Positions 1-64,000 of a stretch of DNA of 64,000 bases are shown piece by piece. This DNA is from Acidobacteriota bacterium (GTDB lineage: Bacteria > Acidobacteriota > Thermoanaerobaculia > UBA5066): contig JAKOVQ010000003.1 of NCBI GenBank assembly GCA_029781975.1, positions 124,001 to 188,000 of the forward strand. The letters are read 5' to 3'. Made by a program: the position numbers and the translations under genes. Below the pieces are notes generated by a model, which ran no database searches, was not told the origin of the DNA, and saw only the letters and a list, made by a program, of their open reading frames with translations. Each line of letters opens with the position of its first letter. Within the stretch, counting starts at the first letter, position 1.

Positions 1-48
1 GCAGGCTCGCGGCCGCGATTCCCCCCGCCGCCGCGTCACAATAGGCGC

Positions 49-1704
49 GTGACCCGAAGCGCCGCGGCCCGCTCCAGGATCGGCGTCGCGGCGCTCCTCG
101 CCCTGACGGCCGCGCTCGCCGTCCACGACCTGGGGCGCGACTCGGCGACGGCCGACGAGCCGATCCACGTCGCGGCCTCCGCGTCGCTCGTGCGGGACGG
201 CACCTGGAGCGTCAACGTCGAGCAGCCCCCGCTGGCCAAGGCGCTCTTCGGCGCCGTGGCCCTCGAGGCCGGCTTTCGCCCGGAGCCGCCCCTCGCCTAC
301 CGCGACCTCTTCCGGACGGCGCGGGCGCAGCTCTTCGGGACGGGCGCGGGACGGTCGCCGGACCGGGTCCTCCGCGCGGCGCGGCTCGTGACCGTCGGCT
401 TCCTCCTCGTCCTCGTCGGTGCCGCCGCCGGGGCCGCGGGCGGGGGCGAGGCCGGGCTCCTGGCCGCCGCCCTCGTCGCGGGGCAGACCGCCTTCGTCCC
501 CCACGGCCACCTCGTCACCACGGACGTTCCCGCCGCGGCCCTCTCGCTCCTCGCCCTCTGGGGGGCGCTCGCCTTCTACGAGCGGCCGCGCCCGCTTCCG
601 CTCCTCCTCTCGGCCGCGTCGCTCGCCGCGGCCCTCGCGACGAAGCAGTCGGCGGTGGCGTTCCTCGGCCTCCTGCCGCTCCTCGGCGTCCCGGCGTTCC
701 TCCGGGCGGGCGACCGGCAGGCGCGGCTCAGGATCGCCCTCGGCGCCGTCGCCCTCCCGCTCCTCGCCGTCGCGGGGCTCGCCCTCCTCCTCGCGCCCTG
801 GGTCGCCTCCGACCCGCCGGGGACGACGGCCTTCCTGGTGCGCCTCTACGGCCTCGCGCCGGCCGACCGGGACCTCGTCCTCGCCGTCGAGCGGGGAAGC
901 CGGGGCCTCGGCCGCTACCTCCTCTCGTCGCTCTTCGTCCTGCGCCAGACGGAGGCGGGGCGCGCAGCCTTCTTCCTCGGGGAGGTCTGGCAGCGTCCGC
1001 CCGCTCTCTACCACCTCGTCGCCCTCGTGACGAAGTCGCCCCTGCCGTGGCTCCTCGCCGTGACGGCTGGGGGGCTCCTCGCCGCGCGGCGCGGGGCGCC
1101 TCCCCGCGCGCGGCTGCTGCTGGCGGCGGGAGCGGTCCTCTTCCTCGTCTCGCTCCCCGGGCCGCGGATCGGCGTCCGCCACGTTCTCTCGCCGGCGGCC
1201 CTCCTGACGTGCGGGGCGGCCGTGGTCCTCGCTCCCGCGATCCGGAAGCGGGGCGGCGCGCTCGCTCTCGCGGCGACGGCCCTGGTCGTCCTGGCGCCGC
1301 TCGCCGGGGGCCGCTCCCTCGGGAGCTTCGGCCTCGTCGCGCGGGCGTTCCCGTCGCCGCCCGTCGCCGACTCGAACCTCGACTGGGGGCAGGACCTCCT
1401 CCGGCTGCGGGACCTCCTGAAGGCGCGCGGCATCCGCCCGGAGGACGCCGGCGTCGCCTACTTCGGCGGGGACAGCGTCGCCTACCGCATCCCCGGCGCC
1501 GTCGACCTCCTGGAGTCCGACGCGCCGCTCCCGCGCCACGTCGCCGTCTCGCGCCAGCTCCTCCTCACCGGGGCGGGGAGCGTCCTCTTCGCCGACGGCC
1601 GCCCGCGCGCGGCGCGGCTCCTCGCGACGCTCGCGGCGGAGGGGGCGAAGCCGGTCGCACGGGCCGGCGACTCGATCGAGCTCTTCGACCTCGCCCGGCC
1701 GTAG
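49..1704 (+). CDS. GT-C fold membrane glycosyltransferase (GT39/PMT-like)
   Basis: The predicted product is a 551-residue integral membrane protein with about ten hydrophobic segments. The N-terminal loop after the first membrane span carries a DEPIH acidic motif, followed by NVEQPPLAK at about residues 57-65. This is the layout of GT39/ArnT/PMT-type enzymes, which transfer a sugar from a polyprenyl-phosphate donor on the periplasmic side. Near the C-terminus the segment DSNLDWGQDL is typical of bacterial members of this superfamily. The start is a GTG at 49 with no strong Shine-Dalgarno sequence and an AT-richer CACAATAG just upstream. The acceptor and donor cannot be read from the sequence. 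It is monocistronic and faces a convergent protease gene across a hairpin terminator. Confidence 0.75.
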   Translation: MTRSAAARSRIGVAALLALTAALAVHDLGRDSATADEPIHVAASASLVRDGTWSVNVEQPPLAKALFGAVALEAGFRPEPPLAYRDLFRTARAQLFGTGAGRSPDRVLRAARLVTVGFLLVLVGAAAGAAGGGEAGLLAAALVAGQTAFVPHGHLVTTDVPAAALSLLALWGALAFYERPRPLPLLLSAASLAAALATKQSAVAFLGLLPLLGVPAFLRAGDRQARLRIALGAVALPLLAVAGLALLLAPWVASDPPGTTAFLVRLYGLAPADRDLVLAVERGSRGLGRYLLSSLFVLRQTEAGRAAFFLGEVWQRPPALYHLVALVTKSPLPWLLAVTAGGLLAARRGAPPRARLLLAAGAVLFLVSLPGPRIGVRHVLSPAALLTCGAAVVLAPAIRKRGGALALAATALVVLAPLAGGRSLGSFGLVARAFPSPPVADSNLDWGQDLLRLRDLLKARGIRPEDAGVAYFGGDSVAYRIPGAVDLLESDAPLPRHVAVSRQLLLTGAGSVLFADGRPRAARLLATLAAEGAKPVARAGDSIELFDLARP

Positions 1705-1715
1705 CCTCCGGAAAG

Positions 1716-1751
1716 GAAAGGGCCCGGGCGCGTCGCGCTCCGGGCCCTTTC
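1716..1751. terminator. Bidirectional intrinsic terminator
   Basis: A perfect 12-bp stem (GAAAGGGCCCGG at 1716-1727 pairing with 1740-1751) encloses a 12-nt loop. It lies between the stop codons of two convergent genes, ending at 1704 and 1772. The outer part of the stem is A/T-containing on both sides, so it can serve both strands. Confidence 0.75.
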
Positions 1752-1771
1752 GTGCCGGGGGAGCCGGGGGC

Positions 1772-3430
1772 TCACTTGGCCAGGAGCGTCCTCGGGTCGT
1801 TCGTCGCGTTGTCGATGACCGCCGCGTAGGCCGCGAAGGAGCCGCCCGGCGTCTGGGTGGAGAGGACGAGCTGGGCCTTGCTGACGGCCCCGGACACGCC
1901 CATCGCCTCGGTCAGCGGGCCGAGCTGGGTCATCTGGAGGGAGCCGAGCGAGATGGACTTGGTGGCGAGGACGAAGCTGTTGTCGGAGAGGAGGAGGAGG
2001 TCGATCGTGACGGCCGAGGTCCCCGTGTTGACGAGGACGAGGTTCGTCCGGAAGGCGGCGTCCTGCCGGATCCCGACGATCGACCGCGGATTGCCCGACG
2101 AGATCATGTCGGCCGTCCCGAAGGCGGGGACCGACTGGCCGAACGTCCCGCCGAAGCCGGGGGTCGAGGTCTGCGAGACGATGCTGAGCGAGGCGGACGA
2201 CGAGGTGATCCGGATCGCCCCGTAGTCGGCGGTCAGGCCGAAGACCGAGTTCAGGACGTCGGCGTAGGTGACCATCCTGTTCGAGGCGAGCGTGAACGTC
2301 TTCTCTTGGCCGGCCGTCCCGTCGACGTCGTGCCCCAGGAACTTCAGGGTGTAGGTGGCGTCGGTCCCGCCGCGGTTCCCGATGGTCAGGTCGGTCGTGT
2401 AGAAGGCGCTGTTCTTCCCGGGACCCCGGGCGCTCGACGGGAGGATCCAGGTGGCGGCCGGAGGGGCCGGACCGGACGCGCTCCACCCGACGTCGAAGAG
2501 GAGCTTGTCCGCCAGCAGCGCCACGTGGTTCGCACCGGTGTAGACCGGCTCCATCAGCTCGTTCGGGCTGAACGACTTGTCGAAGTGGGAGACGGACGAG
2601 CCGGCCTCCCGCGGGTTCGGAGCGTACATGATCGCGTAGCCGCCGGGGGCGATGCCCGAGAAGAATTGGCCCGTGTTCGCGATCGCCTGCGGCCCGGCCC
2701 AGAGGAGGTTGTTCGTGTCGACGGCCGAGGCCTTCCGCTCGCTGTCGGTCATGTCGGGCCAGAGCTTGCCGGTCACCTGGTCCTTCAGGTAGATCTCGAA
2801 GGCGTCGTCCTTCCCGTTCGCGAGCGCGCCGGTGCCGGTGTTCGCGAACGTCATGAAGCCGAGACCGTGCGCCAGCTCGTGCGTCACGGTGGTGACGAAG
2901 TCGGTCTGGTTGAAGCCCGGGTTGCCGTCGAGGCCGTAGTACCACTTCTTCGGGAAGGGGCAGCCGCTGTCGAACGCCGAGGTGAAGTTCGCGTTGATGT
3001 CCGGCTCGCCCGGGTTCTGGTCCTCGCCGGCCAGCTTGTCGGCCAGGGCGTCGGGGTACCAGGTGTTCGCCCGCGGGGCGCCGGCGAAGTCCGCATGGAT
3101 GTAGTTCGCGCCGGCGCTGCCGAGGACGGCGCTGGTCGCGCTGCAGTCGAGCTGGCTGAACTTCGCGTCGACGCGGATCTCCACCGGGCTGCTGATGACG
3201 CTCGCCCAGTAGTCGGCGGCCGCCTTGAAGGCGATGAGCCGCTGCTGCCCGAGCGTCGTTCCGGTATTCCCGCCGATCGGGTCGGCGGGGGTCGGGTCGT
3301 TGAACCCCTCGCCCGCGGCGTTCGTGTTGATGATGGTGATCGTCGCGCCGGCCTGCGCGACGGCCGGGACGAAGGCGAGGGCCAGGGCGAAGGCGAGGAC
3401 CAGCGGCAGGCGGAGGCGCTCAGCGCTCAC
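1772..3430 (-). CDS. Secreted zinc metalloprotease with C-terminal repeat domains
   Basis: The product has 552 residues. A signal peptide of about 26 residues ends at AVAQA. The metal-binding and catalytic motif HELAHGLGF lies at residues 184-192 (HExxHxxGF, zincin type), with the nearby Cys pair expected of an extracellular enzyme. The last 220 residues form an accessory region with phrases such as YTTDLTIGNRG, FRTNLVLVNTG and AYAAVIDNATNDP. Equivalent phrases recur in the subtilase at 32906 and the secreted protein at 58011. The GTG start at 3430 lies inside the upstream gene (11-bp overlap), which implies translational coupling. The fold and secretion are clear; the substrate is unknown. 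Family assignment to NF038122-like proteases is by recall. Confidence 0.8.
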   Translation of the reverse strand: MSAERLRLPLVLAFALALAFVPAVAQAGATITIINTNAAGEGFNDPTPADPIGGNTGTTLGQQRLIAFKAAADYWASVISSPVEIRVDAKFSQLDCSATSAVLGSAGANYIHADFAGAPRANTWYPDALADKLAGEDQNPGEPDINANFTSAFDSGCPFPKKWYYGLDGNPGFNQTDFVTTVTHELAHGLGFMTFANTGTGALANGKDDAFEIYLKDQVTGKLWPDMTDSERKASAVDTNNLLWAGPQAIANTGQFFSGIAPGGYAIMYAPNPREAGSSVSHFDKSFSPNELMEPVYTGANHVALLADKLLFDVGWSASGPAPPAATWILPSSARGPGKNSAFYTTDLTIGNRGGTDATYTLKFLGHDVDGTAGQEKTFTLASNRMVTYADVLNSVFGLTADYGAIRITSSSASLSIVSQTSTPGFGGTFGQSVPAFGTADMISSGNPRSIVGIRQDAAFRTNLVLVNTGTSAVTIDLLLLSDNSFVLATKSISLGSLQMTQLGPLTEAMGVSGAVSKAQLVLSTQTPGGSFAAYAAVIDNATNDPRTLLAK

Positions 3431-3917
3431 GTCGCGCCTCCTCCTTCGTGCTCTTCCCCGCGGCCGGCGCCGTTGCCGGCGCGGGTGCGGGCCCGTCGGC
3501 GCACCGCATCGCCACCGAGCCGTCCGGCTGGACGGTCGCGGTCAGGGTCTGGACGAGGTAGGCGGGGACCTTGGCGCGGACGCCGCCCGCCCGCGTCTGG
3601 TTGGGGATCTCCGGCAGCCTCGCGTCCGCCGGCGCGAGCGCCTCGCGGCTCGGCGCCGCGGTGCCGGGAGGGGGCGTCGAGACGAATTGCCCCGTCTTCG
3701 GGTCGACGTAGGCCTTCTGGGCAGCCTTCCCGCTGGTCCCGGCCGTCGGGGCGTCGTGCGGCGCGCCCGCGGAGGGGGCGGCCGCCTTCGCGGCGACGGC
3801 GGGGGCCTTCCCGGGCGCGGCGTCGGCCGGCGCGGCGAGCGCCGGGACGACCGCGGCGGAGGCGGCGAGCGCCACGACCAGCGAGGCCAGGGTGAGGGGT
3901 CGGGTTCGGTGGCGCAT
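3420..3917 (-). CDS. Small secreted protein of unknown function
   Basis: This encodes 165 residues from the ATG at 3917, which has AGGAGG seven bases upstream. A longer reading from 3950 would add 11 residues but lacks such a site. A signal peptide covers about residues 1-28 and is followed by an Ala/Pro-rich low-complexity stretch. The ordered part contains KAYVDPKTGQFVSTPPPGTAAP-like sequence. The gene overlaps the start of the downstream metalloprotease by 11 bp, so the two are probably co-translated. Candidate roles are a protease chaperone, propeptide-like partner or substrate, but nothing in the sequence proves this. Confidence 0.6.
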   Translation of the reverse strand: MRHRTRPLTLASLVVALAASAAVVPALAAPADAAPGKAPAVAAKAAAPSAGAPHDAPTAGTSGKAAQKAYVDPKTGQFVSTPPPGTAAPSREALAPADARLPEIPNQTRAGGVRAKVPAYLVQTLTATVQPDGSVAMRCADGPAPAPATAPAAGKSTKEEARRER

Positions 3918-4061
3918 GGGTCCTCCTGGAGCGAAGTGACGGCGCCCCACGCCGTCTCGCGCGCGGAGTCTAATTCAGCCCGGAGCAGGGGGGACAGCGT
4001 GCGGGTATGCTCCATCCACGGATGCCCCGCCGGGGGAGACGAAAGGGACGGAGGAGGCTGG

Positions 4062-6182
4062 ATGCCCTCGGGAGAGAGGTCGGTCCCGAACTTCCTCGAG
4101 CTGATCGCGAGAGATTTCGAGATCCAGCGGGGCCACCCGCTCCCGCTCGGCGCCACCCCCCGGCGAAACGGCGTCAACTTCTCGGTCTTCTCCCGGCACG
4201 CCTCGGCGGTCAGCCTCGTCCTCTTCGCCCCCGGGGCAGACGAGCCGATGGTCGAGTTCCCCCTCGACCGCCGGATCAACAGGACAGGCGACGTCTGGCA
4301 CGCCTTCCTCCGCGGCCTCGACCCCGGGGTCGCCTACGCCTTCCGGGCCGAGCGGTCGCACCCTCCCGGGGCCCCCCTCCACCGGTTCGACCCGGACGTC
4401 CTCCTCCTCGATCCGCACGCGAAGGCGGTGACCGGGTCGGAGGAGTGGGGCGGGGCGCCGTCCGGCAACGGGGGGACCCGGTGGGCCGGCGTCCGGGCGC
4501 GGCGAGGGCTGATCCTCGACGACGAGTTCGACTGGGGGTTCGACCAGCCGCTCGACCGGCACCTCGCCGACACCGTCATCTACGAGGTCCACGTCCGGAG
4601 CTTCACGCGGCACCCCTCGTCGGGAGTCTCGGCCCCCGGCACCTTCCGCGGCCTCGTCGAGAAGATCCCCTACCTCGTCGACCTCGGCGTCACCGCCGTC
4701 GAGCTGATGCCGGTGACCGAGTTCGAGGAGAACGAGAACGACCGGGTCAACCCCCGGACCGGCGAGCGGCTCCGGAACCTCTGGGGCTACCACCCCCTCA
4801 CGTTCTTCGCGCCGCGGGCCGCCTACGCGAGCGACACCCGCCCCGGCGGCGCCGTCCGCGAGTTCAAGGGGATGGTCAAGGCGCTGCACGAGGCGGGGAT
4901 CGAGGTGATCCTCGACATGGTCTTCAACCACACGGGGGAGGGGGACGAGAAGGGACCGACGGTCTCGTTCCGGGGCCTCGACAACTCCGTCTACTACATC
5001 CTCGAGCACGACGGCCGCTACGCGAACTACTCCGGTTGCGGAAACACGATCAACTGCAACCACCCCGTCGTCCGGGACCTCGTCCTCGCGTCCCTCCGCT
5101 ACTGGGTGACGGAGATGCACGTCGACGGCTTCCGCTTCGACCTCGCCTCCATCCTCGGCCGGGGCCAGGACGGCTCCGTCCTGACGAACCCGCCGCTCCT
5201 CGAGCGGATCGCGGCCGACCCCGTCCTCGCCAACACGAAGCTGATCGCCGAGGCGTGGGACGCGGCGGGCCTCTACCAGGTGGGGCACTTCCCCAACTGG
5301 GGGCGGTGGGCCGAGTGGAACGGGCGGTTCCGGGACGACGTCCGCCGCTTCCTGAGGGGCGACCCCGGGACGGTCGGCGACCTGGCGACGCGCCTCTCGG
5401 GGAGCGCCGACCTCTACCAGCGCGGCGGGCGCGCGCCGCACCACAGCATCAACTTCGTGACGAGCCACGACGGCTTCACCCTGGCCGACCTCGTCTCGTA
5501 CGACCGCAAGCACAACGTCGAGAACGGCGAGGGCGAGCGCGACGGGGGCGACGACAACCTCAGCTGGAACTGCGGCGTCGAAGGGCCGACGTCGGACCCG
5601 GCGATCCTCGCCCTGAGGAGCCGCCAGGCCCGCAACGCCCTCGTCCTCCTCCTCCTCGCGCAGGGGGTCCCGATGCTCCTGTCGGGCGACGAGGTGGGGC
5701 GGAGCCAGGGGGGGAACAACAACGCCTACTGCCAGGACAACGCGGTCAGCTGGCTCGACTGGGACCTCCTGGCGAAGAACGCGGACCTCCTCAGGTTCGC
5801 CCGGGCGCTCATCGCCTTCCGCAAGGCGACCCCCGCCCTGCGGCGCCGCTCGTTCGCAGAGGAGGGGACGCGCCTGGCGCCGATCGGATGGCACGGCGTG
5901 AGGAGCGACCATCCCGACTGGTCCCACGAGTCGACGTCGCTCGGGATGCACCTGAGGGCGCCGGCTGGCGAGCCCGACGTCTACATCGTGGCCAACGCGC
6001 ACTGGGAGGCCCGGGTCTTCGAGCTCCCTCCCGCGACCGACCTCAAGCTCTGGCACCTCGTGGCCGACACCTCCCGGACCTCCCCCGGCGACGTCCACGA
6101 GGCCGGGCGCGAGCCGCGGCTGGCGGACCAGCGGGGGTACGCCCTCGCGCCCCGGAGCGTCGTCGTCCTCGCGGGGCGGTAG
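4062..6182 (+). CDS. glgX: Glycogen debranching enzyme (isoamylase-type GH13)
   Basis: The 706-residue product is expected to hydrolyse alpha-1,6 branches of glycogen or limit dextrins in the cytoplasm. An N-terminal CBM48-like domain (residues 25-160) precedes the GH13 barrel. Visible catalytic landmarks are DMVFNHTGEG near 285-294, the nucleophile D360 in GFRFD, the acid E397 in AEAWD and the transition-state Asp in TSHDG near 475. Length and order fit GlgX/TreX. The ATG at 4062 was chosen because GAGGAGG lies four bases upstream and the protein family begins with a similar short tail. The reading frame stays open far upstream, but that part is high-GC noise antisense to the gene at 3420. 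It appears to be a single-gene unit. Confidence 0.92.
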   Translation: MPSGERSVPNFLELIARDFEIQRGHPLPLGATPRRNGVNFSVFSRHASAVSLVLFAPGADEPMVEFPLDRRINRTGDVWHAFLRGLDPGVAYAFRAERSHPPGAPLHRFDPDVLLLDPHAKAVTGSEEWGGAPSGNGGTRWAGVRARRGLILDDEFDWGFDQPLDRHLADTVIYEVHVRSFTRHPSSGVSAPGTFRGLVEKIPYLVDLGVTAVELMPVTEFEENENDRVNPRTGERLRNLWGYHPLTFFAPRAAYASDTRPGGAVREFKGMVKALHEAGIEVILDMVFNHTGEGDEKGPTVSFRGLDNSVYYILEHDGRYANYSGCGNTINCNHPVVRDLVLASLRYWVTEMHVDGFRFDLASILGRGQDGSVLTNPPLLERIAADPVLANTKLIAEAWDAAGLYQVGHFPNWGRWAEWNGRFRDDVRRFLRGDPGTVGDLATRLSGSADLYQRGGRAPHHSINFVTSHDGFTLADLVSYDRKHNVENGEGERDGGDDNLSWNCGVEGPTSDPAILALRSRQARNALVLLLLAQGVPMLLSGDEVGRSQGGNNNAYCQDNAVSWLDWDLLAKNADLLRFARALIAFRKATPALRRRSFAEEGTRLAPIGWHGVRSDHPDWSHESTSLGMHLRAPAGEPDVYIVANAHWEARVFELPPATDLKLWHLVADTSRTSPGDVHEAGREPRLADQRGYALAPRSVVVLAGR

Positions 6183-6259
6183 GCCCCGGGGAAACCCGCG
6201 GCGCGCACGCCACGTAGACAGCCCGTGGCCCCGCGGAGATCATCCCGCCGGGGGTGACC

Positions 6260-8794
6260 ATGCTCTCGATCGTCCGTCCCGCCGCTCGCCGCCTGCTCGT
6301 CTGCGCGCTCCTCGCCGCCGGTGTCGCCGAGGTCGCCGGCGTAGGCCGTGCCGCCGTCGCCCAGGCCCCGCCTCCCGGCCTCGTCTACCCGGCGCCGGCC
6401 GGCGCGCTCCTCGAGAAGCTCGAGAAGCTCCGCGTCCTCGGGAGCGTCCTCTACCTGGCGGCCCACCCGGACGACGAGAACACCGCGCTCATCGCCACGT
6501 TCTCGCGCGGCTCCCACTACCGGACCGGCTACCTCGCGATGACGCGGGGCGACGGGGGGCAGAACCTGATCGGCCCCGAGCAGGGGGAGCGCGTCGGCGT
6601 CATCCGGACGCAGGAGCTCCTCGCGGCCCGCCGGATCGACGGGGGGGAGCAGTTCTTCACGCGGGCGATCGACTTCGGCTACTCGAAGAGCCCGGAGGAG
6701 ACGCTCGCCATCTGGGGGCACGACGCCGTCCTCTCGGACGTCGTCCGGGTGATCCGCACCTTCCGGCCCGACGTCATCGTCACCCGGTTCCCGACCGACG
6801 GGAGCGGCGGCCACGGCCACCACACCGCCTCCGCGCTCCTGGCCGCCGAGGCGTTCCGCGCGGCCGGGGACCCGACCCGGTTCCCCGAGCAGCTGAAGAC
6901 CCTCACCCCCTGGCAGCCGAAGCGGCTCTTCTGGAACGCGTGGAGGCGCGACGGCGGGGAGACCCCAGGCGCGATCCGCGTCGACGTCGGGGCCTACGAC
7001 CCGCTCCTCGGCCGGTCCTACACCGAGATCGCCGCCGAGAGCCGGAGCATGCACAAGAGCCAGGGGTTCGGCTCCGCCGAGAGGCGCGGGACGTTCCCGC
7101 AGGAGCTGCTCCTGACCGCGGGCGACCCGGCGGTGAAGGACCCGCTCGAGGGGATCGACGTCAGCTGGAGGCGGGTGCCGGGGGGCGAGGCGGTCGACGC
7201 CCCCCTCGCGAAGGCCGTGGCCGAGTTCGACCCGCGCCACCCGGACCGGAGCGTCCCCCGCCTCCTCGAGGCGGACGCGGCCCTGGCGAAGCTGCCGGCC
7301 GGGGCGTGGGTCGACACGAAGCGCGCCGAGCTCCTCGACGCGATCCGCTCGGCGACGGGGCTCTGGCTCGAGGCGATGGCGGCTCGCCCGGCCGTCACGC
7401 CGGGCGAGGAGCTGAAGGTGACCCTGACGGCCCTCAACCGGTCGGACGTTCCCCTCACGCTCGAGGGAGTCGACCTGACGGACGCCGCCGGGACGCCGCC
7501 CTCCGGAGGAAACCTCGCCGACAACAGGCCGTGGAAGGCGGACGCGACGCTCGCCCTTCCGGCCGACTTCCCGCTCCCCCAGCCCTACTGGCTCGTGAAG
7601 CCGGCGACGAAGGGGCTCTTCCAGGTGGACGACCCCTCGCTCATCGGCAAGGCCGAGGCCCCGCCGCCCGTCGTCGCGCGCTTCCGGCTGCGCGCCGGGG
7701 GCGAGACGCTGACGTACGTCGTCCCGGTCCTCTACCGGAGGACCGACCCCGTGGCGGGCGAGGTGGTGAGGCCGCTCGAGGTCCTCCCCCGCGTCAACCT
7801 CCGCTTCGCCGACGGAGTCGTCCTCTTTCCCGGCGCCGGGTCGCGGCCCGTGACGGTCGAGATCGGGGACGGGGGAGGGACGCCGCAGGCCGTCTCCGGC
7901 TCCGTCCGGATCACCGCCGGGCCGGGCTGGACGGTCTCGCCCCCGTCGCAGCCCTTCACCGTCGAGCCGGGAGGGCGCGCGCGCGTCACCTTCAGCGTCA
8001 CCCCGCCGGCCGCGCCGGGGACGGTGACCCTCCGCGCCGAGGCCGACGCGGGGGGCGCGCGGTTCACCCACGAGGTCGTGAGGATCGACTACCCGCACAT
8101 CCCGCTCCAGACGCTCTACCCCGAGGCCACGGCGCGGGCGGTGCGCCTGGACGTCGCGACGCGGGGCGGCCGGCTCGGCTACGTGATGGGGCCGGGCGAC
8201 GACGTCCCGGCGACGCTCCGCCAGCTCGGCTACGCGGTCGACCTGCTCGACGAGGACGACCTCCTCCGGGGCGACCTCTCGCGCTACGGGACGATCGTCA
8301 CCGGCGTGAGGGCCTACAACACACGGCCCGAGCTGAAGGCCGCCGAGCCGCGCCTCCTCGCCTGGGTCGAGAAGGGGGGGACCCTCGTCGTCCAGTACAA
8401 CACGTCGCAGCAGCTGGTGACGGACGAGCTCGGCCCCTTCCCGCTGAAGCTCTCCCACGACCGGGTGACGGTGGAGGAGAGCCCGGTCAGGCTCCTCGCG
8501 CCCGCGAGCCCGCTCCTGACGACGCCGAACCGGATCACGGCTTCCGACTTCGACGGCTGGGTCCAGGAGCGCGGCCTCTACTTCCCCGGGAGCTGGGACC
8601 CGCGGTACGCGACCGTCCTCGAGGTGGCCGACCCCGGGGAGAGCCCGAAGGCGGGCTCCCTCCTCTTCGCGCGCTCGGGCAAGGGAGCCTTCGTCTACAC
8701 GGGGCTCGCGTTCTTCCGGCAGCTCCCTGCCGGGGTGCCGGGGGCGATCCGCCTCTTCGCCAACCTCGTCTCGGCGCGCGGGTCGGATGGCTGA
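6260..8794 (+). CDS. Secreted PIG-L (LmbE-like) deacetylase with ThuA-like C-terminal domain
   Basis: About 844 residues. A signal peptide ends around AVAQA. The PIG-L zinc motif is AAHPDDEN near residues 73-80, followed by TRGDGGQN and the second motif GGHGHHTAS near 185, so the de-N-acetylase centre is complete. A beta-sandwich-like middle part contains NEW3/CARDB-type phrases, and the C-terminal third (GTIVTGVRAYN to GTLVVQYN) looks like a ThuA/GATase-like domain. Such large PIG-L proteins occur next to sodium-solute symporters in several phyla, as here. The likely role is periplasmic deacetylation of N-acetylated amino sugars or related compounds; the substrate is unproven. A GTG at 6254 is an alternative start two codons upstream. 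Confidence 0.85.
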   Translation: MLSIVRPAARRLLVCALLAAGVAEVAGVGRAAVAQAPPPGLVYPAPAGALLEKLEKLRVLGSVLYLAAHPDDENTALIATFSRGSHYRTGYLAMTRGDGGQNLIGPEQGERVGVIRTQELLAARRIDGGEQFFTRAIDFGYSKSPEETLAIWGHDAVLSDVVRVIRTFRPDVIVTRFPTDGSGGHGHHTASALLAAEAFRAAGDPTRFPEQLKTLTPWQPKRLFWNAWRRDGGETPGAIRVDVGAYDPLLGRSYTEIAAESRSMHKSQGFGSAERRGTFPQELLLTAGDPAVKDPLEGIDVSWRRVPGGEAVDAPLAKAVAEFDPRHPDRSVPRLLEADAALAKLPAGAWVDTKRAELLDAIRSATGLWLEAMAARPAVTPGEELKVTLTALNRSDVPLTLEGVDLTDAAGTPPSGGNLADNRPWKADATLALPADFPLPQPYWLVKPATKGLFQVDDPSLIGKAEAPPPVVARFRLRAGGETLTYVVPVLYRRTDPVAGEVVRPLEVLPRVNLRFADGVVLFPGAGSRPVTVEIGDGGGTPQAVSGSVRITAGPGWTVSPPSQPFTVEPGGRARVTFSVTPPAAPGTVTLRAEADAGGARFTHEVVRIDYPHIPLQTLYPEATARAVRLDVATRGGRLGYVMGPGDDVPATLRQLGYAVDLLDEDDLLRGDLSRYGTIVTGVRAYNTRPELKAAEPRLLAWVEKGGTLVVQYNTSQQLVTDELGPFPLKLSHDRVTVEESPVRLLAPASPLLTTPNRITASDFDGWVQERGLYFPGSWDPRYATVLEVADPGESPKAGSLLFARSGKGAFVYTGLAFFRQLPAGVPGAIRLFANLVSARGSDG

Positions 8795-8948
8795 CGAGCC
8801 ACAGCTGTCTCGGCAGCCGCCACGACTGCCGCCGCCGGAGGAGCCGCCGCCCTTCGGCGGGAGCTGGCGCAGGCTCTACGTCCTCGTCGTGGCCTGGCTC
8901 GCCGTCCAGGTCGTCCTCTACGCCCTCTTCGCGGCGAGCTGCCGGTGA
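8787..8948 (+). CDS. Single-span membrane micro-protein between PIG-L and symporter
   Basis: A 53-codon gene embedded between two larger ones. Its ATG at 8787 overlaps the last codons of the deacetylase gene by 8 bp, and its TGA at 8946-8948 overlaps the GTG start of the symporter as GTGA. The product has a Pro/Glu-rich cytoplasmic N-terminal half and one hydrophobic segment (YVLVVAWLAVQVVLYALF, residues 31-48) ending in SCR. The tight overlaps on both sides are good evidence that it is translated. It may be a small accessory subunit of the symporter, by analogy with small partners of other SSS transporters; this is inference. Confidence 0.7.
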   Translation: MADEPQLSRQPPRLPPPEEPPPFGGSWRRLYVLVVAWLAVQVVLYALFAASCR

Positions 8949-10657
8949 GCCACCTCGACTGGCTCGTCCTCGGCGGCTCGCTCGTCTTCATCGTCGTCTA
9001 CGGCGTCGTCAAGGGGCGGCACCAGGGCGACATGCGGAGCTACCTCCAGGCGGGGCGGAGCTTCTCCTGGCCGCTCGTCGCGCTCTCGATCATGGCGACT
9101 CAGGCGAGCGCCATCACCTTCCTCTCGACGCCGGGCCAGGCGTACGCGGACGGGATGCGCTTCGTCCAGTTCTACTTCGGGCTGCCGCTGGCGACCATCG
9201 TCCTGTCGGTGACGGCGATCCCGATCTACCACCGTCTGAAGGTCTACACCGCCTACGAGTACCTCGAGGGGCGCTTCGACCTGAAGACGCGGACGATGAC
9301 GGCGATCCTCTTCCTCCTCCAGCGGGGCCTCGCCACGGGGCTGACGATCTACGCCCCGGCCCTCGTCCTCTCGGTCCTCCTCGGCTGGAGCGTCGGGACG
9401 ACGACGCTCATCATGGGGACCCTGGTCGTCGTCTACGTCTCCGTCGGCGGGACGAGGGCGGTGAGCAAGACCCAGGTGCAGCAGCTCGCGATCATCCTCC
9501 TCGGGATGGCGGCGGCCTGCATCGTCCTCGTCCGCCTCCTCCCCGACGGGGTCTCGGCGTCGGACGCGTTCCGCGTCGCCGGGCGCCTCGGCCGGCTCAA
9601 CGCGGTCGACTTCTCGTTCGACCCGAGCAACCGGTACAGCTTCTGGTCCGGGCTGATCGGCGGCTTCTTCCTCCAGCTGTCGTACTTCGGCACCGACCAG
9701 TCGCAGGTGCAGCGCTACCTGACGGGCCGGTCGATCACGCAGAGCCGCCTCGGGCTCCTCTTCAACGGCCTCGTGAAGGTGCCGATGCAGTTCTGCATCC
9801 TCCTCGTCGGCGCCCTCGTCTTCGGCTTCTACCAGTTCGTCCTCCCTCCCCTCTTCTTCAACCCGGTCGACACGGCGCGCCTCGAGAAGGAGCGGCCGGC
9901 GGAGACGGCCCGGCTCGAGGCGCGGCACCGCGAGGCGTTCTCGGAGAGGAAGGCCGCCGCCGAGGCCTACGTGAAGGCGCGGCGCGCCGGGGACGACGGC
10001 GCCGCCGCGCGGGCCGGGGCGGCCCTCGAGGACGCGCAGGGAAGGACCGACGCGGTCCGCGCGGACGGGGTGAAGCTCCTGAAGGAGGTCCGCCCCGGCT
10101 CCGACGGGCGGGACGCCAACTACGTCTTCCTCCGCTTCGTCCTCGAGCACCTGCCGGTCGGCCTCGTCGGGCTCGTCCTGGCGGCCGTCTTCGCGGCGTC
10201 GATGGGGTCGTCGGCGGCCGAGCTGAACGCCCTCTCGACGACCGCCGTCGTCGACGTCTACCTGAGGCTCGTCAGGAAGGGGGCGCGCGACGCCCACTAC
10301 GTCCAGGTCTCGAAGGGGATCACCGTCTTCTGGGGCCTCTTCGCCGTAGCCTTCGCCCAGTACGCGAGCCGGCTCGGGACGCTGATCGAGGCGGTCAACG
10401 TCCTCGGCTCGCTCTTCTACGGGACGATCCTGGGGGTCTTCCTCGTGGCGTTCTTCCTGAAGAAGGTGGGCGGGACGGCCGTCTTCTGGGGCGCCGTCGT
10501 CGCGGAGGTCGCGGTCGTTTCGACCTTCGCCCTCACGGACGTCTCGTTCCTCTGGTTCAACGTCATCGGCTGCCTCGTGACGCTCGGCGTCGCGGCGGCC
10601 CTCCAGCCGCTCGTGGGGCGGAGGGGGCCGGTGCCTACGCCGGGTAGCGCGCGATGA
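8945..10657 (+). CDS. Sodium:solute symporter (SSS family)
   Basis: A 570-residue polytopic membrane protein. The N-terminal region LDWLVLGGSLVFIVVYG, the MATQASAITFLSTPGQAY segment and the YTAYEYLEGRF motif are classic for SSS/SLC5 transporters. The LeuT-like core is interrupted between about residues 310 and 385 by a charged, probably helical insert (LEKERPAETARLEARHREAF onward) that ends in DANYVFLRFV. The gene begins at GTG 8945, overlapping the micro-protein stop codon, and its 3' end overlaps the convergent gene at 10635 by 23 bp. The position in a deacetylase operon suggests uptake of the deacetylation product or a related sugar or amino compound. Confidence 0.88.
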   Translation: MSHLDWLVLGGSLVFIVVYGVVKGRHQGDMRSYLQAGRSFSWPLVALSIMATQASAITFLSTPGQAYADGMRFVQFYFGLPLATIVLSVTAIPIYHRLKVYTAYEYLEGRFDLKTRTMTAILFLLQRGLATGLTIYAPALVLSVLLGWSVGTTTLIMGTLVVVYVSVGGTRAVSKTQVQQLAIILLGMAAACIVLVRLLPDGVSASDAFRVAGRLGRLNAVDFSFDPSNRYSFWSGLIGGFFLQLSYFGTDQSQVQRYLTGRSITQSRLGLLFNGLVKVPMQFCILLVGALVFGFYQFVLPPLFFNPVDTARLEKERPAETARLEARHREAFSERKAAAEAYVKARRAGDDGAAARAGAALEDAQGRTDAVRADGVKLLKEVRPGSDGRDANYVFLRFVLEHLPVGLVGLVLAAVFAASMGSSAAELNALSTTAVVDVYLRLVRKGARDAHYVQVSKGITVFWGLFAVAFAQYASRLGTLIEAVNVLGSLFYGTILGVFLVAFFLKKVGGTAVFWGAVVAEVAVVSTFALTDVSFLWFNVIGCLVTLGVAAALQPLVGRRGPVPTPGSAR

Positions 10658-11648
10658 GCTCGCGGGCCCCCTCGGGGTCTCTCCGGCACTCGAGGAGCGC
10701 GCTGAGGAGGAGCGGCACGACGATCGTCGCGTCGGACTCGATGACGAACATCGGCGTCTCCTCGGTCAGCTTGTCCCAGGTGATCTTCTCGTTCGGCGTC
10801 GCGCCCGAGTACGAGCCGTAGGACGTCGTCGAGTCGGAGACCTGGCAGAAGTAGGCCCACGGCTTCACGGGGCGCTCGAGGTCGTACTTGATCGACGGGA
10901 CGACGCAGATCGGGAAGTCGCCGGCGATGCCGCCGCCGATCTGGAAGAACCCGACGCCGGCCCCCTCGGAGAGGGCCGCGTACTGGTCGTAGAAGGCTGC
11001 CATGTACTCGATGCCCGACCGGACGATCCGCGCGTCGCAGTCGCCCAGCTTCACGTGCGAGGCGAAGATGTTCCCGAACGTCGAGTCCTCGTAGCCGGGG
11101 ACGACGACGGGGAGCTTCGCCCGCGCCGCGGCGAGGAGCCAGCACTCCTCGGGGTCCCCCTCGTGGAGCTCCGGCGGGAGCGCCTGGACGAGCTCGTAGA
11201 AGTACTCGTGCCAGAAGCGGCGCTCGCCGGCCTCGGCCGCGCGCTTCCACATCGGGACGACGTACCTCTCGACGGCCCGGAACGCCTCGTCCTCCGGGAT
11301 GCTCGTGTCGGTCACCCGCCGCATCCGCTCGTTCAGGATCCGCGTGTCGTCCTGCTTGGTGAAGTAGCGGTAGCCCGGGAAGTCCTTGTAGCCGTGGTGG
11401 GCCACGAGGCGGAAGAGCGACTCCTCGAGGTTCGCGCCGGTCACCGACATCCCGTGGACCAGGCCGGCCCGGATCGCGGGCGCGAGCGTGATGCCGAGCT
11501 GCGCCGAGGACATCGCCCCGGCCACGGCCCAGAACATCCGGCCGCCCCCCTCCACGTGCCGCCAGTAGGCGAGGAGGGCGTCGCGGGTGGCGCGGGCGTT
11601 GAAGTTCCTGAAGTTCCTGAGGACCAGCTCGAGCGTCGGGTGCGTCAT
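10635..11648 (-). CDS. Deoxyhypusine synthase-like protein
   Basis: 337 residues of the deoxyhypusine/homospermidine synthase family, which use spermidine and NAD to transfer an aminobutyl group. The C-terminal part GATPNEKITWDKL aligns by eye with the eukaryotic SGARPDEAVSWGKI segment, so the catalytic lysine is kept at about K293. NAD-binding glycine motifs (FQIGGG near 240) are also present. Bacteria generally lack eIF5A, so the product is more likely to act on a polyamine or another protein. It lies 90 bp downstream of alr on the same strand and overlaps the convergent symporter gene. Confidence 0.85.
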   Translation of the reverse strand: MTHPTLELVLRNFRNFNARATRDALLAYWRHVEGGGRMFWAVAGAMSSAQLGITLAPAIRAGLVHGMSVTGANLEESLFRLVAHHGYKDFPGYRYFTKQDDTRILNERMRRVTDTSIPEDEAFRAVERYVVPMWKRAAEAGERRFWHEYFYELVQALPPELHEGDPEECWLLAAARAKLPVVVPGYEDSTFGNIFASHVKLGDCDARIVRSGIEYMAAFYDQYAALSEGAGVGFFQIGGGIAGDFPICVVPSIKYDLERPVKPWAYFCQVSDSTTSYGSYSGATPNEKITWDKLTEETPMFVIESDATIVVPLLLSALLECRRDPEGARELIARYPA

Positions 11649-11738
11649 CGTCGTCCTGCCTCGCGGCCTCGACGGGCCGCCGAGCGGGAGACCGTAGCAC
11701 GGCCGGGGCGCCGGCGGGGGGCTCCGAGGGGGCCGCGC

Positions 11739-12881
11739 CTACCCGCCCACGACGACCCGCGGCAGCCCCGGGTGGATCCGCGCGACGACCTCGTACGGGA
11801 TCGTCCCGCACCAGGCCGCGAGCTGCTCGGCCCCGACCCGCTCGTCTCCCTGGCTCCCGAGGAGGACCACCTCGTCGAACGGCTCGACCCCGGGGACGTC
11901 GGTCACGTCGACCATCGTCATGTTCATGCAGACGCGGCCGCGGACGGGGGCCCGCCGGCCGCGGACGAGGACGTGGGCGACGCCGGAGAGTCCCCGGTCG
12001 TAGCCCTCGTGGTAGCCGACCGGCAGCACCGCGATCCGCGCCTCGCGCGTCGTCCGGTAGGTGCAGCCGTAGCCGACGAATCCCCCCTCGGGCACCGTCT
12101 TCACCTGCACCACCCGCGTCTTCCAGGAGAGGACGGGGCGGAGGGGGAGGAGCGTCCCCCCCTCGGAGAGGCAGGAGACGTAGGTCTCGCGCGACGGCCA
12201 GAGGCCGTAGAGCGAGATCCCGACGCGGACGAGGCCGCCGTGGTCCTCGGGGAAGAGGAGGGTCGCCGCCGAGCAGGCGCTGTGCCGGAGGCGGACCGGG
12301 GCGCCGAGCTCGCGCTCCACGGCGTCGCAGAGCCGTGCGAACGTCGCCCGCTGGGCCCGGGCGAACGAGTGGTCCGTGGTGTCCTCGATGTTGGCGAAGT
12401 GGGTGTACGCCCCTTCGAGGGCGAGCCACGCCGAGCCGCGGATCCGCCGGACGAAGGAGGCGAGCTCCGCCTCGGGAAGGCCCTGCCGGTTCGTCCCCGT
12501 CTCGAGCTTCACGTGGACCGGGACGCGCCGTCCGCGAGCCTCGCCGGCCCGCTCGAGCGCCTCGAGGACGGGGGAGAGGTAGACGGCCGGCCGCAGCTCG
12601 GCCTCCACCACCTCCGGGGCCCGCGCGGGCTCGAACGCCCCGAGGAGGAGGACCGGCGAGGAGATCCCCCCGGCGCGGAGCGCGAGCCCCTCGTCGAGCG
12701 AGTTCACGCAGAGCCAGTCGGCTCCGGCCCCGAGGACGAGCCGCGCCGTCTCGAGCATCCCGTGCCCGTAGGCGTTGGACTTCACGACCGCGCCGAGGAG
12801 CGTCCCGGCCTCGAGGCGTCCCCGGAAGGCCCTCGCGTTCCCGCGGAGCGCCGCCGCGTCGATCTCGACCCAGTTGAGCAC
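11739..12881 (-). CDS. alr: Alanine racemase
   Basis: 380 residues, a normal length for Alr. The enzyme interconverts L- and D-alanine using PLP and supplies D-Ala for peptidoglycan. The PLP-binding lysine is K34 in VVKSNAYGHG. The second catalytic base, Tyr, sits in the GYGCTYRT segment about 265 residues in, and VCMNMTMVD matches the conserved C-terminal beta-domain. An ATG at 12881 follows GAGGAG in the upstream sequence. It is between a DUF2911 gene and the deoxyhypusine-synthase-like gene, all on the minus strand with gaps of 90-115 bp. Confidence 0.93.
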   Translation of the reverse strand: MLNWVEIDAAALRGNARAFRGRLEAGTLLGAVVKSNAYGHGMLETARLVLGAGADWLCVNSLDEGLALRAGGISSPVLLLGAFEPARAPEVVEAELRPAVYLSPVLEALERAGEARGRRVPVHVKLETGTNRQGLPEAELASFVRRIRGSAWLALEGAYTHFANIEDTTDHSFARAQRATFARLCDAVERELGAPVRLRHSACSAATLLFPEDHGGLVRVGISLYGLWPSRETYVSCLSEGGTLLPLRPVLSWKTRVVQVKTVPEGGFVGYGCTYRTTREARIAVLPVGYHEGYDRGLSGVAHVLVRGRRAPVRGRVCMNMTMVDVTDVPGVEPFDEVVLLGSQGDERVGAEQLAAWCGTIPYEVVARIHPGLPRVVVGG

Positions 12882-12994
12882 GACTCCTCCTCGCGTCGGG
12901 GCGGGATCCTACGCGGCGGCGCCGCCCGTCGACTCCCTCGCGCCGGACCGGCTCGGCAGGCCGGAAGCGCACCGGCCTCCCGAGGCTTCGCCCG

Positions 12995-13846
12995 CTACTT
13001 GACCTTGGCCTTCCACTCCGCGAGGGCCTTCTCGAAGCCCGTCATGCTCGGCTTGTCGGGCGAGGTCTTCGCGAGGGTCATCGCCTCCTCGCCGGCCTTC
13101 ACCGCCTCGGCGAGCTTCCCTTCGTCCGCCAGGACGCGCGCCTTCCGCGCGACGTTCGAGTAGTTCTTCTGGATGGAGATCGACTTCTCGAGCCAGCTCC
13201 ACGCCGTCGCCGCGTCCTTCTTCTGCCCGAAGAGGTAGGTGGCGGCCGTGAGCGGCGTCCGCCAGTCGTCGGCCTTCGCCGAGGCGACGGCCGCGCGGAC
13301 CTTCCCGTCCACGTCGACGCCGATCGTCACCGGGACGCGGAGCTTGTCCCACTCGATCGCGAGGACGGCCGACGTCGGCCCGACGGTGGGGAACCCGATC
13401 CGGAGCGTCTCGACCATCTCGGCCGGCTCCGGCTTCGCCTTCACGCGGAGGACGTCGTTCGCCGCTGAGTACTCGGTCTCGAACCAGAGCTTCGTGTCCT
13501 TGTTGAAGATGACCGTCCACTCGGTCTTGCCGGGGATCGTGACGATGGAGTACGTCCCGGCGGCGAGCTTCTGGCCGTCGACCGTGACGTCGTCGCCGAA
13601 GGTGATGGTCGTCGCCTCGTTCGCGCCGGTCCGCCACGGCTTGTCCCAGGGGACGAGCTCGCCCCAGATGACGCGTCCCTTCACGCTCGGGCGGGAGTAG
13701 CTGATGGTCACGTCGGTGAGGCCGACGCGCTGGGTGAGGGTCTCCTTGGGGCTCGGGCGCGGCGCCTCGAGCTCGGCGCGGGCGGCGGCGGGGGCGAGCA
13801 GGAGCGCGGCGAAGGCGAGCGCTCCCGTCCGGCTGGTTCGGCTCAT
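12995..13846 (-). CDS. Secreted DUF2911 protein
   Basis: 283 residues with a signal peptide ending around AARAEL. The core (residues 35-175) shows the DUF2911 phrases TISYSRPSVKGR, WGELVPWDKPWRTGANEAT and AGTYSIVTIPGKTEWTVIFN. The C-terminal 100 residues are helical and TPR-like (ATYLFGQKKDAATAWSWLEK). DUF2911 proteins are common in Acidobacteriota and Bacteroidota, and no function is established. The start ATG at 13846 has AGGAGGACC upstream and a TATAAA hexamer 38-43 bases before it. Confidence 0.85.
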   Translation of the reverse strand: MSRTSRTGALAFAALLLAPAAARAELEAPRPSPKETLTQRVGLTDVTISYSRPSVKGRVIWGELVPWDKPWRTGANEATTITFGDDVTVDGQKLAAGTYSIVTIPGKTEWTVIFNKDTKLWFETEYSAANDVLRVKAKPEPAEMVETLRIGFPTVGPTSAVLAIEWDKLRVPVTIGVDVDGKVRAAVASAKADDWRTPLTAATYLFGQKKDAATAWSWLEKSISIQKNYSNVARKARVLADEGKLAEAVKAGEEAMTLAKTSPDKPSMTGFEKALAEWKAKVK

Positions 13847-13883
13847 CGGGTCCTCCTCTGGAGAAGTCGTTCCGGGAGTGCGC

Positions 13884-13889
13884 TTTATA
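13884..13889 (-). promoter_or_regulatory. -10-like element for the DUF2911 gene
   Basis: TATAAA on the minus strand, in an otherwise very GC-rich region, about 38 bases before the ATG at 13846. No convincing -35 element is visible at the usual distance, so this is a weak call. Confidence 0.35.
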
Positions 13890-13965
13890 GCACCTCGTGA
13901 CCGGGCGACGAGCGGGGCGCCGAGGTCGTAAGATGCCGGAAAAGCAGCTTCCAGGAGGACTGACG

Positions 13966-15306
13966 ATGAGCGAACCGGGTCCGGGCTTCCCGAAGGCGGT
14001 CGGGCGCGTCGTCTTCGACTCCCTCTCGCCGATCGCCCTCGCCACGGGCTTCCTCGTCCTCCTCCCTCCGGTCCTCGTCTTCTGGGCGGTGAAGGACGTC
14101 CGCTCGCCCGGCTGGACGCTCCTGCCGCTCGTGGTCGGGATGGCGACCCACCTCCTCGCCGTCTCGCGCTTCTCCGTCAACACGCTGGTGGGGGAGACGG
14201 AGGGCGGGCTCCTCTCGGACGCGGGAGGCGGCTTCGGGGTGGTCGCCCGCGTCGCCCTTCGGGCCTTCGTCCTCCTCTTCCTCTGGATCCTGCCCGTCGT
14301 CCTCTGGTCCGTCCTCAGGGCCCGCAGCGACGTCGCGGCCCCGCCGCTGGCGCCCCTCTCTCCCTTCGCCCTCCCGATGGGGTTCGGTCCGCCTCCCCTC
14401 CTGACGTTCTATCTGGCCCTCGGGATCTTCGTCCCTCTCGTCGCGCTGATCGTGGCCACCGCGTCGGCGGACTTCCGTGAGCTCTTCAGCGGCCCGCTCT
14501 GGAAGGGGCTCTTCGGCGGAAAGAGCCTCCAGCTCCTGGTGGCCCTCTCCGGGCAGATCGGCGCTCCCGTGGCGGCTCTCCTCCTGGCGTTTCCCTTCCT
14601 CCTGATCGTCACGCAGCAGAGCTGGAAGGGCGGGGTCGCGCTCGGGATCCCGGTCTTCCTCTTCGTGACGGGGCTGTCGGTCGCCGTCCACGGCCGGCTC
14701 GCGGGCTCCTGGGTTGCGGCCGCGGCCGAGGACGAGTCGGTGGCGCTGGAGGAGCCGCACCCGGCCGCGGGAGGCGCTCCACCCGCTCCGGGTCGGCCGG
14801 AGCCGGTCGCGCCGCGGGACGCGGCCACGCCCGACACGGCGGGCCTCGAGGCGCGCGCGCTCGAGCTCCTCCGGTCGGGCGACGACGCCGCGGCCGTCTC
14901 GGCGGCGCGGCAGGCGATCCCGGCGTGCCTGGCCGCGGGGGACGGGCCGCGGGCCCTCTCCCTCTTCCGGAGCTTCCTCGGCCACGCCAACCAGCTGGGG
15001 CTGGACCGCGGGACCCTCACGTCCCTCGGCGACCTGGTCCTGAAGGAGGGCGACCTCCAGACCGCCGCCTGGGCCTTCTGGACTGCCATGAACGAGGAGC
15101 CTTCGAACGTGAAGGCCTACAAGGGGCTCCTGAAGATCGCCGAGCAGCAGTCCGCCCGTGCCGAGACGGTCGGGGAGGCGATCCGGATCTACGAGTTCCT
15201 CCTCCAGGCGGCCCCGGGATCACCCTTCGCGGACCACGCCAGGGACGGGCTCCTCCTCGCGCAGAAGCGGGCGCGCAGCGGCCCCGCCGGGGCTCCCCGG
15301 GCCTGA
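13966..15306 (+). CDS. Multi-spanning membrane protein with TPR-like C-terminal domain
   Basis: 446 residues from the ATG at 13966, which has AGGAGG seven bases upstream (a longer in-frame reading starts at 13897). Six hydrophobic segments cover residues 15-270. They are followed by a Pro/Ala-rich linker and a soluble helical tail (ARALELLRSGDDAAAVSAARQAIP through NEEPSNVKAYKGLLKIAEQQ) that resembles TPR repeats. I do not recognise the family; the plan resembles proteins with a YIP1/DUF4013-like membrane region and a TPR tail. The 3' end overlaps the convergent oxidoreductase gene by 87 bp, which is unusually long. A TAAGAT hexamer at 13930 could be a -10 element. Confidence 0.65.
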   Translation: MSEPGPGFPKAVGRVVFDSLSPIALATGFLVLLPPVLVFWAVKDVRSPGWTLLPLVVGMATHLLAVSRFSVNTLVGETEGGLLSDAGGGFGVVARVALRAFVLLFLWILPVVLWSVLRARSDVAAPPLAPLSPFALPMGFGPPPLLTFYLALGIFVPLVALIVATASADFRELFSGPLWKGLFGGKSLQLLVALSGQIGAPVAALLLAFPFLLIVTQQSWKGGVALGIPVFLFVTGLSVAVHGRLAGSWVAAAAEDESVALEEPHPAAGGAPPAPGRPEPVAPRDAATPDTAGLEARALELLRSGDDAAAVSAARQAIPACLAAGDGPRALSLFRSFLGHANQLGLDRGTLTSLGDLVLKEGDLQTAAWAFWTAMNEEPSNVKAYKGLLKIAEQQSARAETVGEAIRIYEFLLQAAPGSPFADHARDGLLLAQKRARSGPAGAPRA

Positions 15307-16521
15307 AGGGGCCTCGACCTTCGAGGCCACCCGCTCCCACTCGCTCCGCGACCGGACGACGCAGTCCTCGATCGAGAGCCCGCCGAACCAGTTCCCGAGG
15401 ACCGCGAGCGGGCGGCCGGCCGAGTGCCGGTCGATCGCGGCCACGATCGCCTCGTGCCCGAGGGCCGGAGAGGGGAGGACGGTCCTCTTCTCGACGACCT
15501 CCTCGAGGTCGGCCTGCGACAGCCCGAGGAGGCGGGTGACGCGGGCGACCCTCTCCGCGGACGAGAGGCCGGGGCGGAAGTGGAACGAGAAGGCGCGCCA
15601 GTCGGGGTCGGGGACCGAGTCGCGCGTGACCGCCGAGTAGAAGGAGTCGCTGCGCGGGACCAGGAACATCGAGACCGGGAGGCGGACCTTCTCCGTGCGG
15701 ACGGCGAAGGCGAGCGTCTCGACGACGGTGTCCTTCACCCGGGAGGCCTCTGCGGCCAGCTCCGGCGCGACCTCGCCCAGGAGCGCGGCGGCCGAGGACG
15801 GGGGCGTGGCGACGGCGACGACGCCGGCCTCGTGGCGCTCCCCGCCCTCGGTCTCCACCGCGAAGCCGCTCCCGGACGCGGACACCTTTGTCACCGGCCG
15901 GCCCGTCTCCACGACGATCCCGGGCTGGCGGGCGAGGGCGTCGATCGCGGCCTGCAGCCCTCCGCGGAGCGTGAAGCTGCGGGGGACGTCCTTCCGCCGC
16001 GTCGCGCGGCTCTTGAAGAGCATCCCGGCGGGGAAGGCGTCCGCGCTCTGGGAGGGGACGGCCGACAGCATCGGCCCGAGGACCGTCGCGTAGTTCCGGG
16101 GGCCGACGATCGCCCCGTAGAACTCCTCCACCGTCTTCCCGTCCTTCCTCGCGCCGAAGACGCGAGGCACGTGGAGCGCCAGCTCGCCCCAGGAGAAGAG
16201 GCGGAGGAGGACGCCGAGGTTCGCGCCCGGGACGAGGCGATCCCCGTCGAGGAATCGGAGCTTCGTCGGCACGCGCCGGAGGATCTCGCCCCGGAGCCCG
16301 CAGGCCTCGACCAGCTCCAGGAACGAGACGTACGAGTTGTAGCAGGTGTGCGCTCCCAGCTCGAACCAGTAGCCGCCGGCGCTCCTGTGGCTCGCGAGGC
16401 ACCCGCCGGCCCTCTCCGACCGCTCGAGGACGAGGACGGATCGCCCCGCCCGTGCCGCGTGGAACGCGAAGGAGAGGCCGCTGATCCCGCCCCCGATGAC
16501 GACGACGTCGTGCCGGCTCAT
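15220..16521 (-). CDS. NAD(P)/FAD-dependent amine-oxidase-like protein (protoporphyrinogen oxidase/phytoene desaturase superfamily)
   Basis: 433 residues. The dinucleotide fold starts immediately: VVVIGGGISGLSFAFHAA, then VLERSERAGGCLASHR, the FAD-binding signature of the flavin amine oxidase superfamily. WFELGAHTCYNSY and PLAVLGNWFGGLSIEDCV near the C-terminus recall HemG/HemY-type protoporphyrinogen oxidases, where a similar G-N-W/Y-x-G-G-S motif contacts FAD. Substrate could be a porphyrinogen, carotenoid or squalene derivative. It is 80 bp downstream of a B12-binding radical SAM gene on the same strand. The last 28 codons overlap the 3' end of the convergent membrane-protein gene. Confidence 0.8.
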   Translation of the reverse strand: MSRHDVVVIGGGISGLSFAFHAARAGRSVLVLERSERAGGCLASHRSAGGYWFELGAHTCYNSYVSFLELVEACGLRGEILRRVPTKLRFLDGDRLVPGANLGVLLRLFSWGELALHVPRVFGARKDGKTVEEFYGAIVGPRNYATVLGPMLSAVPSQSADAFPAGMLFKSRATRRKDVPRSFTLRGGLQAAIDALARQPGIVVETGRPVTKVSASGSGFAVETEGGERHEAGVVAVATPPSSAAALLGEVAPELAAEASRVKDTVVETLAFAVRTEKVRLPVSMFLVPRSDSFYSAVTRDSVPDPDWRAFSFHFRPGLSSAERVARVTRLLGLSQADLEEVVEKRTVLPSPALGHEAIVAAIDRHSAGRPLAVLGNWFGGLSIEDCVVRSRSEWERVASKVEAPSGPGSPGGAAARPLLREEEPVPGVVREG

Positions 16522-16601
16522 GCGCCGTGGAGCTTGGCACGAACCCGCGTGGTCCGCGAGAGGAGGCCCGTTCCGAGGACCGTCTCCCCGGGCGGCCTCC
16601 C

Positions 16602-18542
16602 CTACCTGTAGACCGCGAAGAGCGCCGCGATCGCCGCGAACTCCCGGGCCGGCGGGACGACGACGCGGATCCGGTCCTTGTAGCCGCGCAGCCGCTCGGC
16701 GAGGGCGTCCAGGGCCTGGTGCTCCGAGTGAGCGAGGCGCGCCAGGTCGAGGACGAGCCGCTCCTTCCGCTTCCTCAGGCCCTCCTTCAGGCCCGCCGCC
16801 AGCTCGTCGGCCGCGGCCGCGCTGAGCCGGCCCGCGACCCGGACCCAGACGGTGGACTCGGGACGGAGCTCCACCTCGACGCTGGCGCCGCCGGGGCCGT
16901 CCTGGACGCGTCGCCGGATCCGCCGCCAGGCGCGAGCGGGGAGCGACTCCTCCGCCATCCGGAAGGTGTGCCGGACGAGGGACGGATGCTGGAAGAGTCC
17001 GAGCTTCAGCGTCAGCCCGGTCCACGCGGCCAGGGCGACGGCGACGACCGACCCGATCCGCTCCCCGAGCGTCGGCGGGCCGAGGACCGCGTGGACCCTC
17101 CTCTCGAGCTCGCCGATCCGGCGCCTCACCTCGCGTCCCGGCGCGAGGAGCCGGCCGGCGAGGAAGATCGGGTAGGCGTGCCGGACGTCGGCCGCGAACC
17201 GGGCGGCCTTCTCCCTCAGCGAAGGGTTCTCCGATCCCTTCAGCCGCTCGTGCCCCAGGATCCACGTCTCGAGGGAGCGGTAGATGGAGGGGCCGAGGCG
17301 CCGGGCGTCCTCCGCGAAGCAGCGTTGCTGGGCCGCCTCGATCTCGGGGCCGCTCATCGCCGGGTGCTTCACCATCGCCCGGAATCCCGTGGAGCTCCTG
17401 TAGAAGTGCTCGGGGTCCGCGGCCATCGCGTCGTCGAGGAGCCCCTTCCGCGTCACCTCGTCGAAGAAGGGCGTCCCCGGGATCGGCCCGTAGATCATGA
17501 ACTGCGCGAGCGTCGGCCGGAGGGCGAGGAGCCCGTCGAGCTCCTCGTCGATCACCTCCTGGGTCTGGTAGGGGAGTCCCACGATCATCGAGGCCAGGAC
17601 GCTGACGCCGTGCGCCCGCAGCTCCCGGAACAGCTCGTCGACCGGGCGCCCGGCCTGCTTGGCGTACCCGGAGCGGGTCCCCTCGTAGCCGATCCAGAGG
17701 CCGTCGATCCCCATCTCGAGGATCTCGGCGACGGTGTACTGGCTGATCGCCTTCACGCTCGCGAAGGCGAAGATCGAGAGGGGCCGCCCCCCCTCCTTCA
17801 CGCAGTCCCGGAACTCCATCGCCCGGCGGCGGTTCAGGAGGAGGTCCTCGTCCAGGATCGCGATCGACATCCCCGGCTCGATCTCCTGGTAGCGCTGGAC
17901 GACGCCGTAGATGTCCCGCCCCGTGGGGAGGAGGGCGATGTGCCGGCGCTTGAAGAAGTGGGAGGTGCAGCAGAAGTCGCACCCGTTCGGGCAGCCGAGC
18001 CCCGCGAAGACCATCCCCGTTCGGGACGCCTCGCGGCCGAAGACGCGCAGGCGGCTGACGACCAGAGGGTGCCGGTAGGTCCCCGGCTCTCCGATCGCCG
18101 GCTCGCCCAGGAGGCGCCGCATGAAGCCGACCCCCTCCTCGCGGCAGACGTGGTCGGCCCAGCGGGAGAGGAGCGCGTCCGGCAGGACGGTCCCGTAGCC
18201 GCCCAGGACGACCTTCGCCCCCGGCGCGTGCTCCCTCACGAGGGCGACGACCTCCTTCATCCGGTGGAACGTCGAGAGGACGAACGACACGCCGACGACG
18301 TCGTAGCCCTGCTTCAGCTCGCGGACGAGCTCCCGCTTGCTGGGGTAGTGGAGGACGGTGGTCGGGGCCTCCACGTTCTCCGCCACGTACTCGAGCGAGA
18401 ACGCCACGTGGTTCGCCCGGGGGCTGAAGAGCCCCTGCGCGCGCGTCACCTGCCCGAAGAGCAGCTCGTAGCCCACGCTGGGGGAATCGCCGTGGCGCTC
18501 GCCGAGGGGACGACAGACGCTGGTCAGGAGCACGTTCGTCAT
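16602..18542 (-). CDS. B12-binding radical SAM protein with C-terminal STAS-like domain
   Basis: 646 residues. An N-terminal cobalamin-binding-like Rossmann domain (about 1-160: YDVVGVSFVLSTFHRMKEV, KVVLGGYGTV) is followed by a radical SAM core with the cluster motif CPNGCDFC near residue 185 (CxxxCxxC) and the ILDEDLLLNRRR segment. Residues 540-645 form a separate domain with STAS-like pattern (VWVRVAGRLSAAAADELAAG, RLVLDLARLAHSEHQALDAL). This fusion is unusual. Enzymes of this class do methylations or rearrangements in lipid, hopanoid and cofactor pathways. Flanked by a flavin oxidoreductase and a divergent lipid desaturase, a role in lipid modification is plausible but unproven. Confidence 0.8.
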   Translation of the reverse strand: MTNVLLTSVCRPLGERHGDSPSVGYELLFGQVTRAQGLFSPRANHVAFSLEYVAENVEAPTTVLHYPSKRELVRELKQGYDVVGVSFVLSTFHRMKEVVALVREHAPGAKVVLGGYGTVLPDALLSRWADHVCREEGVGFMRRLLGEPAIGEPGTYRHPLVVSRLRVFGREASRTGMVFAGLGCPNGCDFCCTSHFFKRRHIALLPTGRDIYGVVQRYQEIEPGMSIAILDEDLLLNRRRAMEFRDCVKEGGRPLSIFAFASVKAISQYTVAEILEMGIDGLWIGYEGTRSGYAKQAGRPVDELFRELRAHGVSVLASMIVGLPYQTQEVIDEELDGLLALRPTLAQFMIYGPIPGTPFFDEVTRKGLLDDAMAADPEHFYRSSTGFRAMVKHPAMSGPEIEAAQQRCFAEDARRLGPSIYRSLETWILGHERLKGSENPSLREKAARFAADVRHAYPIFLAGRLLAPGREVRRRIGELERRVHAVLGPPTLGERIGSVVAVALAAWTGLTLKLGLFQHPSLVRHTFRMAEESLPARAWRRIRRRVQDGPGGASVEVELRPESTVWVRVAGRLSAAAADELAAGLKEGLRKRKERLVLDLARLAHSEHQALDALAERLRGYKDRIRVVVPPAREFAAIAALFAVYR

Positions 18543-18751
18543 GGGGCCTCCGGAGGTCCCTCGCGGTCGCTCGTGTTTGCGCGAGGACTGCCCGCCGTCC
18601 GGTTCCGCGACGGGGGAGCCGGTCGAGACGCGAAAGACGGGCGGGACGGTCCCGGGACCGGGCTTCGCGACCAGTCAGGATACGCCTTTCCGCGATCATC
18701 CCCGTCCGGGACCCTTCCGGCGCACAATCCCTCCGACAGGAGAGGGAGACG

Positions 18752-19792
18752 ATGAGCCCTGGCGCATCGAGCCCCGCGGAGCCTTCCGGCGAAGGCCGCG
18801 GCGACTTCGTCCATTCGGACGCACGGGAGCCGCACGCGGCCCGCAGCAGGGAGATCCTTCGGCGGCATCCCGCGATCCGCCAGCTGGCGGGGCGCAACCC
18901 GTGGAGCGCCCTCCTCGTCGTCCTGCTCGTCGCCGTGCAGACGGGCGTCGCCTGGCTCCTGCGCGACCAGGCGATCTGGGTCGTCCTCCTTTCGGCGTTC
19001 GGGTTCGGGGCGTTCGTCAGCCACACGCTCTGGGTCCTCATCCACGAGTGCGCCCACAACCTCGTCTTCCGGAGCGGCACCTGGAACCGTCTCGTGGCGA
19101 TCGTCGCGAACCTCCCGCACCTCCTGCCGAGCGCCGTCTCGTTCCAGAAGTACCACCTCAAGCACCACGCCTTCCAGGGCGTCTACGAGCTGGACGCGGA
19201 CATCCCGAGCCGCTGGGAGGCCCGCCTCGTCGGCAGGACCTTCGTCGGCAAGGCGCTCTGGCTCCTCCTCTTCCCGGTCTTCCAGGTGACACGGCCCCCG
19301 CGCCTCAAGGAGATCCGTCTCTTCGACCGCTGGGTCTTCGTCAACATCGCCGTGCAGGTCGCCTACGACGCCGTCGTGCTCGTCTTCCTGGGCCCCACGG
19401 CCTTCCTCTTCCTCGCCGCCTCGTTCTTCTTCTCCGTGGGGCTCCACCCCCTCGGGGCGCGCTGGATCCAGGAGCACTACCTCGTCAACGGGACGCAGGA
19501 GACGACGAGCTACTACGGCATCGTGAACGTCGCCGCCCTGAACGTCGGCTACCACAACGAGCACCACGACTTCCCGTTCGTCCCCTGGAACCGCCTCCCC
19601 GCCATCCGGAAGGCCGCCCCGGAGTCCTACGACTCCCTCTTCTGGCACCGCTCCTGGACCCTCGTCCTCCTCCGCTTCCTCTTCGACCGCGACCTCTCGC
19701 TCTGGTCGCGGGTCGTCCGGGCGGAGCGGGGAGGGGTGAGCGTGGCGGCGGTGGAGCCGGCGCAGGCACCGGCCCTGGCGGAGGGACGCTGA
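18752..19792 (+). CDS. Membrane fatty-acid/sphingolipid desaturase (DEGS delta-4-like)
   Basis: 346 residues, the normal size for this family. The three di-iron histidine boxes are HECAH (98-102), HLKHH (135-139) and HNEHH (about 273-277). The surroundings HPLGARWIQEHYLVNG, TTSYYGIVNVAALN and NVGYHNEHHDFPFVPWNRLP match by eye the eukaryotic dihydroceramide delta-4 desaturase DEGS much better than ordinary acyl-lipid desaturases. The N-terminal 40 residues are hydrophilic. The ATG at 18752 has AGGAGAGGGAG upstream. Expected reaction: O2-dependent introduction of a double bond in a membrane lipid chain, with reduced electron carrier. It is divergent from the radical SAM gene. Confidence 0.88.
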   Translation: MSPGASSPAEPSGEGRGDFVHSDAREPHAARSREILRRHPAIRQLAGRNPWSALLVVLLVAVQTGVAWLLRDQAIWVVLLSAFGFGAFVSHTLWVLIHECAHNLVFRSGTWNRLVAIVANLPHLLPSAVSFQKYHLKHHAFQGVYELDADIPSRWEARLVGRTFVGKALWLLLFPVFQVTRPPRLKEIRLFDRWVFVNIAVQVAYDAVVLVFLGPTAFLFLAASFFFSVGLHPLGARWIQEHYLVNGTQETTSYYGIVNVAALNVGYHNEHHDFPFVPWNRLPAIRKAAPESYDSLFWHRSWTLVLLRFLFDRDLSLWSRVVRAERGGVSVAAVEPAQAPALAEGR

Positions 19793-19870
19793 CGGACCGG
19801 GCGCCTGCGGCGTCCGGCCGGGGGTGACGGCTCGGGTTGCCCGTTGATCCGTTGTGCTACCATGTGCGTC

Positions 19871-20146
19871 ATGGGCGACGGCGTCAACGTCCGGGAGCTG
19901 AGGCAGAACCTCAGCGTCTACCTGCGGCTGGTCAAGGCGGGCCGGGCGCTCCGCGTCCTGGAGCGCGGGCACCCGGTGGCGCTCCTGACGCCGCTCCCCG
20001 GGAGCGCCGGCGCCCTCGAGCGCCTCGTCTCGTCGGGCCGGGCGGTCCCCCCGCGCCTCTCGCTCGCGCAGCTCCCGCCCCCGCGAGCGGTCCGTGGCCC
20101 CGTGACGGCGAGCGAGGCCCTGGCGGAGCAGCGGGACGACGACTGA
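19871..20146 (+). CDS. Phd/YefM-type antitoxin
   Basis: 91 residues from ATG 19871 (an ATG at 19862 is three codons earlier). The N-terminal VNVRELRQNLSVYLRLVKAGRALRVL is the typical DNA-binding fold of Phd/YefM antitoxins, with VALLTPL as the conserved strand. The C-terminal 45 residues are Pro/Arg-rich and end acidic, as expected of a toxin-wrapping tail. There is no Shine-Dalgarno sequence, so translation may start on a leaderless or short-leader transcript. The stop codon is one base before the toxin start. Confidence 0.8.
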   Translation: MGDGVNVRELRQNLSVYLRLVKAGRALRVLERGHPVALLTPLPGSAGALERLVSSGRAVPPRLSLAQLPPPRAVRGPVTASEALAEQRDDD

Positions 20147-20147
20147 C

Positions 20148-20576
20148 GTGTCCGGCGAGCTCGTCTACCTCGACTCGTCGTCGCTCGTGAAGCTCGTCGT
20201 GCGGGAGGAGGGAACCGACGAGCTCCGGGCCTTCCTCGCCGGGCACCCCGCCGTCGTGACGTCCACCCTGGCCGTGACGGAGGTCCGACGGGCCGTCGGA
20301 CGGGTCTCGTCCCGCCGGTCGCTCGCGGACCGCGCCCGTCTCGTCCTCGACGGCATCGCGCTTCTCTCTGTCGACCTGCCGGTCCTCGAGGCCGCGGCCA
20401 CCCTCAAGCCCCCGGCCCTTCGGACGCTCGACGCGATCCACGTCGCCTCGGCCCTTTCGCTGGGCGAGGACCTCCTCGCGTTCGTCACGTTCGACGAGAG
20501 GCAGGCCGGGGTGGCGAGGAGGGCGGGGCTGCCGGTGGCGCGGCTTCCGCTCGAGCCCGTCGCGCCATTGGAATAG
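20148..20576 (+). CDS. vapC: VapC-like PIN-domain toxin ribonuclease
   Basis: 142 residues starting with GTG one base after the antitoxin stop. PIN-domain metal-binding acids are visible: D9 in VYLDSSSLVKL, Glu in VTEVRRAV (about residue 46), Asp in LDAIHVASAL (about 98) and Asp in VTFDERQ (about 117). VapC proteins are Mg-dependent endoribonucleases that cut tRNA or rRNA when freed from the antitoxin. Length and context make the assignment firm. Confidence 0.88.
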   Translation: MSGELVYLDSSSLVKLVVREEGTDELRAFLAGHPAVVTSTLAVTEVRRAVGRVSSRRSLADRARLVLDGIALLSVDLPVLEAAATLKPPALRTLDAIHVASALSLGEDLLAFVTFDERQAGVARRAGLPVARLPLEPVAPLE

Positions 20577-20578
20577 CC

Positions 20579-20821
20579 ATGAATGCCGTGACCAGCGTTC
20601 GCCACGTCTCAGGGTTCAGGCTCTGGCTGAGGTTCTCCGTCGGTACCGAGGGAGAGATCGACCTGTCCGACGAGCTCCGGGGTCCCGTGTTCGAGCCCCT
20701 CGCTGAGCCGGCCGTCTTCGCCCAGGTCTCCGTGAACCCGGAGCTCCGCACCATCACATGGCCAAACGGCGCGGACTTCGCGCCGGAGTTCCTCTACGCG
20801 CGAGTCCGCGCGGTGGTGTGA
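20579..20821 (+). CDS. DUF2442 protein
   Basis: 80 residues with the DUF2442 pattern: GFRLWLRFSVGTEGEIDLSDELRGPVFEPL, FAQVSVNPELRTITWPNGADFAPEFLY. Members often pair with DUF4160 proteins in toxin-antitoxin-like loci and some carry DNA-binding extensions. The usual DUF4160 partner is not seen here. The ATG lies two bases after the PIN toxin stop, so it may be transcribed with the PIN pair. Confidence 0.85.
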   Translation: MNAVTSVRHVSGFRLWLRFSVGTEGEIDLSDELRGPVFEPLAEPAVFAQVSVNPELRTITWPNGADFAPEFLYARVRAVV

Positions 20822-20875
20822 CCTCTTCGTCAGACGGACCTTCGGCGATCGAGGTGGTTGACCTGCCACCTGGGG

Positions 20876-21235
20876 CTACGCCCGGCTGAGGTAGCTCTCG
20901 GGAACGAAGACGTTCCGGATTCGGAACGCCGGGGGGGACTCGAGGAGAAGGCGAAGCCGCAGCTCGAACGAGCGCGCGGGGAAGGGGAAGAACGGCTCCG
21001 GGCTGTAGGTTTCGCCGACCCACGCGGGCACCGGGGTCCCCGTTTCCCGGCACAGCGCGCTGACGACCGCTGCGACGAGTCCCTCGAGGGGGCCCGGCCC
21101 GGAGAGCCGATCGGCGATCAGCGCCTGCCGCGCGTCCTGGGAAGCGTGGCGGAACTCCTCGACGAACTCGTTCACCGGGCCCTGAAATCGCTCGCCCGCC
21201 TCCCTCGCGGTGCGGAGCAGCTCAACCGCGGTCAT
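20876..21235 (-). CDS. Hypothetical partner of a DUF6036-like protein
   Basis: 119 residues, mainly helical, with no signal peptide. The segment AVELLRTAREAGERFQGPVNEFVEEFRHA opens the protein, and a hydrophobic PFFPFPARSFELRLRLLLESPPAF stretch follows. Its first 14 bases overlap the end of the upstream gene at 21222, so the two are translationally coupled. I do not recognise the family. The gene arrangement (small helical protein plus nucleotidyltransferase-fold protein) resembles a toxin-antitoxin pair. Confidence 0.6.
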   Translation of the reverse strand: MTAVELLRTAREAGERFQGPVNEFVEEFRHASQDARQALIADRLSGPGPLEGLVAAVVSALCRETGTPVPAWVGETYSPEPFFPFPARSFELRLRLLLESPPAFRIRNVFVPESYLSRA

Positions 21236-21740
21236 CGAACATCTCCTCGAGGAGCAGCTGTGCCCGGACGGGAATCCTCTCCGGCGGGAAGAAGGCGAGG
21301 ACGACCTCGAGCACCTCGGCGGACGACATCAGGCCGAGGCGTTTCGCGAGGACCCGGATGTCCCCCGCGTCTTCGGCGGTCCTCGCGGCGGCACACTTCA
21401 TCGCGAGAAGCGTCCTCTCGTCCGCGACCGAGACTTCGAGCGACGGCCACTCCCGCCACCTCTCGAATCGCGCCCGCTCGGGGAGGAAGGCCTTCGCCGC
21501 GTCGTTCAGCCAATCCTCCGGGAGGCCGAGGCTCGCAGCGACGGCGCGGACGGCGTCGGGCACCCCCGGTGCCGGCGCACACCAAGCGTCGAGATTCTTC
21601 GTCGCCGTCCGTGCCCTGAGCGCGACGCACATCACGGCTCTGCCGACGACGAAGACCTCTGCGCGGACCTCTCTGCGTGCGAGTTCGGCGGCGAGGGCAC
21701 TGAAGGCAGCCTCGATGTCCTCTGCGGAGAGCCTGCTCAT
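21222..21740 (-). CDS. DUF6036-like nucleotidyltransferase-fold protein
   Basis: 172 residues. VFVVGRAVMCVALRARTATKNLDAW (about 28-52) corresponds to the G-G-x-A...R-x-T-x-D-x-D motif of DUF6036/AbiEii-like nucleotidyltransferases. Here the paired glycines read G-R and the first catalytic Asp is Asn, so activity may be reduced or lost. The remainder (LKTLLAMKCAAARTAEDAGDI-like segment, KRLGLMSSAEVLEVVLAFFP) follows the family pattern. It is the upstream member of a coupled pair. Upstream sequence faces the divergent MNT/HEPN pair. Confidence 0.7.
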   Translation of the reverse strand: MSRLSAEDIEAAFSALAAELARREVRAEVFVVGRAVMCVALRARTATKNLDAWCAPAPGVPDAVRAVAASLGLPEDWLNDAAKAFLPERARFERWREWPSLEVSVADERTLLAMKCAAARTAEDAGDIRVLAKRLGLMSSAEVLEVVLAFFPPERIPVRAQLLLEEMFDDRG

Positions 21741-21833
21741 CGGACGTCATTTTCCGCCGTCCGGCCGGGCGGACTGGCGGATCATCACGGCCAGGCTCGC
21801 CGGCTCGGGAAGGGCGGCTCGCTCTCGCCGCCG

Positions 21834-21839
21834 TAGAAT
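21834..21839 (+). promoter_or_regulatory. -10 element for the MNT/HEPN pair, near-leaderless start
   Basis: TAGAAT ends ten bases before the ATG at 21849. A transcript started at the usual distance would begin at about 21846, giving an almost leaderless mRNA; no Shine-Dalgarno sequence is present. No clear -35 element is visible. Confidence 0.45.
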
Positions 21840-21848
21840 GACCGCGTC

Positions 21849-22175
21849 ATGTCCTTCGCCGTATCCAACGCCGGCCTCGCCGCGATCGAGAGTGCGCACG
21901 ACCGGATCGGCGACTTCTGCCGACGTCACTACGTCAGCCGGCTCTCGGTCTTTGGGTCCGTGCTGCGACCGGACTTCGGGCCCGAGAGCGACATCGACCT
22001 CCTCGTGGAGTTCGAGCCGGGACACGTACCCGGTTTGATCAGGCTCGCCGGGATGGAGAGCGAGCTCGGGACGATCCTGGGTCGAAAAGTCGATCTCCTG
22101 ACCCCGATGTCCGTCAGCCCGTACTTCCGCGACCGCGTGCTGAAAGACGCCGTGCCGCTGCATGACGCAGCATGA
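21849..22175 (+). CDS. mntA: MNT-type nucleotidyltransferase antitoxin
   Basis: 108 residues. The minimal nucleotidyltransferase motif is complete: GS at 36-37 followed by D48 and D50 in SDIDLLVEF, then KVDLLTP with the third acidic residue near 85. MntA antitoxins AMPylate or otherwise modify and silence the HEPN toxin HepT. The gene overlaps the hepT gene by 14 bp. Confidence 0.88.
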   Translation: MSFAVSNAGLAAIESAHDRIGDFCRRHYVSRLSVFGSVLRPDFGPESDIDLLVEFEPGHVPGLIRLAGMESELGTILGRKVDLLTPMSVSPYFRDRVLKDAVPLHDAA

Positions 22176-22506
22176 CGAGACCGTCCGCCTTCGGCACATG
22201 CTGGGGGCCGCCCGCGAAGCCGTGGAGCTCTCCAGGGGCCTCTCCCGCCAGGAACTCGCAGAGCGGCGGCTCGTAGAGCTGGCGCTGACGAAGCTCGTGG
22301 AGACCGTCGGGGAGGCGGCTCCGCGAATCCCGAAGGAGATCCAGGAGCAGTCGCCGGAGATCCCCTGGGCGCAGATTGTCACGATGCGCCACCGACTCGT
22401 CCACGGCTACGACACGGTGGACCCGGACCTGCTCTGGAGCACCGTGGTCGAGGACCCGCCCGCGCTCATCCCCCTCCTCGAGCGGACTCTCGTTGAGAGG
22501 AGCTGA
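22162..22506 (+). CDS. hepT: HEPN-family RNase toxin
   Basis: 114 residues, all helical. The catalytic Rx4-6H motif is R76-x4-H81 in MRHRLVHGYDTVD, with the trailing Tyr83 that MntA-type partners modify. HEPN toxins of this type act on tRNA or mRNA. It directly follows and overlaps the antitoxin gene. Confidence 0.88.
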   Translation: MTQHDETVRLRHMLGAAREAVELSRGLSRQELAERRLVELALTKLVETVGEAAPRIPKEIQEQSPEIPWAQIVTMRHRLVHGYDTVDPDLLWSTVVEDPPALIPLLERTLVERS

Positions 22507-22579
22507 CCGCCTCGTTCCGCGGGTCGCGGGGCCGGGTCTTCTCCATCGTCTCTGGAGGCTGAAGACGGAACCGCCTCCC

Positions 22580-22630
22580 TGGGCCCGAGGACTCGAACCT
22601 TGATAGATGGTCAAGACCCCTATCGGTCTT
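22580..22630 (-). other. tRNA-3'-end-like fragment and hairpin in a gene-free stretch
   Basis: The 270 bp between 22507 and 22777 hold no convincing gene. On the minus strand, 22599-22580 reads GGTTCGAGTCCTCGGGCCCA, the form of a tRNA T-arm plus the 3' acceptor strand, but upstream sequence does not fold into the remaining arms. Next to it is a perfect 6-bp hairpin (AAGACC at 22613, GGTCTT at 22625). A tRNA remnant left by integration of the neighbouring toxin-antitoxin patch is possible. Confidence 0.35.
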
Positions 22631-22777
22631 GGACATGCGGCTCCAGATCGACCGACTTCGCGTTTCACCGCCGTCCTTGAACGGCAGTGCCGTGAATCGA
22701 CCGTTGCGTAGGGAAGCGTAGACCCGGGGGCGGCGGCAGGAGAGCCGAAATCGCCCGGCTCCGGAAGGTGCGACCTG

Positions 22778-23695
22778 CTACCGGGGCGGAGGTCCCGGGG
22801 GAGGCGGCGCGCCGGCGACGACCCGGTTGCGGCCGGACTCCTTGGCGCGGTAGAGGTTCGCGTCGGCGGCCTCGAAGAGGCGCGCGGCGCTGTCGGCGTC
22901 GTCGGGCAGCGTGGCGACGCCGCCGCTCACGGTGACGCGCTCCGGGCGCTCGGGGGAGCCGAAGGGGGTCGCCTCGATGCGGGAGCGGATCTGGTCGGCG
23001 AACGCGGCGGCCTCGGCGCGCCGGGCGCCGTAGAGGAGCACGACGAACTCCTCGCCGCCGTAGCGGGCGACGACGTCGCCCCGCCGGCTGGCGGAGCGGA
23101 TCGCGAAGGCGACCTTCACGAGCGCCTCGTTCCCCGCCGCGTGGCCGAGGCGGTCGTTGTAGCCCTTGAAGTGGTCGATGTCGAAGACCGCCAGGGAGAG
23201 CGGGTCCCCCGTGGCGCGCGCGCGGTCGACCTCGAGCCCGAGCCGGTCGCGGAAGAAGCCGAAGTTGTAGAGGCCGGTGAGCGAGTCGGTGATGGCGGCC
23301 CGGTGGGTCTGCGTGACCCGGCCGGTCAGGCTCCTCACCCGGTCGACCTGCTGCCAGAAGAGCTCGAGGACGATGTCGTGGCGTCTCGCGACCAGCTCGC
23401 GGAACGCGGGCGCCGGCACGCGGAGGACCCGGCAGGGCGTCACGGCCCGGACGGCCGCAGAGCGGCCGCGTCCGTCGAGGGCCGCGAACTCCCCGACGAT
23501 CGCCCCGGGCTCGAGGGTCCGGAGGATGACGGGCTCGCCGGAGGTGGGCTCGAGGACGACGTCGAGGACGCCGTCGAGGAGGAGGACGACCTCGTCCCCG
23601 TGGTCCCCCTCGCGCCAGAGGAAGCGGCCCGCCTCGAGCGGCTGCTCGGCCCCGAGCGCGTGGAGGTCGGAGAACGAATCGCGTGCGGAGCGCAT
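22778..23695 (-). CDS. Diguanylate cyclase with cyclic-nucleotide-binding-fold sensor
   Basis: 305 residues. Residues 15-110 form a CRP-like cNMP-binding domain (GRFLWREGDHGDEVVLLLDGVLDV, PGAIVGEFAALDGRGRSA). A helical linker leads to a GGDEF domain starting at DSLTGLYNFGFF (137). The active-site motif is GGEEF at 213-217. An RxxD inhibitory c-di-GMP site (R204-D207) lies exactly five residues before it, so product feedback is expected. It should convert two GTP into c-di-GMP under control of a bound ligand. The last residues are Pro-rich. It follows a terminator and is probably transcribed alone. Confidence 0.9.
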   Translation of the reverse strand: MRSARDSFSDLHALGAEQPLEAGRFLWREGDHGDEVVLLLDGVLDVVLEPTSGEPVILRTLEPGAIVGEFAALDGRGRSAAVRAVTPCRVLRVPAPAFRELVARRHDIVLELFWQQVDRVRSLTGRVTQTHRAAITDSLTGLYNFGFFRDRLGLEVDRARATGDPLSLAVFDIDHFKGYNDRLGHAAGNEALVKVAFAIRSASRRGDVVARYGGEEFVVLLYGARRAEAAAFADQIRSRIEATPFGSPERPERVTVSGGVATLPDDADSAARLFEAADANLYRAKESGRNRVVAGAPPPPGPPPR

Positions 23696-23752
23696 GGCGA
23701 GGATGCTGCCACAGGGGCGGGGCGCGGCCGTCGGGACCCCCGAAAAGAGGAC

Positions 23753-23776
23753 GGGGGCGGCCCTGCGGCCGCCCCC
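23753..23776 (-). terminator. Intrinsic terminator of the PFOR/DHOD-like operon
   Basis: A perfect 10-bp stem (GGGGGCGGCC at 23753-23762 and 23767-23776) with a four-base loop, followed on the minus strand by TCCTCTTTTCGG. It lies 29 bases beyond the stop codon at 23805. Confidence 0.85.
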
Positions 23777-23804
23777 TAAGGTTCCGGGACCGGGGGAGAA
23801 GGGC

Positions 23805-24797
23805 TCAGACCTTGTAGCCCTGGAGGATCCGGATGTAGTTGGCCCTCTCGAAGCTCGAGGGGTCGGGGCAGTGGAGGAGGTTCATGCTGCCGCGCATCTG
23901 CTCGAGGGAGTCGTACTCGTGCTCCTCGAGCCACTGCGCGACCCCCTCGCGGATGCGGCGGAGGACGTCGGGGCCCTGCTGGAGGATCGCCGAGACGACC
24001 TGGACGGCATGGGCGCCCGTCATCACGGCCTTCACCGCGTCGAGCGACGTGTGGACTCCGCCGGAGACGGCGAGCGACGCCTTGAGGTGCCCCGAGACGA
24101 CCGCGAGCCAGCGGAGGCGGAGGTTGAGCTCGGAGGAGTCGGAGAGCCGGAGCGTCGGCTCCACCTCCAGCGCGTCGACGTCGATGTCGGGCTGGTAGAA
24201 CCGGTTGAAGAGGACGAGGCCGTCGGCCCCCGCCTCGTCGAGCCGCTTGGCCATGTTGGCGAACGAGGAGAAGAAGGGGGAGAGCTTGATCGAGACCGGG
24301 ATCGTGACGGCCTGCTTGACGGCCTTGAGGATCTCGAGCGTCCGCGCCTCGACGTCCTCGCCCGACTCGTTCGGGTTCGTGGCGAGGTAGTAGACGTTCA
24401 GCTCCAGGGCGTTGGCGCCCGCGTCCTGCATGAGGCGCGCGTAGCGGATCCAGCCGCCCGAGGTGAAGCCGTTGAGGGAGGCGATGACCGGGACGTCGAC
24501 CGCCTGCTTGATCCTCACGAGCTGCTCGAGGTACTGGTCCGGCCCGAGGTTGAACTCGTCGGGCCTCGGCAGGTAGGTGAGGGCCTCGGCGAACGACTCG
24601 GAGGGGGTCTCGATGTGGTGGTAGGTCGCCAGCTCCTCCTTCAGCAGCTGCTCCTCGAAGAGCGAGTGCATGAGGATGGCGGAGGCGCCGGCGTCCTCCA
24701 GGCGCTTGACGAGGTCGAGCCGGTCGACCATCGGCGAGGCGCCCGGCATGAACGGGTGGGGAAGGTTGAGGCCGAGGTAGGTGGTGCGCAGGTCCAT
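23805..24797 (-). CDS. Dihydroorotate dehydrogenase-like flavoprotein
   Basis: 330 residues, a TIM barrel of the DHOD/DHPD type: MDLRTTYLGLNLPHPFMPGASP opens it, with VPVIASLNGFTSGGW, ANALELNVYY, VSIKLSPFFSSFANMAKRLDEAGADGLVLFNRF and LAVSGGVHTSLDAVKAVMTGAHAVQVVSA as the FMN-site loops. It probably binds FMN. Because it lies 14 bp downstream of the PFOR gene in one operon, it is likely to exchange electrons with ferredoxin or serve another redox role, not necessarily pyrimidine synthesis. Length and N-terminus differ from PyrD. GAGGAAG precedes the ATG at 24797. Confidence 0.85.
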   Translation of the reverse strand: MDLRTTYLGLNLPHPFMPGASPMVDRLDLVKRLEDAGASAILMHSLFEEQLLKEELATYHHIETPSESFAEALTYLPRPDEFNLGPDQYLEQLVRIKQAVDVPVIASLNGFTSGGWIRYARLMQDAGANALELNVYYLATNPNESGEDVEARTLEILKAVKQAVTIPVSIKLSPFFSSFANMAKRLDEAGADGLVLFNRFYQPDIDVDALEVEPTLRLSDSSELNLRLRWLAVVSGHLKASLAVSGGVHTSLDAVKAVMTGAHAVQVVSAILQQGPDVLRRIREGVAQWLEEHEYDSLEQMRGSMNLLHCPDPSSFERANYIRILQGYKV

Positions 24798-24811
24798 CTC
24801 TTCCTCTCGCG

Positions 24812-27800
24812 TCAGTTCGCCGCGGGCGCGGGGCCGGCCGCCGGGGCCTTCGCCTCGGCGTGGGACCTCGCCAGGTTCTCGTAAATGGCGAATCGGGCCG
24901 CCACCTCGGTGCGGGCGGCCTTCAGGAGCTCGCGGGCCCTCTCGGGGTTGGACTTGTCCAGCATCCGGAAGCGGGTCTCGTTGGCCATGAACTTCCCGAC
25001 GTCGACCTTCGGGGCCGCCGAGTCGAGGACGAGGCCGCTCTCGCCGGTCGCGGCGCGGCGGGGGTCGTAGCGGAAGAGCGGCCAGTAGGCCGAGTCGACC
25101 GCCAGCTTCTGCTGCTCGAGGCCGAGGGAGAGGTCGTAGCCGTGCGCGATGCAGTGGCTGTAGGCGATGAGGATCGACGGCCCGTCGTACGACTCGGCCT
25201 CCTGGAAGGCCTTGACCGTCTGCGCGTCCTTGGCGCCGAAGGCGATCCGGGCGACGTAGACGTTGCCGTAGGCGAGGGCCATCAGGGCGAGGTCCTTCTT
25301 GGGGGCCGACTTGCCCGCCATGGCGAACTTGGCCACGGCGCCGATCGGCGTCGCCTTCGACTGCTGGCCGCCGGTGTTCGAGTAGACCTCGGTGTCCAGG
25401 ACGAGGATGTTCACGTCGCGGCCCATCGCCATGACGTGGTCGAGGCCGCCGTAGCCGATGTCGTAGGCCCAGCCGTCGCCGCCGACGATCCAGACGCTCT
25501 TCCTGACGAGGTAGTCGGCCAGGTCGAGGAGGCGGCGCCCGCCGAGCGTCCCCGTCCCCGCCAGCTTCCCCTTGAGGGCCGCGATCCGCTCGCGCTGGGC
25601 CGCGATTCCGACCTCGCCCGACTGGTCGGCCGAGAGGATCGCGGTGACGAGCTCGTCGCCCAGGGCGCCGGCGTGCTCCTTGAGGAGCTCGCGGGCGTGC
25701 TCGGCGTGCTTGTCGAGGGCGAGGCGCATGCCGAACCCGAATTCGGCGTTGTCCTCGAAGAGGGAGTTGTTCCAGGCGGGGCCGCGCCCCTCGGGGTTGA
25801 CGGCGTACGGCGTGGTCGGGAGGTTGCCGCCGTAGATGGACGAGCAGCCGGTGGCGTTGGCGATCAGGAGCCGGTCGCCGTAGAGCTGGGTCATCAGCTT
25901 GACGTAGGGGGTCTCGCCGCAGCCCAGGCAGGCTCCCGAGAACTCGAAGAGCGGCTGGAGGAACTGCGAGCCCTTGACGTCGGCCTTGATCTTCGTCCGG
26001 TCGGGCTCGGGGAGGTCGAGGAAGAACTTGAAGTTGTCGCGCTCGGCCTCGCGGAGCGGGGGCTGCGGCGACATGTCGAGGGCCTTGTGCCGCGGGTTCG
26101 CCTTGTCCTTGGCGGGGCAGACGGCCACGCACAGCGTGCAGCCGGTGCAGTCCTCGGGGGCGACCTGGATCGTGTACTTCGCCCCCTTGAAGTCGGCGGC
26201 GCGGAAGTCGCTCGACTTGTAGGTGGCCGGGGCCTTGGCGAGGAAGGCGGGGTCGTAGACCTTGGCGCGGATCGCCGCGTGCGGGCAGACGAGCGCGCAC
26301 TTGTTGCACTGGATGCAGAGCTTCTCGTCCCACACCGGGATCTCGAGGGCGATGTTCCGCTTCTCCCAGCGCGCCGTCCCGCTGGCGAAGGTGCCGTCGA
26401 CCGGGAAGGCCGAGACGGGGAGGAGGTCGCCCTTGTTGGCGAGCATCACCGCCGTCACCTTCTGGACGAAGTCGGGGGCCTCCTGCGGGACGATCGGCGG
26501 GCGCCTGAGCTTCGAGGTGGCCGCGGCGGGGACCTTCACCTCGAAGAGGTTCGCCAGCGTCATGTCGACGGCCTCGAAGTTCATCCGGACGATGTCCGCG
26601 CCCTTCTTGCCGTAGGTCTTCTCGATGGACTTCTTGATCTCGGCGATCGCCTCCTCGCGGGGCAGGACGCCCGAGATCGCGAAGAAGCAGGTCTGCATGA
26701 TGGTGTTGATCCTCCGGCCCATGCCGGTCAGGTCGCCGACCTTGTAGCCGTCGATGACGAAGAAGCGGAGCTTCTTGTCGAGGATCTCCTGCTGGACCTC
26801 GACCGGGATCTGGTCCCAGACCTCGTCGGGGCCGAAGGGCGAGTTCAGGAGGAAGACGCCCCCGGGGGCGGCGTACTCGAGGACGTCGTACTTCTCGAGG
26901 AAGCTGAACTGGTGGCAGGCGACGAACTTCGCGGTGGTCACGAGGTACGAGGAGCGGATCGGCTTCTTGCCGAACCTGAGGTGGGAGATGGTGATGGCCC
27001 CCGACTTCTTCGAGTCGTAGACGAAGTAGCCCTGGGCCCAGTTGTCGGTCTCCTCGCCGATGATCTTGATGGAGTTCTTGTTCGCCCCGACCGTCCCGTC
27101 GGCGCCGAGGCCGAAGAAGACGCCCCGGTGGACGTCGTCCCCCTCGGTGGAGAAGGTCGGGTCCCACTTGAGCGACAGGTGCGTCACGTCGTCGACGATG
27201 CCGACGGTGAAGCGGCGCTTCGGCTTCGCGGCCGCCAGCTCGTCGTAGACCCCCTTGACCATCGCCGCGGTGAACTCCTTCGAGGCGAGGCCGTAGCGGC
27301 CGCCGATCACCCGGGGCGGCGCGGCGAACGGGAGGGTCCCGTCCTCGCGCGCCTCGTTCAGCGCTCCGACCACGTCGAGGTAGAGCGGCTCGCCGAGGGC
27401 GCCGGGCTCCTTCGTCCGGTCGAGGACGGCGATCGCCTTCGTCGTCCTCGGGAGCGCCGCGAGGAGCGCGGCGGCGTCGAACGGGCGGTAGAGGCGGACC
27501 TTCAGGACGCCCACCTTCTCGCCCCTGGCCACGAGGTGGTCGACGGTCTCGTGGGTCACCTCGGCGCCCGAGCCCATCACCACGACGACCCGCTCGGCCT
27601 GGGGGTGCCCGACGTAGTCGAACAGCTTGTAGGCGCGGCCGGTGAGCGCCGCGAAGCGGTCCATCGTCTCCTGCACCTTGGCGGCGCAGGCGTCGTAGTA
27701 CGGGTTGCACGCCTCGCGGGCCTGGAAGAAGCAGTCGGGGTTCTGCGCCGTCCCGCGGAGCATCGGCCGGTCGGGCGTCATCGCCCGGAGGCGGTGGGCG

Positions 27801-28405
27801 TGGACGAGGTCTTCCGTCACGAGGGAGAGGAGGTCCTCGTTCGTCAGCTCCTCGATCTTGGCGACCTCGTGGGAGGTCCGGAAGCCGTCGAAGAAGTGGA
27901 GGAACGGGATCCGCGTGCCGAGCGTGGCCGCGTGGGCGATGGCCGCCATGTCGTGGGCCTCCTGCACCGAGCCGGAGGCGAGGAGTGCGAAGCCCGTCTG
28001 TCGGCAGGCCATGACGTCGGAGTGGTCGCCGAAGATCGACAGGGCGTGGGTGGCCACGCACCGGGCGGAGACGTGCATCGTGAACGACGTCAGCTCGCCG
28101 GCGATCTTGAACATGTTGGGGATCATGAGGAGGAGGCCCTGCGACGCCGTGAAGGTCGTCGTCAGGGCGCCCGCCTGGAGCGCCCCGTGGACGGCGCCCG
28201 CGGCGCCTCCCTCGGACTGCATCTCGGAGACCTGCGGGACGGTGCCCCACACGTTCTTCCGGCCCTGCGCGGACCACTCGTCGGCCCACTCGCCCATGTT
28301 CGACGACGGTGTAATCGGGTAGATGGCGATCACCTCGCTGACGCGGTGGGCGACCGACGCGACGGCCTCGTTGCCGTCGAGCGTCACCATCCTTCTGTTG
28401 GTCAT
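24812..28405 (-). CDS. nifJ: Pyruvate:ferredoxin (flavodoxin) oxidoreductase
   Basis: 1197 residues, the full single-chain PFOR. It converts pyruvate, CoA and oxidised ferredoxin to acetyl-CoA, CO2 and reduced ferredoxin. The domains follow the standard order. Pyruvate-binding domain I has VIAIYPITPSSNMGEWADEW. The ferredoxin domain has CIQCNKCALVCP and CTGCTLCVAVCP (two 4Fe-4S clusters). The TPP domain has CLGCGETPY for the proximal cluster and GDGWAYDIGYGG with VYSNTGGQQS. AGGAGG precedes the ATG. A perfect palindrome lies about 116 bp upstream. PFOR implies an anaerobic or facultative lifestyle, which contrasts with the O2-dependent desaturase elsewhere in this window. Confidence 0.95.
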   Translation of the reverse strand: MTNRRMVTLDGNEAVASVAHRVSEVIAIYPITPSSNMGEWADEWSAQGRKNVWGTVPQVSEMQSEGGAAGAVHGALQAGALTTTFTASQGLLLMIPNMFKIAGELTSFTMHVSARCVATHALSIFGDHSDVMACRQTGFALLASGSVQEAHDMAAIAHAATLGTRIPFLHFFDGFRTSHEVAKIEELTNEDLLSLVTEDLVHAHRLRAMTPDRPMLRGTAQNPDCFFQAREACNPYYDACAAKVQETMDRFAALTGRAYKLFDYVGHPQAERVVVVMGSGAEVTHETVDHLVARGEKVGVLKVRLYRPFDAAALLAALPRTTKAIAVLDRTKEPGALGEPLYLDVVGALNEAREDGTLPFAAPPRVIGGRYGLASKEFTAAMVKGVYDELAAAKPKRRFTVGIVDDVTHLSLKWDPTFSTEGDDVHRGVFFGLGADGTVGANKNSIKIIGEETDNWAQGYFVYDSKKSGAITISHLRFGKKPIRSSYLVTTAKFVACHQFSFLEKYDVLEYAAPGGVFLLNSPFGPDEVWDQIPVEVQQEILDKKLRFFVIDGYKVGDLTGMGRRINTIMQTCFFAISGVLPREEAIAEIKKSIEKTYGKKGADIVRMNFEAVDMTLANLFEVKVPAAATSKLRRPPIVPQEAPDFVQKVTAVMLANKGDLLPVSAFPVDGTFASGTARWEKRNIALEIPVWDEKLCIQCNKCALVCPHAAIRAKVYDPAFLAKAPATYKSSDFRAADFKGAKYTIQVAPEDCTGCTLCVAVCPAKDKANPRHKALDMSPQPPLREAERDNFKFFLDLPEPDRTKIKADVKGSQFLQPLFEFSGACLGCGETPYVKLMTQLYGDRLLIANATGCSSIYGGNLPTTPYAVNPEGRGPAWNNSLFEDNAEFGFGMRLALDKHAEHARELLKEHAGALGDELVTAILSADQSGEVGIAAQRERIAALKGKLAGTGTLGGRRLLDLADYLVRKSVWIVGGDGWAYDIGYGGLDHVMAMGRDVNILVLDTEVYSNTGGQQSKATPIGAVAKFAMAGKSAPKKDLALMALAYGNVYVARIAFGAKDAQTVKAFQEAESYDGPSILIAYSHCIAHGYDLSLGLEQQKLAVDSAYWPLFRYDPRRAATGESGLVLDSAAPKVDVGKFMANETRFRMLDKSNPERARELLKAARTEVAARFAIYENLARSHAEAKAPAAGPAPAAN

Positions 28406-28520
28406 TCGGAGCCTCCTGACGGTCGGCCCCGGGAGGCGGGGCCCCGAGGGATCATCCCCCGGCGGGCCGCGGCTGGGAACCCGGTAAAGGCACCGATTTG
28501 CCCGTTTCGGCTGGTGCCGG

Positions 28521-28538
28521 CTGATGCGAACGCATCAG
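28521..28538. promoter_or_regulatory. 18-bp palindromic putative operator between divergent genes
   Basis: CTGATGCG-AA-CGCATCAG is a perfect inverted repeat in the divergent control region of the PFOR gene and the GT-C gene at 28561. Twelve bases of the same sequence recur at 35914-35925. The form fits a dimeric regulator site. Confidence 0.45.
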
Positions 28539-28560
28539 GAGACGGAGTCGCATCGGCGAC

Positions 28561-30336
28561 GTGCCAGAATTCGGGGTGGTCTTTCGGCGCCGCCTTCCCG
28601 GAGCCGCGCTCGACTGGGTCGTCGCCGCCCTCCTTTTCGCCACCCTCACCGCCGTCACCTGGAGGCGCTGGACCTCGTTCCAGGGCGACCTGAACCGCGA
28701 GTGGACGACCCCCGCGCGCCTGGCCGCGGGGGAGCGTCTCTACAGCGAGGTCGGCTATTACTACGGCCCCCTCGCCCCCTACGCCGCCGCCGCCGCGTTC
28801 CGCGCGTTCGGGAGCCGCGTCGGGACCTACGTCGCGGTCGGCTTGACCGCGGCCGCCGGGACCGTCCTCCTCGTCCTCCTCGCGGCGCGGCGCCTCCTGC
28901 CGCGGGGAGGGTGGTTCGCCGTCGCCGGGGTCGCCATCGGCGTCCTCGCGTTCGCCACGGAGAACGGCGCCCTCCCCGCCTCGTATGCGCTGGCGGCCGT
29001 CCTGGCCATCGGCCTGACCTGGGGCGCCTACCTCGGGGCGGCCGAAGGCCGGCCTCTCCTCGCCGGCCTCCTGGGCGGCCTGGCGATCCTCTCGAAGGTC
29101 GAGGCCGGGCCGGCCCTCCTCGGCGCGGCCCTCCTCCTCCGGGGCCGGGCGCTCCTCGCCTTCGCCGCGACCGCCGGGGTCGTGGCCGGGGGGGGGATGC
29201 TCGTCTCGATCGCCGGCATCCCGGTCTCGGACCTCGTCTCCTACGGGCCGCTGCGCCACTTCCGGATGCCCCCGGAGTTCCGCGAGCTCTACACGCGCGT
29301 CTCGGGGCTCCACCCGCTGATCCGCGGGCGCGGGATCCCGCTCGCGCTCCTCGGCGCCTGCGCGGCCGCGGCGTGGGCGTGGGGGGCGGCGTCGGCGGCG
29401 TCGGCTCCCTCGGGGACGAGGCGGCAGGGAGCCCGCGCCGTGGCCCTCCTCGGCGCCGCCGCGGCCGCCCTGCTCCTCGCCCGGACGGTTTCGGTCGAGC
29501 CCGTCGTGACGACCCTCGTCCGCGGCCTCCCGCTCCTCGTCGTCGGCGCGGGCCTCGTCGCCGCGCTCCGGCTCGCGCGCCGGGCCTCCGATCCCGTCGA
29601 GCGACGGGCGGACCTCGAGGCCGCGGCGGCGAGCGTCGTCGGGCTGGGGTTCGCGTGGCGGACGTTCTTCTGGACGGTCCCCTCCCATGCCTATCCCCCG
29701 ATGGCCGCGCTGTCGGCCCTCCCGGCGGCGGCGTGGCTCCTCTCGCGCGTCGCCCCTTCGGGCCTCCCGGCCGGGGAGCGGGGCCGCGCGGCGTGGCTGG
29801 CGGTCGTCCCGTTCCTCCTCGCCCCGTTCCTCTACCTCCCGCGTCTCGTCGAGTACTACCGCTCGCCGCGGACGGCGGTCGTGGCGCCGCGCGGGACGTG
29901 GATCCCGCCCGGCGGGCAGGGGGAGCTCTTCCAGAAGCTGGTGGACCACCTGACGCGCGTCGGGGTGAAGGACCGCGACCTCGTCGTGATGCCGGAGGCG
30001 ACCGCCCTCGGCTTCCTCCTCGGCGTGAGGAGCCCCCTCCGGTTCGAGCAGATCCTCCCCGGCCACGTCGACGCCGCCGTCGACCGCGAGCTCGCGGGAG
30101 AGATCGACCGCTTCCGGCCGCGCCGGATCGTCTTCGTCGCCCGCCCGACGCCGGAGTTCGGCCCTCTCGTCTGGGGGAAGGACTACGCCGTCGAGATCGC
30201 CCGGAGGCTCGCGCGGGACTACGTCCCCGAGGTCCGCCTCGCGGCGAAGACCGCGAGCGACCGCTGGGACTGGGCGGTCGTCTACGTCCGGACGGACGCG
30301 GCGGAGCCGGGAACCCGCACCCCTGGAAATCCGTAG
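28561..30336 (+). CDS. GT-C type polytopic membrane protein, putative glycosyltransferase
   Basis: 591 residues with 10-12 hydrophobic segments. LNREWTTPARLAAGERLYSEVGYYYGPLAPYAAAA in the first extracytoplasmic loop resembles the acceptor/donor loop of GT39/GT87-like enzymes (acidic-lacking variant), and the soluble C-terminal 170 residues (WIPPGGQGELFQKLVDHL to DRWDWAVVYVRT) look like the periplasmic domain. It starts with GTG at 28561. Ten bases separate it from the ABC ATPase gene, so it may be the first gene of that operon. Precise activity is unknown. Confidence 0.65.
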   Translation: MPEFGVVFRRRLPGAALDWVVAALLFATLTAVTWRRWTSFQGDLNREWTTPARLAAGERLYSEVGYYYGPLAPYAAAAAFRAFGSRVGTYVAVGLTAAAGTVLLVLLAARRLLPRGGWFAVAGVAIGVLAFATENGALPASYALAAVLAIGLTWGAYLGAAEGRPLLAGLLGGLAILSKVEAGPALLGAALLLRGRALLAFAATAGVVAGGGMLVSIAGIPVSDLVSYGPLRHFRMPPEFRELYTRVSGLHPLIRGRGIPLALLGACAAAAWAWGAASAASAPSGTRRQGARAVALLGAAAAALLLARTVSVEPVVTTLVRGLPLLVVGAGLVAALRLARRASDPVERRADLEAAAASVVGLGFAWRTFFWTVPSHAYPPMAALSALPAAAWLLSRVAPSGLPAGERGRAAWLAVVPFLLAPFLYLPRLVEYYRSPRTAVVAPRGTWIPPGGQGELFQKLVDHLTRVGVKDRDLVVMPEATALGFLLGVRSPLRFEQILPGHVDAAVDRELAGEIDRFRPRRIVFVARPTPEFGPLVWGKDYAVEIARRLARDYVPEVRLAAKTASDRWDWAVVYVRTDAAEPGTRTPGNP

Positions 30337-30345
30337 GAGAGCGTC

Positions 30346-31221
30346 ATGCTCGAGGTGAACGGCGTCACGAAGCGCTACCGGACCGGGACGTTCGGGGTCC
30401 GCGAGATGAGCCTCTCCGCGTCGGCCGGGGTCCTCGGCCTCCTGGGCCCCAACGGCGCCGGGAAGACGACCCTCATGCAGATGCTGGCGACGCTCAGCCG
30501 CCCCACGTCGGGGACCATCCGGTTCCGGGGGCGGGACGTCGTCGCCGAGCCGGAGCGCGTCCGCGAGCGGCTCGGCTACCTCCCCCAGGACTTCGGCGTA
30601 CCGGACGGGCTGACGGCGTTCGAGCTGGTCGACTACGTCGCGCGCCTGAAGGGGGTGAAGAGCCGGAGCCGCGTCCTCTCGCTCCTCGAGACGGTCGGGC
30701 TCGGGGCCGTCGCGTCGCGCCCCGTCGCGACCTTCTCCGGCGGGATGCGCCAGAGGGTCGGCATCGCCCAGGCCCTGGTGGGCGACCCCGAGCTCCTGAT
30801 CGTCGACGAGCCGACCGCGGGGCTCGACCCCGAGGAGCGGGTGAGGTTCCGGAACCTCCTCTCGGAGCTCTCGGCCGGCAGCCTCGTCGTCCTCTCGACG
30901 CACGTCGTCTCCGACGTGGAGTCGGTGGCCACCCAGATCGCCGTGGTGAAGGAGGGGCGCCTCCTCTCCTCCGGGTCGCCCGACGCGCTGGTGCGGGCCG
31001 CGACCGGCCTCGTCTGGTCGGCGGTCCTCTCCCCGGCGGAGATGGAGCGCCTCCGCCAGCGGCTCGTCGTCTCGTCGTCGGTCCTCAAGGCCGACGGGTT
31101 CCACCTGCGGATCGTCGCGGGGGAGCCCCCGGTCCCGGGGGCCGCGCCGGCCGAGCCCGACCTCGAGGACGCGTACCTCGCGGCGGTCCGCGGGCTCCTG
31201 CCCGCCACGGCCGCGGCATGA
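30346..31221 (+). CDS. ABC transporter ATP-binding protein
   Basis: 291 residues. Walker A is GPNGAGKTTLM (about 36-46), the Q-loop is YLPQDFG, the signature is FSGGMRQRV and Walker B is LLIVDEPTAGLDP, followed by STHVVSDVES with the switch His. The C-terminal 80 residues form the extension seen in exporter-type (ABC-2) ATPases. It shares an ATGA junction with the permease gene and probably energises it. Confidence 0.92.
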   Translation: MLEVNGVTKRYRTGTFGVREMSLSASAGVLGLLGPNGAGKTTLMQMLATLSRPTSGTIRFRGRDVVAEPERVRERLGYLPQDFGVPDGLTAFELVDYVARLKGVKSRSRVLSLLETVGLGAVASRPVATFSGGMRQRVGIAQALVGDPELLIVDEPTAGLDPEERVRFRNLLSELSAGSLVVLSTHVVSDVESVATQIAVVKEGRLLSSGSPDALVRAATGLVWSAVLSPAEMERLRQRLVVSSSVLKADGFHLRIVAGEPPVPGAAPAEPDLEDAYLAAVRGLLPATAAA

Positions 31222-32822
31222 GCGCCCTCGGCGCGTCCCTGGGGCGCGTCGGCGCGGTCGCGGCGACGGACCTCCGCGTGAGGTTCCGGCGGCCGTCGAC
31301 CCTCGTCCTCCTCGCCCTCCTCGCGCTCGGCGCCTACGCGATGGTCCCCGACCCGCGGACGGGGGAGGGAATCCTGAAGATCGGCGGCCGGCGGGCGCTC
31401 TACACCTCCGCCGCGCTCGCCGTGGCGACCGGGGGGCTCCTCCCGCTCCTCCTGGGGCTCGTCGGCTTCTACCTCGGGAGCGGAGGGGTCGCGGCCGACC
31501 GGCGGAGCGGCGCGGGCCTCCTCCTGGCGGCGACGCCCGTCCGGGGGACGGAGTACCTGACGGGCAAGCTCCTCGCCGGTGCGGGGCACCTGGCCGCGAT
31601 CGCTCTCGCCTTCTGCGCGAGCTCGATGGCCCTCCAGGTCGTCGTCGGCGAGGCCCCGCTCGAGCCCGGGGTCTTCCTCGCTCACTACGCGGTCCTTGGA
31701 GTGCCGCTGGTCTTCTGCGTGGCCGCCTTCTCGCTCCTCTTCGAGACGGTCCCCGCGCTCTCCGGCCGGGGGGGCGACGTCCTCTACTTCTTCGTCTGGA
31801 CGGTGCTCCTCTCGCTCGCGGCAGCTCTCGGCGACCCCTCCTCGGGCCGCCTCGCCCCCTTCCTCCTCGACTACTCGGGCTTCGGCTTCCTCTTCTCGCA
31901 GATGAGGCAGGTGACGGGGGCGACCTCGTTCTCGATCGGCTGGGGCGGCGGCGGCGCGGCGGGCCCCCCGTACGTCTTCCCCGGGTTCGTCCTGGACGGG
32001 CCCGCGCTCCTGCGGCGGGCGCTGAGCCTCGCGCCGGTGCCGGTCCTCCTCGCGCTCTCGGTCCTCGCCTTCCGGCGCTTCGACCCGTCCCGCGAGGCGA
32101 GCGGCACGGGGGCGCGGACGATCTCGTGGCGCCAGCGCCTCGAGGGGCTCCTCCGCCCGCTCACCTCGCGCCTCCTGGCCCTCGTTCCGCGCGGAGACGA
32201 CCCGGGGCGCCGGCCGTCGTTCGCGCGGGCGCTCGCCGCCGACGTCGAGAGGACCTTCCGGCAGGCCCCGCTCCTCGTGGCGGTCGCCATGCTGGCCCTC
32301 CTCGGCGCCCTCCTGGGCCGGGCGGAGTGGGTCCGGGGGACCCTCCTGCCGGGCCTCGTCGCGGCGCTGGTGCCGGCGCTGGCCGACGTCGCCTGCCGGG
32401 ACCACCGGAGCGGCACCGCCTCGCTCGTCCTCTCGTCCCCGCGGGTCCCGGCCCTCTTCGTCCCCTGGAAGGTCGCGAGCGCGTCCCTGACGGGGCTCGT
32501 CCTGACGGCCCCGGTCTTCCTCCGCCTCTCAGCGGGCGGGATCGGTTCGGCCCTGCCGGTCCTCTCCGCCACCCTCTTCCTCGCCGCCCTCGCGACCCTC
32601 CTGGGAGTGGCGACCTCGGGGCCGAAGCTCTTCGTGGGGGTCGGCCTCGCCCTCTGGTACGTGGCGCTGAACGACCGGGGACGCGTCGCGGCGCTCGACT
32701 TCGCCGGCTGGGCCGGGGCAGCCGGCCCCTGGAACGCCCTGGGCTGGCTCGTGGCCGCCGGTTGCGCCGGGGCGGCCGCGTGGGCGCTCCACGGCTTCAG
32801 GGAGCGCGTCCGGGTGGGCTGA
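31218..32822 (+). CDS. ABC-2 type transporter permease
   Basis: 534 residues beginning at the ATG that overlaps the ATPase stop (ATGA at 31218-31221). It is two ABC-2-like membrane halves in one chain: residues 20-300 and 340-530 each contain about five to six hydrophobic segments, joined by a charged linker around ISWRQRLEGLLRPL. AADRRSGAGLLLAATPVRGTEYLTGKLLA and CRDHRSGTASLVLSS are the matching loop motifs of the two halves. The substrate is unknown. Confidence 0.82.
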   Translation: MSALGASLGRVGAVAATDLRVRFRRPSTLVLLALLALGAYAMVPDPRTGEGILKIGGRRALYTSAALAVATGGLLPLLLGLVGFYLGSGGVAADRRSGAGLLLAATPVRGTEYLTGKLLAGAGHLAAIALAFCASSMALQVVVGEAPLEPGVFLAHYAVLGVPLVFCVAAFSLLFETVPALSGRGGDVLYFFVWTVLLSLAAALGDPSSGRLAPFLLDYSGFGFLFSQMRQVTGATSFSIGWGGGGAAGPPYVFPGFVLDGPALLRRALSLAPVPVLLALSVLAFRRFDPSREASGTGARTISWRQRLEGLLRPLTSRLLALVPRGDDPGRRPSFARALAADVERTFRQAPLLVAVAMLALLGALLGRAEWVRGTLLPGLVAALVPALADVACRDHRSGTASLVLSSPRVPALFVPWKVASASLTGLVLTAPVFLRLSAGGIGSALPVLSATLFLAALATLLGVATSGPKLFVGVGLALWYVALNDRGRVAALDFAGWAGAAGPWNALGWLVAAGCAGAAAWALHGFRERVRVG

Positions 32823-32861
32823 CGATCGCCCCGCGGCGTGACGCCCGTCACCCGCGCCGCC

Positions 32862-32891
32862 TTTACAGCCGTTGGCTCGGGCCCCTAACCT
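32862..32891 (+). promoter_or_regulatory. Putative sigma-70-type promoter of the subtilase gene
   Basis: TTTACA (32862-32867) and TAACCT (32886-32891) are separated by 18 bases; the expected start of transcription is about eight bases before the ATG at 32906. A 14-bp inverted repeat, GTGACG-CC-CGTCAC at 32838-32851, lies just upstream and may be a regulator site or part of the preceding operon's terminator. Confidence 0.4.
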
Positions 32892-32905
32892 GCACTTCCG
32901 TGACG

Positions 32906-35887
32906 ATGGCATCCGCCTTCCCGCCACAGCCGCGCCTCGCCGCCGTTTTCGCCGCCGCCCTCGGCGTGGCCGCGGGCGTGGCGGCCGGTCCGCGGGCGGC
33001 CGTGGCGGCGCTCGCCGCCCCGCGCGCGGCAGCGGCGCCCGCACGGGTCGAGGCGGCCTTCTCGGCCGAGGCGCTCCGCCTCCCCCCCGACCCGAGAAGC
33101 CCCGACGAGAAGGTCGCTCCGGGCCTCGTCCTGCGGGCGGCCTCGGCCGCGGCCGACGAGGAGCTCGACGTCCTGGTGACGTTCCGCGAGCCGGACGCGG
33201 TCCGCAAAGCCTCCGCGGGCGGCCCGCTCGGCCCCGCGCGCCGGGGCTGGATCGCCCGGACGGGCGACCAGGTGGCCGGCGACCTGGCGGGCGAGGGGGT
33301 CCGGCTCTCGGGCCGGTTCCCGAACCTCGCCGTCGTGAGGGCCTCGGTGACGCCCCGGGGCCTCGCGGCGCTCGCGGCGGACCCGCGCGTCCTCGGCGTC
33401 ACGCGGAACGGCGTCAAGCGCGCGCTCGACGCCGAGGGCGACGCGGTCCTCGACGTGCCGGCCGTCCGCGGCCTGGGGCTCGACGGGAGCGGCGTCGGGA
33501 TCGCCGTCGTCGACACGGGCGTCGACGACACGCACCCCGAGCTTCCGGCCGGGACGAAGGTCGCGCGGCTCTGGAACGCCATCGGCCACGACACGGACAC
33601 GCACGACGGCTACGGGCACGGCACCGCGGTCGCGGGAATCGCGGCGGGCCTCCTGACCGGGGTGGCGCGCGGAGCGATGGTCGCCGCCGTCAAGGTGCTC
33701 GACGACACCGGCTACGGGACCGACGCCGACGTCCTGGAGGGGCTCGACGCGGTCCTCGCGAGCGTGGCGAACGGGAACCCGTACCGGATCCGCGTCGCGA
33801 ACATGTCCCTGGGCGGGTACTTCGACGAGGTGAAGCCGCCGGAGCCGGGGCGCTGCGACGTCCTCGCCCCCGACTACAAGGCGGCCTTCGACGCCCTCGC
33901 GGCCGCGGGCGTCCTGGTCGTCGCCGCCTCGGGCAACGGCGGCTGCACGTCGGGGATCGCCGTCCCCGCCTGCATCAGCACCGCCCTGTCGGTCGGGGCC
34001 GTGTACGACGCGGACATCGGGCCGGCGGCGTTCGGCCACGACCAGTGCACCCCGTCCGGCTGCTCGGACCCGAAGACCGGGCCCGACGTCGTCGCCTGCT
34101 ACTCGGACTCGGGCGATCGCCTCGACGTCTTCGCGCCGTCGTTCAACGCCCGGGCCCCGGCCCGCGGCGGCGGCTACCTGACGCGCTTCGGCGGGACGTC
34201 CGCGGCGGCCCCCTACGTCTCGGGGGTCGCGGCCCTCCTGGCGGGCGCCAGCCCGGGGGCGACGCCGCTCGAGCTCAAGGGGGCGATCCGGGAGACGGGG
34301 ACGCCGCTGACGGACCCGCGCAACGGGATCACCCGGAACCGCGTCGACGCCTACGCCGCGCTCCAGCGGCTGCTGGCCCCCTCCAGCGGGTCGGCGAGCC
34401 GGACGCTCGTCGTCCCGATCGTCCTCGACGCGGCCGGCGGGGGAGGGGCGCGCTACACGACCGAGCTGACCCTCGGGAACCACGGCAAGACCTCCTCGCT
34501 CGTCACCCTCTCCTACGTCGCCGCGACGCGGGCGCTGCCGTCGGCCGCCGGGACGGGGTCGATGACGACCGCGCTCGCCCCGGGGGAGCAGCGGGTGATC
34601 CCCGACGCCGTCGCCTTCCTGCGCGACGCCGGGGGGCTCGCGATCCCCGTCTCGGGCGACCAGGGCGGGACCCTCCGGATCACCTTCACGGGTCTCTCGG
34701 ACGCGCGGGCGGCGACGGCCCTCGCGCGGACGACCTCGGCCGTCTGCAACGGGAGCGCGGGGCTCGCCTACCCGGGCGTCGCCGTCCCGGCGGCCGACGC
34801 CGGCCCCCTCGTCCTCTTCGGCCTGCGCGACACGGCAGCCGACCGGACCAACCTCGCCGTCGTGAACGCCGGGACCGAGGGATCGGCGACGCTCCGCATC
34901 GTCCTCGTGGACGGAGACCCGGCCAGCGGCGGGGCGACCCACGAGGTCGACCTCCCGGCCCTCGGCCCCGGAGACTGGTACCAGGTCGGGCGCGAGAAGC
35001 TCCTGGCCGCGGCGGGCTTCACCCAGGGGTGGGCCCGCGTCGAGCGGATCGCCGGCGACGCCCCGTTCACGGCCTACGCCGTCTTCAACGACAACGGCAC
35101 GAACGACGGCTCCTTCGTCCCGGCGGTTCCCGCCGGCAGGGCCGCCGCGACCCTCACGGTCCCCGTCCTCGTCGAGAGCGCCTCCTACGGCAGCGAGCTG
35201 ATCCTGACGAACCCGACGGCAGAGGAGGCGACGGCGATCCTGACCTGGACGGAGGCCCGAGGGCCCGAGCCGGGAACGGGAGGCTCCGCCACGGTCCGCC
35301 TCGCGCGGAACGAGCAGAGGATCCTGCCGGAGGCGGTCGACTGGCTGAGGAGCCAGGGGATCGCGATCGGCGCGCGCGGGCCGACCATCGCGGGGACCCT
35401 CGACGTGTCGTTCGTGGCCCCCTCCGGCTCGCCGGTGGCGGGCCTCGCCGGGGTGCGGACCGCGACGGCGGACGGCGCGTCGTGCCGGGGCGGCTCCTAC
35501 GGGCTCTTCTACCCCGCGATCGGGAGCACCGAGGCGGCGGCCGACGAGGCCTGGGTGGTCGGCCTCGCGCAGAACGGGACGACCCGCGCCAACCTCGCCC
35601 TCTTCGGCACGGCCGACGGCGCCGGGGACCTCGTGGTCCGGTACGAGGTGCTCGACGGGACGACCGGGCAGGTCGCCTTCGCCTCCGAGCCGATCCCGCT
35701 CCCTCCGGGCGCGTGGACCCAGGTCGACGGCGTCCTGAAGGGCCTCGCCGTGACGAGCGCCCAGGTCCGCGTCTCGCGCGTCTCCGGGGTCGGGCGGTTC
35801 GCCGCGTACGGCGTCCTGAACGACGGAGCGTTGCCGGGAGAGCGGACCGGGGACGGCAGCTACGTGGCGATGACGGGCGTCCGGTAA
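32906..35887 (+). CDS. Secreted subtilisin-like (S8) serine protease with repeat domains
   Basis: 993 residues. Signal peptide within the first 45 residues, then an inhibitor-I9-like propeptide (about 85-170). The catalytic triad is D203 in VVDTGVDDTHPE, H238 in DGYGHGTAVAGIAA and S432 in GGTSAAAPYVSG, with the oxyanion Asn in AASGNGG. After residue 490 come two copies of a roughly 250-residue accessory unit (YTTELTLGNHG ... RTNLAVVNAG ... FTAYAVFNDNGTNDGSF, then YGSELILTNPT ... RANLALFGTAD ... FAAYGVLNDG). These resemble the C-terminal part of the metalloprotease at 1772. A GTG two codons upstream (32900) is an alternative start. Secreted; substrate unknown. Confidence 0.9.
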   Translation: MASAFPPQPRLAAVFAAALGVAAGVAAGPRAAVAALAAPRAAAAPARVEAAFSAEALRLPPDPRSPDEKVAPGLVLRAASAAADEELDVLVTFREPDAVRKASAGGPLGPARRGWIARTGDQVAGDLAGEGVRLSGRFPNLAVVRASVTPRGLAALAADPRVLGVTRNGVKRALDAEGDAVLDVPAVRGLGLDGSGVGIAVVDTGVDDTHPELPAGTKVARLWNAIGHDTDTHDGYGHGTAVAGIAAGLLTGVARGAMVAAVKVLDDTGYGTDADVLEGLDAVLASVANGNPYRIRVANMSLGGYFDEVKPPEPGRCDVLAPDYKAAFDALAAAGVLVVAASGNGGCTSGIAVPACISTALSVGAVYDADIGPAAFGHDQCTPSGCSDPKTGPDVVACYSDSGDRLDVFAPSFNARAPARGGGYLTRFGGTSAAAPYVSGVAALLAGASPGATPLELKGAIRETGTPLTDPRNGITRNRVDAYAALQRLLAPSSGSASRTLVVPIVLDAAGGGGARYTTELTLGNHGKTSSLVTLSYVAATRALPSAAGTGSMTTALAPGEQRVIPDAVAFLRDAGGLAIPVSGDQGGTLRITFTGLSDARAATALARTTSAVCNGSAGLAYPGVAVPAADAGPLVLFGLRDTAADRTNLAVVNAGTEGSATLRIVLVDGDPASGGATHEVDLPALGPGDWYQVGREKLLAAAGFTQGWARVERIAGDAPFTAYAVFNDNGTNDGSFVPAVPAGRAAATLTVPVLVESASYGSELILTNPTAEEATAILTWTEARGPEPGTGGSATVRLARNEQRILPEAVDWLRSQGIAIGARGPTIAGTLDVSFVAPSGSPVAGLAGVRTATADGASCRGGSYGLFYPAIGSTEAAADEAWVVGLAQNGTTRANLALFGTADGAGDLVVRYEVLDGTTGQVAFASEPIPLPPGAWTQVDGVLKGLAVTSAQVRVSRVSGVGRFAAYGVLNDGALPGERTGDGSYVAMTGVR

Positions 35888-35913
35888 ACCCTTCCGGCCG
35901 GCCCTTTCTGGTT

Positions 35914-35925
35914 CGTTCGCATCAG
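35914..35925. promoter_or_regulatory. Half-copy of the PFOR-region palindrome
   Basis: CGTTCGCATCAG here equals 12 of the 18 bases of the palindrome at 28521-28538. A degenerate opposite half, CTCATGCG, follows at about 35953. It lies between the subtilase stop and the next gene, so it may be a shared regulator site or a small dispersed repeat. Confidence 0.3.
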
Positions 35926-36022
35926 GCCGACGAGGGATCCGCCTCATGCGGGGACCCGGGTCCGCGACGCATACTTGGGGAGGGGGCGGGCGCGTCGACG
36001 CCGGGCCCCGGAGGCGGCCGCG

Positions 36023-36781
36023 ATGACGAATCCGACCTACGACCTCGGGGTCTTCTGCTGGGCGAGGAACGCCGAGAGGGGCGACCCCGAGGCGGTCTAC
36101 CGCGACGCGTGCGAGGAGAGGACCCACCCCGCGATCTGCGAGGTCGACTTCTCCCCGTTCGAGCGCCTGCTCGGCGAGTCGTTCGGGAACATCCACGACG
36201 GCGAGCGGCACCACGTCCTCCTCAACGACCTCCCCGGCGAGACCGACCCGCCGGTGGCGTTCGTGGAGGTCCCCTGGCACCACGTGGAGGAGGTGCTCCC
36301 CCTCCTCGGGACGCTCGCCGCGCGCCTCGAGCTCTCGGTCTGGGATCCCCAGGCGGGACGGCTCGTCTCGCCGTCGCGGCCGAAGTCGTTCGCGTTCGAG
36401 ATGGAGGGGGGAAAGCCCGTCTACGACCCGGCGCCCGGCGAGGTCCTCGACGCGCTCGGCCTCCTGAACGCCGCGGCAGGACCCTCGTTCGCCCTCCTGA
36501 CGGCCGGGGACGGCCGCTTCGTCCAGGTGTCCGGCACGGTGGACGGCGTCGTCGTCGAACGGGGCGCTCCCGCGGTCGACGGCCTCCTCGTCGAGGCCGC
36601 GCGCCGCCCCGACGGCCCAGAAGGGACCCGGACGGTCGAGCTCGCCGGGGGAGACTCCCTCGAGCGGCCCGCCGCCGAGGTCTTCTCGCTCTCCGGGGCG
36701 CGGGCGATCCTCGCCGCCTTCCACCGCGGCGAGCCGTTCCCGCCGGGCCTCGTCTGGAGGCCCCTCCCGCCGCGGGACTGA
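36023..36781 (+). CDS. Conserved hypothetical cytosolic protein
   Basis: 252 residues from ATG 36023, preceded by GGAGG eight bases upstream. No signal peptide or membrane segment. The N-terminal half contains EVPWHHVEEVLPLLGTLAARLELSVWDPQ and the C-terminal half contains SFALLTAGDGRFVQVSGTVDGVVVERG. The latter loosely resembles Imm1-type immunity proteins, but I would not assign it. The gene stands alone between a protease and the beta-oxidation pair. Confidence 0.6.
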   Translation: MTNPTYDLGVFCWARNAERGDPEAVYRDACEERTHPAICEVDFSPFERLLGESFGNIHDGERHHVLLNDLPGETDPPVAFVEVPWHHVEEVLPLLGTLAARLELSVWDPQAGRLVSPSRPKSFAFEMEGGKPVYDPAPGEVLDALGLLNAAAGPSFALLTAGDGRFVQVSGTVDGVVVERGAPAVDGLLVEAARRPDGPEGTRTVELAGGDSLERPAAEVFSLSGARAILAAFHRGEPFPPGLVWRPLPPRD

Positions 36782-36896
36782 GCGCCCGGCCCGCGCCCCC
36801 CTCCGGCCGTCCGCGCCGGGGCCCGGCCCGGACGGGGCCGGGCTCGCCCTTGCTGCGTCGCGGCGTTACGATGACCGACGCAGCGAGGAGGGCTCC

Positions 36897-38192
36897 ATGG
36901 CAGGTCACAAGCTGAAGGGGCGCGCCGCCGTGATCGTCGACGGCTGCCGGACTCCCTTCCTCAGGTCCGGGACGGGATACACCGACCAGATGGCGTACGA
37001 GCTGGGCGCGATCGCCGTCTCGGGTCTCCTCGAGAGGACGCGCGTCGAGCCCGCCGCGATCGACCGGGTGGCCCTCGGGACGGTCATCGCCGAGCCGCGC
37101 ACCTCCAACCTGGCCCGCGAGGTGGCGCTGTCGGTCGGGATCCCCCAGTCGTGCCCGGCCTACACGGTCACCGCGGCCTGCATCTCGTCGAACGTCGCCA
37201 TCGCCGGCGTGGCCGAGGCGATCGCCGCCGGCTCGGTGGACCTCGCGATCGCGGGGGGCGCCGAGACCCTCTCGGACGCGCCGATCCGGTTCGGCCGCGA
37301 GGTCCGCAAGCGCCTCATCGCCTCGCAGAAGGCGAAGGGGGTCCTCGACTACGTGAAGCTCCTGGCGGGGCTCTCGCTCGAGGACCTCAAGCCCGACACG
37401 CCGGCCATCGCCGAGTTCTCCACGGGGCAGACGATGGGGCAGAACGCCGAGAGGCTCGCCAAGAGGCTCGGGATCTCCCGCGCGGATCAGGACGCCTTCG
37501 CCCTGAGGTCGCACCAGCTCGGGGCGAAGGCGGCCGCCGAGGGGCTCCTCGACGACCAGATCGTCCCCGCCTGGGTCGCCCCGTCGTTCACGCCGATCAC
37601 GGCCGACAACGGCGTGAGGGGAGACTCCACGGTGGAGAAGCTCGCCTCCCTCGCTCCCGCGTTCGACAAGAGGTTCGGGACCGTCACCGCGGGGAACAGC
37701 TCGTTCCTCACCGACGGCGCCGCGGCCTGCCTCCTGGCGAGCGAGGAGAAGGCCGAGGCGCTCGGCCTCCCCCGGCTCGCCCGGATCGCGAGCGTCTCGT
37801 TCGTCGGCCTCGACCCGGTCGAGGAGCTCCTCCTCGGCCCGGCCTTCGCCGTCCCGGAGGCCCTCGACGCCGCGGGGATCACGGCGGCCGACGTCGGCGT
37901 CTGGGAGATCCACGAGGCGTTCGCGGTGCCGGTCGTCGCCTTCCTCGAGCTGATGGCCGACAAGGAGTTCGGGACGACCCGGCTCGGCCGCCGCGGGGCG
38001 GTCGGCCGGATCGCCCGCGACAAGGTCAACCGCTGGGGCGGGTCGCTCTCGATCGGCCACCCCTTCGGGGCGACCGGCGCGCGTCTCGTCACGACGTGCG
38101 TGCGCCGGATGGTGCGCGAGGAGGCCCGCTACGGCGTCGTGGCGTCGTGCGCGGCGGGCGCCCTCGGACACGCGATGGTGCTCGAGCGATGA
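36897..38192 (+). CDS. fadI: 3-ketoacyl-CoA thiolase (FadI-type)
   Basis: 431 residues, typical of FadI. It cleaves 3-ketoacyl-CoA with CoA to acetyl-CoA and a shortened acyl-CoA. The nucleophile is Cys in VTAACISSN (about residue 94), His is in GHPFGATGAR, and the second Cys is in ASCAAGALG near the C-terminus, a FadI-like variant of the usual motif. IHEAFAVP is also conserved. GAGGAGGG precedes the ATG at 36897. It shares an ATGA junction with the multifunctional subunit gene. Confidence 0.92.
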   Translation: MAGHKLKGRAAVIVDGCRTPFLRSGTGYTDQMAYELGAIAVSGLLERTRVEPAAIDRVALGTVIAEPRTSNLAREVALSVGIPQSCPAYTVTAACISSNVAIAGVAEAIAAGSVDLAIAGGAETLSDAPIRFGREVRKRLIASQKAKGVLDYVKLLAGLSLEDLKPDTPAIAEFSTGQTMGQNAERLAKRLGISRADQDAFALRSHQLGAKAAAEGLLDDQIVPAWVAPSFTPITADNGVRGDSTVEKLASLAPAFDKRFGTVTAGNSSFLTDGAAACLLASEEKAEALGLPRLARIASVSFVGLDPVEELLLGPAFAVPEALDAAGITAADVGVWEIHEAFAVPVVAFLELMADKEFGTTRLGRRGAVGRIARDKVNRWGGSLSIGHPFGATGARLVTTCVRRMVREEARYGVVASCAAGALGHAMVLER

Positions 38193-40312
38193 AGAGCCTC
38201 AGCCTCCTCAGGCGAAAGGACGGGGTCGCCGTCCTCCTCTTCGACACCCCGAAGCTCCCGGTGAACGTCCTCTCCCGCGCGCTCGTCGACGAGGTCTCCC
38301 CCCTGATGGAGGAGATCGAGAAGGACGAGACGGTCGTCGCCTGCGTCCTGGCGAGCGCCAAGGCCGACTCGTTCATCGCCGGCGCGAACCTCGACGAGGT
38401 CGTCGCGATGTCGGCGGCCGGGGCCGAGGCGGTCTCGCGGGCCGCGCACGCCTGGCTCGACAGGATCGAGGCGTCCCCGAAGCCGGTCGTCGCCGCCATC
38501 CACGGGGCCGCGCTCGGAGGCGGCCTCGAGGTCGCGCTGGCGTGCCGCTACCGGCTCGCCACCGACCACCCGAAGACCGTCCTGGCGTTCCCCGAGGTGA
38601 TGCTCGGCGTCCTCCCGGGCGCCGGCGGGACGCAGCGCCTCGTGCCGCTCGTCGGCCTGACGCGCGCGTTGCCGATGCTCCTCGCGGGCAAGCGGATCCG
38701 GGCCCGGCAGGCGCTCCGGTACGGCCTGGTCGACGCCCTCACCTCGCCCGGCGGCCTCGTCGAGACGGCGGCCCGGGCCGCGCTCGCCCTCGCGAAGGGG
38801 GAGCTCGTCCCCGACCGCGACAAGGTGCCCCTGGCCGACCGCCCGCTGGTCGTCGCCCCGTTCCGCTCCTTCGCCCTCGGGAAGGCGCGGCAGGCGGTGA
38901 TGAGGAAGACCCGGGGCCTCTACCCCGCGCCGCTCGAGATCCTCGCCTGCGTGGAGAAGGGGCTGGAATCGGGGCGGGCGGCAGGGCTGGAAGAGGAGGC
39001 CGTCCGCTTCGGCCAGCTCGTCGGGAGCCCCGAGGCGAAGAACCTGATCCGCCTCTTCGCGGCGATGACCGACCTGAAGAAGGCTCCGAAGGGAGAGGCC
39101 GCCCCCCGCCCGGTCCGGAAGCTCGGCGTCCTGGGCGCCGGCCTGATGGGGGAGGGGATCGCCGCGGTCTCGCTCCCGCTCGGGCCCGTCGTCCTCCGCG
39201 ACGTCAACGAGGAGACGCTCACGCGCGCCGCGCGGAGCCTGCGGCGCGGCCTCGACCGGCGCTTCAAGTCCGGGGCCCTCGCGCGGGTCGAGAGGGACCG
39301 GCAGTGGTACGGCCTGACGCCGACCTCCCGCCCCGAGGCCCTGGCCGGCGCGGACCTCGTGATCGAGGCGGTCTTCGAGGACCTCGGGCTGAAGAGGAAG
39401 GTCCTCGCCGAGGCCGAGGCCGTGATCGCCGACGACGCCGTCTTCGCCTCCAACACCTCCGCCCTCCCGATCCGGGAGATCGCCGCGAAGGCGAAGCGCC
39501 CCGAGCGGGTCGTCGGGATGCACTACTTCTCGCCGGTGCCGAAGATGCCCCTCCTCGAGGTCGTCGTCCCCGAAGGGGCCGCGCCCCGGGCGGTGGCCAC
39601 CGCTCGCGCGTTCGGCGTCGCCCAGGGGAAGACGGTGATCGTCGTGAAGGACGGCCCGGGCTTCTACACGACCCGGATCCTGGCGCCGTACATCAACGAG
39701 GCGGTCACGCTCCTCGACGAGAAGGCGGACATCCGCGAGCTGGACGAGGCCCTCCTCGCGTTCGGCTTCCCCGTGGGGCCGGTCGCGCTCCTCGACGAGG
39801 TGGGGATCGACGTCGCCGCCCACGTCTCGACCGACCTCGGGAAGGCGTTCGAGGCCCGGGGCACCAGCCCCTCGCCGACGCTGAAGCGGCTCTTCGACGC
39901 CGGCTTCGTCGGGCGGAAGGGGGCCAAGGGGTTCTACCTCTACCCGAAGGAGCGGAAGCCCGGCGCGCCGAAGGAGGTCGACCCGGCCGTCTGGGCGTTC
40001 CTCGGCGGGGAGACGCGCCGGAGCTTCCCGGCCGAGGACCTCGCCGACCGCCTCGCGCTCCTGATGGTCAACGAGGCGGTCTGGTGCCTCGACGAGGGGA
40101 TCATCGCGTCGGCTCGCGACGGCGACGCGGGGGCCGTCCTCGGCCTCGGCTTCCCGCCGTTCCGGGGCGGCCCGTTCCGTTACGCCGACGCCGTCGGCGC
40201 CCGGTCGCTCGTCGAGCGCCTGACGGAGCTGGCCGACGCGCACGGGGCGCGGTTCAAGCCCGCCCCGCTCCTGTCGGCCATGGCAAAGAAGGGGAAGCTC
40301 TTCTACCCGTAG
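38189..40312 (+). CDS. fadJ: Multifunctional enoyl-CoA hydratase/3-hydroxyacyl-CoA dehydrogenase (FadJ-type)
   Basis: 707 residues. The N-terminal crotonase domain (1-190) has IHGAALGGGLEVALACRYRL and FPEVMLGVLPGAGGTQRL with both catalytic Glu residues. The NAD-binding domain starts at KLGVLGAGLMGEG (about 308), HYFSPVPKMPLLEVV carries the catalytic His, KDGPGFYTTRI follows, and the C-terminal domain ends in FPPFRGGPFRYAD. It hydrates enoyl-CoA and oxidises the product to 3-ketoacyl-CoA for the adjacent thiolase. Starts in an ATGA overlap with the fadI stop, consistent with a stoichiometric complex. Confidence 0.93.
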   Translation: MKSLSLLRRKDGVAVLLFDTPKLPVNVLSRALVDEVSPLMEEIEKDETVVACVLASAKADSFIAGANLDEVVAMSAAGAEAVSRAAHAWLDRIEASPKPVVAAIHGAALGGGLEVALACRYRLATDHPKTVLAFPEVMLGVLPGAGGTQRLVPLVGLTRALPMLLAGKRIRARQALRYGLVDALTSPGGLVETAARAALALAKGELVPDRDKVPLADRPLVVAPFRSFALGKARQAVMRKTRGLYPAPLEILACVEKGLESGRAAGLEEEAVRFGQLVGSPEAKNLIRLFAAMTDLKKAPKGEAAPRPVRKLGVLGAGLMGEGIAAVSLPLGPVVLRDVNEETLTRAARSLRRGLDRRFKSGALARVERDRQWYGLTPTSRPEALAGADLVIEAVFEDLGLKRKVLAEAEAVIADDAVFASNTSALPIREIAAKAKRPERVVGMHYFSPVPKMPLLEVVVPEGAAPRAVATARAFGVAQGKTVIVVKDGPGFYTTRILAPYINEAVTLLDEKADIRELDEALLAFGFPVGPVALLDEVGIDVAAHVSTDLGKAFEARGTSPSPTLKRLFDAGFVGRKGAKGFYLYPKERKPGAPKEVDPAVWAFLGGETRRSFPAEDLADRLALLMVNEAVWCLDEGIIASARDGDAGAVLGLGFPPFRGGPFRYADAVGARSLVERLTELADAHGARFKPAPLLSAMAKKGKLFYP

Positions 40313-40325
40313 GGCTGCGCCCGGC

Positions 40326-40532
40326 TCAACGCTCCAGCTTGAAGCCGATCCGGATCGTCACCTGGAACTCGGCGACGGCGTCGTCGGAGATCCGGCCGCG
40401 CTGCTCGACCACCTCGAACCAGGCCATGTGGCGGACGCTCTTGCCCGCCTCCGAGACGGCGTTCTTGATCGCCTCCGAGAGGCTGACCGGGGACGTTCCC
40501 ACCACCTCGAGCTTCTTGTAGATCCCGCTCAT
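40326..40532 (-). CDS. Dodecin
   Basis: 68 residues, matching the dodecin family size and pattern: YKKLEVVGTSPVSLSEAIKNAVSEA, RHMAWFEVVEQRGRI, AEFQVTIRIGFKLE. Dodecins form hollow dodecamers that bind flavins or CoA and limit free flavin. The Trp of the flavin site is W38. AAGGAG precedes the ATG. The gene is convergent with fadJ (13-bp gap); with flavin-rich beta-oxidation next door, a buffering role is plausible. Confidence 0.93.
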   Translation of the reverse strand: MSGIYKKLEVVGTSPVSLSEAIKNAVSEAGKSVRHMAWFEVVEQRGRISDDAVAEFQVTIRIGFKLER

Positions 40533-40687
40533 CTCACGCTCCTTCGCCGGGTCGGCTGGCGGGGTCGATTCTGATACGGATCGGCCGGGCGCGTCGAATC
40601 GCCGCGGGAGGGGCGGTCGTCTCCGCGTCGATCGCCGATCCGGGCGGGGACGGCGCCGACGGGACGCCGCGGGGGCGATCTTTCTCC

Positions 40688-40715
40688 TTGACAGGAGACG
40701 GCGTCTCACTAGACT
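40688..40715 (+). promoter_or_regulatory. Strong promoter with a palindrome in its spacer
   Basis: TTGACA at 40688-40693, a 16-base spacer and TAGACT at 40710-40715. The spacer contains a perfect inverted repeat, GAGAC-GGC-GTCTC (40695-40707). A regulator bound there would directly block or remodel the promoter. It is about 200 bases before the next start codon. Confidence 0.6.
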
Positions 40716-40914
40716 CGGTGGTTTCCCAAGCATGTCGTCAGGCCCGCCAGGGTCGGCCCGGGAGCGCGGGCAGGGGCGCGGAGCGAGAGGCCTCCCGCCG
40801 CTGCCGGCCGGAGGTCCCCTCCCGTCAGGCCGCGGCAGGCCGCTCCCGTTGACGTCGACACGTCGAGAACCCCGGGCCGGGGGGGAGTACCGGCCGAAAG
40901 GGAAGGGTGGAGTC
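40716..40914 (+). other. Long gene-free 5' leader
   Basis: With the promoter above, this completes the 382-bp stretch between dodecin and the next gene. The leader is GC-rich and strongly folded (for example CCCCGGGCCGGGGG near 40873) but does not show a riboswitch core I can name. The ribosome site GGGTGGAG is at its end. Confidence 0.35.
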
Positions 40915-41976
40915 ATGACACGAACCGGGATGAGGACCGTTGCCGTCGCGGCGGGAGCCGTCGCGCTCCTTGCATTCTCCGGACGGGTCGTCGCGGCCGA
41001 GAAGAAGGCCGTCGCCTCGGCCGACACGCCGCGCCCCGAGGCGTTCTGGGGCCAGAACGAGGAGGGGCAGTGGATCAAGCTGATGCCGACTCCGGACCGG
41101 GCCGTCGAGCAGCTGCTCCACGACCAGGAGGCCGCCCGGAACCCGGAGCTCGTCGACCGCTCCGGAGGCCCCGCGGGTGACGGCGACGAGGAGGGAGGCG
41201 GCCTGCCGGACGGCACCAGCCTCGCCCCGTCCAGCGCCTCCTCCGTCTATCCGGGCTCGTACGGCTCCGGCCCGCTGATCGACCACGGCGGCAAGGAGAT
41301 GTCCAGCGCCCGGATGATGGCGCTCTACTACAACTCGGCCGCAGCGAACGGGACGGTGAAGAGCGGCACGACGCTCCGCACGTACGTCACCGGGTTCCTC
41401 CAGACGTTCGGCGGCGGCATCGCGGACTACTCGATCATCCAGCAGTACGGGTCGACCAACCCGATCTCCCCGGGGTTCGCCATCGCGACGGACTACGTCG
41501 GGACGGGCTCCACCCCGAAGCGGATCTCGGACTCGGGGATCCGCTCCTGGCTGACGGCCCGTTTCAACGGCGGGATCACGGCGGACCCGTCGACGCTCTA
41601 CCTCGTCTTCCTCCCTCCCGGGACGAAGTCGACCATGGGCGGCGGCGGCTCGTGCACGAGCTACTGCGGCTACCACAGCCACTACACCTACAACGGCAAG
41701 CAGATCAAGTACGCGACGCTCCCGTTCCTGAACTGCTCGGGCTGCCTCGTCTCCACCCTGACGACGGCCGACTCGATGTCGATCGTCACGGCCCACGAGA
41801 TCCGCGAGGCGGTGACCGATCCCGGCGACTCCAACGTGAACGCCTGGTACGACTCGACCGGCTACGAGGCCGACGACAAGTGCGCGTGGCACAACCTCTA
41901 CCGGCTGGGCGGGAACGGCTACTACGTCCAGCCGGAGTACTCGAACCAGGACGGGGGATGCGTGGTCTTCCCCTGA
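40915..41976 (+). CDS. Secreted HExxxxxTDP-motif protein, putative metallopeptidase-like
   Basis: 353 residues with a signal peptide ending near VVAAEK. After a linker rich in Gly/Asp (residues 75-100), the globular part contains SGTTLRTYVTGFLQTFGGG, a Cys-rich segment GGSCTSYCGYHSHYTYNGKQ and LNCSGC, and the motif VTAHEIREAVTDPG near residue 298. AHExxEAxTDP occurs in EXORDIUM/Phi-1-like proteins and related bacterial secreted proteins; whether they are active peptidases is not established. Followed by a terminator, so monocistronic with its own well-formed promoter. Confidence 0.65.
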   Translation: MTRTGMRTVAVAAGAVALLAFSGRVVAAEKKAVASADTPRPEAFWGQNEEGQWIKLMPTPDRAVEQLLHDQEAARNPELVDRSGGPAGDGDEEGGGLPDGTSLAPSSASSVYPGSYGSGPLIDHGGKEMSSARMMALYYNSAAANGTVKSGTTLRTYVTGFLQTFGGGIADYSIIQQYGSTNPISPGFAIATDYVGTGSTPKRISDSGIRSWLTARFNGGITADPSTLYLVFLPPGTKSTMGGGGSCTSYCGYHSHYTYNGKQIKYATLPFLNCSGCLVSTLTTADSMSIVTAHEIREAVTDPGDSNVNAWYDSTGYEADDKCAWHNLYRLGGNGYYVQPEYSNQDGGCVVFP

Positions 41977-42005
41977 GGCCCGGGACTCCGTCGACGTGAA
42001 GCGGG

Positions 42006-42031
42006 AAGGGGCGGCCGTCAGGCCGCCCCTT
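42006..42031. terminator. Bidirectional intrinsic terminator
   Basis: A perfect 11-bp stem (AAGGGGCGGCC at 42006-42016 with its complement at 42021-42031) and a GTCA loop, followed by CGGTTCTTCC on the plus strand. It lies between convergent genes. Confidence 0.85.
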
Positions 42032-42102
42032 CGGTTCTTCCGGGCCGGAGGAGGGAGGACGTCCCCGCCCCCGGGCGGCGGGAACGCCGGGGATCGGCTC
42101 GC

Positions 42103-43359
42103 CTAGAAGCCGAAGGAGTAGCCCACCTCGAAGTCCCACTGGTCCATCTTCAGCGTGATCTGCTGCTGGCCGGGGGCCTCGAGGGAGTTCGGGCCGGTGA
42201 CGCTGTTCGAGAAGGCGCGCGTGACCGCGAGCTGGAGCGTGTTCCCCTTGCTGACCGTCCACCCGAGGCCGATCGTCGCGTGCTGCTCGACGACGCCGGG
42301 GGCGAGGATGTTGAAGAGCATCTCCGACTCGGGGATCGGCTGCTTGCCGGTGGCGTAGCCCGCGCGCAGGGTGATCGCGTCGGTCGCCTTCCACTGGACG
42401 CCGAGCTTGTAGACGGTCATGTCCTTCCAGCCGAACCCCGCGCCCTCGTCGTCGCCGAGGCGCGCCTTCATCAGGTTCGGGAGCATCGGGTTGCCGACCG
42501 ACTTCTCCTTGCTGAAGTAGATCTGCTGGACGTCGAAGGCGACGGTGAGGCACTTCGTGGGCTTGACGGCGAGGCCGACCGTCCAGTTCGCCGGGTCGTC
42601 GAAGTAGCCCTGCTCGGCGAAGAGGCCGGCGTAGTCCTTGAGCTTCCCGTACCTCACCTCGGTCTGGTAGGAGGCGCCGATCGTGAGCCACGGCGTGAAC
42701 CTGCCCATGTAGCCGATCCGCGCGCCGTACCCGAACGAGGTCGAGTAGCCGTTGTCGGTGAGCCGGGTCGCGTCGGCGGAGAACGGGCCGAACGCGTTGA
42801 GGCCGTACGCCTTGAAGCGCTGCCACGAGACCATCGGGCCGATGCCGACCGCGTGGTTCTCGCCGAACCTGTGGGCCCAGGTCGGCATCACGTAGAACTT
42901 GCCCATGTCGATCCCGGTCGGGCTGTATCCGAAGACGGGGGACTCATACGTGGTGTTCATCCCGCCGTTGGCGTAGACGGAGACCCCGATCGAGTCGTCC
43001 TTCCCCACCATCCAGTTCGCGCCCATGTTCGGGACGAGGAAGGCGCGGGTCTCGCTGCGGACCGTGCCGGGGGCGAGGCCGAACGTGCCGGGGTAGCCGG
43101 AGGGATTCCCGGTCACGGTGAACTCGCGGTCGGGGCTGAAGAGCGCCAGGCCGAGGTCGTACCCGTGCCCCACGAAGACCATGGAGGCGGGGTTGGTCGC
43201 GGCGGAGAGGGTGTTGGTCGGGACGGCCACGCCGGTGCCGCCCATCCCCTTGGACGGCGTGCCGTAGCCCAGGAGGAAGTAGCCGTCCGTGGCGAGGGCA
43301 GCCGGGGCCGCGACCAGGAGCAGGGCGATCGTGCCCGCGGCGAGACGCTTCGATGTCAT
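42103..43359 (-). CDS. FadL/OmpP1-family outer membrane transporter
   Basis: 418 residues. The signal peptide ends at AALATDG. GYGTPSKGMGGTGVAVPTNTLSAATNPASM is the family's N-terminal plug/hatch signature, and the protein ends in a beta-strand with C-terminal Phe (VGYSFGF), the outer-membrane assembly signal. FadL-like channels import hydrophobic compounds such as long-chain fatty acids. The neighbours are sulfur genes on one side, while beta-oxidation genes lie 2 kb on the other, so the cargo is more likely fatty acids. It is separated from the upstream sulfur operon by a terminator. Confidence 0.88.
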   Translation of the reverse strand: MTSKRLAAGTIALLLVAAPAALATDGYFLLGYGTPSKGMGGTGVAVPTNTLSAATNPASMVFVGHGYDLGLALFSPDREFTVTGNPSGYPGTFGLAPGTVRSETRAFLVPNMGANWMVGKDDSIGVSVYANGGMNTTYESPVFGYSPTGIDMGKFYVMPTWAHRFGENHAVGIGPMVSWQRFKAYGLNAFGPFSADATRLTDNGYSTSFGYGARIGYMGRFTPWLTIGASYQTEVRYGKLKDYAGLFAEQGYFDDPANWTVGLAVKPTKCLTVAFDVQQIYFSKEKSVGNPMLPNLMKARLGDDEGAGFGWKDMTVYKLGVQWKATDAITLRAGYATGKQPIPESEMLFNILAPGVVEQHATIGLGWTVSKGNTLQLAVTRAFSNSVTGPNSLEAPGQQQITLKMDQWDFEVGYSFGF

Positions 43360-43440
43360 GTCGTTCTCCTCGGAGGGCAGGGCCCGTCGGGGCCGAGCCG
43401 GATGGCGAGCGGGAGGGGGAGGAAGGAGGGGGAGGTGGAA

Positions 43441-43463
43441 GGCGCCCGGCGGGGCCGGGCGCC
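43441..43463 (-). terminator. Terminator of the left sulfur operon
   Basis: A perfect 10-bp stem (GGCGCCCGGC, 43441-43450, with its complement at 43454-43463) around a GGG loop. On the minus strand it is followed by a pyrimidine run, TTCCACCTCCCCC. It lies 17 bases past the stop codon at 43481. Confidence 0.75.
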
Positions 43464-43480
43464 CGGTGGGATCGGTCGTG

Positions 43481-44662
43481 TCAGCACCCGCCCCCCTTCT
43501 TCGGGGCGGCGGCGGGCGCGACGGCGCGGACCTGGAGCTTCGGGGCCTCGGCGGCCTTCGCGCCGGTGAAGTAGCCGTGGAGCGCGCTCCTCATCCGGAA
43601 CGCCGCGATCAGGGCGGGGGTCGGGCTCTCGGGGGTCGTCGGCGCGGTGAGCACGGCCTTCTGCCAGCCCTCGAACCCGCCGGCGAGGACCAGGACCTCG
43701 CCGGGGTAGCGCAGGACCCCCTCCGGGAGCTTCGCGCCGTCCGCGGCCCCGTAGGCGACGAGGGGGCGCGTGGCGGGGAGGGCGAGGAGGAACTTCCCGG
43801 TCGGGTCGTCGGGGGGCATGGTCATGGCTCCCGGGATCCGGGCCTTCGCGGCCTCCTCCGGGCTCCGGAGGTCGAGGAGCCACAGCCCGTCGGGGACCTG
43901 GACGATCCGCTGGGCGAGGGCCACGGGGCCGATCGCTCCCGGGGCCTTCTCGGCGACGGCGGCCTTCGGGGACGGGAGCGCGACGGTGACGAGGCCGAGG
44001 ACGGCGGCGGCGCCGAAGCCCGCGAAGACCCGGTTGCGGAGCGCGGGGGACCCGGCGGGGAGCGGCTCGCCCGCCTTCCTCGTGAAGATCGCCTCGAGCT
44101 TCTCGCCTCCGAGGAACGAGCCGACCGCCATGACGACGACCGCCGCCGCGACCACCGCGAACGGGACGCCGATCAGCTGCGGGAGCGTCACCGAGCCCAT
44201 CGCGCCGCTCTCGTAGAACCCCTCGAGCGGGGAGTAGACGAAGCCGAACGCCAGCGAGCCGATCGTGACGCCGACGATCGAGAGGAGGCCGTCGAGGTGC
44301 CCGGAGGCCATCGCCACGACCCCGGTGCCGGGGCAGTAGCCCGAGACGATGAAGCCGGCGCCCAGGAGGAGCCCGCCGACCACGTGCGGCCCGAGGAAGG
44401 TCTCGGGGACCGTGACCATCGAGAGGTCGAGGAAGCCGAAGCCCGAGAGGATCCCGAGCCCCGCGCAGGCGGTGACGATCGCGCTGAACATCACCTTCAG
44501 GACGCGCGTGTCGGTGAGGTAGAACTGCGCCGCCAGGTTCCTCGCGTTCCCGAAGCCGGCCCGCTCGAGGACGAAGCCGAAGAAGAAGCCGATGAGGGTC
44601 CCGGCGAGGAGCCCCGTCGTCGTCGAGAAGAGGTCGTGCATGTAGAGCGGCAGGACGCTCAT
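43481..44662 (-). CDS. YeeE/YedE transporter half fused to a Cys-less rhodanese domain with a GGC tail (left copy)
   Basis: 393 residues. The first 180 residues are a YeeE/YedE membrane half with the thiosulfate-relay-type motif SGYCPGTGV (C110). A further hydrophobic segment at 212-230 leads to a rhodanese-like domain (about 245-345: VPDGLWLLDLRSPEEAAKARIPGA, VLVLAGGFEGWQ). At the catalytic loop the sequence reads LVAYGAADGAK, so the Cys is replaced by G305. The protein ends in a low-complexity Ala/Pro/Lys linker and ...KKGGGC, with Cys as the last residue. The flanking charges (LRNR before the segment) put the rhodanese domain outside the cytoplasm by the positive-inside rule. It overlaps the short half gene by four bases (ATGA). 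Confidence 0.85.
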   Translation of the reverse strand: MSVLPLYMHDLFSTTTGLLAGTLIGFFFGFVLERAGFGNARNLAAQFYLTDTRVLKVMFSAIVTACAGLGILSGFGFLDLSMVTVPETFLGPHVVGGLLLGAGFIVSGYCPGTGVVAMASGHLDGLLSIVGVTIGSLAFGFVYSPLEGFYESGAMGSVTLPQLIGVPFAVVAAAVVVMAVGSFLGGEKLEAIFTRKAGEPLPAGSPALRNRVFAGFGAAAVLGLVTVALPSPKAAVAEKAPGAIGPVALAQRIVQVPDGLWLLDLRSPEEAAKARIPGAMTMPPDDPTGKFLLALPATRPLVAYGAADGAKLPEGVLRYPGEVLVLAGGFEGWQKAVLTAPTTPESPTPALIAAFRMRSALHGYFTGAKAAEAPKLQVRAVAPAAAPKKGGGC

Positions 44663-45180
44663 CGCCACTCCCTCCTCACGAGCGGGGCGACGAGGTAGCC
44701 GCCCGCGAAGACGCACATCATGAAGATCCACGACCCGAGCGAGAGGACCGCTCCCCCCGTCAGCGCCTGGCCCGAGGTGCAGCCCCGCGCGAGGCGGGCG
44801 GCGAAGCCCATCAGGATCCCGCCGACGACCGCGTAGGCGAGGCGCCTGGCGGTCGTCGTGTTCGGCCCCTTGACGACGCCGGGCTTGAAGCGGCCGGCGG
44901 AGTACGCGGCGACGAGGCCGCCGAGGAAGACGCCCAGGACCTCGAAGACCATCCAGTCCTCGAGGACGTGCTTGCCGGGGCCGACGTACTGGCTGAAGTA
45001 CCCGTTCGCCTCGGTCGCCTTCGGGGCGAGGAGGTGCAGGGCTCCGATGCCGAGGCGCGTCGGCGCGCTCGACGAGCCGAGCCCGAACCCCATGACGAGG
45101 AACGAGCCGAGGAGGACGAGGCCGAGGACGACCCCGGCCACGTACGGGTTCCAGAGGGGCCTTTCGGCGGGAGGCTGCAC
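44659..45180 (-). CDS. YeeE/YedE transporter short half (left copy)
   Basis: 173 residues from the GTG at 45180, which follows GAGAGGTG; a longer open frame upstream is antisense noise. Four to five hydrophobic segments. ARLARGCTSGQALTGGA (C134) is the conserved YeeE motif with the relay Cys, and YFSQYVGPGKHVLEDWMVFEVLG is a shared loop. In single-chain TsuA-like transporters both halves are joined; here they are separate genes. It lies 11 bp downstream of the NrfD-like gene and overlaps the fused long half. Confidence 0.85.
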   Translation of the reverse strand: MQPPAERPLWNPYVAGVVLGLVLLGSFLVMGFGLGSSSAPTRLGIGALHLLAPKATEANGYFSQYVGPGKHVLEDWMVFEVLGVFLGGLVAAYSAGRFKPGVVKGPNTTTARRLAYAVVGGILMGFAARLARGCTSGQALTGGAVLSLGSWIFMMCVFAGGYLVAPLVRREWR

Positions 45181-45191
45181 CGGTTCACCTC

Positions 45192-46166
45192 TCACGGGAG
45201 GAAGCGGAAGGCCGAGGCCTGTCCGGCGGCGAGGAGGATCCAGCGGAGGGCGAAGCCGCCGGCCAGGATCAGGACGGGGATGGCGGCGACGAACGGGAGG
45301 TGGCGGCGGGCCTCGAGGATCTCCATGACGAGCGGCACCAGGAGCCCGGCGACGACGACGCACGACCAGAAGACGGCCGTGTAGGGGCCGCCCAGGAAGC
45401 CGTGCGCGGCCCAGCGGCCCGCCTCGCCGGCGGTGGCCCAGCCGAGGAGCATCAGGACGATGAGGGAGAGCTCGGCGACGATGGCGACGAGGTCCCAGCG
45501 GACGAGGGTCTTCCGCTCGTCGGGGTCGAGGCGGGGGAGGAGGAGGAGGAAGGCGGCGCCGGTGGAGATCCCCGAGGCGAGGAAGAGCGGCCCCAGGACC
45601 GCGCTGTTCCAGAGGATCCGGGACGGCATCGTCCCCAGGAGGAGGCCGGTGTAGACGCCGAGCCCGACCCCCATCACGGCGCTCGTGACGAGGAGGGGCT
45701 TGCGACCCGCGTCGGCCCAGCGGAAGAGGGTCGCCAGGAGGCCCGAGAGGGGGGCCGGAGTCCTGCCGCGGAGCCAGCCGCGCTGCTCGTCGTCGAGGGA
45801 CCCGAGGCCGAACAGGAGGCCGACGGGGTAGATCAGGACGAGGATCCATGCGCCCCACGACATCGGGGAGGTGGGGTGGAAGAAGGCGTAGAAGCGCCAG
45901 GCCCACAGCTTGTGGGCCAGGTCGAGCCAGAGCGCGAGCATGCCGACCGACAGGAGCCCGAGCGCGACGAACGGCATCGTCCGGAGGAGGGAGGAGCGCG
46001 GCTTCTCTCCGCGCCTTAGCTCGAGGCCCGCGGTGAGGAAGAAGATCCCCGCCACGAGGCCCCCGAGGAAGAGGTAGACGACGATCTCCCAGCCCCAGAC
46101 GTGGAGCGTCGGGTCGATCTGCGGGTTGTGACGGGTGGTGACGGACTCGACGAGCTGCTGGATCAT
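45192..46166 (-). CDS. NrfD/PsrC-type quinone-interacting membrane subunit
   Basis: 324 residues with eight hydrophobic segments, the NrfD/PsrC fold. The amphipathic N-terminal loop and GWEIVVYLFLGGLVAGIFFLTAG are typical. PsrC-like subunits exchange electrons between membrane quinones and the iron-sulfur subunit. It is seven bases downstream of the four-cluster ferredoxin gene. Confidence 0.9.
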   Translation of the reverse strand: MIQQLVESVTTRHNPQIDPTLHVWGWEIVVYLFLGGLVAGIFFLTAGLELRRGEKPRSSLLRTMPFVALGLLSVGMLALWLDLAHKLWAWRFYAFFHPTSPMSWGAWILVLIYPVGLLFGLGSLDDEQRGWLRGRTPAPLSGLLATLFRWADAGRKPLLVTSAVMGVGLGVYTGLLLGTMPSRILWNSAVLGPLFLASGISTGAAFLLLLPRLDPDERKTLVRWDLVAIVAELSLIVLMLLGWATAGEAGRWAAHGFLGGPYTAVFWSCVVVAGLLVPLVMEILEARRHLPFVAAIPVLILAGGFALRWILLAAGQASAFRFLP

Positions 46167-46173
46167 CTCGGCC

Positions 46174-46734
46174 TCACACCAGGAAGTAGAGGTTCGGCTC
46201 GGCGCCCGACTCGGGGTGGGCGACCTTCGACTTCCGCGTCCTCAGGAGGCGCGAGACGGCGGAGTCGGGGTCGTGGGCGTCGCCGAAGGTCAGCGTCCCG
46301 GTCGGGCAGACCGTCACGCAGGCGGGCATCAGCCCCTTCTGGACCCGGTGGAGGCAGAAGGTGCACTTGTCGACGTAGCCGTCGGGGTGGACGAAGCGCG
46401 CGTCGTACGGGCAGGCGGAGATGCAGGCCTTGCACCCCGAGCACTTGCCGTGGGTCACGAGGACGGTCCCCCCCTCGGCCACCCAGGAGGCTCCCGTCGG
46501 GCAGTTCTTCACGCAGGGGGCCTCGGTGCAGTGGTTGCACCGCTCGGAGCGGATCTCGGCGGAGAGGACGGGGAACTCTCCCCGGACCTCCTCGACGACC
46601 CAGTCCCGGCAGAAGCCGTCGGGGACGGCGTTCTCTCCCTTGCAGGCGAGGACGCACGCCTTGCAGCCGACGCACTGGCGGGTGTCGACGGTCATGACGT
46701 AGCGCCTGGAGGCGGTCGTGGTCGCGGCGCTCAT
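46174..46734 (-). CDS. Four-cluster ferredoxin subunit (PsrB/PhsB-like)
   Basis: 186 residues with four cysteine sets: CVGCKACVLAC, CNHCTEAPCVKNCP, CSGCKACISACP and CTFCLHRVQKGLMPACVTVCP. This is the pattern of the electron-transfer subunit of CISM-type molybdoenzymes, bridging the catalytic subunit and the quinone-reactive membrane subunit. There is one base between it and the catalytic subunit gene. Confidence 0.93.
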   Translation of the reverse strand: MSAATTTASRRYVMTVDTRQCVGCKACVLACKGENAVPDGFCRDWVVEEVRGEFPVLSAEIRSERCNHCTEAPCVKNCPTGASWVAEGGTVLVTHGKCSGCKACISACPYDARFVHPDGYVDKCTFCLHRVQKGLMPACVTVCPTGTLTFGDAHDPDSAVSRLLRTRKSKVAHPESGAEPNLYFLV

Positions 46735-46735
46735 C

Positions 46736-48988
46736 TCAGGCCTCCGCCGCCGGGGCGGCCGCCGCGGCGGCGCCGGCCTTCTCGACGGTCACGAAGTTGA
46801 CGCTCATCCCGGTCGAGCCGGCGACGGGGTCGACCTCGACCTTCGTGACGAGCCGCGAGTCGTCGAGGCCGCGCCCCTTGGCGAACCTCAGCCCGGGGCT
46901 CTCGTGCCCGTAGCCGTGGACGACGAAGACGCAGTCGGGGCGGATCCGCTGCGTCGCCTTGAGACGGGTCGGCTGCGAGCGGACGCCGTCCTGGTTGACG
47001 AGGACGACCTCGTCGCCGTTCGCCAGGCCGCGCTCGCGGGCGGCCCGGGCGTTCATCCAGACCTCGTTCTCCGCGTAGACCTCGGAGAGGAAGCGGTTGT
47101 TCGTCGTCCGGCCGAACGTGTGGGTCGGCGTCCGTCCGAAGAGGAGCCGGAACTGCCCGTCGGCGGGCTGCGGGTGCCGCGTGTAGGGGGGGAGCGGCGG
47201 CAGGCCCGCCTCGGCCATCCGCGCCGAGTAGAGCTCGATCTTCTTCGTCGCGGTCCCGAACGCCAGCTCGAGGCCGTCCTCGGTCGTCACCGGGACCTTC
47301 TTCCCGCGGAGGACGCCCTTCGTCCGGAGCGCCTTCACGTCGACGCCCCCCTTCTCGAGCCGGGCGACGACCATCTTCTCGGCGTCGTCCCAGGGGAAGT
47401 ACGACCCCAGGTCCATCCGGTTGGCGAGCTCCTTCGCGATCCACCAGCCCGGCTTGCTCTCGGCCAGGGGCGGGACGACCGGCTGCCGGATGGCGAGGAA
47501 CGGCTCCGACCACGGGGTCGGGCCGACGTCGTCCCACCTCTCCAGGTAGGTCGCCTCGGGAAGGACCACGTCGGCATAGCCGGTGATCTCGGCCGGGAGG
47601 ACGTCGATGGCGACGAGCAGCTCGAGGTGCTGGATCGCGTCGAGCGTCTGCTGGCGCTGGGGGAGGGCCTGGATCAGGTTCGTCCCGTAGACGATCCACC
47701 CCTTGATCGGGCAGCCGGGTCCGCCGACCCGGCCGGGGATCGTCGCGTCGCAGACGCCGTGGGAGAGGACCTCGTCGGCGAAGGGGTAGACGACGCCGTC
47801 CGGGTGGTCCTGCGCCGTCTTCGCCGGCGCGGCGTAGGGGGGGACGGGGTAGGGCGGAACCGACATCGATGTGGGGATGAAGAAGCCGCCGCGGCGGCCC
47901 CACGACCCGAGGAGCGCGTTGAGGATGGCGATCGCCCGCGAGCGCTGGACGTCGTCGCCGTACCACGTCGTGTGCCGTCCGGGGTGGACGAGGGAGGCGG
48001 GACGGGCCCCGGCGATGACGCGCGCCGTCTCGACGATCAGCTCGGGGGCGATCGACGTCTCGGCCCACGCCCACTCGGGGGTCTTGTCCTCGAGGTGCTT
48101 CTTCAGCTCGTCGAAGCCGGTCGCGTACTTCTCGACGTACTCGCGGTCGTAGAGCCCCTCGGCGACGATGACGTGCGCCCACGCCAGGAGGAGCGCGAGG
48201 TCGGTCCCGGGCTTGATGGGGAGCCAGTACCTCGCCTTCCCCGCGGCGGTGGAGTAGCGCGGGTCGACCACGATGACGGTCGCCCCGTTCGCGACCGCGC
48301 GGGCGAAGTCCTGGACCTGGGTGTTGTGCATGTTCTCGCCGAGGTGCGAGCCGACGAGCGTGATGCAGCGGCTGTTGGCGATGTCGAGGACCTCGGGGGA
48401 GCCGACCGGCGAGCCGAACGTCAGCTGGAAGCCGACCTCGCGCGGGCCGCGGCACTGGCCGTACGAGGGCGCGGTGACGTTGCCCGACCCGTAGGCGAAG
48501 AGGAGGTGCTTGAAGAACGTCCCGCCGTACCCGTGCGAGAAGAGCGCCACCTTCTCCGGGCCGCAGGTCTTCTTGATCCGGAGGAGCTTCTCGGCGGTGA
48601 AGTCGAGCGCCTTCTCCCAGGAGACCTCCTCGAACTCCTGGCCGCCGCGCTTCTTCGAGCGGCGGAGGAGCGGCTTCTTGAGCCGGTCGGGGTCGTACAG
48701 GAGGCCGACCCCGCCGGTGCCGCGCGGGCAGAGGTGGCCGCGCGAGAGGGGGTGCTCGGGGTTCCCGACGATCTTGGTGACCTTCCCGTCCCTGACGTGC
48801 GCGAGGATCCCGCACTTCCAGAAGCAGAGCTCGCAGAAGCTCGGAATCACCTGGTCGCCGTCGGTCCTCGGGTCGGGGACGACGTCGCGGTCGAGGCCCC
48901 ACCACTTCGTGGTGACCCCCGATCCGAGAGCGACGGCGCCGACGCCCGTTCCCCCGATCTTGATGAACTCACGCCGGGTGCTGACCAT
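46736..48988 (-). CDS. Molybdopterin oxidoreductase catalytic subunit (PsrA/PhsA-like)
   Basis: 750 residues from the ATG at 48988, which has GGAGGTGG upstream. It starts with a twin-arginine signal, STRREFIKIGG, so the complex is exported folded. The first 4Fe-4S cluster is held by CELCFWKC (about 52-59) and the later Cys in LCPRG. GQCRGPREVGF near residue 155 supplies the likely molybdenum-ligand Cys. GSHLGENMHNTQ and VVDPRYSTAA are MGD-binding. PsrA/PhsA/TtrA relatives reduce polysulfide, thiosulfate or tetrathionate at the periplasmic face; the surrounding sulfur genes support such a substrate, but the exact one cannot be read. Confidence 0.9.
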   Translation of the reverse strand: MVSTRREFIKIGGTGVGAVALGSGVTTKWWGLDRDVVPDPRTDGDQVIPSFCELCFWKCGILAHVRDGKVTKIVGNPEHPLSRGHLCPRGTGGVGLLYDPDRLKKPLLRRSKKRGGQEFEEVSWEKALDFTAEKLLRIKKTCGPEKVALFSHGYGGTFFKHLLFAYGSGNVTAPSYGQCRGPREVGFQLTFGSPVGSPEVLDIANSRCITLVGSHLGENMHNTQVQDFARAVANGATVIVVDPRYSTAAGKARYWLPIKPGTDLALLLAWAHVIVAEGLYDREYVEKYATGFDELKKHLEDKTPEWAWAETSIAPELIVETARVIAGARPASLVHPGRHTTWYGDDVQRSRAIAILNALLGSWGRRGGFFIPTSMSVPPYPVPPYAAPAKTAQDHPDGVVYPFADEVLSHGVCDATIPGRVGGPGCPIKGWIVYGTNLIQALPQRQQTLDAIQHLELLVAIDVLPAEITGYADVVLPEATYLERWDDVGPTPWSEPFLAIRQPVVPPLAESKPGWWIAKELANRMDLGSYFPWDDAEKMVVARLEKGGVDVKALRTKGVLRGKKVPVTTEDGLELAFGTATKKIELYSARMAEAGLPPLPPYTRHPQPADGQFRLLFGRTPTHTFGRTTNNRFLSEVYAENEVWMNARAARERGLANGDEVVLVNQDGVRSQPTRLKATQRIRPDCVFVVHGYGHESPGLRFAKGRGLDDSRLVTKVEVDPVAGSTGMSVNFVTVEKAGAAAAAAPAAEA

Positions 48989-49138
48989 CTCCACCTCCAC
49001 CCAGGTCCGAACCGTTCCGGGCGAGGAGATCAAGAAGCGGGCCAGCGGGGCGCGAGCCGCGAAGGACCTGCATCGGCATGGCTTGCGGCGGATCGGAGAC
49101 CGCGTCGCTGCAACGCAACGTCGCGGACGCGACTTTTC

Positions 49139-49169
49139 GTTTCACGGTTCTTTCGGTGCTTCGTGAAAC
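49139..49169. promoter_or_regulatory. Inverted repeat GTTTCACG/CGTGAAAC near the end of the DsrC-like gene
   Basis: Two 8-base arms (49139-49146 and 49162-49169) are separated by 15 bases. They overlap the last codons of the DsrC-like gene and lie about 150 bases before the molybdoenzyme gene. No T-run follows, so this may be a regulator site or an RNA stem that tunes the downstream genes, not a terminator. Confidence 0.4.
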
Positions 49170-49483
49170 ATCCCGTCGCGTCGGCGGGCGTCGGGAGCCC
49201 GGCGCAGAGGCCGCATCCCGGCGATCTCCGCGATCACCCGTCGCGCGCCGCCGGGGAAGAGGGCCTCGATCTCGGCGCGGGCCACGCCGGTCCTCCTCGC
49301 CAGGACGGAGGCGTCCGGAAGGTGCCGGGTCCTCAGGCATTCCTCGCGGGCGCAGCCGAGGATCTGCCAGTGGGCGGGGGTGAGGTGGATGCCGTGCCGC
49401 CGGGCCGCCGCGGCGGCGCTGTCGGGCGTCCAGTCGGGGCCGCCGCAGCGGCGCGCTCCGGGGCTCGCGGAGGGGGAGCTCAC
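49142..49483 (-). CDS. DsrC/TusE-like protein without the C-terminal cysteines
   Basis: 113 residues from a GTG at 49483. RRHGIHLTPAHWQILGCAREE (29-48) matches the DsrC/TusE pattern G-I-x-L-T-x-x-H-W, and EIEALFPGGARRVIAEIAGM (71-90) matches the family's L-F-P-x-G-P-x-x-x-A-x-x-I-A-G segment. In true DsrC and TusE a Cys near the C-terminus carries sulfur; here the chain runs on to RPLRRAPDARRRDGMFHEAPKEP with no Cys. It is therefore likely a non-catalytic or regulatory paralog. It is upstream of the molybdoenzyme operon on the same strand. Confidence 0.75.
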   Translation of the reverse strand: MSSPSASPGARRCGGPDWTPDSAAAAARRHGIHLTPAHWQILGCAREECLRTRHLPDASVLARRTGVARAEIEALFPGGARRVIAEIAGMRPLRRAPDARRRDGMFHEAPKEP

Positions 49484-49537
49484 GGAGATGCCCTTGCGAG
49501 ATGCGTACCACCGTATGCGGGTCGAGAATGCCGACCC

Positions 49538-50323
49538 ATGAGCGACGCCCTCCCGCCGTCCGTCCTCAGGGTGCCGTTCGCCGTCCGCGCCGCGGACCTC
49601 GACTCCCGCGGCCTGTGCGGCCTTCGGGCGATGTGCGACCTGATGCAGGAGGCCGCCGGCGAGCACGCCTCGCGCCTCGGCGCGGGACCGGAGGCCTTCG
49701 GCGAGCTGGGGCTGGCCTGGGTCCTCGTGTCGTGGCGCCTCGCCGTCGTGCGGCTCCCCGCGTGGCGCGAGAGGTTGACGGTCGAGACGTGGCCTTCGGC
49801 CCGGACCGAGAGGACGGCGGACCGCGACTTCCTCGTCTCGGACGCCTCGGGCTCGGCGGTGGCGCGAGCCGCGAGCACCTGGATGACGCTCGACGTGGCG
49901 CGGAGGAGGCCCGCGCGGCTGCCGGAGGTCGTCCGGTCGATCCCCCTCCCCGGGAGAGAGCGCGTCCTCCCTCCCGACGGCGGGAAGCCGGCTCCGCCCG
50001 ACCCCGTCTCCTCGGCGGTGGAGATCCGCGCGCTCCGGGCGGACGTCGACCCGAACGGTCACGTCAGGAACACCGTCTACCTCGACTGGGTCGTCGAGTC
50101 GGTTCCCATCGAGGTGGTCTCTGCGTCCGGCCTCGCCGGCCTCGAGCTCTCCTTCCGCGCGGAGTGCCGGGGCGGGACCTCCGTCCGCGCCGAGTGCGGA
50201 CCGGACGGTGGTCCCGCCGGCCCCCGGTCGTTCCGGCACCGGGTGGTCGAGGCGGCCACGGGGAGGGAGCTCGTCCTCGGGCGGAGCCGCTGGGAGGCGC
50301 CGGCGGGTCCGCCCGCCCGCTAG
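49538..50323 (+). CDS. Acyl-ACP/acyl-CoA thioesterase (double hotdog)
   Basis: 261 residues in two hotdog domains. The first contains AVRAADLDSRGLCGLRAMCDLMQEAA and the second contains DVDPNGHVRNTVYLDWVVESVP, the D-x-N-x-H-V-x-N-x-x-Y motif of FatA-like acyl-ACP thioesterases. It should release fatty acid from ACP or CoA. It is divergent from the DsrC-like gene and overlaps the convergent NifX-like gene by four bases. No Shine-Dalgarno sequence is evident; GAGAAT 9-14 bases before the ATG may be a -10 element of a leaderless mRNA. Confidence 0.85.
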   Translation: MSDALPPSVLRVPFAVRAADLDSRGLCGLRAMCDLMQEAAGEHASRLGAGPEAFGELGLAWVLVSWRLAVVRLPAWRERLTVETWPSARTERTADRDFLVSDASGSAVARAASTWMTLDVARRRPARLPEVVRSIPLPGRERVLPPDGGKPAPPDPVSSAVEIRALRADVDPNGHVRNTVYLDWVVESVPIEVVSASGLAGLELSFRAECRGGTSVRAECGPDGGPAGPRSFRHRVVEAATGRELVLGRSRWEAPAGPPAR

Positions 50324-50745
50324 CGGACCGGGAGCCCGCGGGGCGGCGCGCTCGCCGCCTCGACCGCGGCGCGGTCGCCGTCGGCGTGCCCGTGGCCGGC
50401 GCACGCGGAGGCCGGGGAGACCTCCTCGAGCCGCCCGGCGACGAAGGCGGCGACGGCCTGCCCGACCGTGGGCTGGCTCGCCAGGAAGACGCGGATGCCG
50501 GCCGCCCGGAGCTTGCCGAGAGCGCCCGCTCCGATGCCGCCGACGACGATGCCGTCGAGGCTCTCGCCCGAGAGGGCCTCGGTCGGCCGGCACGTGCCGT
50601 GGGCATGGTGCTGGTTCCCGTTCGGGATCTCGCGGCAGCTCCCGGTGACGGTGTCGACCACGAGGAAGAGCGGCGCGGAGCCGAAGTGGCCGCTGACGGG
50701 GCTGTCGAGGCCGCTGTTGCGGGTGACGGGGAGGCAGAGGTTCAT
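50320..50745 (-). CDS. NifX/NafY-like dinitrogenase iron-molybdenum cofactor-binding protein
   Basis: 141 residues. The core SGLDSPVSGHFGSAPLFLVVDTVTG and DGIVVGGIGAGALGKLRAAGIRVF is characteristic of the NifB/NifX-like (DUF-type) fold that binds metal-sulfur clusters. The tail has CAGHGHADGD, a possible metal-binding extension. No nitrogenase genes are visible; such proteins are common in anaerobes next to DUF134 regulators, as here. Shares an ATGA junction with the DUF134 gene. Confidence 0.88.
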   Translation of the reverse strand: MNLCLPVTRNSGLDSPVSGHFGSAPLFLVVDTVTGSCREIPNGNQHHAHGTCRPTEALSGESLDGIVVGGIGAGALGKLRAAGIRVFLASQPTVGQAVAAFVAGRLEEVSPASACAGHGHADGDRAAVEAASAPPRGLPVR

Positions 50746-51122
50746 CGTTTCTCCTTCCGATCGGTCGAACCGGGGGCGTCGTTCGTGGTCGTCGATCTGC
50801 CGCACGGCCTGCACCCCGGCCTCGACCTGCGCGACGGGCAGACCGGTCCCCCCTCGATCCGGAGGGCCTTCCCCCGGGTGAGGGCGTCGGCCACCTTCCG
50901 GCGGGCGGCCTCGACGACGCGGCCGAACGTCGGGCGCGAGACCCCCATCCTCAGCCCGGCCTCGTCGTGATGGAGGCCCTCGAGGTCCGCCAGCCGAAGC
51001 GCCTCCAGCTCGTCGAGCGTCAGGACGACCTCCTCCAGGAAGACCGCGGGGACGCCGGCCGGCTTGAAGAGCGGGGCCGCGGGGCGGCAGGTGACGTGGC
51101 GGAGGCACGCGGGGCGCGGCAC
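50742..51122 (-). CDS. DUF134 family putative DNA-binding regulator
   Basis: 126 residues. The N-terminal CRPAAPLFKPAGVP segment and the helix-turn-helix VVLTLDELEALRLADLEGLHHDEAGLRMGVSRPTFGRVVEAARRKVADAL fit the DUF134 family, a sigma-70 region-4-like DNA-binding domain. The Cys-rich end (CPSRRSRPGCRPC) could bind a metal or cluster. It lies next to a palindrome at 51136 in its own upstream region, which suggests autoregulation. Confidence 0.85.
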   Translation of the reverse strand: MPRPACLRHVTCRPAAPLFKPAGVPAVFLEEVVLTLDELEALRLADLEGLHHDEAGLRMGVSRPTFGRVVEAARRKVADALTRGKALRIEGGPVCPSRRSRPGCRPCGRSTTTNDAPGSTDRKEKR

Positions 51123-51135
51123 GGTCCCTCATTAT

Positions 51136-51147
51136 GAGCATTTGCTC
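51136..51147. promoter_or_regulatory. Putative operator upstream of the DUF134 gene
   Basis: GAGCA-TT-TGCTC is a perfect short inverted repeat in an AT-rich island (ATTATGAGCATTTGCTCGAA) fourteen bases before the DUF134 start. It is the likely binding site of that regulator or another dimeric protein. Confidence 0.5.
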
Positions 51148-51192
51148 GAAAATGGGAAGCCCCGCCGGGGAGACCGGCTCGCGGGGCGCCCC

Positions 51193-51230
51193 GCGCGCAC
51201 CCTGTTCCATGCGCGCACTCTGTTGCAACA
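51193..51230. repeat. Tandem direct repeats and palindrome before the octaheme cytochrome operon
   Basis: GCGCGCACCCTGTT (51193-51206) and GCGCGCACTCTGTT (51211-51224) differ by one base and are 18 bases apart. The second runs into the perfect palindrome TGTTGCAACA (51221-51230). This is the main visible structure in the 387-bp gene-free stretch and looks like a control site for one of the divergent units. Confidence 0.45.
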
Positions 51231-51471
51231 CCGTGCGCGCGGCGGCTCGCCGGAGACGGCGCGGACGACGCCCTCGCGAGACCGCGAGAAGCGTGGGCGG
51301 CCGCGCGCAGCCCGGCGCGGAGCGGGTTCCCGAGCGGGCGGGCCGCCGGGACCGATCGCTTCCCGCGGCGCTGGCGTCCTTCTTGAAAGGGTCGACGGGG
51401 CCGGTCGACGGCCGCGATCACGAGGCGCCAGGAACGGACGACGGCGCGCCCCGAGCCCGGAGGACGAACTG

Positions 51472-51513
51472 ATGAAGAGAAGACATCGACTCGCAGAGGA
51501 CGGCGGCAGATGA
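51472..51513 (+). CDS. Possible 13-residue leader peptide coupled to the octaheme cytochrome
   Basis: A short reading frame, MKRRHRLAEDGGR, has a better Shine-Dalgarno sequence (GGAGG, eight bases upstream) than the cytochrome itself. Its TGA overlaps the cytochrome ATG (ATGA at 51510-51513). Such an arrangement allows translational coupling. Arg-rich, no obvious attenuator. Confidence 0.35.
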   Translation: MKRRHRLAEDGGR

Positions 51514-53078
51514 GACGGATCCTGCTCGCGCTCCTCGCCCTGGCCGCCGTCGCGGGCCTTTCCTTCGCCGCCCTCCGGAAGAACGAGGCGGAGCCGACGC
51601 CCCTCGCCCTGCTGAAGGAGCGCTTCGCGCACAAGGTGAAGCCGTCGGTCGACCATACGCGCTTCGCCCAGCTCAAGGTCGCGTTCAAGAGGCCCCAGGA
51701 CGTCACCGCGGCGTGCATCTCCTGCCACAACGGGCGGGCCGCCGAGGTGATGAAGTCGTCGCACTGGAGCTGGGACCGGACGGAGTACGTCGAGGGGAAG
51801 GGGATCCGGGCGATCGGCAAGAAGAACGTCCTGAACAACTTCTGCATCGGGGTGTCGGGCAGCCAGCAGACGTGCGACAAGTGCCACATCGGCTACGGAT
51901 GGGCGGACGCTTCGTTCGACCTGAAGGACCCCCTCAACGTCGACTGCCTCGCCTGCCACGACAACACCTCGACCTACGTGAAGGCTGCAGGGGCGGCGGG
52001 GATGCCCGACCCCTCCGTCGACCTGACCAACGTCGCGCAGCACGTCGGCCGGCCGCAGAGGTCGGACTGTGGCACCTGCCACTTCTTCGGCGGCGGCGGC
52101 AACAACGTGAAGCACGGGGACCTGGAGAAGGCGCTCTTCGACCCCTCGCGCGACGTGGACGTCCACATGGCCTCCGACGGCGTCGACATGCAGTGCGTCG
52201 ACTGCCACACGGCGAGCCAGCACCAGATCCTCGGGAAGGCGTACTCGCTCTCCTCGATGAACCGGAACCGGGTGGAGTGCGAGAGCTGTCACGGCCCGAT
52301 GCCCCACGCCGACGACGTCCTGAACGACCACACCTACAAGGTGGCTTGCCAGACCTGCCACATCCCGACGTACGCCAAGGTCAACCCGACGAAGCTCTCC
52401 TGGGACTGGTCCAAGGCGGGGAAGCTGAAGGACGGCAAGCCGTACGAGCAGAAGGACGCGAGCGGGACCGACGTCTACATGTCGATCAAGGGGTCATTCG
52501 TCTGGGGCAAGAACCTCGAGCCCGACTACGTCTGGTTCGACGGGACGGCCTCGCACTACCTGATCGGCGACACGTTCGACCCGACGAAGCCCCTCGTCCT
52601 GAATCCGCTCGACGGCAGCTACGACGACCCGGACTCGAAGATCGTCCCGGTCAAGATCCATCGGGCCAACCAGATCTACGACACCCGGAACCGGTACCTG
52701 ATCCAGCCGAAGCTCTACTCGTCGCATCCCGGCGACGGCGGCTACTGGGGAGACTTCAGCTGGGAGAGGGCGGCCGAGGAGGGGATGAAGGACGTGGGCC
52801 TCCCGTACAGCGGGCACTACGGGTTCGCCCGGACCGAGATGTACTGGCCCCTGAACCACATGATCGCGCCGAAGGAGAAGGCCGTCTCGTGCGGCGAGTG
52901 CCACACGCGCCAGGGCGGGCGGCTCGCGAAGCTGGGGGGCTTCTACATGCCGGGGCGGGACCGCAGCCCGTGGGTCGATCGCTTCGGCGTCGGTCTCCTC
53001 GCCCTCACCCTCGTCGGCGTAGCGGTCCACGGCGGGGCACGGTTCGCGTTCCGCAACCACGGACAGGGAGAGAAGTGA
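51510..53078 (+). CDS. Octaheme c-type cytochrome, tetrathionate reductase (Otr) family
   Basis: 522 residues. The signal anchor at the N-terminus is followed by eight CxxCH haem sites: CISCH 69, CDKCH 122, CLACH 146, CGTCH 187, CVDCH 229, CESCH 257, CQTCH 280 and CGECH near 460. NNFCIGVSGSQQTCDKCHIGYGW is a family hallmark. A C-terminal hydrophobic segment (VGLLALTLVGVAVHGG) anchors it in the membrane. Otr from Shewanella reduces tetrathionate, nitrite and hydroxylamine in vitro. The gene is one base before the cytochrome b gene, so a quinone-linked periplasmic oxidoreductase is likely. Confidence 0.9.
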   Translation: MRRILLALLALAAVAGLSFAALRKNEAEPTPLALLKERFAHKVKPSVDHTRFAQLKVAFKRPQDVTAACISCHNGRAAEVMKSSHWSWDRTEYVEGKGIRAIGKKNVLNNFCIGVSGSQQTCDKCHIGYGWADASFDLKDPLNVDCLACHDNTSTYVKAAGAAGMPDPSVDLTNVAQHVGRPQRSDCGTCHFFGGGGNNVKHGDLEKALFDPSRDVDVHMASDGVDMQCVDCHTASQHQILGKAYSLSSMNRNRVECESCHGPMPHADDVLNDHTYKVACQTCHIPTYAKVNPTKLSWDWSKAGKLKDGKPYEQKDASGTDVYMSIKGSFVWGKNLEPDYVWFDGTASHYLIGDTFDPTKPLVLNPLDGSYDDPDSKIVPVKIHRANQIYDTRNRYLIQPKLYSSHPGDGGYWGDFSWERAAEEGMKDVGLPYSGHYGFARTEMYWPLNHMIAPKEKAVSCGECHTRQGGRLAKLGGFYMPGRDRSPWVDRFGVGLLALTLVGVAVHGGARFAFRNHGQGEK

Positions 53079-53079
53079 G

Positions 53080-53772
53080 ATGAAGCGCACCTACGTCTAC
53101 CGGTCGTTCGAGAGGTTCTGGCACTGGACCCAGGCGGCCCTCATCCTCTTCCTCGCGGTCACCGGCTTCGAGATCCACGGCTCGTTCCGCTTCTTCGGGT
53201 TCGACCACGCGGTCCACTACCACGCCGTCGCGGCCTGGAGCTTTCTCGTCCTGATCGTCTTCGCGATCTTCTGGCACTTCACGACGGGCGAGTGGAAGCA
53301 GTACGTCCCCACCTGGGAGCACCTGCGGGCGCAGGCCGACTACTACGTCTTCGGCATCTTCCGAAACGCGCCCCACCCGACGAAGAAGACGGTCCTCTCC
53401 AAGCTGAACCCGCTCCAGAAGCTGACCTACGCCGGCCTGAAGCTCCTCGTCATCCCGGGTGTCGTCGTCTCGGGGCTCCTCTACATGTTCTACCGCTATC
53501 CCCAGCGCCACGAGGTCCTCGGGCTCAACGTCCGGAGCCTCCAGACCATCGCGGTCCTCCACACGGCGGGGGCGTTCCTCCTCGTGACCTTCCTCGTCGC
53601 CCACCTCTACCTGATGACGACGGGCCACACGGTGACCTCGAACCTGAAGGCGATGATCACCGGCTACGAAGCCCTGGAGCCCGACCCGCCGCCGGTCCGG
53701 GCGGAGTCGCCGTCCCCTTCCCCTGCCGGCGGGCCCGTGGCGGCGCTCGACGCGATCGCCGTGGCCGACTGA
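53080..53772 (+). CDS. Membrane cytochrome b (quinol dehydrogenase partner of Otr)
   Basis: 230 residues with four hydrophobic segments. Haem-binding histidines sit in SFERFWHWTQAALILFL, HAVAAWSFLVLIVFAIFWHF and HTAGAFLLVTFLVAHLYLM, like di-haem b cytochromes of the formate dehydrogenase/hydrogenase/thiosulfate reductase type. It is one base from the octaheme gene and ten from the YeeE short half, so one operon. It presumably transfers electrons between quinone and the octaheme protein. The last 30 residues are Pro/Ala-rich. Confidence 0.88.
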   Translation: MKRTYVYRSFERFWHWTQAALILFLAVTGFEIHGSFRFFGFDHAVHYHAVAAWSFLVLIVFAIFWHFTTGEWKQYVPTWEHLRAQADYYVFGIFRNAPHPTKKTVLSKLNPLQKLTYAGLKLLVIPGVVVSGLLYMFYRYPQRHEVLGLNVRSLQTIAVLHTAGAFLLVTFLVAHLYLMTTGHTVTSNLKAMITGYEALEPDPPPVRAESPSPSPAGGPVAALDAIAVAD

Positions 53773-53782
53773 GAGGCTTCCG

Positions 53783-54313
53783 ATGAGCTCGAGATACATG
53801 AACCCCTACCTCGCCGGCTTCCTCCTCGGGATGGTCCTCCTGGCGACGATCTTCGTGACGGGCCGCGGTCTCGGCGCGAGCGGCGCGCTGAAGAGCGTGG
53901 TCGTCGCCGCGGTCGACGGGGCGGCACCGGCCCACGCGGAGAGGTCCGCCTTCTACTCCCACTACGTCGGCCCCGGGAAGGAGAGCCCGCTCAAGGCGTG
54001 GCTCGTCTTCGAGGTGGCGGGCGTCCTGATCGGCGCGTTCCTCTCGGGGCTCGTCTCCGACAGGCTCATGCTCGTGACCGAGGCCGGGCCCGGGATCTCC
54101 TCCCGGGCGAGGTGGCTCTTCGCCGCGGCGGGAGGGGCGCTCTTCGGCATCGGCGCCCAGCTGGCTCGCGGCTGCACGAGCGGGGCGGCGCTGAGCGGGA
54201 TGGCCGTCCTGTCGACCGCAGGCTTCGTGACGATGCTCGCGATCTTCGGCACCGGGTACCTCGTGGCCTGGTTCGTCCGCGGCCTCTGGCTGGGCCAGAA
54301 GGCGGAGAGGTGA
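53783..54313 (+). CDS. YeeE/YedE transporter short half (right copy)
   Basis: 176 residues, clearly paralogous to the left copy at 44659: FYSHYVGPGKESPLKAWLVFEVAGVLIG and AQLARGCTSGAALSGMA (C131 as the relay Cys). Four to five hydrophobic segments. The two short halves are similar in length and order but diverged outside these motifs, so this is an old duplication or separate acquisition. Confidence 0.87.
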   Translation: MSSRYMNPYLAGFLLGMVLLATIFVTGRGLGASGALKSVVVAAVDGAAPAHAERSAFYSHYVGPGKESPLKAWLVFEVAGVLIGAFLSGLVSDRLMLVTEAGPGISSRARWLFAAAGGALFGIGAQLARGCTSGAALSGMAVLSTAGFVTMLAIFGTGYLVAWFVRGLWLGQKAER

Positions 54314-54317
54314 CGTC

Positions 54318-55514
54318 GTGGGGCCCTTCGTTCCGGACCTGATCTCCGACCAGCTCAACCTCGTCGTCGCCCTCGTCCTCGGGATCGCCTTCGGGTTCGT
54401 CCTCGAGCAGGCGGGCTTCTCGTCGTCCCGGAGGCTCGCCGGCGTCTTCTACGGGTACGACTTCACGGTCCTGAGGGTCTTCTTCACGGCTGCCGCGACC
54501 GCGATGGCCGGCGTCCTCCTCCTGGGGGCCGCGGGGCTCCTCGACCTCGACGTCATCTTCGTCAACCCGACGTGGCTCGCCCCGGCGATCGTGGGGGGCG
54601 CGATCATGGGTGTCGGGTTCCTCCTCGGCGGCTACTGTCCCGGGACGAGCGTCTGCGCCGCGGCGATCGGCAAGGTCGACGCGATGGCGTTCGTGGGAGG
54701 CGGGCTCCTCGGCATCTTCGGCTTCGCCGAGGTCTACCCGAGGATCCGGACGTTCGACGAGTCGACCTTCCTCGGCCCGATCAAGGTCTACCAGTCCCTC
54801 CACGTCCCGGCCGGCGTCTTCGCCTTCCTCCTCATCGCCGTCGCCGTCGCGGCGTTCGTCGTGACGACCCGGATCGAGCGGAGAGTGAACCCCTCCGGCG
54901 CCCCTTCCCTCCGGTTCCCCGCGGCCTCGCACAGGCTGGCGGGGGCCGGCCTCCTCGGCGTCGGCGTCCTCCTCCTCTTCACCCCCGACTACAAGGGGCG
55001 CCTCCTCGCGAAGGTCTCCGACCCTGCCTTCGCCGCCGCCCACCCGGTAAAGGTGATGACGGTCGACGAGCTCGCCTTCCGGATCGTGGACCGCGAGCCC
55101 CGGCTCCGGATCGTCGACGTGAGGGACCCGAAGGCCTTTGCCGCGCTCGCCCTCCCGGGGTCGGTCAACGGCTCGGTCCGGGACCTCTTCGGCAAGGAGT
55201 GGCGGGAGGTCGTCGGCCCGCTCCACGTCAGGAAGGTGATCGTCGGCGCGGACGAGGCCCAGGAGCGGACGGCGTACCTGCTCCTCCACGAGCTCGGCTA
55301 CGAGAACCTCGCCGTCCTCGAAGGAGGCTTCCCGGCGTTCGAGAGGACGATCCTGGAGCCGATCATGCTCGTCTCGACGGGGAGCCGGTGGGACGGGGAC
55401 GTCCGGCGGTTCCGCGAGTCGGCCCGGACGGAGATCCTCCGGATGGTGAAGGAGGCGAAGGCCTCGGGGCAGAAGAAGCCGAAGAAGGAAAAGAAGATCC
55501 AGGGAGGCTGCTGA
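54318..55514 (+). CDS. YeeE/YedE transporter half fused to a Cys-less rhodanese domain with a GGC tail (right copy)
   Basis: 398 residues from the GTG at 54318 (GGAGAGG upstream). Membrane part 1-185 with LGGYCPGTSVC (C107 and C113). Another hydrophobic segment at 207-222 leads to a rhodanese-like domain (246-345: VDELAFRIVDREPRLRIVDVRDPKAFAALALPG, LAVLEGGFPAFER). The catalytic loop reads VIVGADEAQERTA, with G310 where rhodaneses have Cys. The end is a Lys-rich linker, KKPKKEKKIQGGC, with Cys398 last. It matches the left copy in all three odd features. Confidence 0.87.
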   Translation: MGPFVPDLISDQLNLVVALVLGIAFGFVLEQAGFSSSRRLAGVFYGYDFTVLRVFFTAAATAMAGVLLLGAAGLLDLDVIFVNPTWLAPAIVGGAIMGVGFLLGGYCPGTSVCAAAIGKVDAMAFVGGGLLGIFGFAEVYPRIRTFDESTFLGPIKVYQSLHVPAGVFAFLLIAVAVAAFVVTTRIERRVNPSGAPSLRFPAASHRLAGAGLLGVGVLLLFTPDYKGRLLAKVSDPAFAAAHPVKVMTVDELAFRIVDREPRLRIVDVRDPKAFAALALPGSVNGSVRDLFGKEWREVVGPLHVRKVIVGADEAQERTAYLLLHELGYENLAVLEGGFPAFERTILEPIMLVSTGSRWDGDVRRFRESARTEILRMVKEAKASGQKKPKKEKKIQGGC

Positions 55515-55639
55515 GGCGACGCGCCCCCCCTTCTCGGATAGACTGCCTTCGTCGATTCCCGCTTTCGCGGCTCCGTCGCCCTGGACGAGACCTGCTGCAG
55601 ACGCCGGGCGAGGGCCGCCGCTCGAGGGAAGGAGGCCCG

Positions 55640-57097
55640 ATGTCCCGACTCGTCGTCCTCGGCGCTGGGATCGCGGGACAGACCGCGGCCCTCCACGCGC
55701 GGCGCAAGCTCGGCCGCGACCACGAGGTGGTCGTCGTCTCCCCCAACTCGAGGTGGAACTGGATCCCGTCCAACATCTGGGTCGGCGTCGGCGTGATGAG
55801 GCCCGAGCAGGTGACGTTTCCCCTGCAGCCCGTCTACGAGAAGACCGGGATCACCTTCGTCCAGGCGAAGGCGGTCAGCGTCCACCCCGAGGGCAGGTCG
55901 GGGAGCCCGGGCCCCTACGTCACGGTGGAACAGACGGAGCAGGGGAGGGCCGGGGAGACGGAGATGGTCCCGTACGACTACCTGATCAACGCGACCGGGC
56001 CCAAGCTGAACTTCGGGGCGACGAAGGGCCTCGGTCCCTCGGCGAACAGCCTCTCCGTCTGCACCTACGACCACGCGGCCCACGCGTCGAAGGCCCTGGA
56101 CGAGGCGGTCGAGCGGATGAGGAAGGGGGAGAAGCAGACCCTCCTCGTCGGGACCGGCCACGGGAACTGCACCTGCCAGGGCGCGGCGTTCGAGTACATC
56201 TTCAACGTGGAGTTCGAGCTGCGGCGACGCGGCGTGAGGGAGAAGGCCCGGATCGTCTGGCTCTCGAACGAGCACGAGCTCGGCGACTTCGGGATGGGGG
56301 GGATGTTCATCCGCCGCGGCGGCTACGTCACCCACAGCCGGGTCTTCACGGAGTCGCTCTTCACCGAGCGGGGGATCGAGTGGGTGACCCGCGCCCACGT
56401 CCAGGAGGTCGCCCCGGGCGAGGTCTCCTTCGAGACCCTCGACGGGGAGGAGAGGAGCCTGAAGTTCGACTTCGGGATGCTCCTCCCGCCGTTCTCGGGC
56501 GTCGGGCTGAAGGCGTACGACGCAGCCGGAGGCGACATCACGTCCCGGCTCTTCGCGGCGAATGGCTTCATGCTCGTCGACGGCGACTACGCGAAAAAGC
56601 CCTACGAGGAGTGGTCCCCGGACGACTGGCCGAAGACCTACCAGTCGCCCGCGTACCCGAACGTCTTCGCGGTCGGGATCGCGTTCGCCCCGCCGCACGC
56701 GATCTCCAAGCCGATGACGAGCCCGAAGGGGACGCCGATCTTCCCGACGCCGCCGCGGACCGGCATGCCCTCCGGGGTCATGGCGCGCGAGGTGGCCTTC
56801 AACGTCGTCGACATGATGACCGGGAAGGAGAAGGCGCCGACGCGGAAGGCGTCGCTCGCCCACATGGGGGCCGCGTGCATCGCCTCGGCGGGCGCCAGCC
56901 CGCTGAGGGGGACGGCCGTCTCGATGACGGTCTTCCCGATCATCCCCGACTTCAAGGCCTACCCCGACACGGGGCGGGAGCTCCGCTACACCTCCGGCGA
57001 GATCGGCCTGGCCGGCCACTGGATCAAGCACCTCCTCCACTTCGGCTTCATCTACAAGGCGAAGGCGAACCCTCTCTGGGTCGCGATCCCCGAGTGA
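55640..57097 (+). CDS. sqr: Sulfide:quinone oxidoreductase-like flavoprotein
   Basis: 485 residues. FAD fold: LVVLGAGIAGQTAALHARRKL at the start and YDYLINATGPKLNFG. Redox-active cysteine candidates are C141 (SVCTYDHA), C177 and C179 (NCTCQGAAFEY), with another in GAACIASAG near 420. The C-terminal amphipathic part (HWIKHLLHFGFIYKAK) fits membrane association. SQR oxidises sulfide to polysulfide and reduces quinone. The Cys arrangement differs from the best studied type I/II enzymes, so a divergent type or another sulfur substrate is possible. AGGAG precedes the ATG; 125 bp separate it from the YeeE fusion. Confidence 0.82.
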   Translation: MSRLVVLGAGIAGQTAALHARRKLGRDHEVVVVSPNSRWNWIPSNIWVGVGVMRPEQVTFPLQPVYEKTGITFVQAKAVSVHPEGRSGSPGPYVTVEQTEQGRAGETEMVPYDYLINATGPKLNFGATKGLGPSANSLSVCTYDHAAHASKALDEAVERMRKGEKQTLLVGTGHGNCTCQGAAFEYIFNVEFELRRRGVREKARIVWLSNEHELGDFGMGGMFIRRGGYVTHSRVFTESLFTERGIEWVTRAHVQEVAPGEVSFETLDGEERSLKFDFGMLLPPFSGVGLKAYDAAGGDITSRLFAANGFMLVDGDYAKKPYEEWSPDDWPKTYQSPAYPNVFAVGIAFAPPHAISKPMTSPKGTPIFPTPPRTGMPSGVMAREVAFNVVDMMTGKEKAPTRKASLAHMGAACIASAGASPLRGTAVSMTVFPIIPDFKAYPDTGRELRYTSGEIGLAGHWIKHLLHFGFIYKAKANPLWVAIPE

Positions 57098-57117
57098 GAG
57101 GAGAGAGGAGGCGCGAG

Positions 57118-57264
57118 ATGGACGCGAGGACCCCGTTCGGCCAGAGCTACTACCCGCCGATCCCGACGCCGTTCACGAAGCGGATGCGGACGAACCTCCT
57201 CTGGCAGCTCCTCCGGTTCGTGGTCATCAACGTCAAGATCCTGAGGATGGTCCGGAAGCACTGA
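57118..57264 (+). CDS. 48-residue conserved-looking micro-protein of the sqr operon
   Basis: Starts 20 bases after the sqr-like gene with a strong GAGGAGG. The sequence has an N-terminal SYYPPIPTPF segment and a C-terminal amphipathic/hydrophobic helix (LLWQLLRFVVINVKILRMVRKH). It could be a membrane-associated accessory of the flavoprotein. Followed by a hairpin terminator. No known family comes to mind. Confidence 0.65.
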   Translation: MDARTPFGQSYYPPIPTPFTKRMRTNLLWQLLRFVVINVKILRMVRKH

Positions 57265-57280
57265 CGACAAACCAAGCCCG

Positions 57281-57311
57281 CCCGCCGAGGCCGCGACGGG
57301 CCCTCGGCGGG
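57281..57311. terminator. Terminator between the sqr operon and the ferritin-like gene
   Basis: Perfect 10-bp stem (CCCGCCGAGG, 57281-57290, with 57302-57311), loop of 11. On the minus strand it is followed by CTTGGTTTGTCGT. The genes on either side are convergent. Confidence 0.65.
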
Positions 57312-57349
57312 TGCGGGGGACCGGCCGGATTCGTCCGCTTCGGCGAGCG

Positions 57350-57853
57350 CTACCGGCTCCCGCGCGTGACCATCAGCTCGAGGTCCTCCTTCAGGCTCTG
57401 GAGGTCCTCCTCGTGCTCGACCTCCTGCTCGAGGATCGTCAGCGCCAGGTTGTACGTGACCATGTCCTTGTCCCGGGTCGCCTTCATCAGGTCGTTGTAG
57501 ACCGTGATGGCGCACTGCTCGCCCGCGATGTTCTGGTCGAGGACGACGGAGACGTAGGGGTCGGCCGGGGCGTCGTACGCGCACGGGCTCAGCGCGAACC
57601 ACTCCTTCGGGTCGACGGCCGGCGTGCCGCCGAGCTGGATGATCCGGCCCGCAACCAGCGTGGCGTGGTTCAGCTCCTCGGTCGCGTGGAGGGTGAGCTC
57701 CGCCGCGATCGCGTCCTTCATCGGCCCCTTCAGGAGCTTGGCGCCGAGCCAGTACTGGTAGTAGGCGAGCCACTCGCTGGCGTAGGCCGCGTTGAGCATC
57801 CGGACGACCTCGTCCACGTCGATTCCGATGATCTGCCGTCCCCTGGTTCCCAT
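57350..57853 (-). CDS. Ferritin-like di-iron protein
   Basis: 167 residues from ATG 57853. The four-helix-bundle metal ligands are visible: E in NAAYASEWLAYYQYW, ELTLHATEELNHA (ExxH), NIAGEQCAI and EQEVEHEEDLQ (ExxH). This fits a bacterioferritin-like or encapsulated-type ferritin-like protein with a di-iron site. It may store iron or scavenge peroxide, both relevant next to sulfide chemistry. No haem-Met assignment can be made. Confidence 0.85.
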   Translation of the reverse strand: MGTRGRQIIGIDVDEVVRMLNAAYASEWLAYYQYWLGAKLLKGPMKDAIAAELTLHATEELNHATLVAGRIIQLGGTPAVDPKEWFALSPCAYDAPADPYVSVVLDQNIAGEQCAITVYNDLMKATRDKDMVTYNLALTILEQEVEHEEDLQSLKEDLELMVTRGSR

Positions 57854-58010
57854 CGTCGCCTCCTTCTTTCGTCGAAACGGAATGCGACCAGGCTGCCGCA
57901 ACCCGTCATGCTAACTCCGTTCCCCTCGCACGGACCGGATGGCTGGACGCGGCTCGCGCGATCCCACGGGGGAGCTCGGGGGCGGAGGGGCGGGCGCTCC
58001 TTCCGGGCGC

Positions 58011-60407
58011 TCATCTCACGCTCACCGGGACGATGGTCGGATCTCCCGTCCCGTTGTCGATCACCGACGCGTAGGCCTGGACCCGGCCTCCCGGCGTGAG
58101 GACCTCGACCCGCGCCCAGGCGATCGGGGCGTCCCCGGACCCGCACGCCGCGAAGACGTCGTCCACCTGGACGAGCGCGCCGGCGGGGACCGCGACGACG
58201 TGCTCATGCCCGAGCGGGGTCCCGTCGGCGGCGGAGAGGCGAAGGACGACCGTGACGACCTCCTCGCCGACGTTCGCGAGCCCGACGTTCGTCCGGACGG
58301 ACGTGCCCTTCTCGAGGAGCGGGATCGTCCCGGGGCGTCCGGGGGTGACGGCGCCCGAGTCGCCGACGCCGCGGAGGTGGGCGCCGAACGTCCCCGCGCC
58401 CGTCTCGTTGAACGTCCGGGACGAGACCGTGACGGGACCGTCCGGCACGAGCCGGATCGCTCCGGACGCCGGCGAGCCCGGATCGAGCCCGAAGAGGGAG
58501 CAGAGGACGTCCGGCTCGAACCGGACGCCGGGCGCGAGGACGAAGGTCCTGGCGACGGGGGCGCCGCCCCCAGCGGGGGTGAACGCCGCCTCGATGGAGA
58601 CGGCGGTGCCCGATGGGTTCACGACGGCGACGTCGGTCCGCCAGAGGCTCCCGTTCGCCCCGGGCGCATGGGCGGCCGCCGGGACCGTCCGCGCGTGGGG
58701 GGAGGCGCTCCCGGAGACGCCCTCGGCCTCCACGGGGACCTCCACCGGCACGATCGTCGGGTCTCCCGTCCGGTTGTCGATCACCGACGCGTAGGCCCAG
58801 ACGAGGCCTCCGGACGTCGTGACGTCGACCTCGGCGAACGCGACGTCCTGGTCCCCGGCGCCGGCCTCGCCGAAGACGTCCACCACCTGGACGAGGCCCC
58901 AGGGAGGGACGGCGAGGGAGAGAGGAGCGCCAAGCCGCTCCCCGGCCCCTCCCCTGAGCCGGAGCGTGACCGCAACGGCCGAGGGGCCGAGGTTGGCCAC
59001 GCCGACGTTGGTCCGGAACAGGGGGCCGCGGGTCAGGTGAGGAAGGATCCCGGCCCGGCCGGGGGCGAGGCCGTCGCCTGCGGTCACGGCCGGGAGGAAG
59101 CCGCCGAACGTCCCGGCCTCCGAGCCCATGAACGTGCGGGACGCGAGCGCGAGCGGCTGGTCCGCTTCGATGCGGACGGTCCCCGAGCCCGACGCTTCAG
59201 GCTCCAGGCCGAACAGCGTCGAGAGGACGTCGGTCCACGCGACCGTCTCGCCGGCCCCGAGGGTCGTCGTCCTGGTCGCCGGCGGTCCCTCCACGGGAAC
59301 GAACGTGAGGGTCACCCGGCTGGCCCGGGGACCGTCGTTGACCGCCGCCACGTCGGTCCGCCAGAAGGTCCCGAGGGCCCCGGGCGCGTGAGCCGCGGCA
59401 GGAAGGACGGCGGCCCACGGCTCGGGGGCCGGCCCTTCGACGGCGACCGCGACCGAGGCCGAGAACGCCAACCCTTCCCCGGCCGCGTCGAGGCGGACCG
59501 TTCCTGCCGCCCCCGCGGGAGGCGACCCGACCAGCCCGACGGTCACCTTTCCGGGGACCGTCCGGATCGCCGGCTCCACGTGCAGCCACGGCACGTCGGC
59601 CCGGGCGGAGCACGTCAGGACGTGGGGTCCGTCGACGAGGAGCTCCGCCGTGGGCCGCGTCGCCGAAAGCACGAGCGAGGAGGGCGAGACCGACAGGCCG
59701 GGAGCCGGCGCGAGGGCGGCCTGGAGGAGGTCGTAGCGGACGCCTCCCGCGGGACGGTGCTCGAGGAGGACGAGGGCGTGCAGGTGCTGCCAGTCCGCTC
59801 CGGCGAGCGTCGGGACGTCGACGGTCGTCGTCACCGTCCCCCCGGGAGGAAGGGGCTCACCGAGCATCTTCGAGGCCGTCCCCCGCACCCAGGTGCGCGT
59901 GAGGCCGAAGGTGGAGTCCTCCCAGGCGATGACCCAGAGGGAGGCCGCCTGCGCGGGGGTGATCTCGGCCTCCGTCAGGTTCGTGGCCCTCACCCAGACG
60001 CGAAGACCGTCGCCGACCCTGAGGCTCCACGCGCGGACGACGGCTCCCGGCGGGCGCGCGAGCTCGGCCTCCAGCATCTCCCGGTAGCGCGAGCCGTAGT
60101 CGACCGGTCCCTGGCAGACGGAGAGGCCGCTCCCGACCATGACGAGCGGCAGGTAGACCGGCGCCGGCCCGGAGAAGCCGGCCCACCAGCGGTCGACCCG
60201 CCCCGTGGAGAAGGCGTCGTAGTCGTACTCGAGCAGGACGGCCCGTCCCGCCAGCTCCTCCTGGAGTGCGGTCACGATCGGCCCGGCGGCGTAGCAGTAG
60301 GCGCCCGACCCGCGGGCGAAGAACTCGAAGAGGCCCAGCCGCTCGTCGGCGCGGGCACCGCCCCCGGCGAGCAGGAGGACGAGCAGCCACCTCAGCGTCC
60401 GGTCCAT
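58011..60407 (-). CDS. Secreted protein: thioredoxin-like N-terminus plus two 240-residue tandem repeats
   Basis: 798 residues. Signal peptide ends near GGARAD. The N-terminal part (RLGLFEFFARGSGAYCYAAGPIVTALQEEL) looks like a thioredoxin fold with a single Cys in place of CxxC. The second half is two copies of a 240-residue unit (LPAAAHAPGALGTFWRTDVAAVN ... FRTNVGVANLG ... AYASVIDNRTGDPTIVPV). The units resemble the C-terminal regions of the proteases at 1772 and 32906. It is the last gene of a five-gene operon with rhodanese, MauE-like and DsbA-like genes, overlapping the DsbA-like gene by 16 bp. It may be a surface-exposed cargo or partner of the thiol system. Confidence 0.75.
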   Translation of the reverse strand: MDRTLRWLLVLLLAGGGARADERLGLFEFFARGSGAYCYAAGPIVTALQEELAGRAVLLEYDYDAFSTGRVDRWWAGFSGPAPVYLPLVMVGSGLSVCQGPVDYGSRYREMLEAELARPPGAVVRAWSLRVGDGLRVWVRATNLTEAEITPAQAASLWVIAWEDSTFGLTRTWVRGTASKMLGEPLPPGGTVTTTVDVPTLAGADWQHLHALVLLEHRPAGGVRYDLLQAALAPAPGLSVSPSSLVLSATRPTAELLVDGPHVLTCSARADVPWLHVEPAIRTVPGKVTVGLVGSPPAGAAGTVRLDAAGEGLAFSASVAVAVEGPAPEPWAAVLPAAAHAPGALGTFWRTDVAAVNDGPRASRVTLTFVPVEGPPATRTTTLGAGETVAWTDVLSTLFGLEPEASGSGTVRIEADQPLALASRTFMGSEAGTFGGFLPAVTAGDGLAPGRAGILPHLTRGPLFRTNVGVANLGPSAVAVTLRLRGGAGERLGAPLSLAVPPWGLVQVVDVFGEAGAGDQDVAFAEVDVTTSGGLVWAYASVIDNRTGDPTIVPVEVPVEAEGVSGSASPHARTVPAAAHAPGANGSLWRTDVAVVNPSGTAVSIEAAFTPAGGGAPVARTFVLAPGVRFEPDVLCSLFGLDPGSPASGAIRLVPDGPVTVSSRTFNETGAGTFGAHLRGVGDSGAVTPGRPGTIPLLEKGTSVRTNVGLANVGEEVVTVVLRLSAADGTPLGHEHVVAVPAGALVQVDDVFAACGSGDAPIAWARVEVLTPGGRVQAYASVIDNGTGDPTIVPVSVR
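58022..59470 (-). repeat. Exact-period 720-bp tandem duplication
   Basis: Landmarks such as GTTGTCGATCACCGACGCG (58053 and 58773) and CGTCGGTCCGCCAGA (58631 and 59351) recur exactly 720 bases apart. The period is 240 codons, so the duplication is in frame. The copies have diverged moderately elsewhere. Confidence 0.8.
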
Positions 60408-61246
60408 CGGTGCCCCCTCGCCCGCTCGGCTTCCTCCTCGATGGCGTCCGCCACCTCACCGAGCTCCAGGTCGCCGGTCCAGCGACGGCCGTTCAGGAAG
60501 AGCGTCGGGGTCTCCTCGACGCCGTTGGCGAGACCTTCCTTCTTGCTCGCGACCAGCGCCTCGCGCGTCGCGGGGTCGGCGATCCGCGCCGTGAACGCGT
60601 CCGGATCGAGGCCGACGGCGCCGGCGCGCTGGCGGCGGCGCTCGGGCGAGTCGTCGTCGAACTCGCGGTAGCTCAGGAGGGCGAACTCCCAGAACCGGCC
60701 CATCGCGGCGGCCGCCGCGAAGGCGAGCCCCGCCTCGGTGGACCCGGGGTGGCCCCGGATCGGGAAGGTGCGGAAGGCGAGGCGGGCGAGCCCCCGGAGC
60801 CGCCCCGAGACCACCTCCCGGTGGAGCGCAGGGACGAGCTTGCTGCAATACGGGCAGCGGGCGCACGCGTAGACGACGACCGTGACGGGGGCCCCTTCGG
60901 CCCCGGCGATCGAGGCGGACGCGAGGTCGACGGCGGCGGGAGAGCCCCCGCCCAGCATGCTGCGCGCGCGGCGCGAGAGGGAGCGGCGGATCCGGGCCTC
61001 GTCCTGGCCCGCCGCCACGCGCCGGCAGATCCCGTCCGCGAGCCGGACCGCGAGGGCGCAGGTCGGGCGGGCCGCCAGGCAGCGGGCGATCGTGTCGTCG
61101 CAGCAGTCGTAGGGGTGCTCGCTCTCGAGGAGCTTCAGGGCCAGCGTCCGCTGGGAGCCCGCCAGCGCGTCGCACACGGCGGTCTGCGCGCGGGCGGGCG
61201 CCGCGAGAGCCGCGGCCAGCAGCAGGGCGGCGGTCAGGTCGCGCAT
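60392..61246 (-). CDS. DsbA-like thioredoxin-fold protein
   Basis: 284 residues with a signal peptide ending in ARAQT. A Cys-rich N-terminal region (HPYDCCDDTIARCLAARPTC) is followed by a thioredoxin fold with active site CPYC in YACARCPYCSKLVPALH (about 128). The end has VEETPTLFLNGRRW with the cis-Pro. Expected periplasmic disulfide oxidase, isomerase or reductase. It overlaps both neighbours in the operon by 13-16 bp. Confidence 0.88.
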   Translation of the reverse strand: MRDLTAALLLAAALAAPARAQTAVCDALAGSQRTLALKLLESEHPYDCCDDTIARCLAARPTCALAVRLADGICRRVAAGQDEARIRRSLSRRARSMLGGGSPAAVDLASASIAGAEGAPVTVVVYACARCPYCSKLVPALHREVVSGRLRGLARLAFRTFPIRGHPGSTEAGLAFAAAAAMGRFWEFALLSYREFDDDSPERRRQRAGAVGLDPDAFTARIADPATREALVASKKEGLANGVEETPTLFLNGRRWTGDLELGEVADAIEEEAERARGHRWTGR

Positions 61247-61713
61247 CGGGCGCTCCTCCTTTCGATCAGACGGTCCAGCGCGAGGGCCCCCCGGTCCCCG
61301 GCGAGGACCAGGACGGCGAGGGCGAACCAGAGGGCGTCCCGCACGACCGTGAGCCAGGAGATCGGATCGTGCTCGGCTCCTCGCGAGGCGAAGCAGCCGC
61401 AGGACATGTCGAGGCCCCGGCCGAGCGCGAGGAGGAGCGCCGCGAGGAACGTCGCCATCATCGCGGCGACGAGGAGGGCGGCGGTCCTCACCCTGAGGCC
61501 GGCGAGCAGCATCAGGCCGGCGACGAGCTCGACCCAGGGGAGGACGATGGCGACCGGGTTCACCAGCGCGAGCGGCAGGATGCCGTAGGTCGCCACGTCG
61601 ACGGCGAAGTCGTGGGGGGAGGCGATCTTGTGCGCCGACGCCCAGACGAAGAGCGCTCCGAGGTACCAGCGGGCCGGAACCGCCATGCGCGCGGCGACGT
61701 CGGACGGGCTCAC
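61234..61713 (-). CDS. MauE/DoxX-like membrane redox protein
   Basis: 159 residues from the GTG at 61713, which overlaps the stop of the rhodanese-like gene (GTGA); an ATG at 61686 is an internal alternative. Four hydrophobic segments. The motif LDMSCGCFASRGAEHDPISW has the CGCF pair seen in MauE-like proteins, which support disulfide formation or reductant transfer across the membrane. It likely supplies or removes electrons for the DsbA-like protein beside it. Confidence 0.82.
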   Translation of the reverse strand: MSPSDVAARMAVPARWYLGALFVWASAHKIASPHDFAVDVATYGILPLALVNPVAIVLPWVELVAGLMLLAGLRVRTAALLVAAMMATFLAALLLALGRGLDMSCGCFASRGAEHDPISWLTVVRDALWFALAVLVLAGDRGALALDRLIERRSARCAT

Positions 61714-62204
61714 GGCGCCCCTCCGTCCTCGAGGGCCGGAGCGCCGCCGCGAACGAACGAGACGTGGCGGAGCCCGCGTCCCGAGATCTCCCGGCCGAGG
61801 TGCTCCCCGGAGTCGGGGCGGCCTCCGTCGCCGTAAACCACGACCCGGGTGGCCCGGCTGGCGGCGACCTCGCGGGCGAGCTGGCGCAGCTCCGACGCGG
61901 GAAGGGGATCGAGCCAGTCGTAGGGGACGTTCACGGCGCCCGGCAGGTGGAAGCGACGGAAGGCTTCCTTTCCTCGGGCGTCGATCAGGAACTTCCGCGG
62001 TGCTCGCAGCGCGGGGTCTCCCGGCCCCAGCGGGACGACGAGGCCGCCCGGCTCGGGGCAGGGGACCAGGACCTCGTACGGCGTCCGGGCGACGAGCGGA
62101 AGCCCGGCGGGGCGGAGCGCGTTGACCGCGAGGGCGAGCAGCGCAGCGGCGGCCGCCACCGCCGCGGCCTCCGGGACGAGCCGGCTCCTCTCGCGGGCGC
62201 CCAT
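61710..62204 (-). CDS. Membrane-anchored rhodanese-like protein lacking the catalytic Cys
   Basis: 164 residues. One N-terminal hydrophobic segment (13-31) anchors a periplasmic rhodanese domain: KFLIDARGKEAFRRFHLPGAVNVPYDW, then VVVYGDGGRPDSGEHLG. The catalytic position is G125, not Cys. The only Cys, in LVPCPEPGG, is far from the site. It is the third Cys-less rhodanese domain in the window. It overlaps the upstream TPR/barrel gene by one base (TGATG). Confidence 0.82.
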   Translation of the reverse strand: MGARERSRLVPEAAAVAAAAALLALAVNALRPAGLPLVARTPYEVLVPCPEPGGLVVPLGPGDPALRAPRKFLIDARGKEAFRRFHLPGAVNVPYDWLDPLPASELRQLAREVAASRATRVVVYGDGGRPDSGEHLGREISGRGLRHVSFVRGGAPALEDGGAP

Positions 62205-63754
62205 CAGAGCCCGCAGCTGGAGCCGCGCCGCAGCTCCTCGTCCTGGCGCAGGAGGTCGATGATCCGCTCGGACTCGCCCGGCGTGCCCGGAGCCAGCCCC
62301 CACTCGAGCGGGACGTGGCCGGCGGGGCGGACGACGTGCGGCGCCCAGGGGTCGGCCCCGAACGTGAACCGGACGAGGAGGCGGGCGCGCGCCTCCGTGT
62401 AGTCGTAGTCCGAGCCGGGCATCTGGTCTGCCGTGGAGTCGCGTCGGGCGAGCTGCCCTTCCAGGGCGATCCGCAGAGCGCGCCAGGGCGGGAGCCAGAG
62501 GCCCAGCGCGACCTTGCCGAGGAGGTCGCGCCGCCGCTCCGTCGTGCCGAAGGCCAGGAGCCCGTCCCGCCCGCCGGAATGGGGGTAGTCGTCCAGGGCC
62601 GCCGTGACGGCGAGGCGGGCGGTGAAGCCCCCGGGGAGGCCGATCCGGAGCGCCGTCGCCAGGGAGACTCCGAGGAGGTCGTACGCGGGGGAAGCCGCCG
62701 CGGCGCCCCGCACCGTCGCACCCACCACGGCAGGCGTACGCGGCGCGAGCCGGACCGGCCCGCCCAGCCCGACGTCCCACTCCCGCCGGCTCCGCCGCGG
62801 GTCGCGGTAGGTGCGGTGTCCGCCTCCGCCGAAGAGGAGCCAGCCGCTCCTCGACTCGACCTCGAGCTCGCCGCGGCGGGCCACGCTGTAGAGCGAGGGC
62901 GTCTGGCGGAGATGGAGCTCCTCGGCCCGATAGGCGAGCAAGGCGCGATAGCGTCCGAGGCTGACGAGGCCGCCCGCCCGGAGGCTCCCCTGCAAACTGC
63001 TCAGCTCGCGGTACGCCTCCTCCTCGAGGCCGTGCCCCACTCCCTCCACGTCCAGGAAGGGCCGGAAGGACGCGAGGAGGGGAGGCGCGAGGCGCGTCCG
63101 CACCGTGACGTCCCCGAGCCAGCTCCCGGTCCCGCTGGCGCCCGGGTCGGTCGGAGCTCCCGCGAGGGCGTTCGTCGTGTAGCCCGCGCCGAGCTCGAGC
63201 TCGCCCGATACCGGCTCGATCCACCAGGGGTCCGACTGCCTCGCGAGGGCCTCCCACGCCGTACGGTCCTCGGGAAAGACCGGAGCCGCTCGACCGAGGC
63301 CTGCGAGCTCGGTCCGCGCGGCTGCCGGGTCCGAGAGGACGGTCGCCCGAAAGGCCCGAAGGAGCGCCCGGCGCGAGCGCTCGGGGCCCTCCGGAGACGG
63401 GGCCGCCGACCCGAGATCCTCCCGGGCCAGGTCGGGGTCCCCCTCGCGAAGGTGGACGCACGCGAGCCAATCGCGCGCCGTGGCGTCGTCCGGCCGGCGC
63501 TCGAGGGTGGCCCGCAAGGCCCGCTCCGCCCAGAACAGGTTCCCGTCGAGGAGGTAGCCTCGGGCGAGGAGGAGCGGGAGGAGCGGATCGTCGGGGTGAA
63601 GCCCCACCGCTCGCCGCAGGCGCTCCACCGCCGCCCGGACCTCGCCCCTCCCGAGCAGCTCCTCCGCCGCCTTCCGCTCGCACGCGGCGTCGCACGGAGG
63701 GGACGGGGGCGCAGAGGCCATCGCCACGGCCAGGAGCAGCGCGACGGCGCTCAC
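62204..63754 (-). CDS. TPR plus beta-barrel outer membrane protein
   Basis: 516 residues starting with GTG at 63754 (GGAGGAGGG upstream). Short signal peptide, then two Cys (PCDAAC), then TPR repeats (AAVERLRRAVGLHPDDPLLPLLLARGYLL, AERALRATLERRPDDATARDWLA). From about residue 190 alternating strands such as GELELGAGYTTNAL and YTEARARLLVRFTFG suggest a beta-barrel. The end, RGSSCGL, places a Cys three from the terminus. First gene of the operon; function unknown. Confidence 0.72.
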   Translation of the reverse strand: MSAVALLLAVAMASAPPSPPCDAACERKAAEELLGRGEVRAAVERLRRAVGLHPDDPLLPLLLARGYLLDGNLFWAERALRATLERRPDDATARDWLACVHLREGDPDLAREDLGSAAPSPEGPERSRRALLRAFRATVLSDPAAARTELAGLGRAAPVFPEDRTAWEALARQSDPWWIEPVSGELELGAGYTTNALAGAPTDPGASGTGSWLGDVTVRTRLAPPLLASFRPFLDVEGVGHGLEEEAYRELSSLQGSLRAGGLVSLGRYRALLAYRAEELHLRQTPSLYSVARRGELEVESRSGWLLFGGGGHRTYRDPRRSRREWDVGLGGPVRLAPRTPAVVGATVRGAAAASPAYDLLGVSLATALRIGLPGGFTARLAVTAALDDYPHSGGRDGLLAFGTTERRRDLLGKVALGLWLPPWRALRIALEGQLARRDSTADQMPGSDYDYTEARARLLVRFTFGADPWAPHVVRPAGHVPLEWGLAPGTPGESERIIDLLRQDEELRRGSSCGL

Positions 63755-63854
63755 CGTGGCCCTCCTCCGGGGCCCGACCGGCTCTCACCGGACGCCGTCG
63801 GCATCACGTCCCTCCTTTCGGGTCCGTCCCCGCGGCGCTCCCCGTTCCGGGGGC

Positions 63855-64000
63855 CTAGTCGTACGCCTTTCGGACGGATTCCTCGCCGAGCGTCGGCCTT
63901 ACGAGCTCGTCCCAGCGCGGGCCCTCCCACGTCCCGAGCTTCCGGTGGGTCAGGTAGTACTTCTGGGGGATCGGGTGCGTCCCCACGACGACCTCGAGGC
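63855..64000 (-). CDS. C-terminal fragment of an unrecognised protein, truncated by the window edge
   Basis: The last 47 codons of a minus-strand gene, ending at the TAG complement at 63855-63857. The tail reads EVVVGTHPIPQKYYLTH, then KLGTWEGPRWDEL and VRKAYD. Codon use matches the neighbours. I do not recognise the family from this much. It is 100 bp upstream of the TPR/barrel gene on the same strand and could be in the same operon. Confidence 0.6.
   Translation of the reverse strand, partial: LEVVVGTHPIPQKYYLTHRKLGTWEGPRWDELVRPTLGEESVRKAYD

Follow-up and report, generated by a model that had tools for sequence, protein, structure and literature searches.

Gene content of the locus

The window analyzed in this study is a stretch of 64,000 nucleotides from an Acidobacteriota bacterium (contig JAKOVQ010000003.1). 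On its minus strand it contains a small gene related to dsrC and tusE, which we refer to as arm-less because its product does not have the C-terminal arm of these proteins, and which is followed 153 bp downstream, on the same strand, by a psrA/phsA-like gene and the rest of a sulfur operon (Table 1). The best NCBIfam match of the PsrA protein is PhsA, with a score of 475 bits that lies under the cut-off of 694. In the available part of the SoxT paper (PMC11582611), proteins of the YeeE family import sulfur or thiosulfate, and the FadL-type protein of the operon may be a route for a hydrophobic sulfur compound. A second sulfur-type cluster is located at 51510-57097 on the plus strand and encodes an octaheme cytochrome of the tetrathionate-reductase family, a cytochrome b, a YeeE protein, a YeeE-rhodanese fusion, and a flavoprotein that is a putative SQR. 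At locus L062, the cytochrome-to-YeeE part of this second cluster type is found directly upstream of psrA.

Table 1. Arm-less gene, psr operon, and elements upstream of psrA, with positions in the window.
Feature	Position	Strand	Remarks
Arm-less DsrC/TusE-like gene without carrier Cys	49142..49483	-	113 codons, GTG start, TGA stop; Pfam and fold match
Palindrome-like site CGCGACGGGATGTTTCA	49164..49180	-	In the last DsrC-like codons; 136 bp upstream of the sigma-54-like box; 3 mismatches to TGAAACNNNNTGTTTCA
Palindrome-like site TGAAACGAAAAGTCGCG at -100	49128..49144	-	TGA is the DsrC-like stop codon; spacing as the -99/-100 site of relatives; 4 mismatches
Palindrome-like site CGCGACGTTGCGTTGCA at -81	49109..49125	-	Spacing as the -80/-81 site of relatives; 5 mismatches, weak
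Sigma-54-like box TGGCCCGCTTCTTGA upstream of psrA	49030..49044	-	TGGC and TCTTG invariant in 6 aligned sequences
psrA/phsA-like molybdopterin oxidoreductase	46736..48988	-	TRREFIK (Tat-like) N-terminus
psrB-like 4Fe-4S subunit	46174..46734	-	Profile match
nrfD/psrC-like membrane subunit	45192..46166	-	Profile match
Short YeeE/YedE-like membrane protein	44659..45170 (start approximate)	-	Resembles YeeE3 homologs
YeeE-rhodanese fusion, PKKGGGC end	43481..44731	-	True start probably near 44660
FadL/TodX-like outer-membrane protein, 3' of the YeeE-rhodanese gene	42103..43300 (start approximate)	-	Pfam Toluene_X on homologs

The arm-less protein is predicted to have the DsrC/TusE fold

The 113-residue protein matched the Pfam DsrC family (PF04358) with 45.3 bits (E-value 1.3e-11; cut-off 24.9), and the same cut-off was passed by 8 of the 9 arm-less proteins found, the other one being a partial sequence that scored 23.9 bits (L294 in G684). 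With TIGR03342 (TusE/DsrC/DsvC relay), the score of the window protein was 27.6 bits, under the cut-off of 53.5. AlphaFold2 run without an alignment produced a model of five helices with a mean pLDDT of 76.5 (approximately 90 in the core), and a Myxococcota arm-less member was also modeled as five helices (mean pLDDT of 73). Foldseek returned only DsrC proteins at ranks 1 to 8 for the window model, with probabilities of 0.99-1.00 and E-values from 0.003 to 0.23, none of them under 0.001, and VIA-align gave Z-scores of 8.8-10.2 for ranks 1 to 7. The Pfam DsrC scores of the window protein and of the other arm-less members, together with the Foldseek matches, rule out an unrelated family; homology of that kind had been named as a refutation in a sequence-only reading of this DNA, and we looked for it and did not find it. 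Altogether, the model and the family scores indicate that the window protein has the DsrC/TusE fold predicted by that reading. The HTH-like helices to which it had also pointed are present, but they are general to the DsrC fold and do not single out the window protein; behind the DsrC structures, the window model matches TetR, sigma, and LexA domains (Z-scores of 4-7).

A kinship of the DsrC-like set with LexA was considered and rejected. The weak PF04358 matches include, besides L020, three proteins that read as lexA-type wHTH proteins (L003, L021, and L022), and the match to the lexA-type N-terminal HTH is perhaps an echo of the shared fold.

The reading frame is intact and has relatives in other genomes. 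G+C content in the window frame is 0.74 at the first, 0.66 at the second, and 0.88 at the third codon position. An intact ORF in genome G001 encodes its closest homolog, with 51% identity to the window protein over 83 amino acids, and three genomes of another family have intact relatives at 31-38% identity. Because of these intact ORFs in relatives, the window ORF is not a chance frame. A frameshifted normal DsrC, the other refutation named in the sequence-only reading, is ruled out because eight relatives are in the same arm-less state and the DsrC arm motif (G[LIVM].[KR]P) was absent from all 9 sequences within 240 bp past the stop codon, read in three frames. The looser pattern [KRQ]P..C was present past the stop codon in 4 of the 9 sequences (window included), always without G[LIVM].[KR]P; such loose matches arise easily by chance in G+C-rich DNA. 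The window's own genome also encodes a separate canonical DsrC with 2 Cys residues.

The loss extends beyond the carrier cysteine

In A. vinosum DsrC, as described in the available part of the source (PMC3397948), sulfur is bound by the penultimate Cys only. The Cys residues of the window protein are at positions 13, 44, and 49, none of them close to the C-terminus, and neither carrier Cys is present, which bears out what had been claimed from the sequence. The penultimate Cys on the C-terminal arm is absent, the DsrC segment ACK.AGL.KPTGCV reads VIAEIAGMRPLRRAP..., and the part of it that contains the second Cys of two-Cys DsrC proteins (ACK.AGL) corresponds to VIAEIAGM, without Cys. We aligned the 9 arm-less proteins with 131 Cys-bearing sequences, leaving out L188, L228, L295, and L177. 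Ten core residues (W, A, A, L, H, W, R, L, F, and G) are kept in all 9 arm-less proteins. Four other positions conserved in the Cys-bearing sequences are retained in none of them: an Arg (99% of the Cys-bearing sequences), a Lys (89%), a Tyr (96%), and, in the KP arm, the Lys (99%). Of two conserved Pro residues, that of the GP motif (99%) is found in 1 of the 9 and that of the KP arm (100%) in 2 of the 9. The carrier column contains a Cys in a single arm-less protein, that of G001, which has tail Cys residues at 95 and 105, one of them placed in this column by the alignment. A relative with a terminal Cys, which had been named as possible counter-evidence, thus exists loosely in G001, but its tail does not have the KP.GC motif. 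Since the Arg, Lys, Tyr, and Pro residues and the arm are gone beside the Cys, the loss exceeds the terminal Cys, and sulfur carriage of the known kind is therefore not expected.

Association of arm-less genes with psr operons

The search of the window's class covered 148 genomes, 53 of which had a DsrC match, and the matching loci were then fetched. Nine arm-less proteins, including that of the window, were found in Acidobacteriota and Myxococcota; within the class, arm-less single-domain proteins are encoded in G000 (window), G001, G022, G025, G052, and G061. The operon type at arm-less genes comprises the Psr molybdoenzyme, NrfD, and paired YeeE with a rhodanese domain, plus FadL in the Acidobacteriota loci checked, and the position of the arm-less gene relative to it varies among genomes. 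The gene lies 3' of nrfD in a psrA-psrB-yeeE-yeeE/rhodanese-nrfD operon in G022, G025, and G061, 3' of nrfD in G052, where the contig ends inside the operon, and divergent from psrA in the Myxococcota genomes G497, G703, and G684. The proposal that the gene stands at the head of the operon calls for a caveat: in the window a sigma-54-like box separates the gene from psrA, in family f7 the gene lies 3' of nrfD, and in the three Myxococcota it is divergent.

DsrC matches without the arm motif were located at most 1.5 kb from PsrA, NrfD, or YeeE-rhodanese genes in 8 of 12 cases, versus 1 of 133 matches with the motif (Fisher p 1.1e-9 over all loci read, from related genomes that form approximately three independent lineages); the arm-less search profile drew mostly on operon-linked members, and some locus classifications cover only places with a returned locus (30 in one set and 20 of 37 in another), weaker matches being outside. 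This count excludes 10 tandem DsrC domains (G129, G134, G142, G152, and G251), includes among the 12, as unlinked, a tandem protein cut by the contig end (L228), and takes G001 as being without the arm motif despite its tail Cys. The 4 unlinked matches without the motif are those of G001, G079, L295, and the cut tandem L228. In G001, the arm-less gene is on a psr contig that has two psrA-type genes, at distances of approximately 27 and 37 kb, and in G079 a YeeE-rhodanese gene lies approximately 2 kb from the DsrC-like gene. L295 (G497:C131) is a Cys-less DsrC-like ORF directly 3' of a TusE-type ORF, and no Psr gene was found in the 17 kb of sequence covered. Each of the 6 class genomes that encode a single-domain arm-less protein has a PsrA match, versus 22 of the 142 other class genomes. 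Seen from the operon's side, the tie is loose: the arm-less gene is found at 2 of 80 PsrA loci (the best 80 of 434, chosen regardless of DsrC, several of them short and cut by the contig end), which rules out linkage to the operon as universal. The link to the Psr operon seen in the window recurs in relatives, and judging from these genomes arm-less proteins recur in two phyla in association with one operon type.

In the tree, the G080 and G079 proteins are basal, with weak support, to a group that contains 6 of 7 arm-less proteins, and the G061 protein falls outside this group, with long-branch warnings given. The DsrC-like gene of G080 (L177) keeps the Cys (PKPPQC) and has a YeeE-rhodanese gene on one side and a FadL gene on the other; that of its congener G079 (L188) has a Trp at the Cys place and the same flanks. 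This pair is possibly a snapshot of the Cys loss and the source of the arm-less type. Tandem two-domain DsrC-like proteins were also observed (L167, L169, L215, L220, and L229), with a domain that has retained the first Cys, the penultimate one being absent; the tandem gene at L169 adjoins a PsrB-like gene.

The Arg-rich tail and the DNA upstream of psrA

The window protein ends in an Arg-rich tail (RPLRRAPDARRRDGMFHEAPKEP), present in place of the Cys arm as described from the sequence. Among the nine arm-less proteins, this tail is seen in the window only: those of G052, G022, L296, L293, and L294 end at most 4 residues past the AG/GG motif, and those of G025, G061, and G001 carry tails unlike it. 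The segment that starts at the conserved Trp has a pI of 11.2 in the window protein, versus 5.0-8.8 in the eight others. Because the tail is unique to the window and the charge is not conserved, a functional basic tail is ruled out as a family feature, contrary to the sequence-only reading, and we found no support for binding of the tail to DNA.

A sigma-54-like box with repeated GAAAC/GTTTC palindromes was observed upstream of psrA in two phyla (window 49030-49180; L062-L066, L293, and L294). In 3 of 5 relatives, palindromes of the TGAAACNNNNTGTTTCA form are located about -99 and -80 relative to the box; in the other 2 the spacings differ. When the window was scanned on the plus strand with up to 4 mismatches, 2 of the 5 places found were in the psrA upstream region. 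The box and a palindrome (at most 4 mismatches) occur together in 6 of 13 psrA loci of the class, and the pattern is missing in L233, L234, L236, L238, L241, L247, and L250, three of these seven being f7 genomes that carry the arm-less gene. Among 74 psrA loci (six of the 80 being short of upstream sequence), a palindrome with at most 3 mismatches was detected within 320 bp upstream of psrA in 18, versus 1 of 74 control stretches inside psrA, using a consensus that was picked by eye, and thus not blind, from loci that were also counted; a strict sigma-54-like pattern was found upstream of psrA in 14 of the 74. In the Myxococcota intergenic regions, GAAAC/GTTTC elements are present in 3 of 3 (L293 by eye) and a near-consensus sigma-54 box in 2 of 3. 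The box and palindromes are possibly the site of some sigma-54 activator, and psrA may have its own promoter. The simplest reading of the tail would be that the window ORF extends into the upstream regulatory DNA of psrA, the Arg-rich residues being a by-product.

Cys tails of YeeE-rhodanese fusions

All 50 complete YeeE-rhodanese fusions read (at least 330 amino acids) contain a Cys among the three C-terminal residues, mostly as GGGC. Two fusions of this type are encoded in the window, one in the psr operon and the other at 54318-55514 (+). Two to 6 Lys/Arg residues are present among the ten residues that precede the terminal Cys, and the last 160 residues contain no further Cys in 18 of the 50 fusions and a further Cys in 32. 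A further 23 complete pieces are shorter. EGC preceded by Lys/Arg is the C-terminus of five of them, which are separate ORFs, and GGGCSS that of a sixth, a partial fusion; most of the others look like YeeE alone, without a Cys tail. The ggCs sequence is the substrate-binding motif of SoxYZ according to the available part of PMC8190135; the Cys tail recalls this motif and by analogy may act as a swinging sulfur arm.

Candidate role of the arm-less protein

A regulatory or adaptor role, as put forward in the sequence-only reading, remains the best class of explanation and is putative. Within this class, a partner of other proteins ranks first and a transcriptional role second. Most arm-less relatives found adjoin the same sulfur gene cluster, and the protein is therefore probably a helper or sensor of that system and not a carrier. 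The best remaining account, which we put forward tentatively from gene neighborhoods and residue conservation, is that the arm-less protein would be a 'pseudo-TusE' (an RspA-like DsrC paralog), a dedicated non-catalytic cytoplasmic partner of the Psr/YeeE/rhodanese module for sulfur import or respiration. The binding target of such a pseudo-TusE would be another protein in this module, with the rhodanese or YeeE part as the most plausible candidate, and its effect would be to adjust or signal the flow of sulfur, which it would not itself carry. Counted against the partner reading are the loose tie seen from the operon's side, the distance and tail Cys of G001, the L295 gene without a Psr operon, and the variable gene position. 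Since the window's genome also has a two-Cys DsrC, a role of the arm-less protein with that DsrC is conceivable there.

We consider it doubtful that the protein is a transcription regulator or coregulator of the psr operon, its HTH-like DsrC body binding DNA or a sigma-54 activator near psrA. In line with such a role, the arm-less gene of the window borders on the DNA upstream of psrA, those of the three Myxococcota genomes are divergent from psrA, this DNA contains palindromes, with a sigma-54-like box in all of these loci but one from Myxococcota, and TetR, sigma, and LexA domains are matched behind the DsrC proteins. However, the HTH likeness is common to DsrC proteins generally, and neither the putative recognition helix nor the charge is conserved among arm-less proteins. 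In family f7, moreover, the gene lies between nrfD and fadL and both loci read have a gene for a sigma-54 activator upstream of psrA, and the psrA-upstream palindromes occur also in loci without an arm-less gene.

An unlikely explanation is that the gene is a decaying, functionless relic of a TusE-type gene. Its fast evolution (the window and G001 proteins share 51% identity where PsrA shares 82%), the long branches in the tree, and the sporadic presence across genomes and psrA loci would fit this, but nine genomes from two phyla have intact ORFs, the ten core residues are retained in every one of the proteins, and the gene is repeatedly found beside the same operon. It is more improbable still that the protein carries sulfur on one of its remaining Cys residues, for example Cys44 of helix 2 (GCARE): a Cys two residues before the conserved Arg is present in 5 of the 9 arm-less sequences (Ser in 2), but the Cys44 place is variable (Phe in G001, Ala in G061) and sits inside a predicted helix, and the sulfur-holding arm of DsrC/TusE is gone. 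We give very little credence to a two-piece carrier, in which the arm-less DsrC body would be the receptor for the KKGGGC tail of the YeeE-rhodanese protein, so that body and arm are on separate proteins; the conserved Arg and Tyr are lost, and the Cys tail is present also in operons without the arm-less gene. Least probable is a decoy or antagonist of a canonical DsrC encoded elsewhere in the genome: the window's genome has a two-Cys DsrC near a PsrB-like gene (37%, perhaps dsrO), but the arm-less copy is the sole DsrC match, among the matches listed, in G001, G022, G025, G052, and G061.

Relation to known DsrC-family proteins

TusE, a sulfur relay protein with a single Cys, belongs to the same fold family and shares with the arm-less protein the RE motif in helix 2, and TusE-type proteins are mostly the next-best class matches to the arm-less profile after the arm-less ones. 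In contrast to TusE, which has the penultimate Cys and the KP.GC arm, the arm-less protein has neither and has lost the conserved Arg, Lys, Tyr, and Pro; moreover, no TusBCD set is evident in its genomes (PF02635 matches: 0 in the window's genome and 0 to 2 in eight other genomes). DsrC of dissimilatory sulfite reductase has the same fold (2v4j_C, Z-score of 10.2) but differs in the 2 carrier Cys residues, both missing here, and is encoded separately in the window's genome. Venceslau et al. reportedly proposed in 2014 an RspA class for DsrC-family proteins without either Cys. The arm-less protein resembles RspA in belonging to the DsrC family and having neither carrier Cys. In phages, 5 DsrC sequences with neither Cys motif have been described, with alternate functions as an unvalidated hypothesis; these are phage genes for which the available part of the source mentions no tie to a Psr operon (PMC8190135). 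In the open-access literature searched, we recognized no description of an operon-linked group of arm-less DsrC proteins. DsrC-family proteins with neither Cys are already known; what appears to be new is a group without the arm that is associated, in two phyla, with a single type of operon.

What is known of DsrC and TusE centers on a single reactive arm. The recurrence, in two phyla, of an arm-less group next to one sulfur operon would mean that the DsrC body has a second use, separable from sulfur carriage, and these small operon-linked proteins would be direct test material for the proposed 'regulatory' class of DsrC paralogs.
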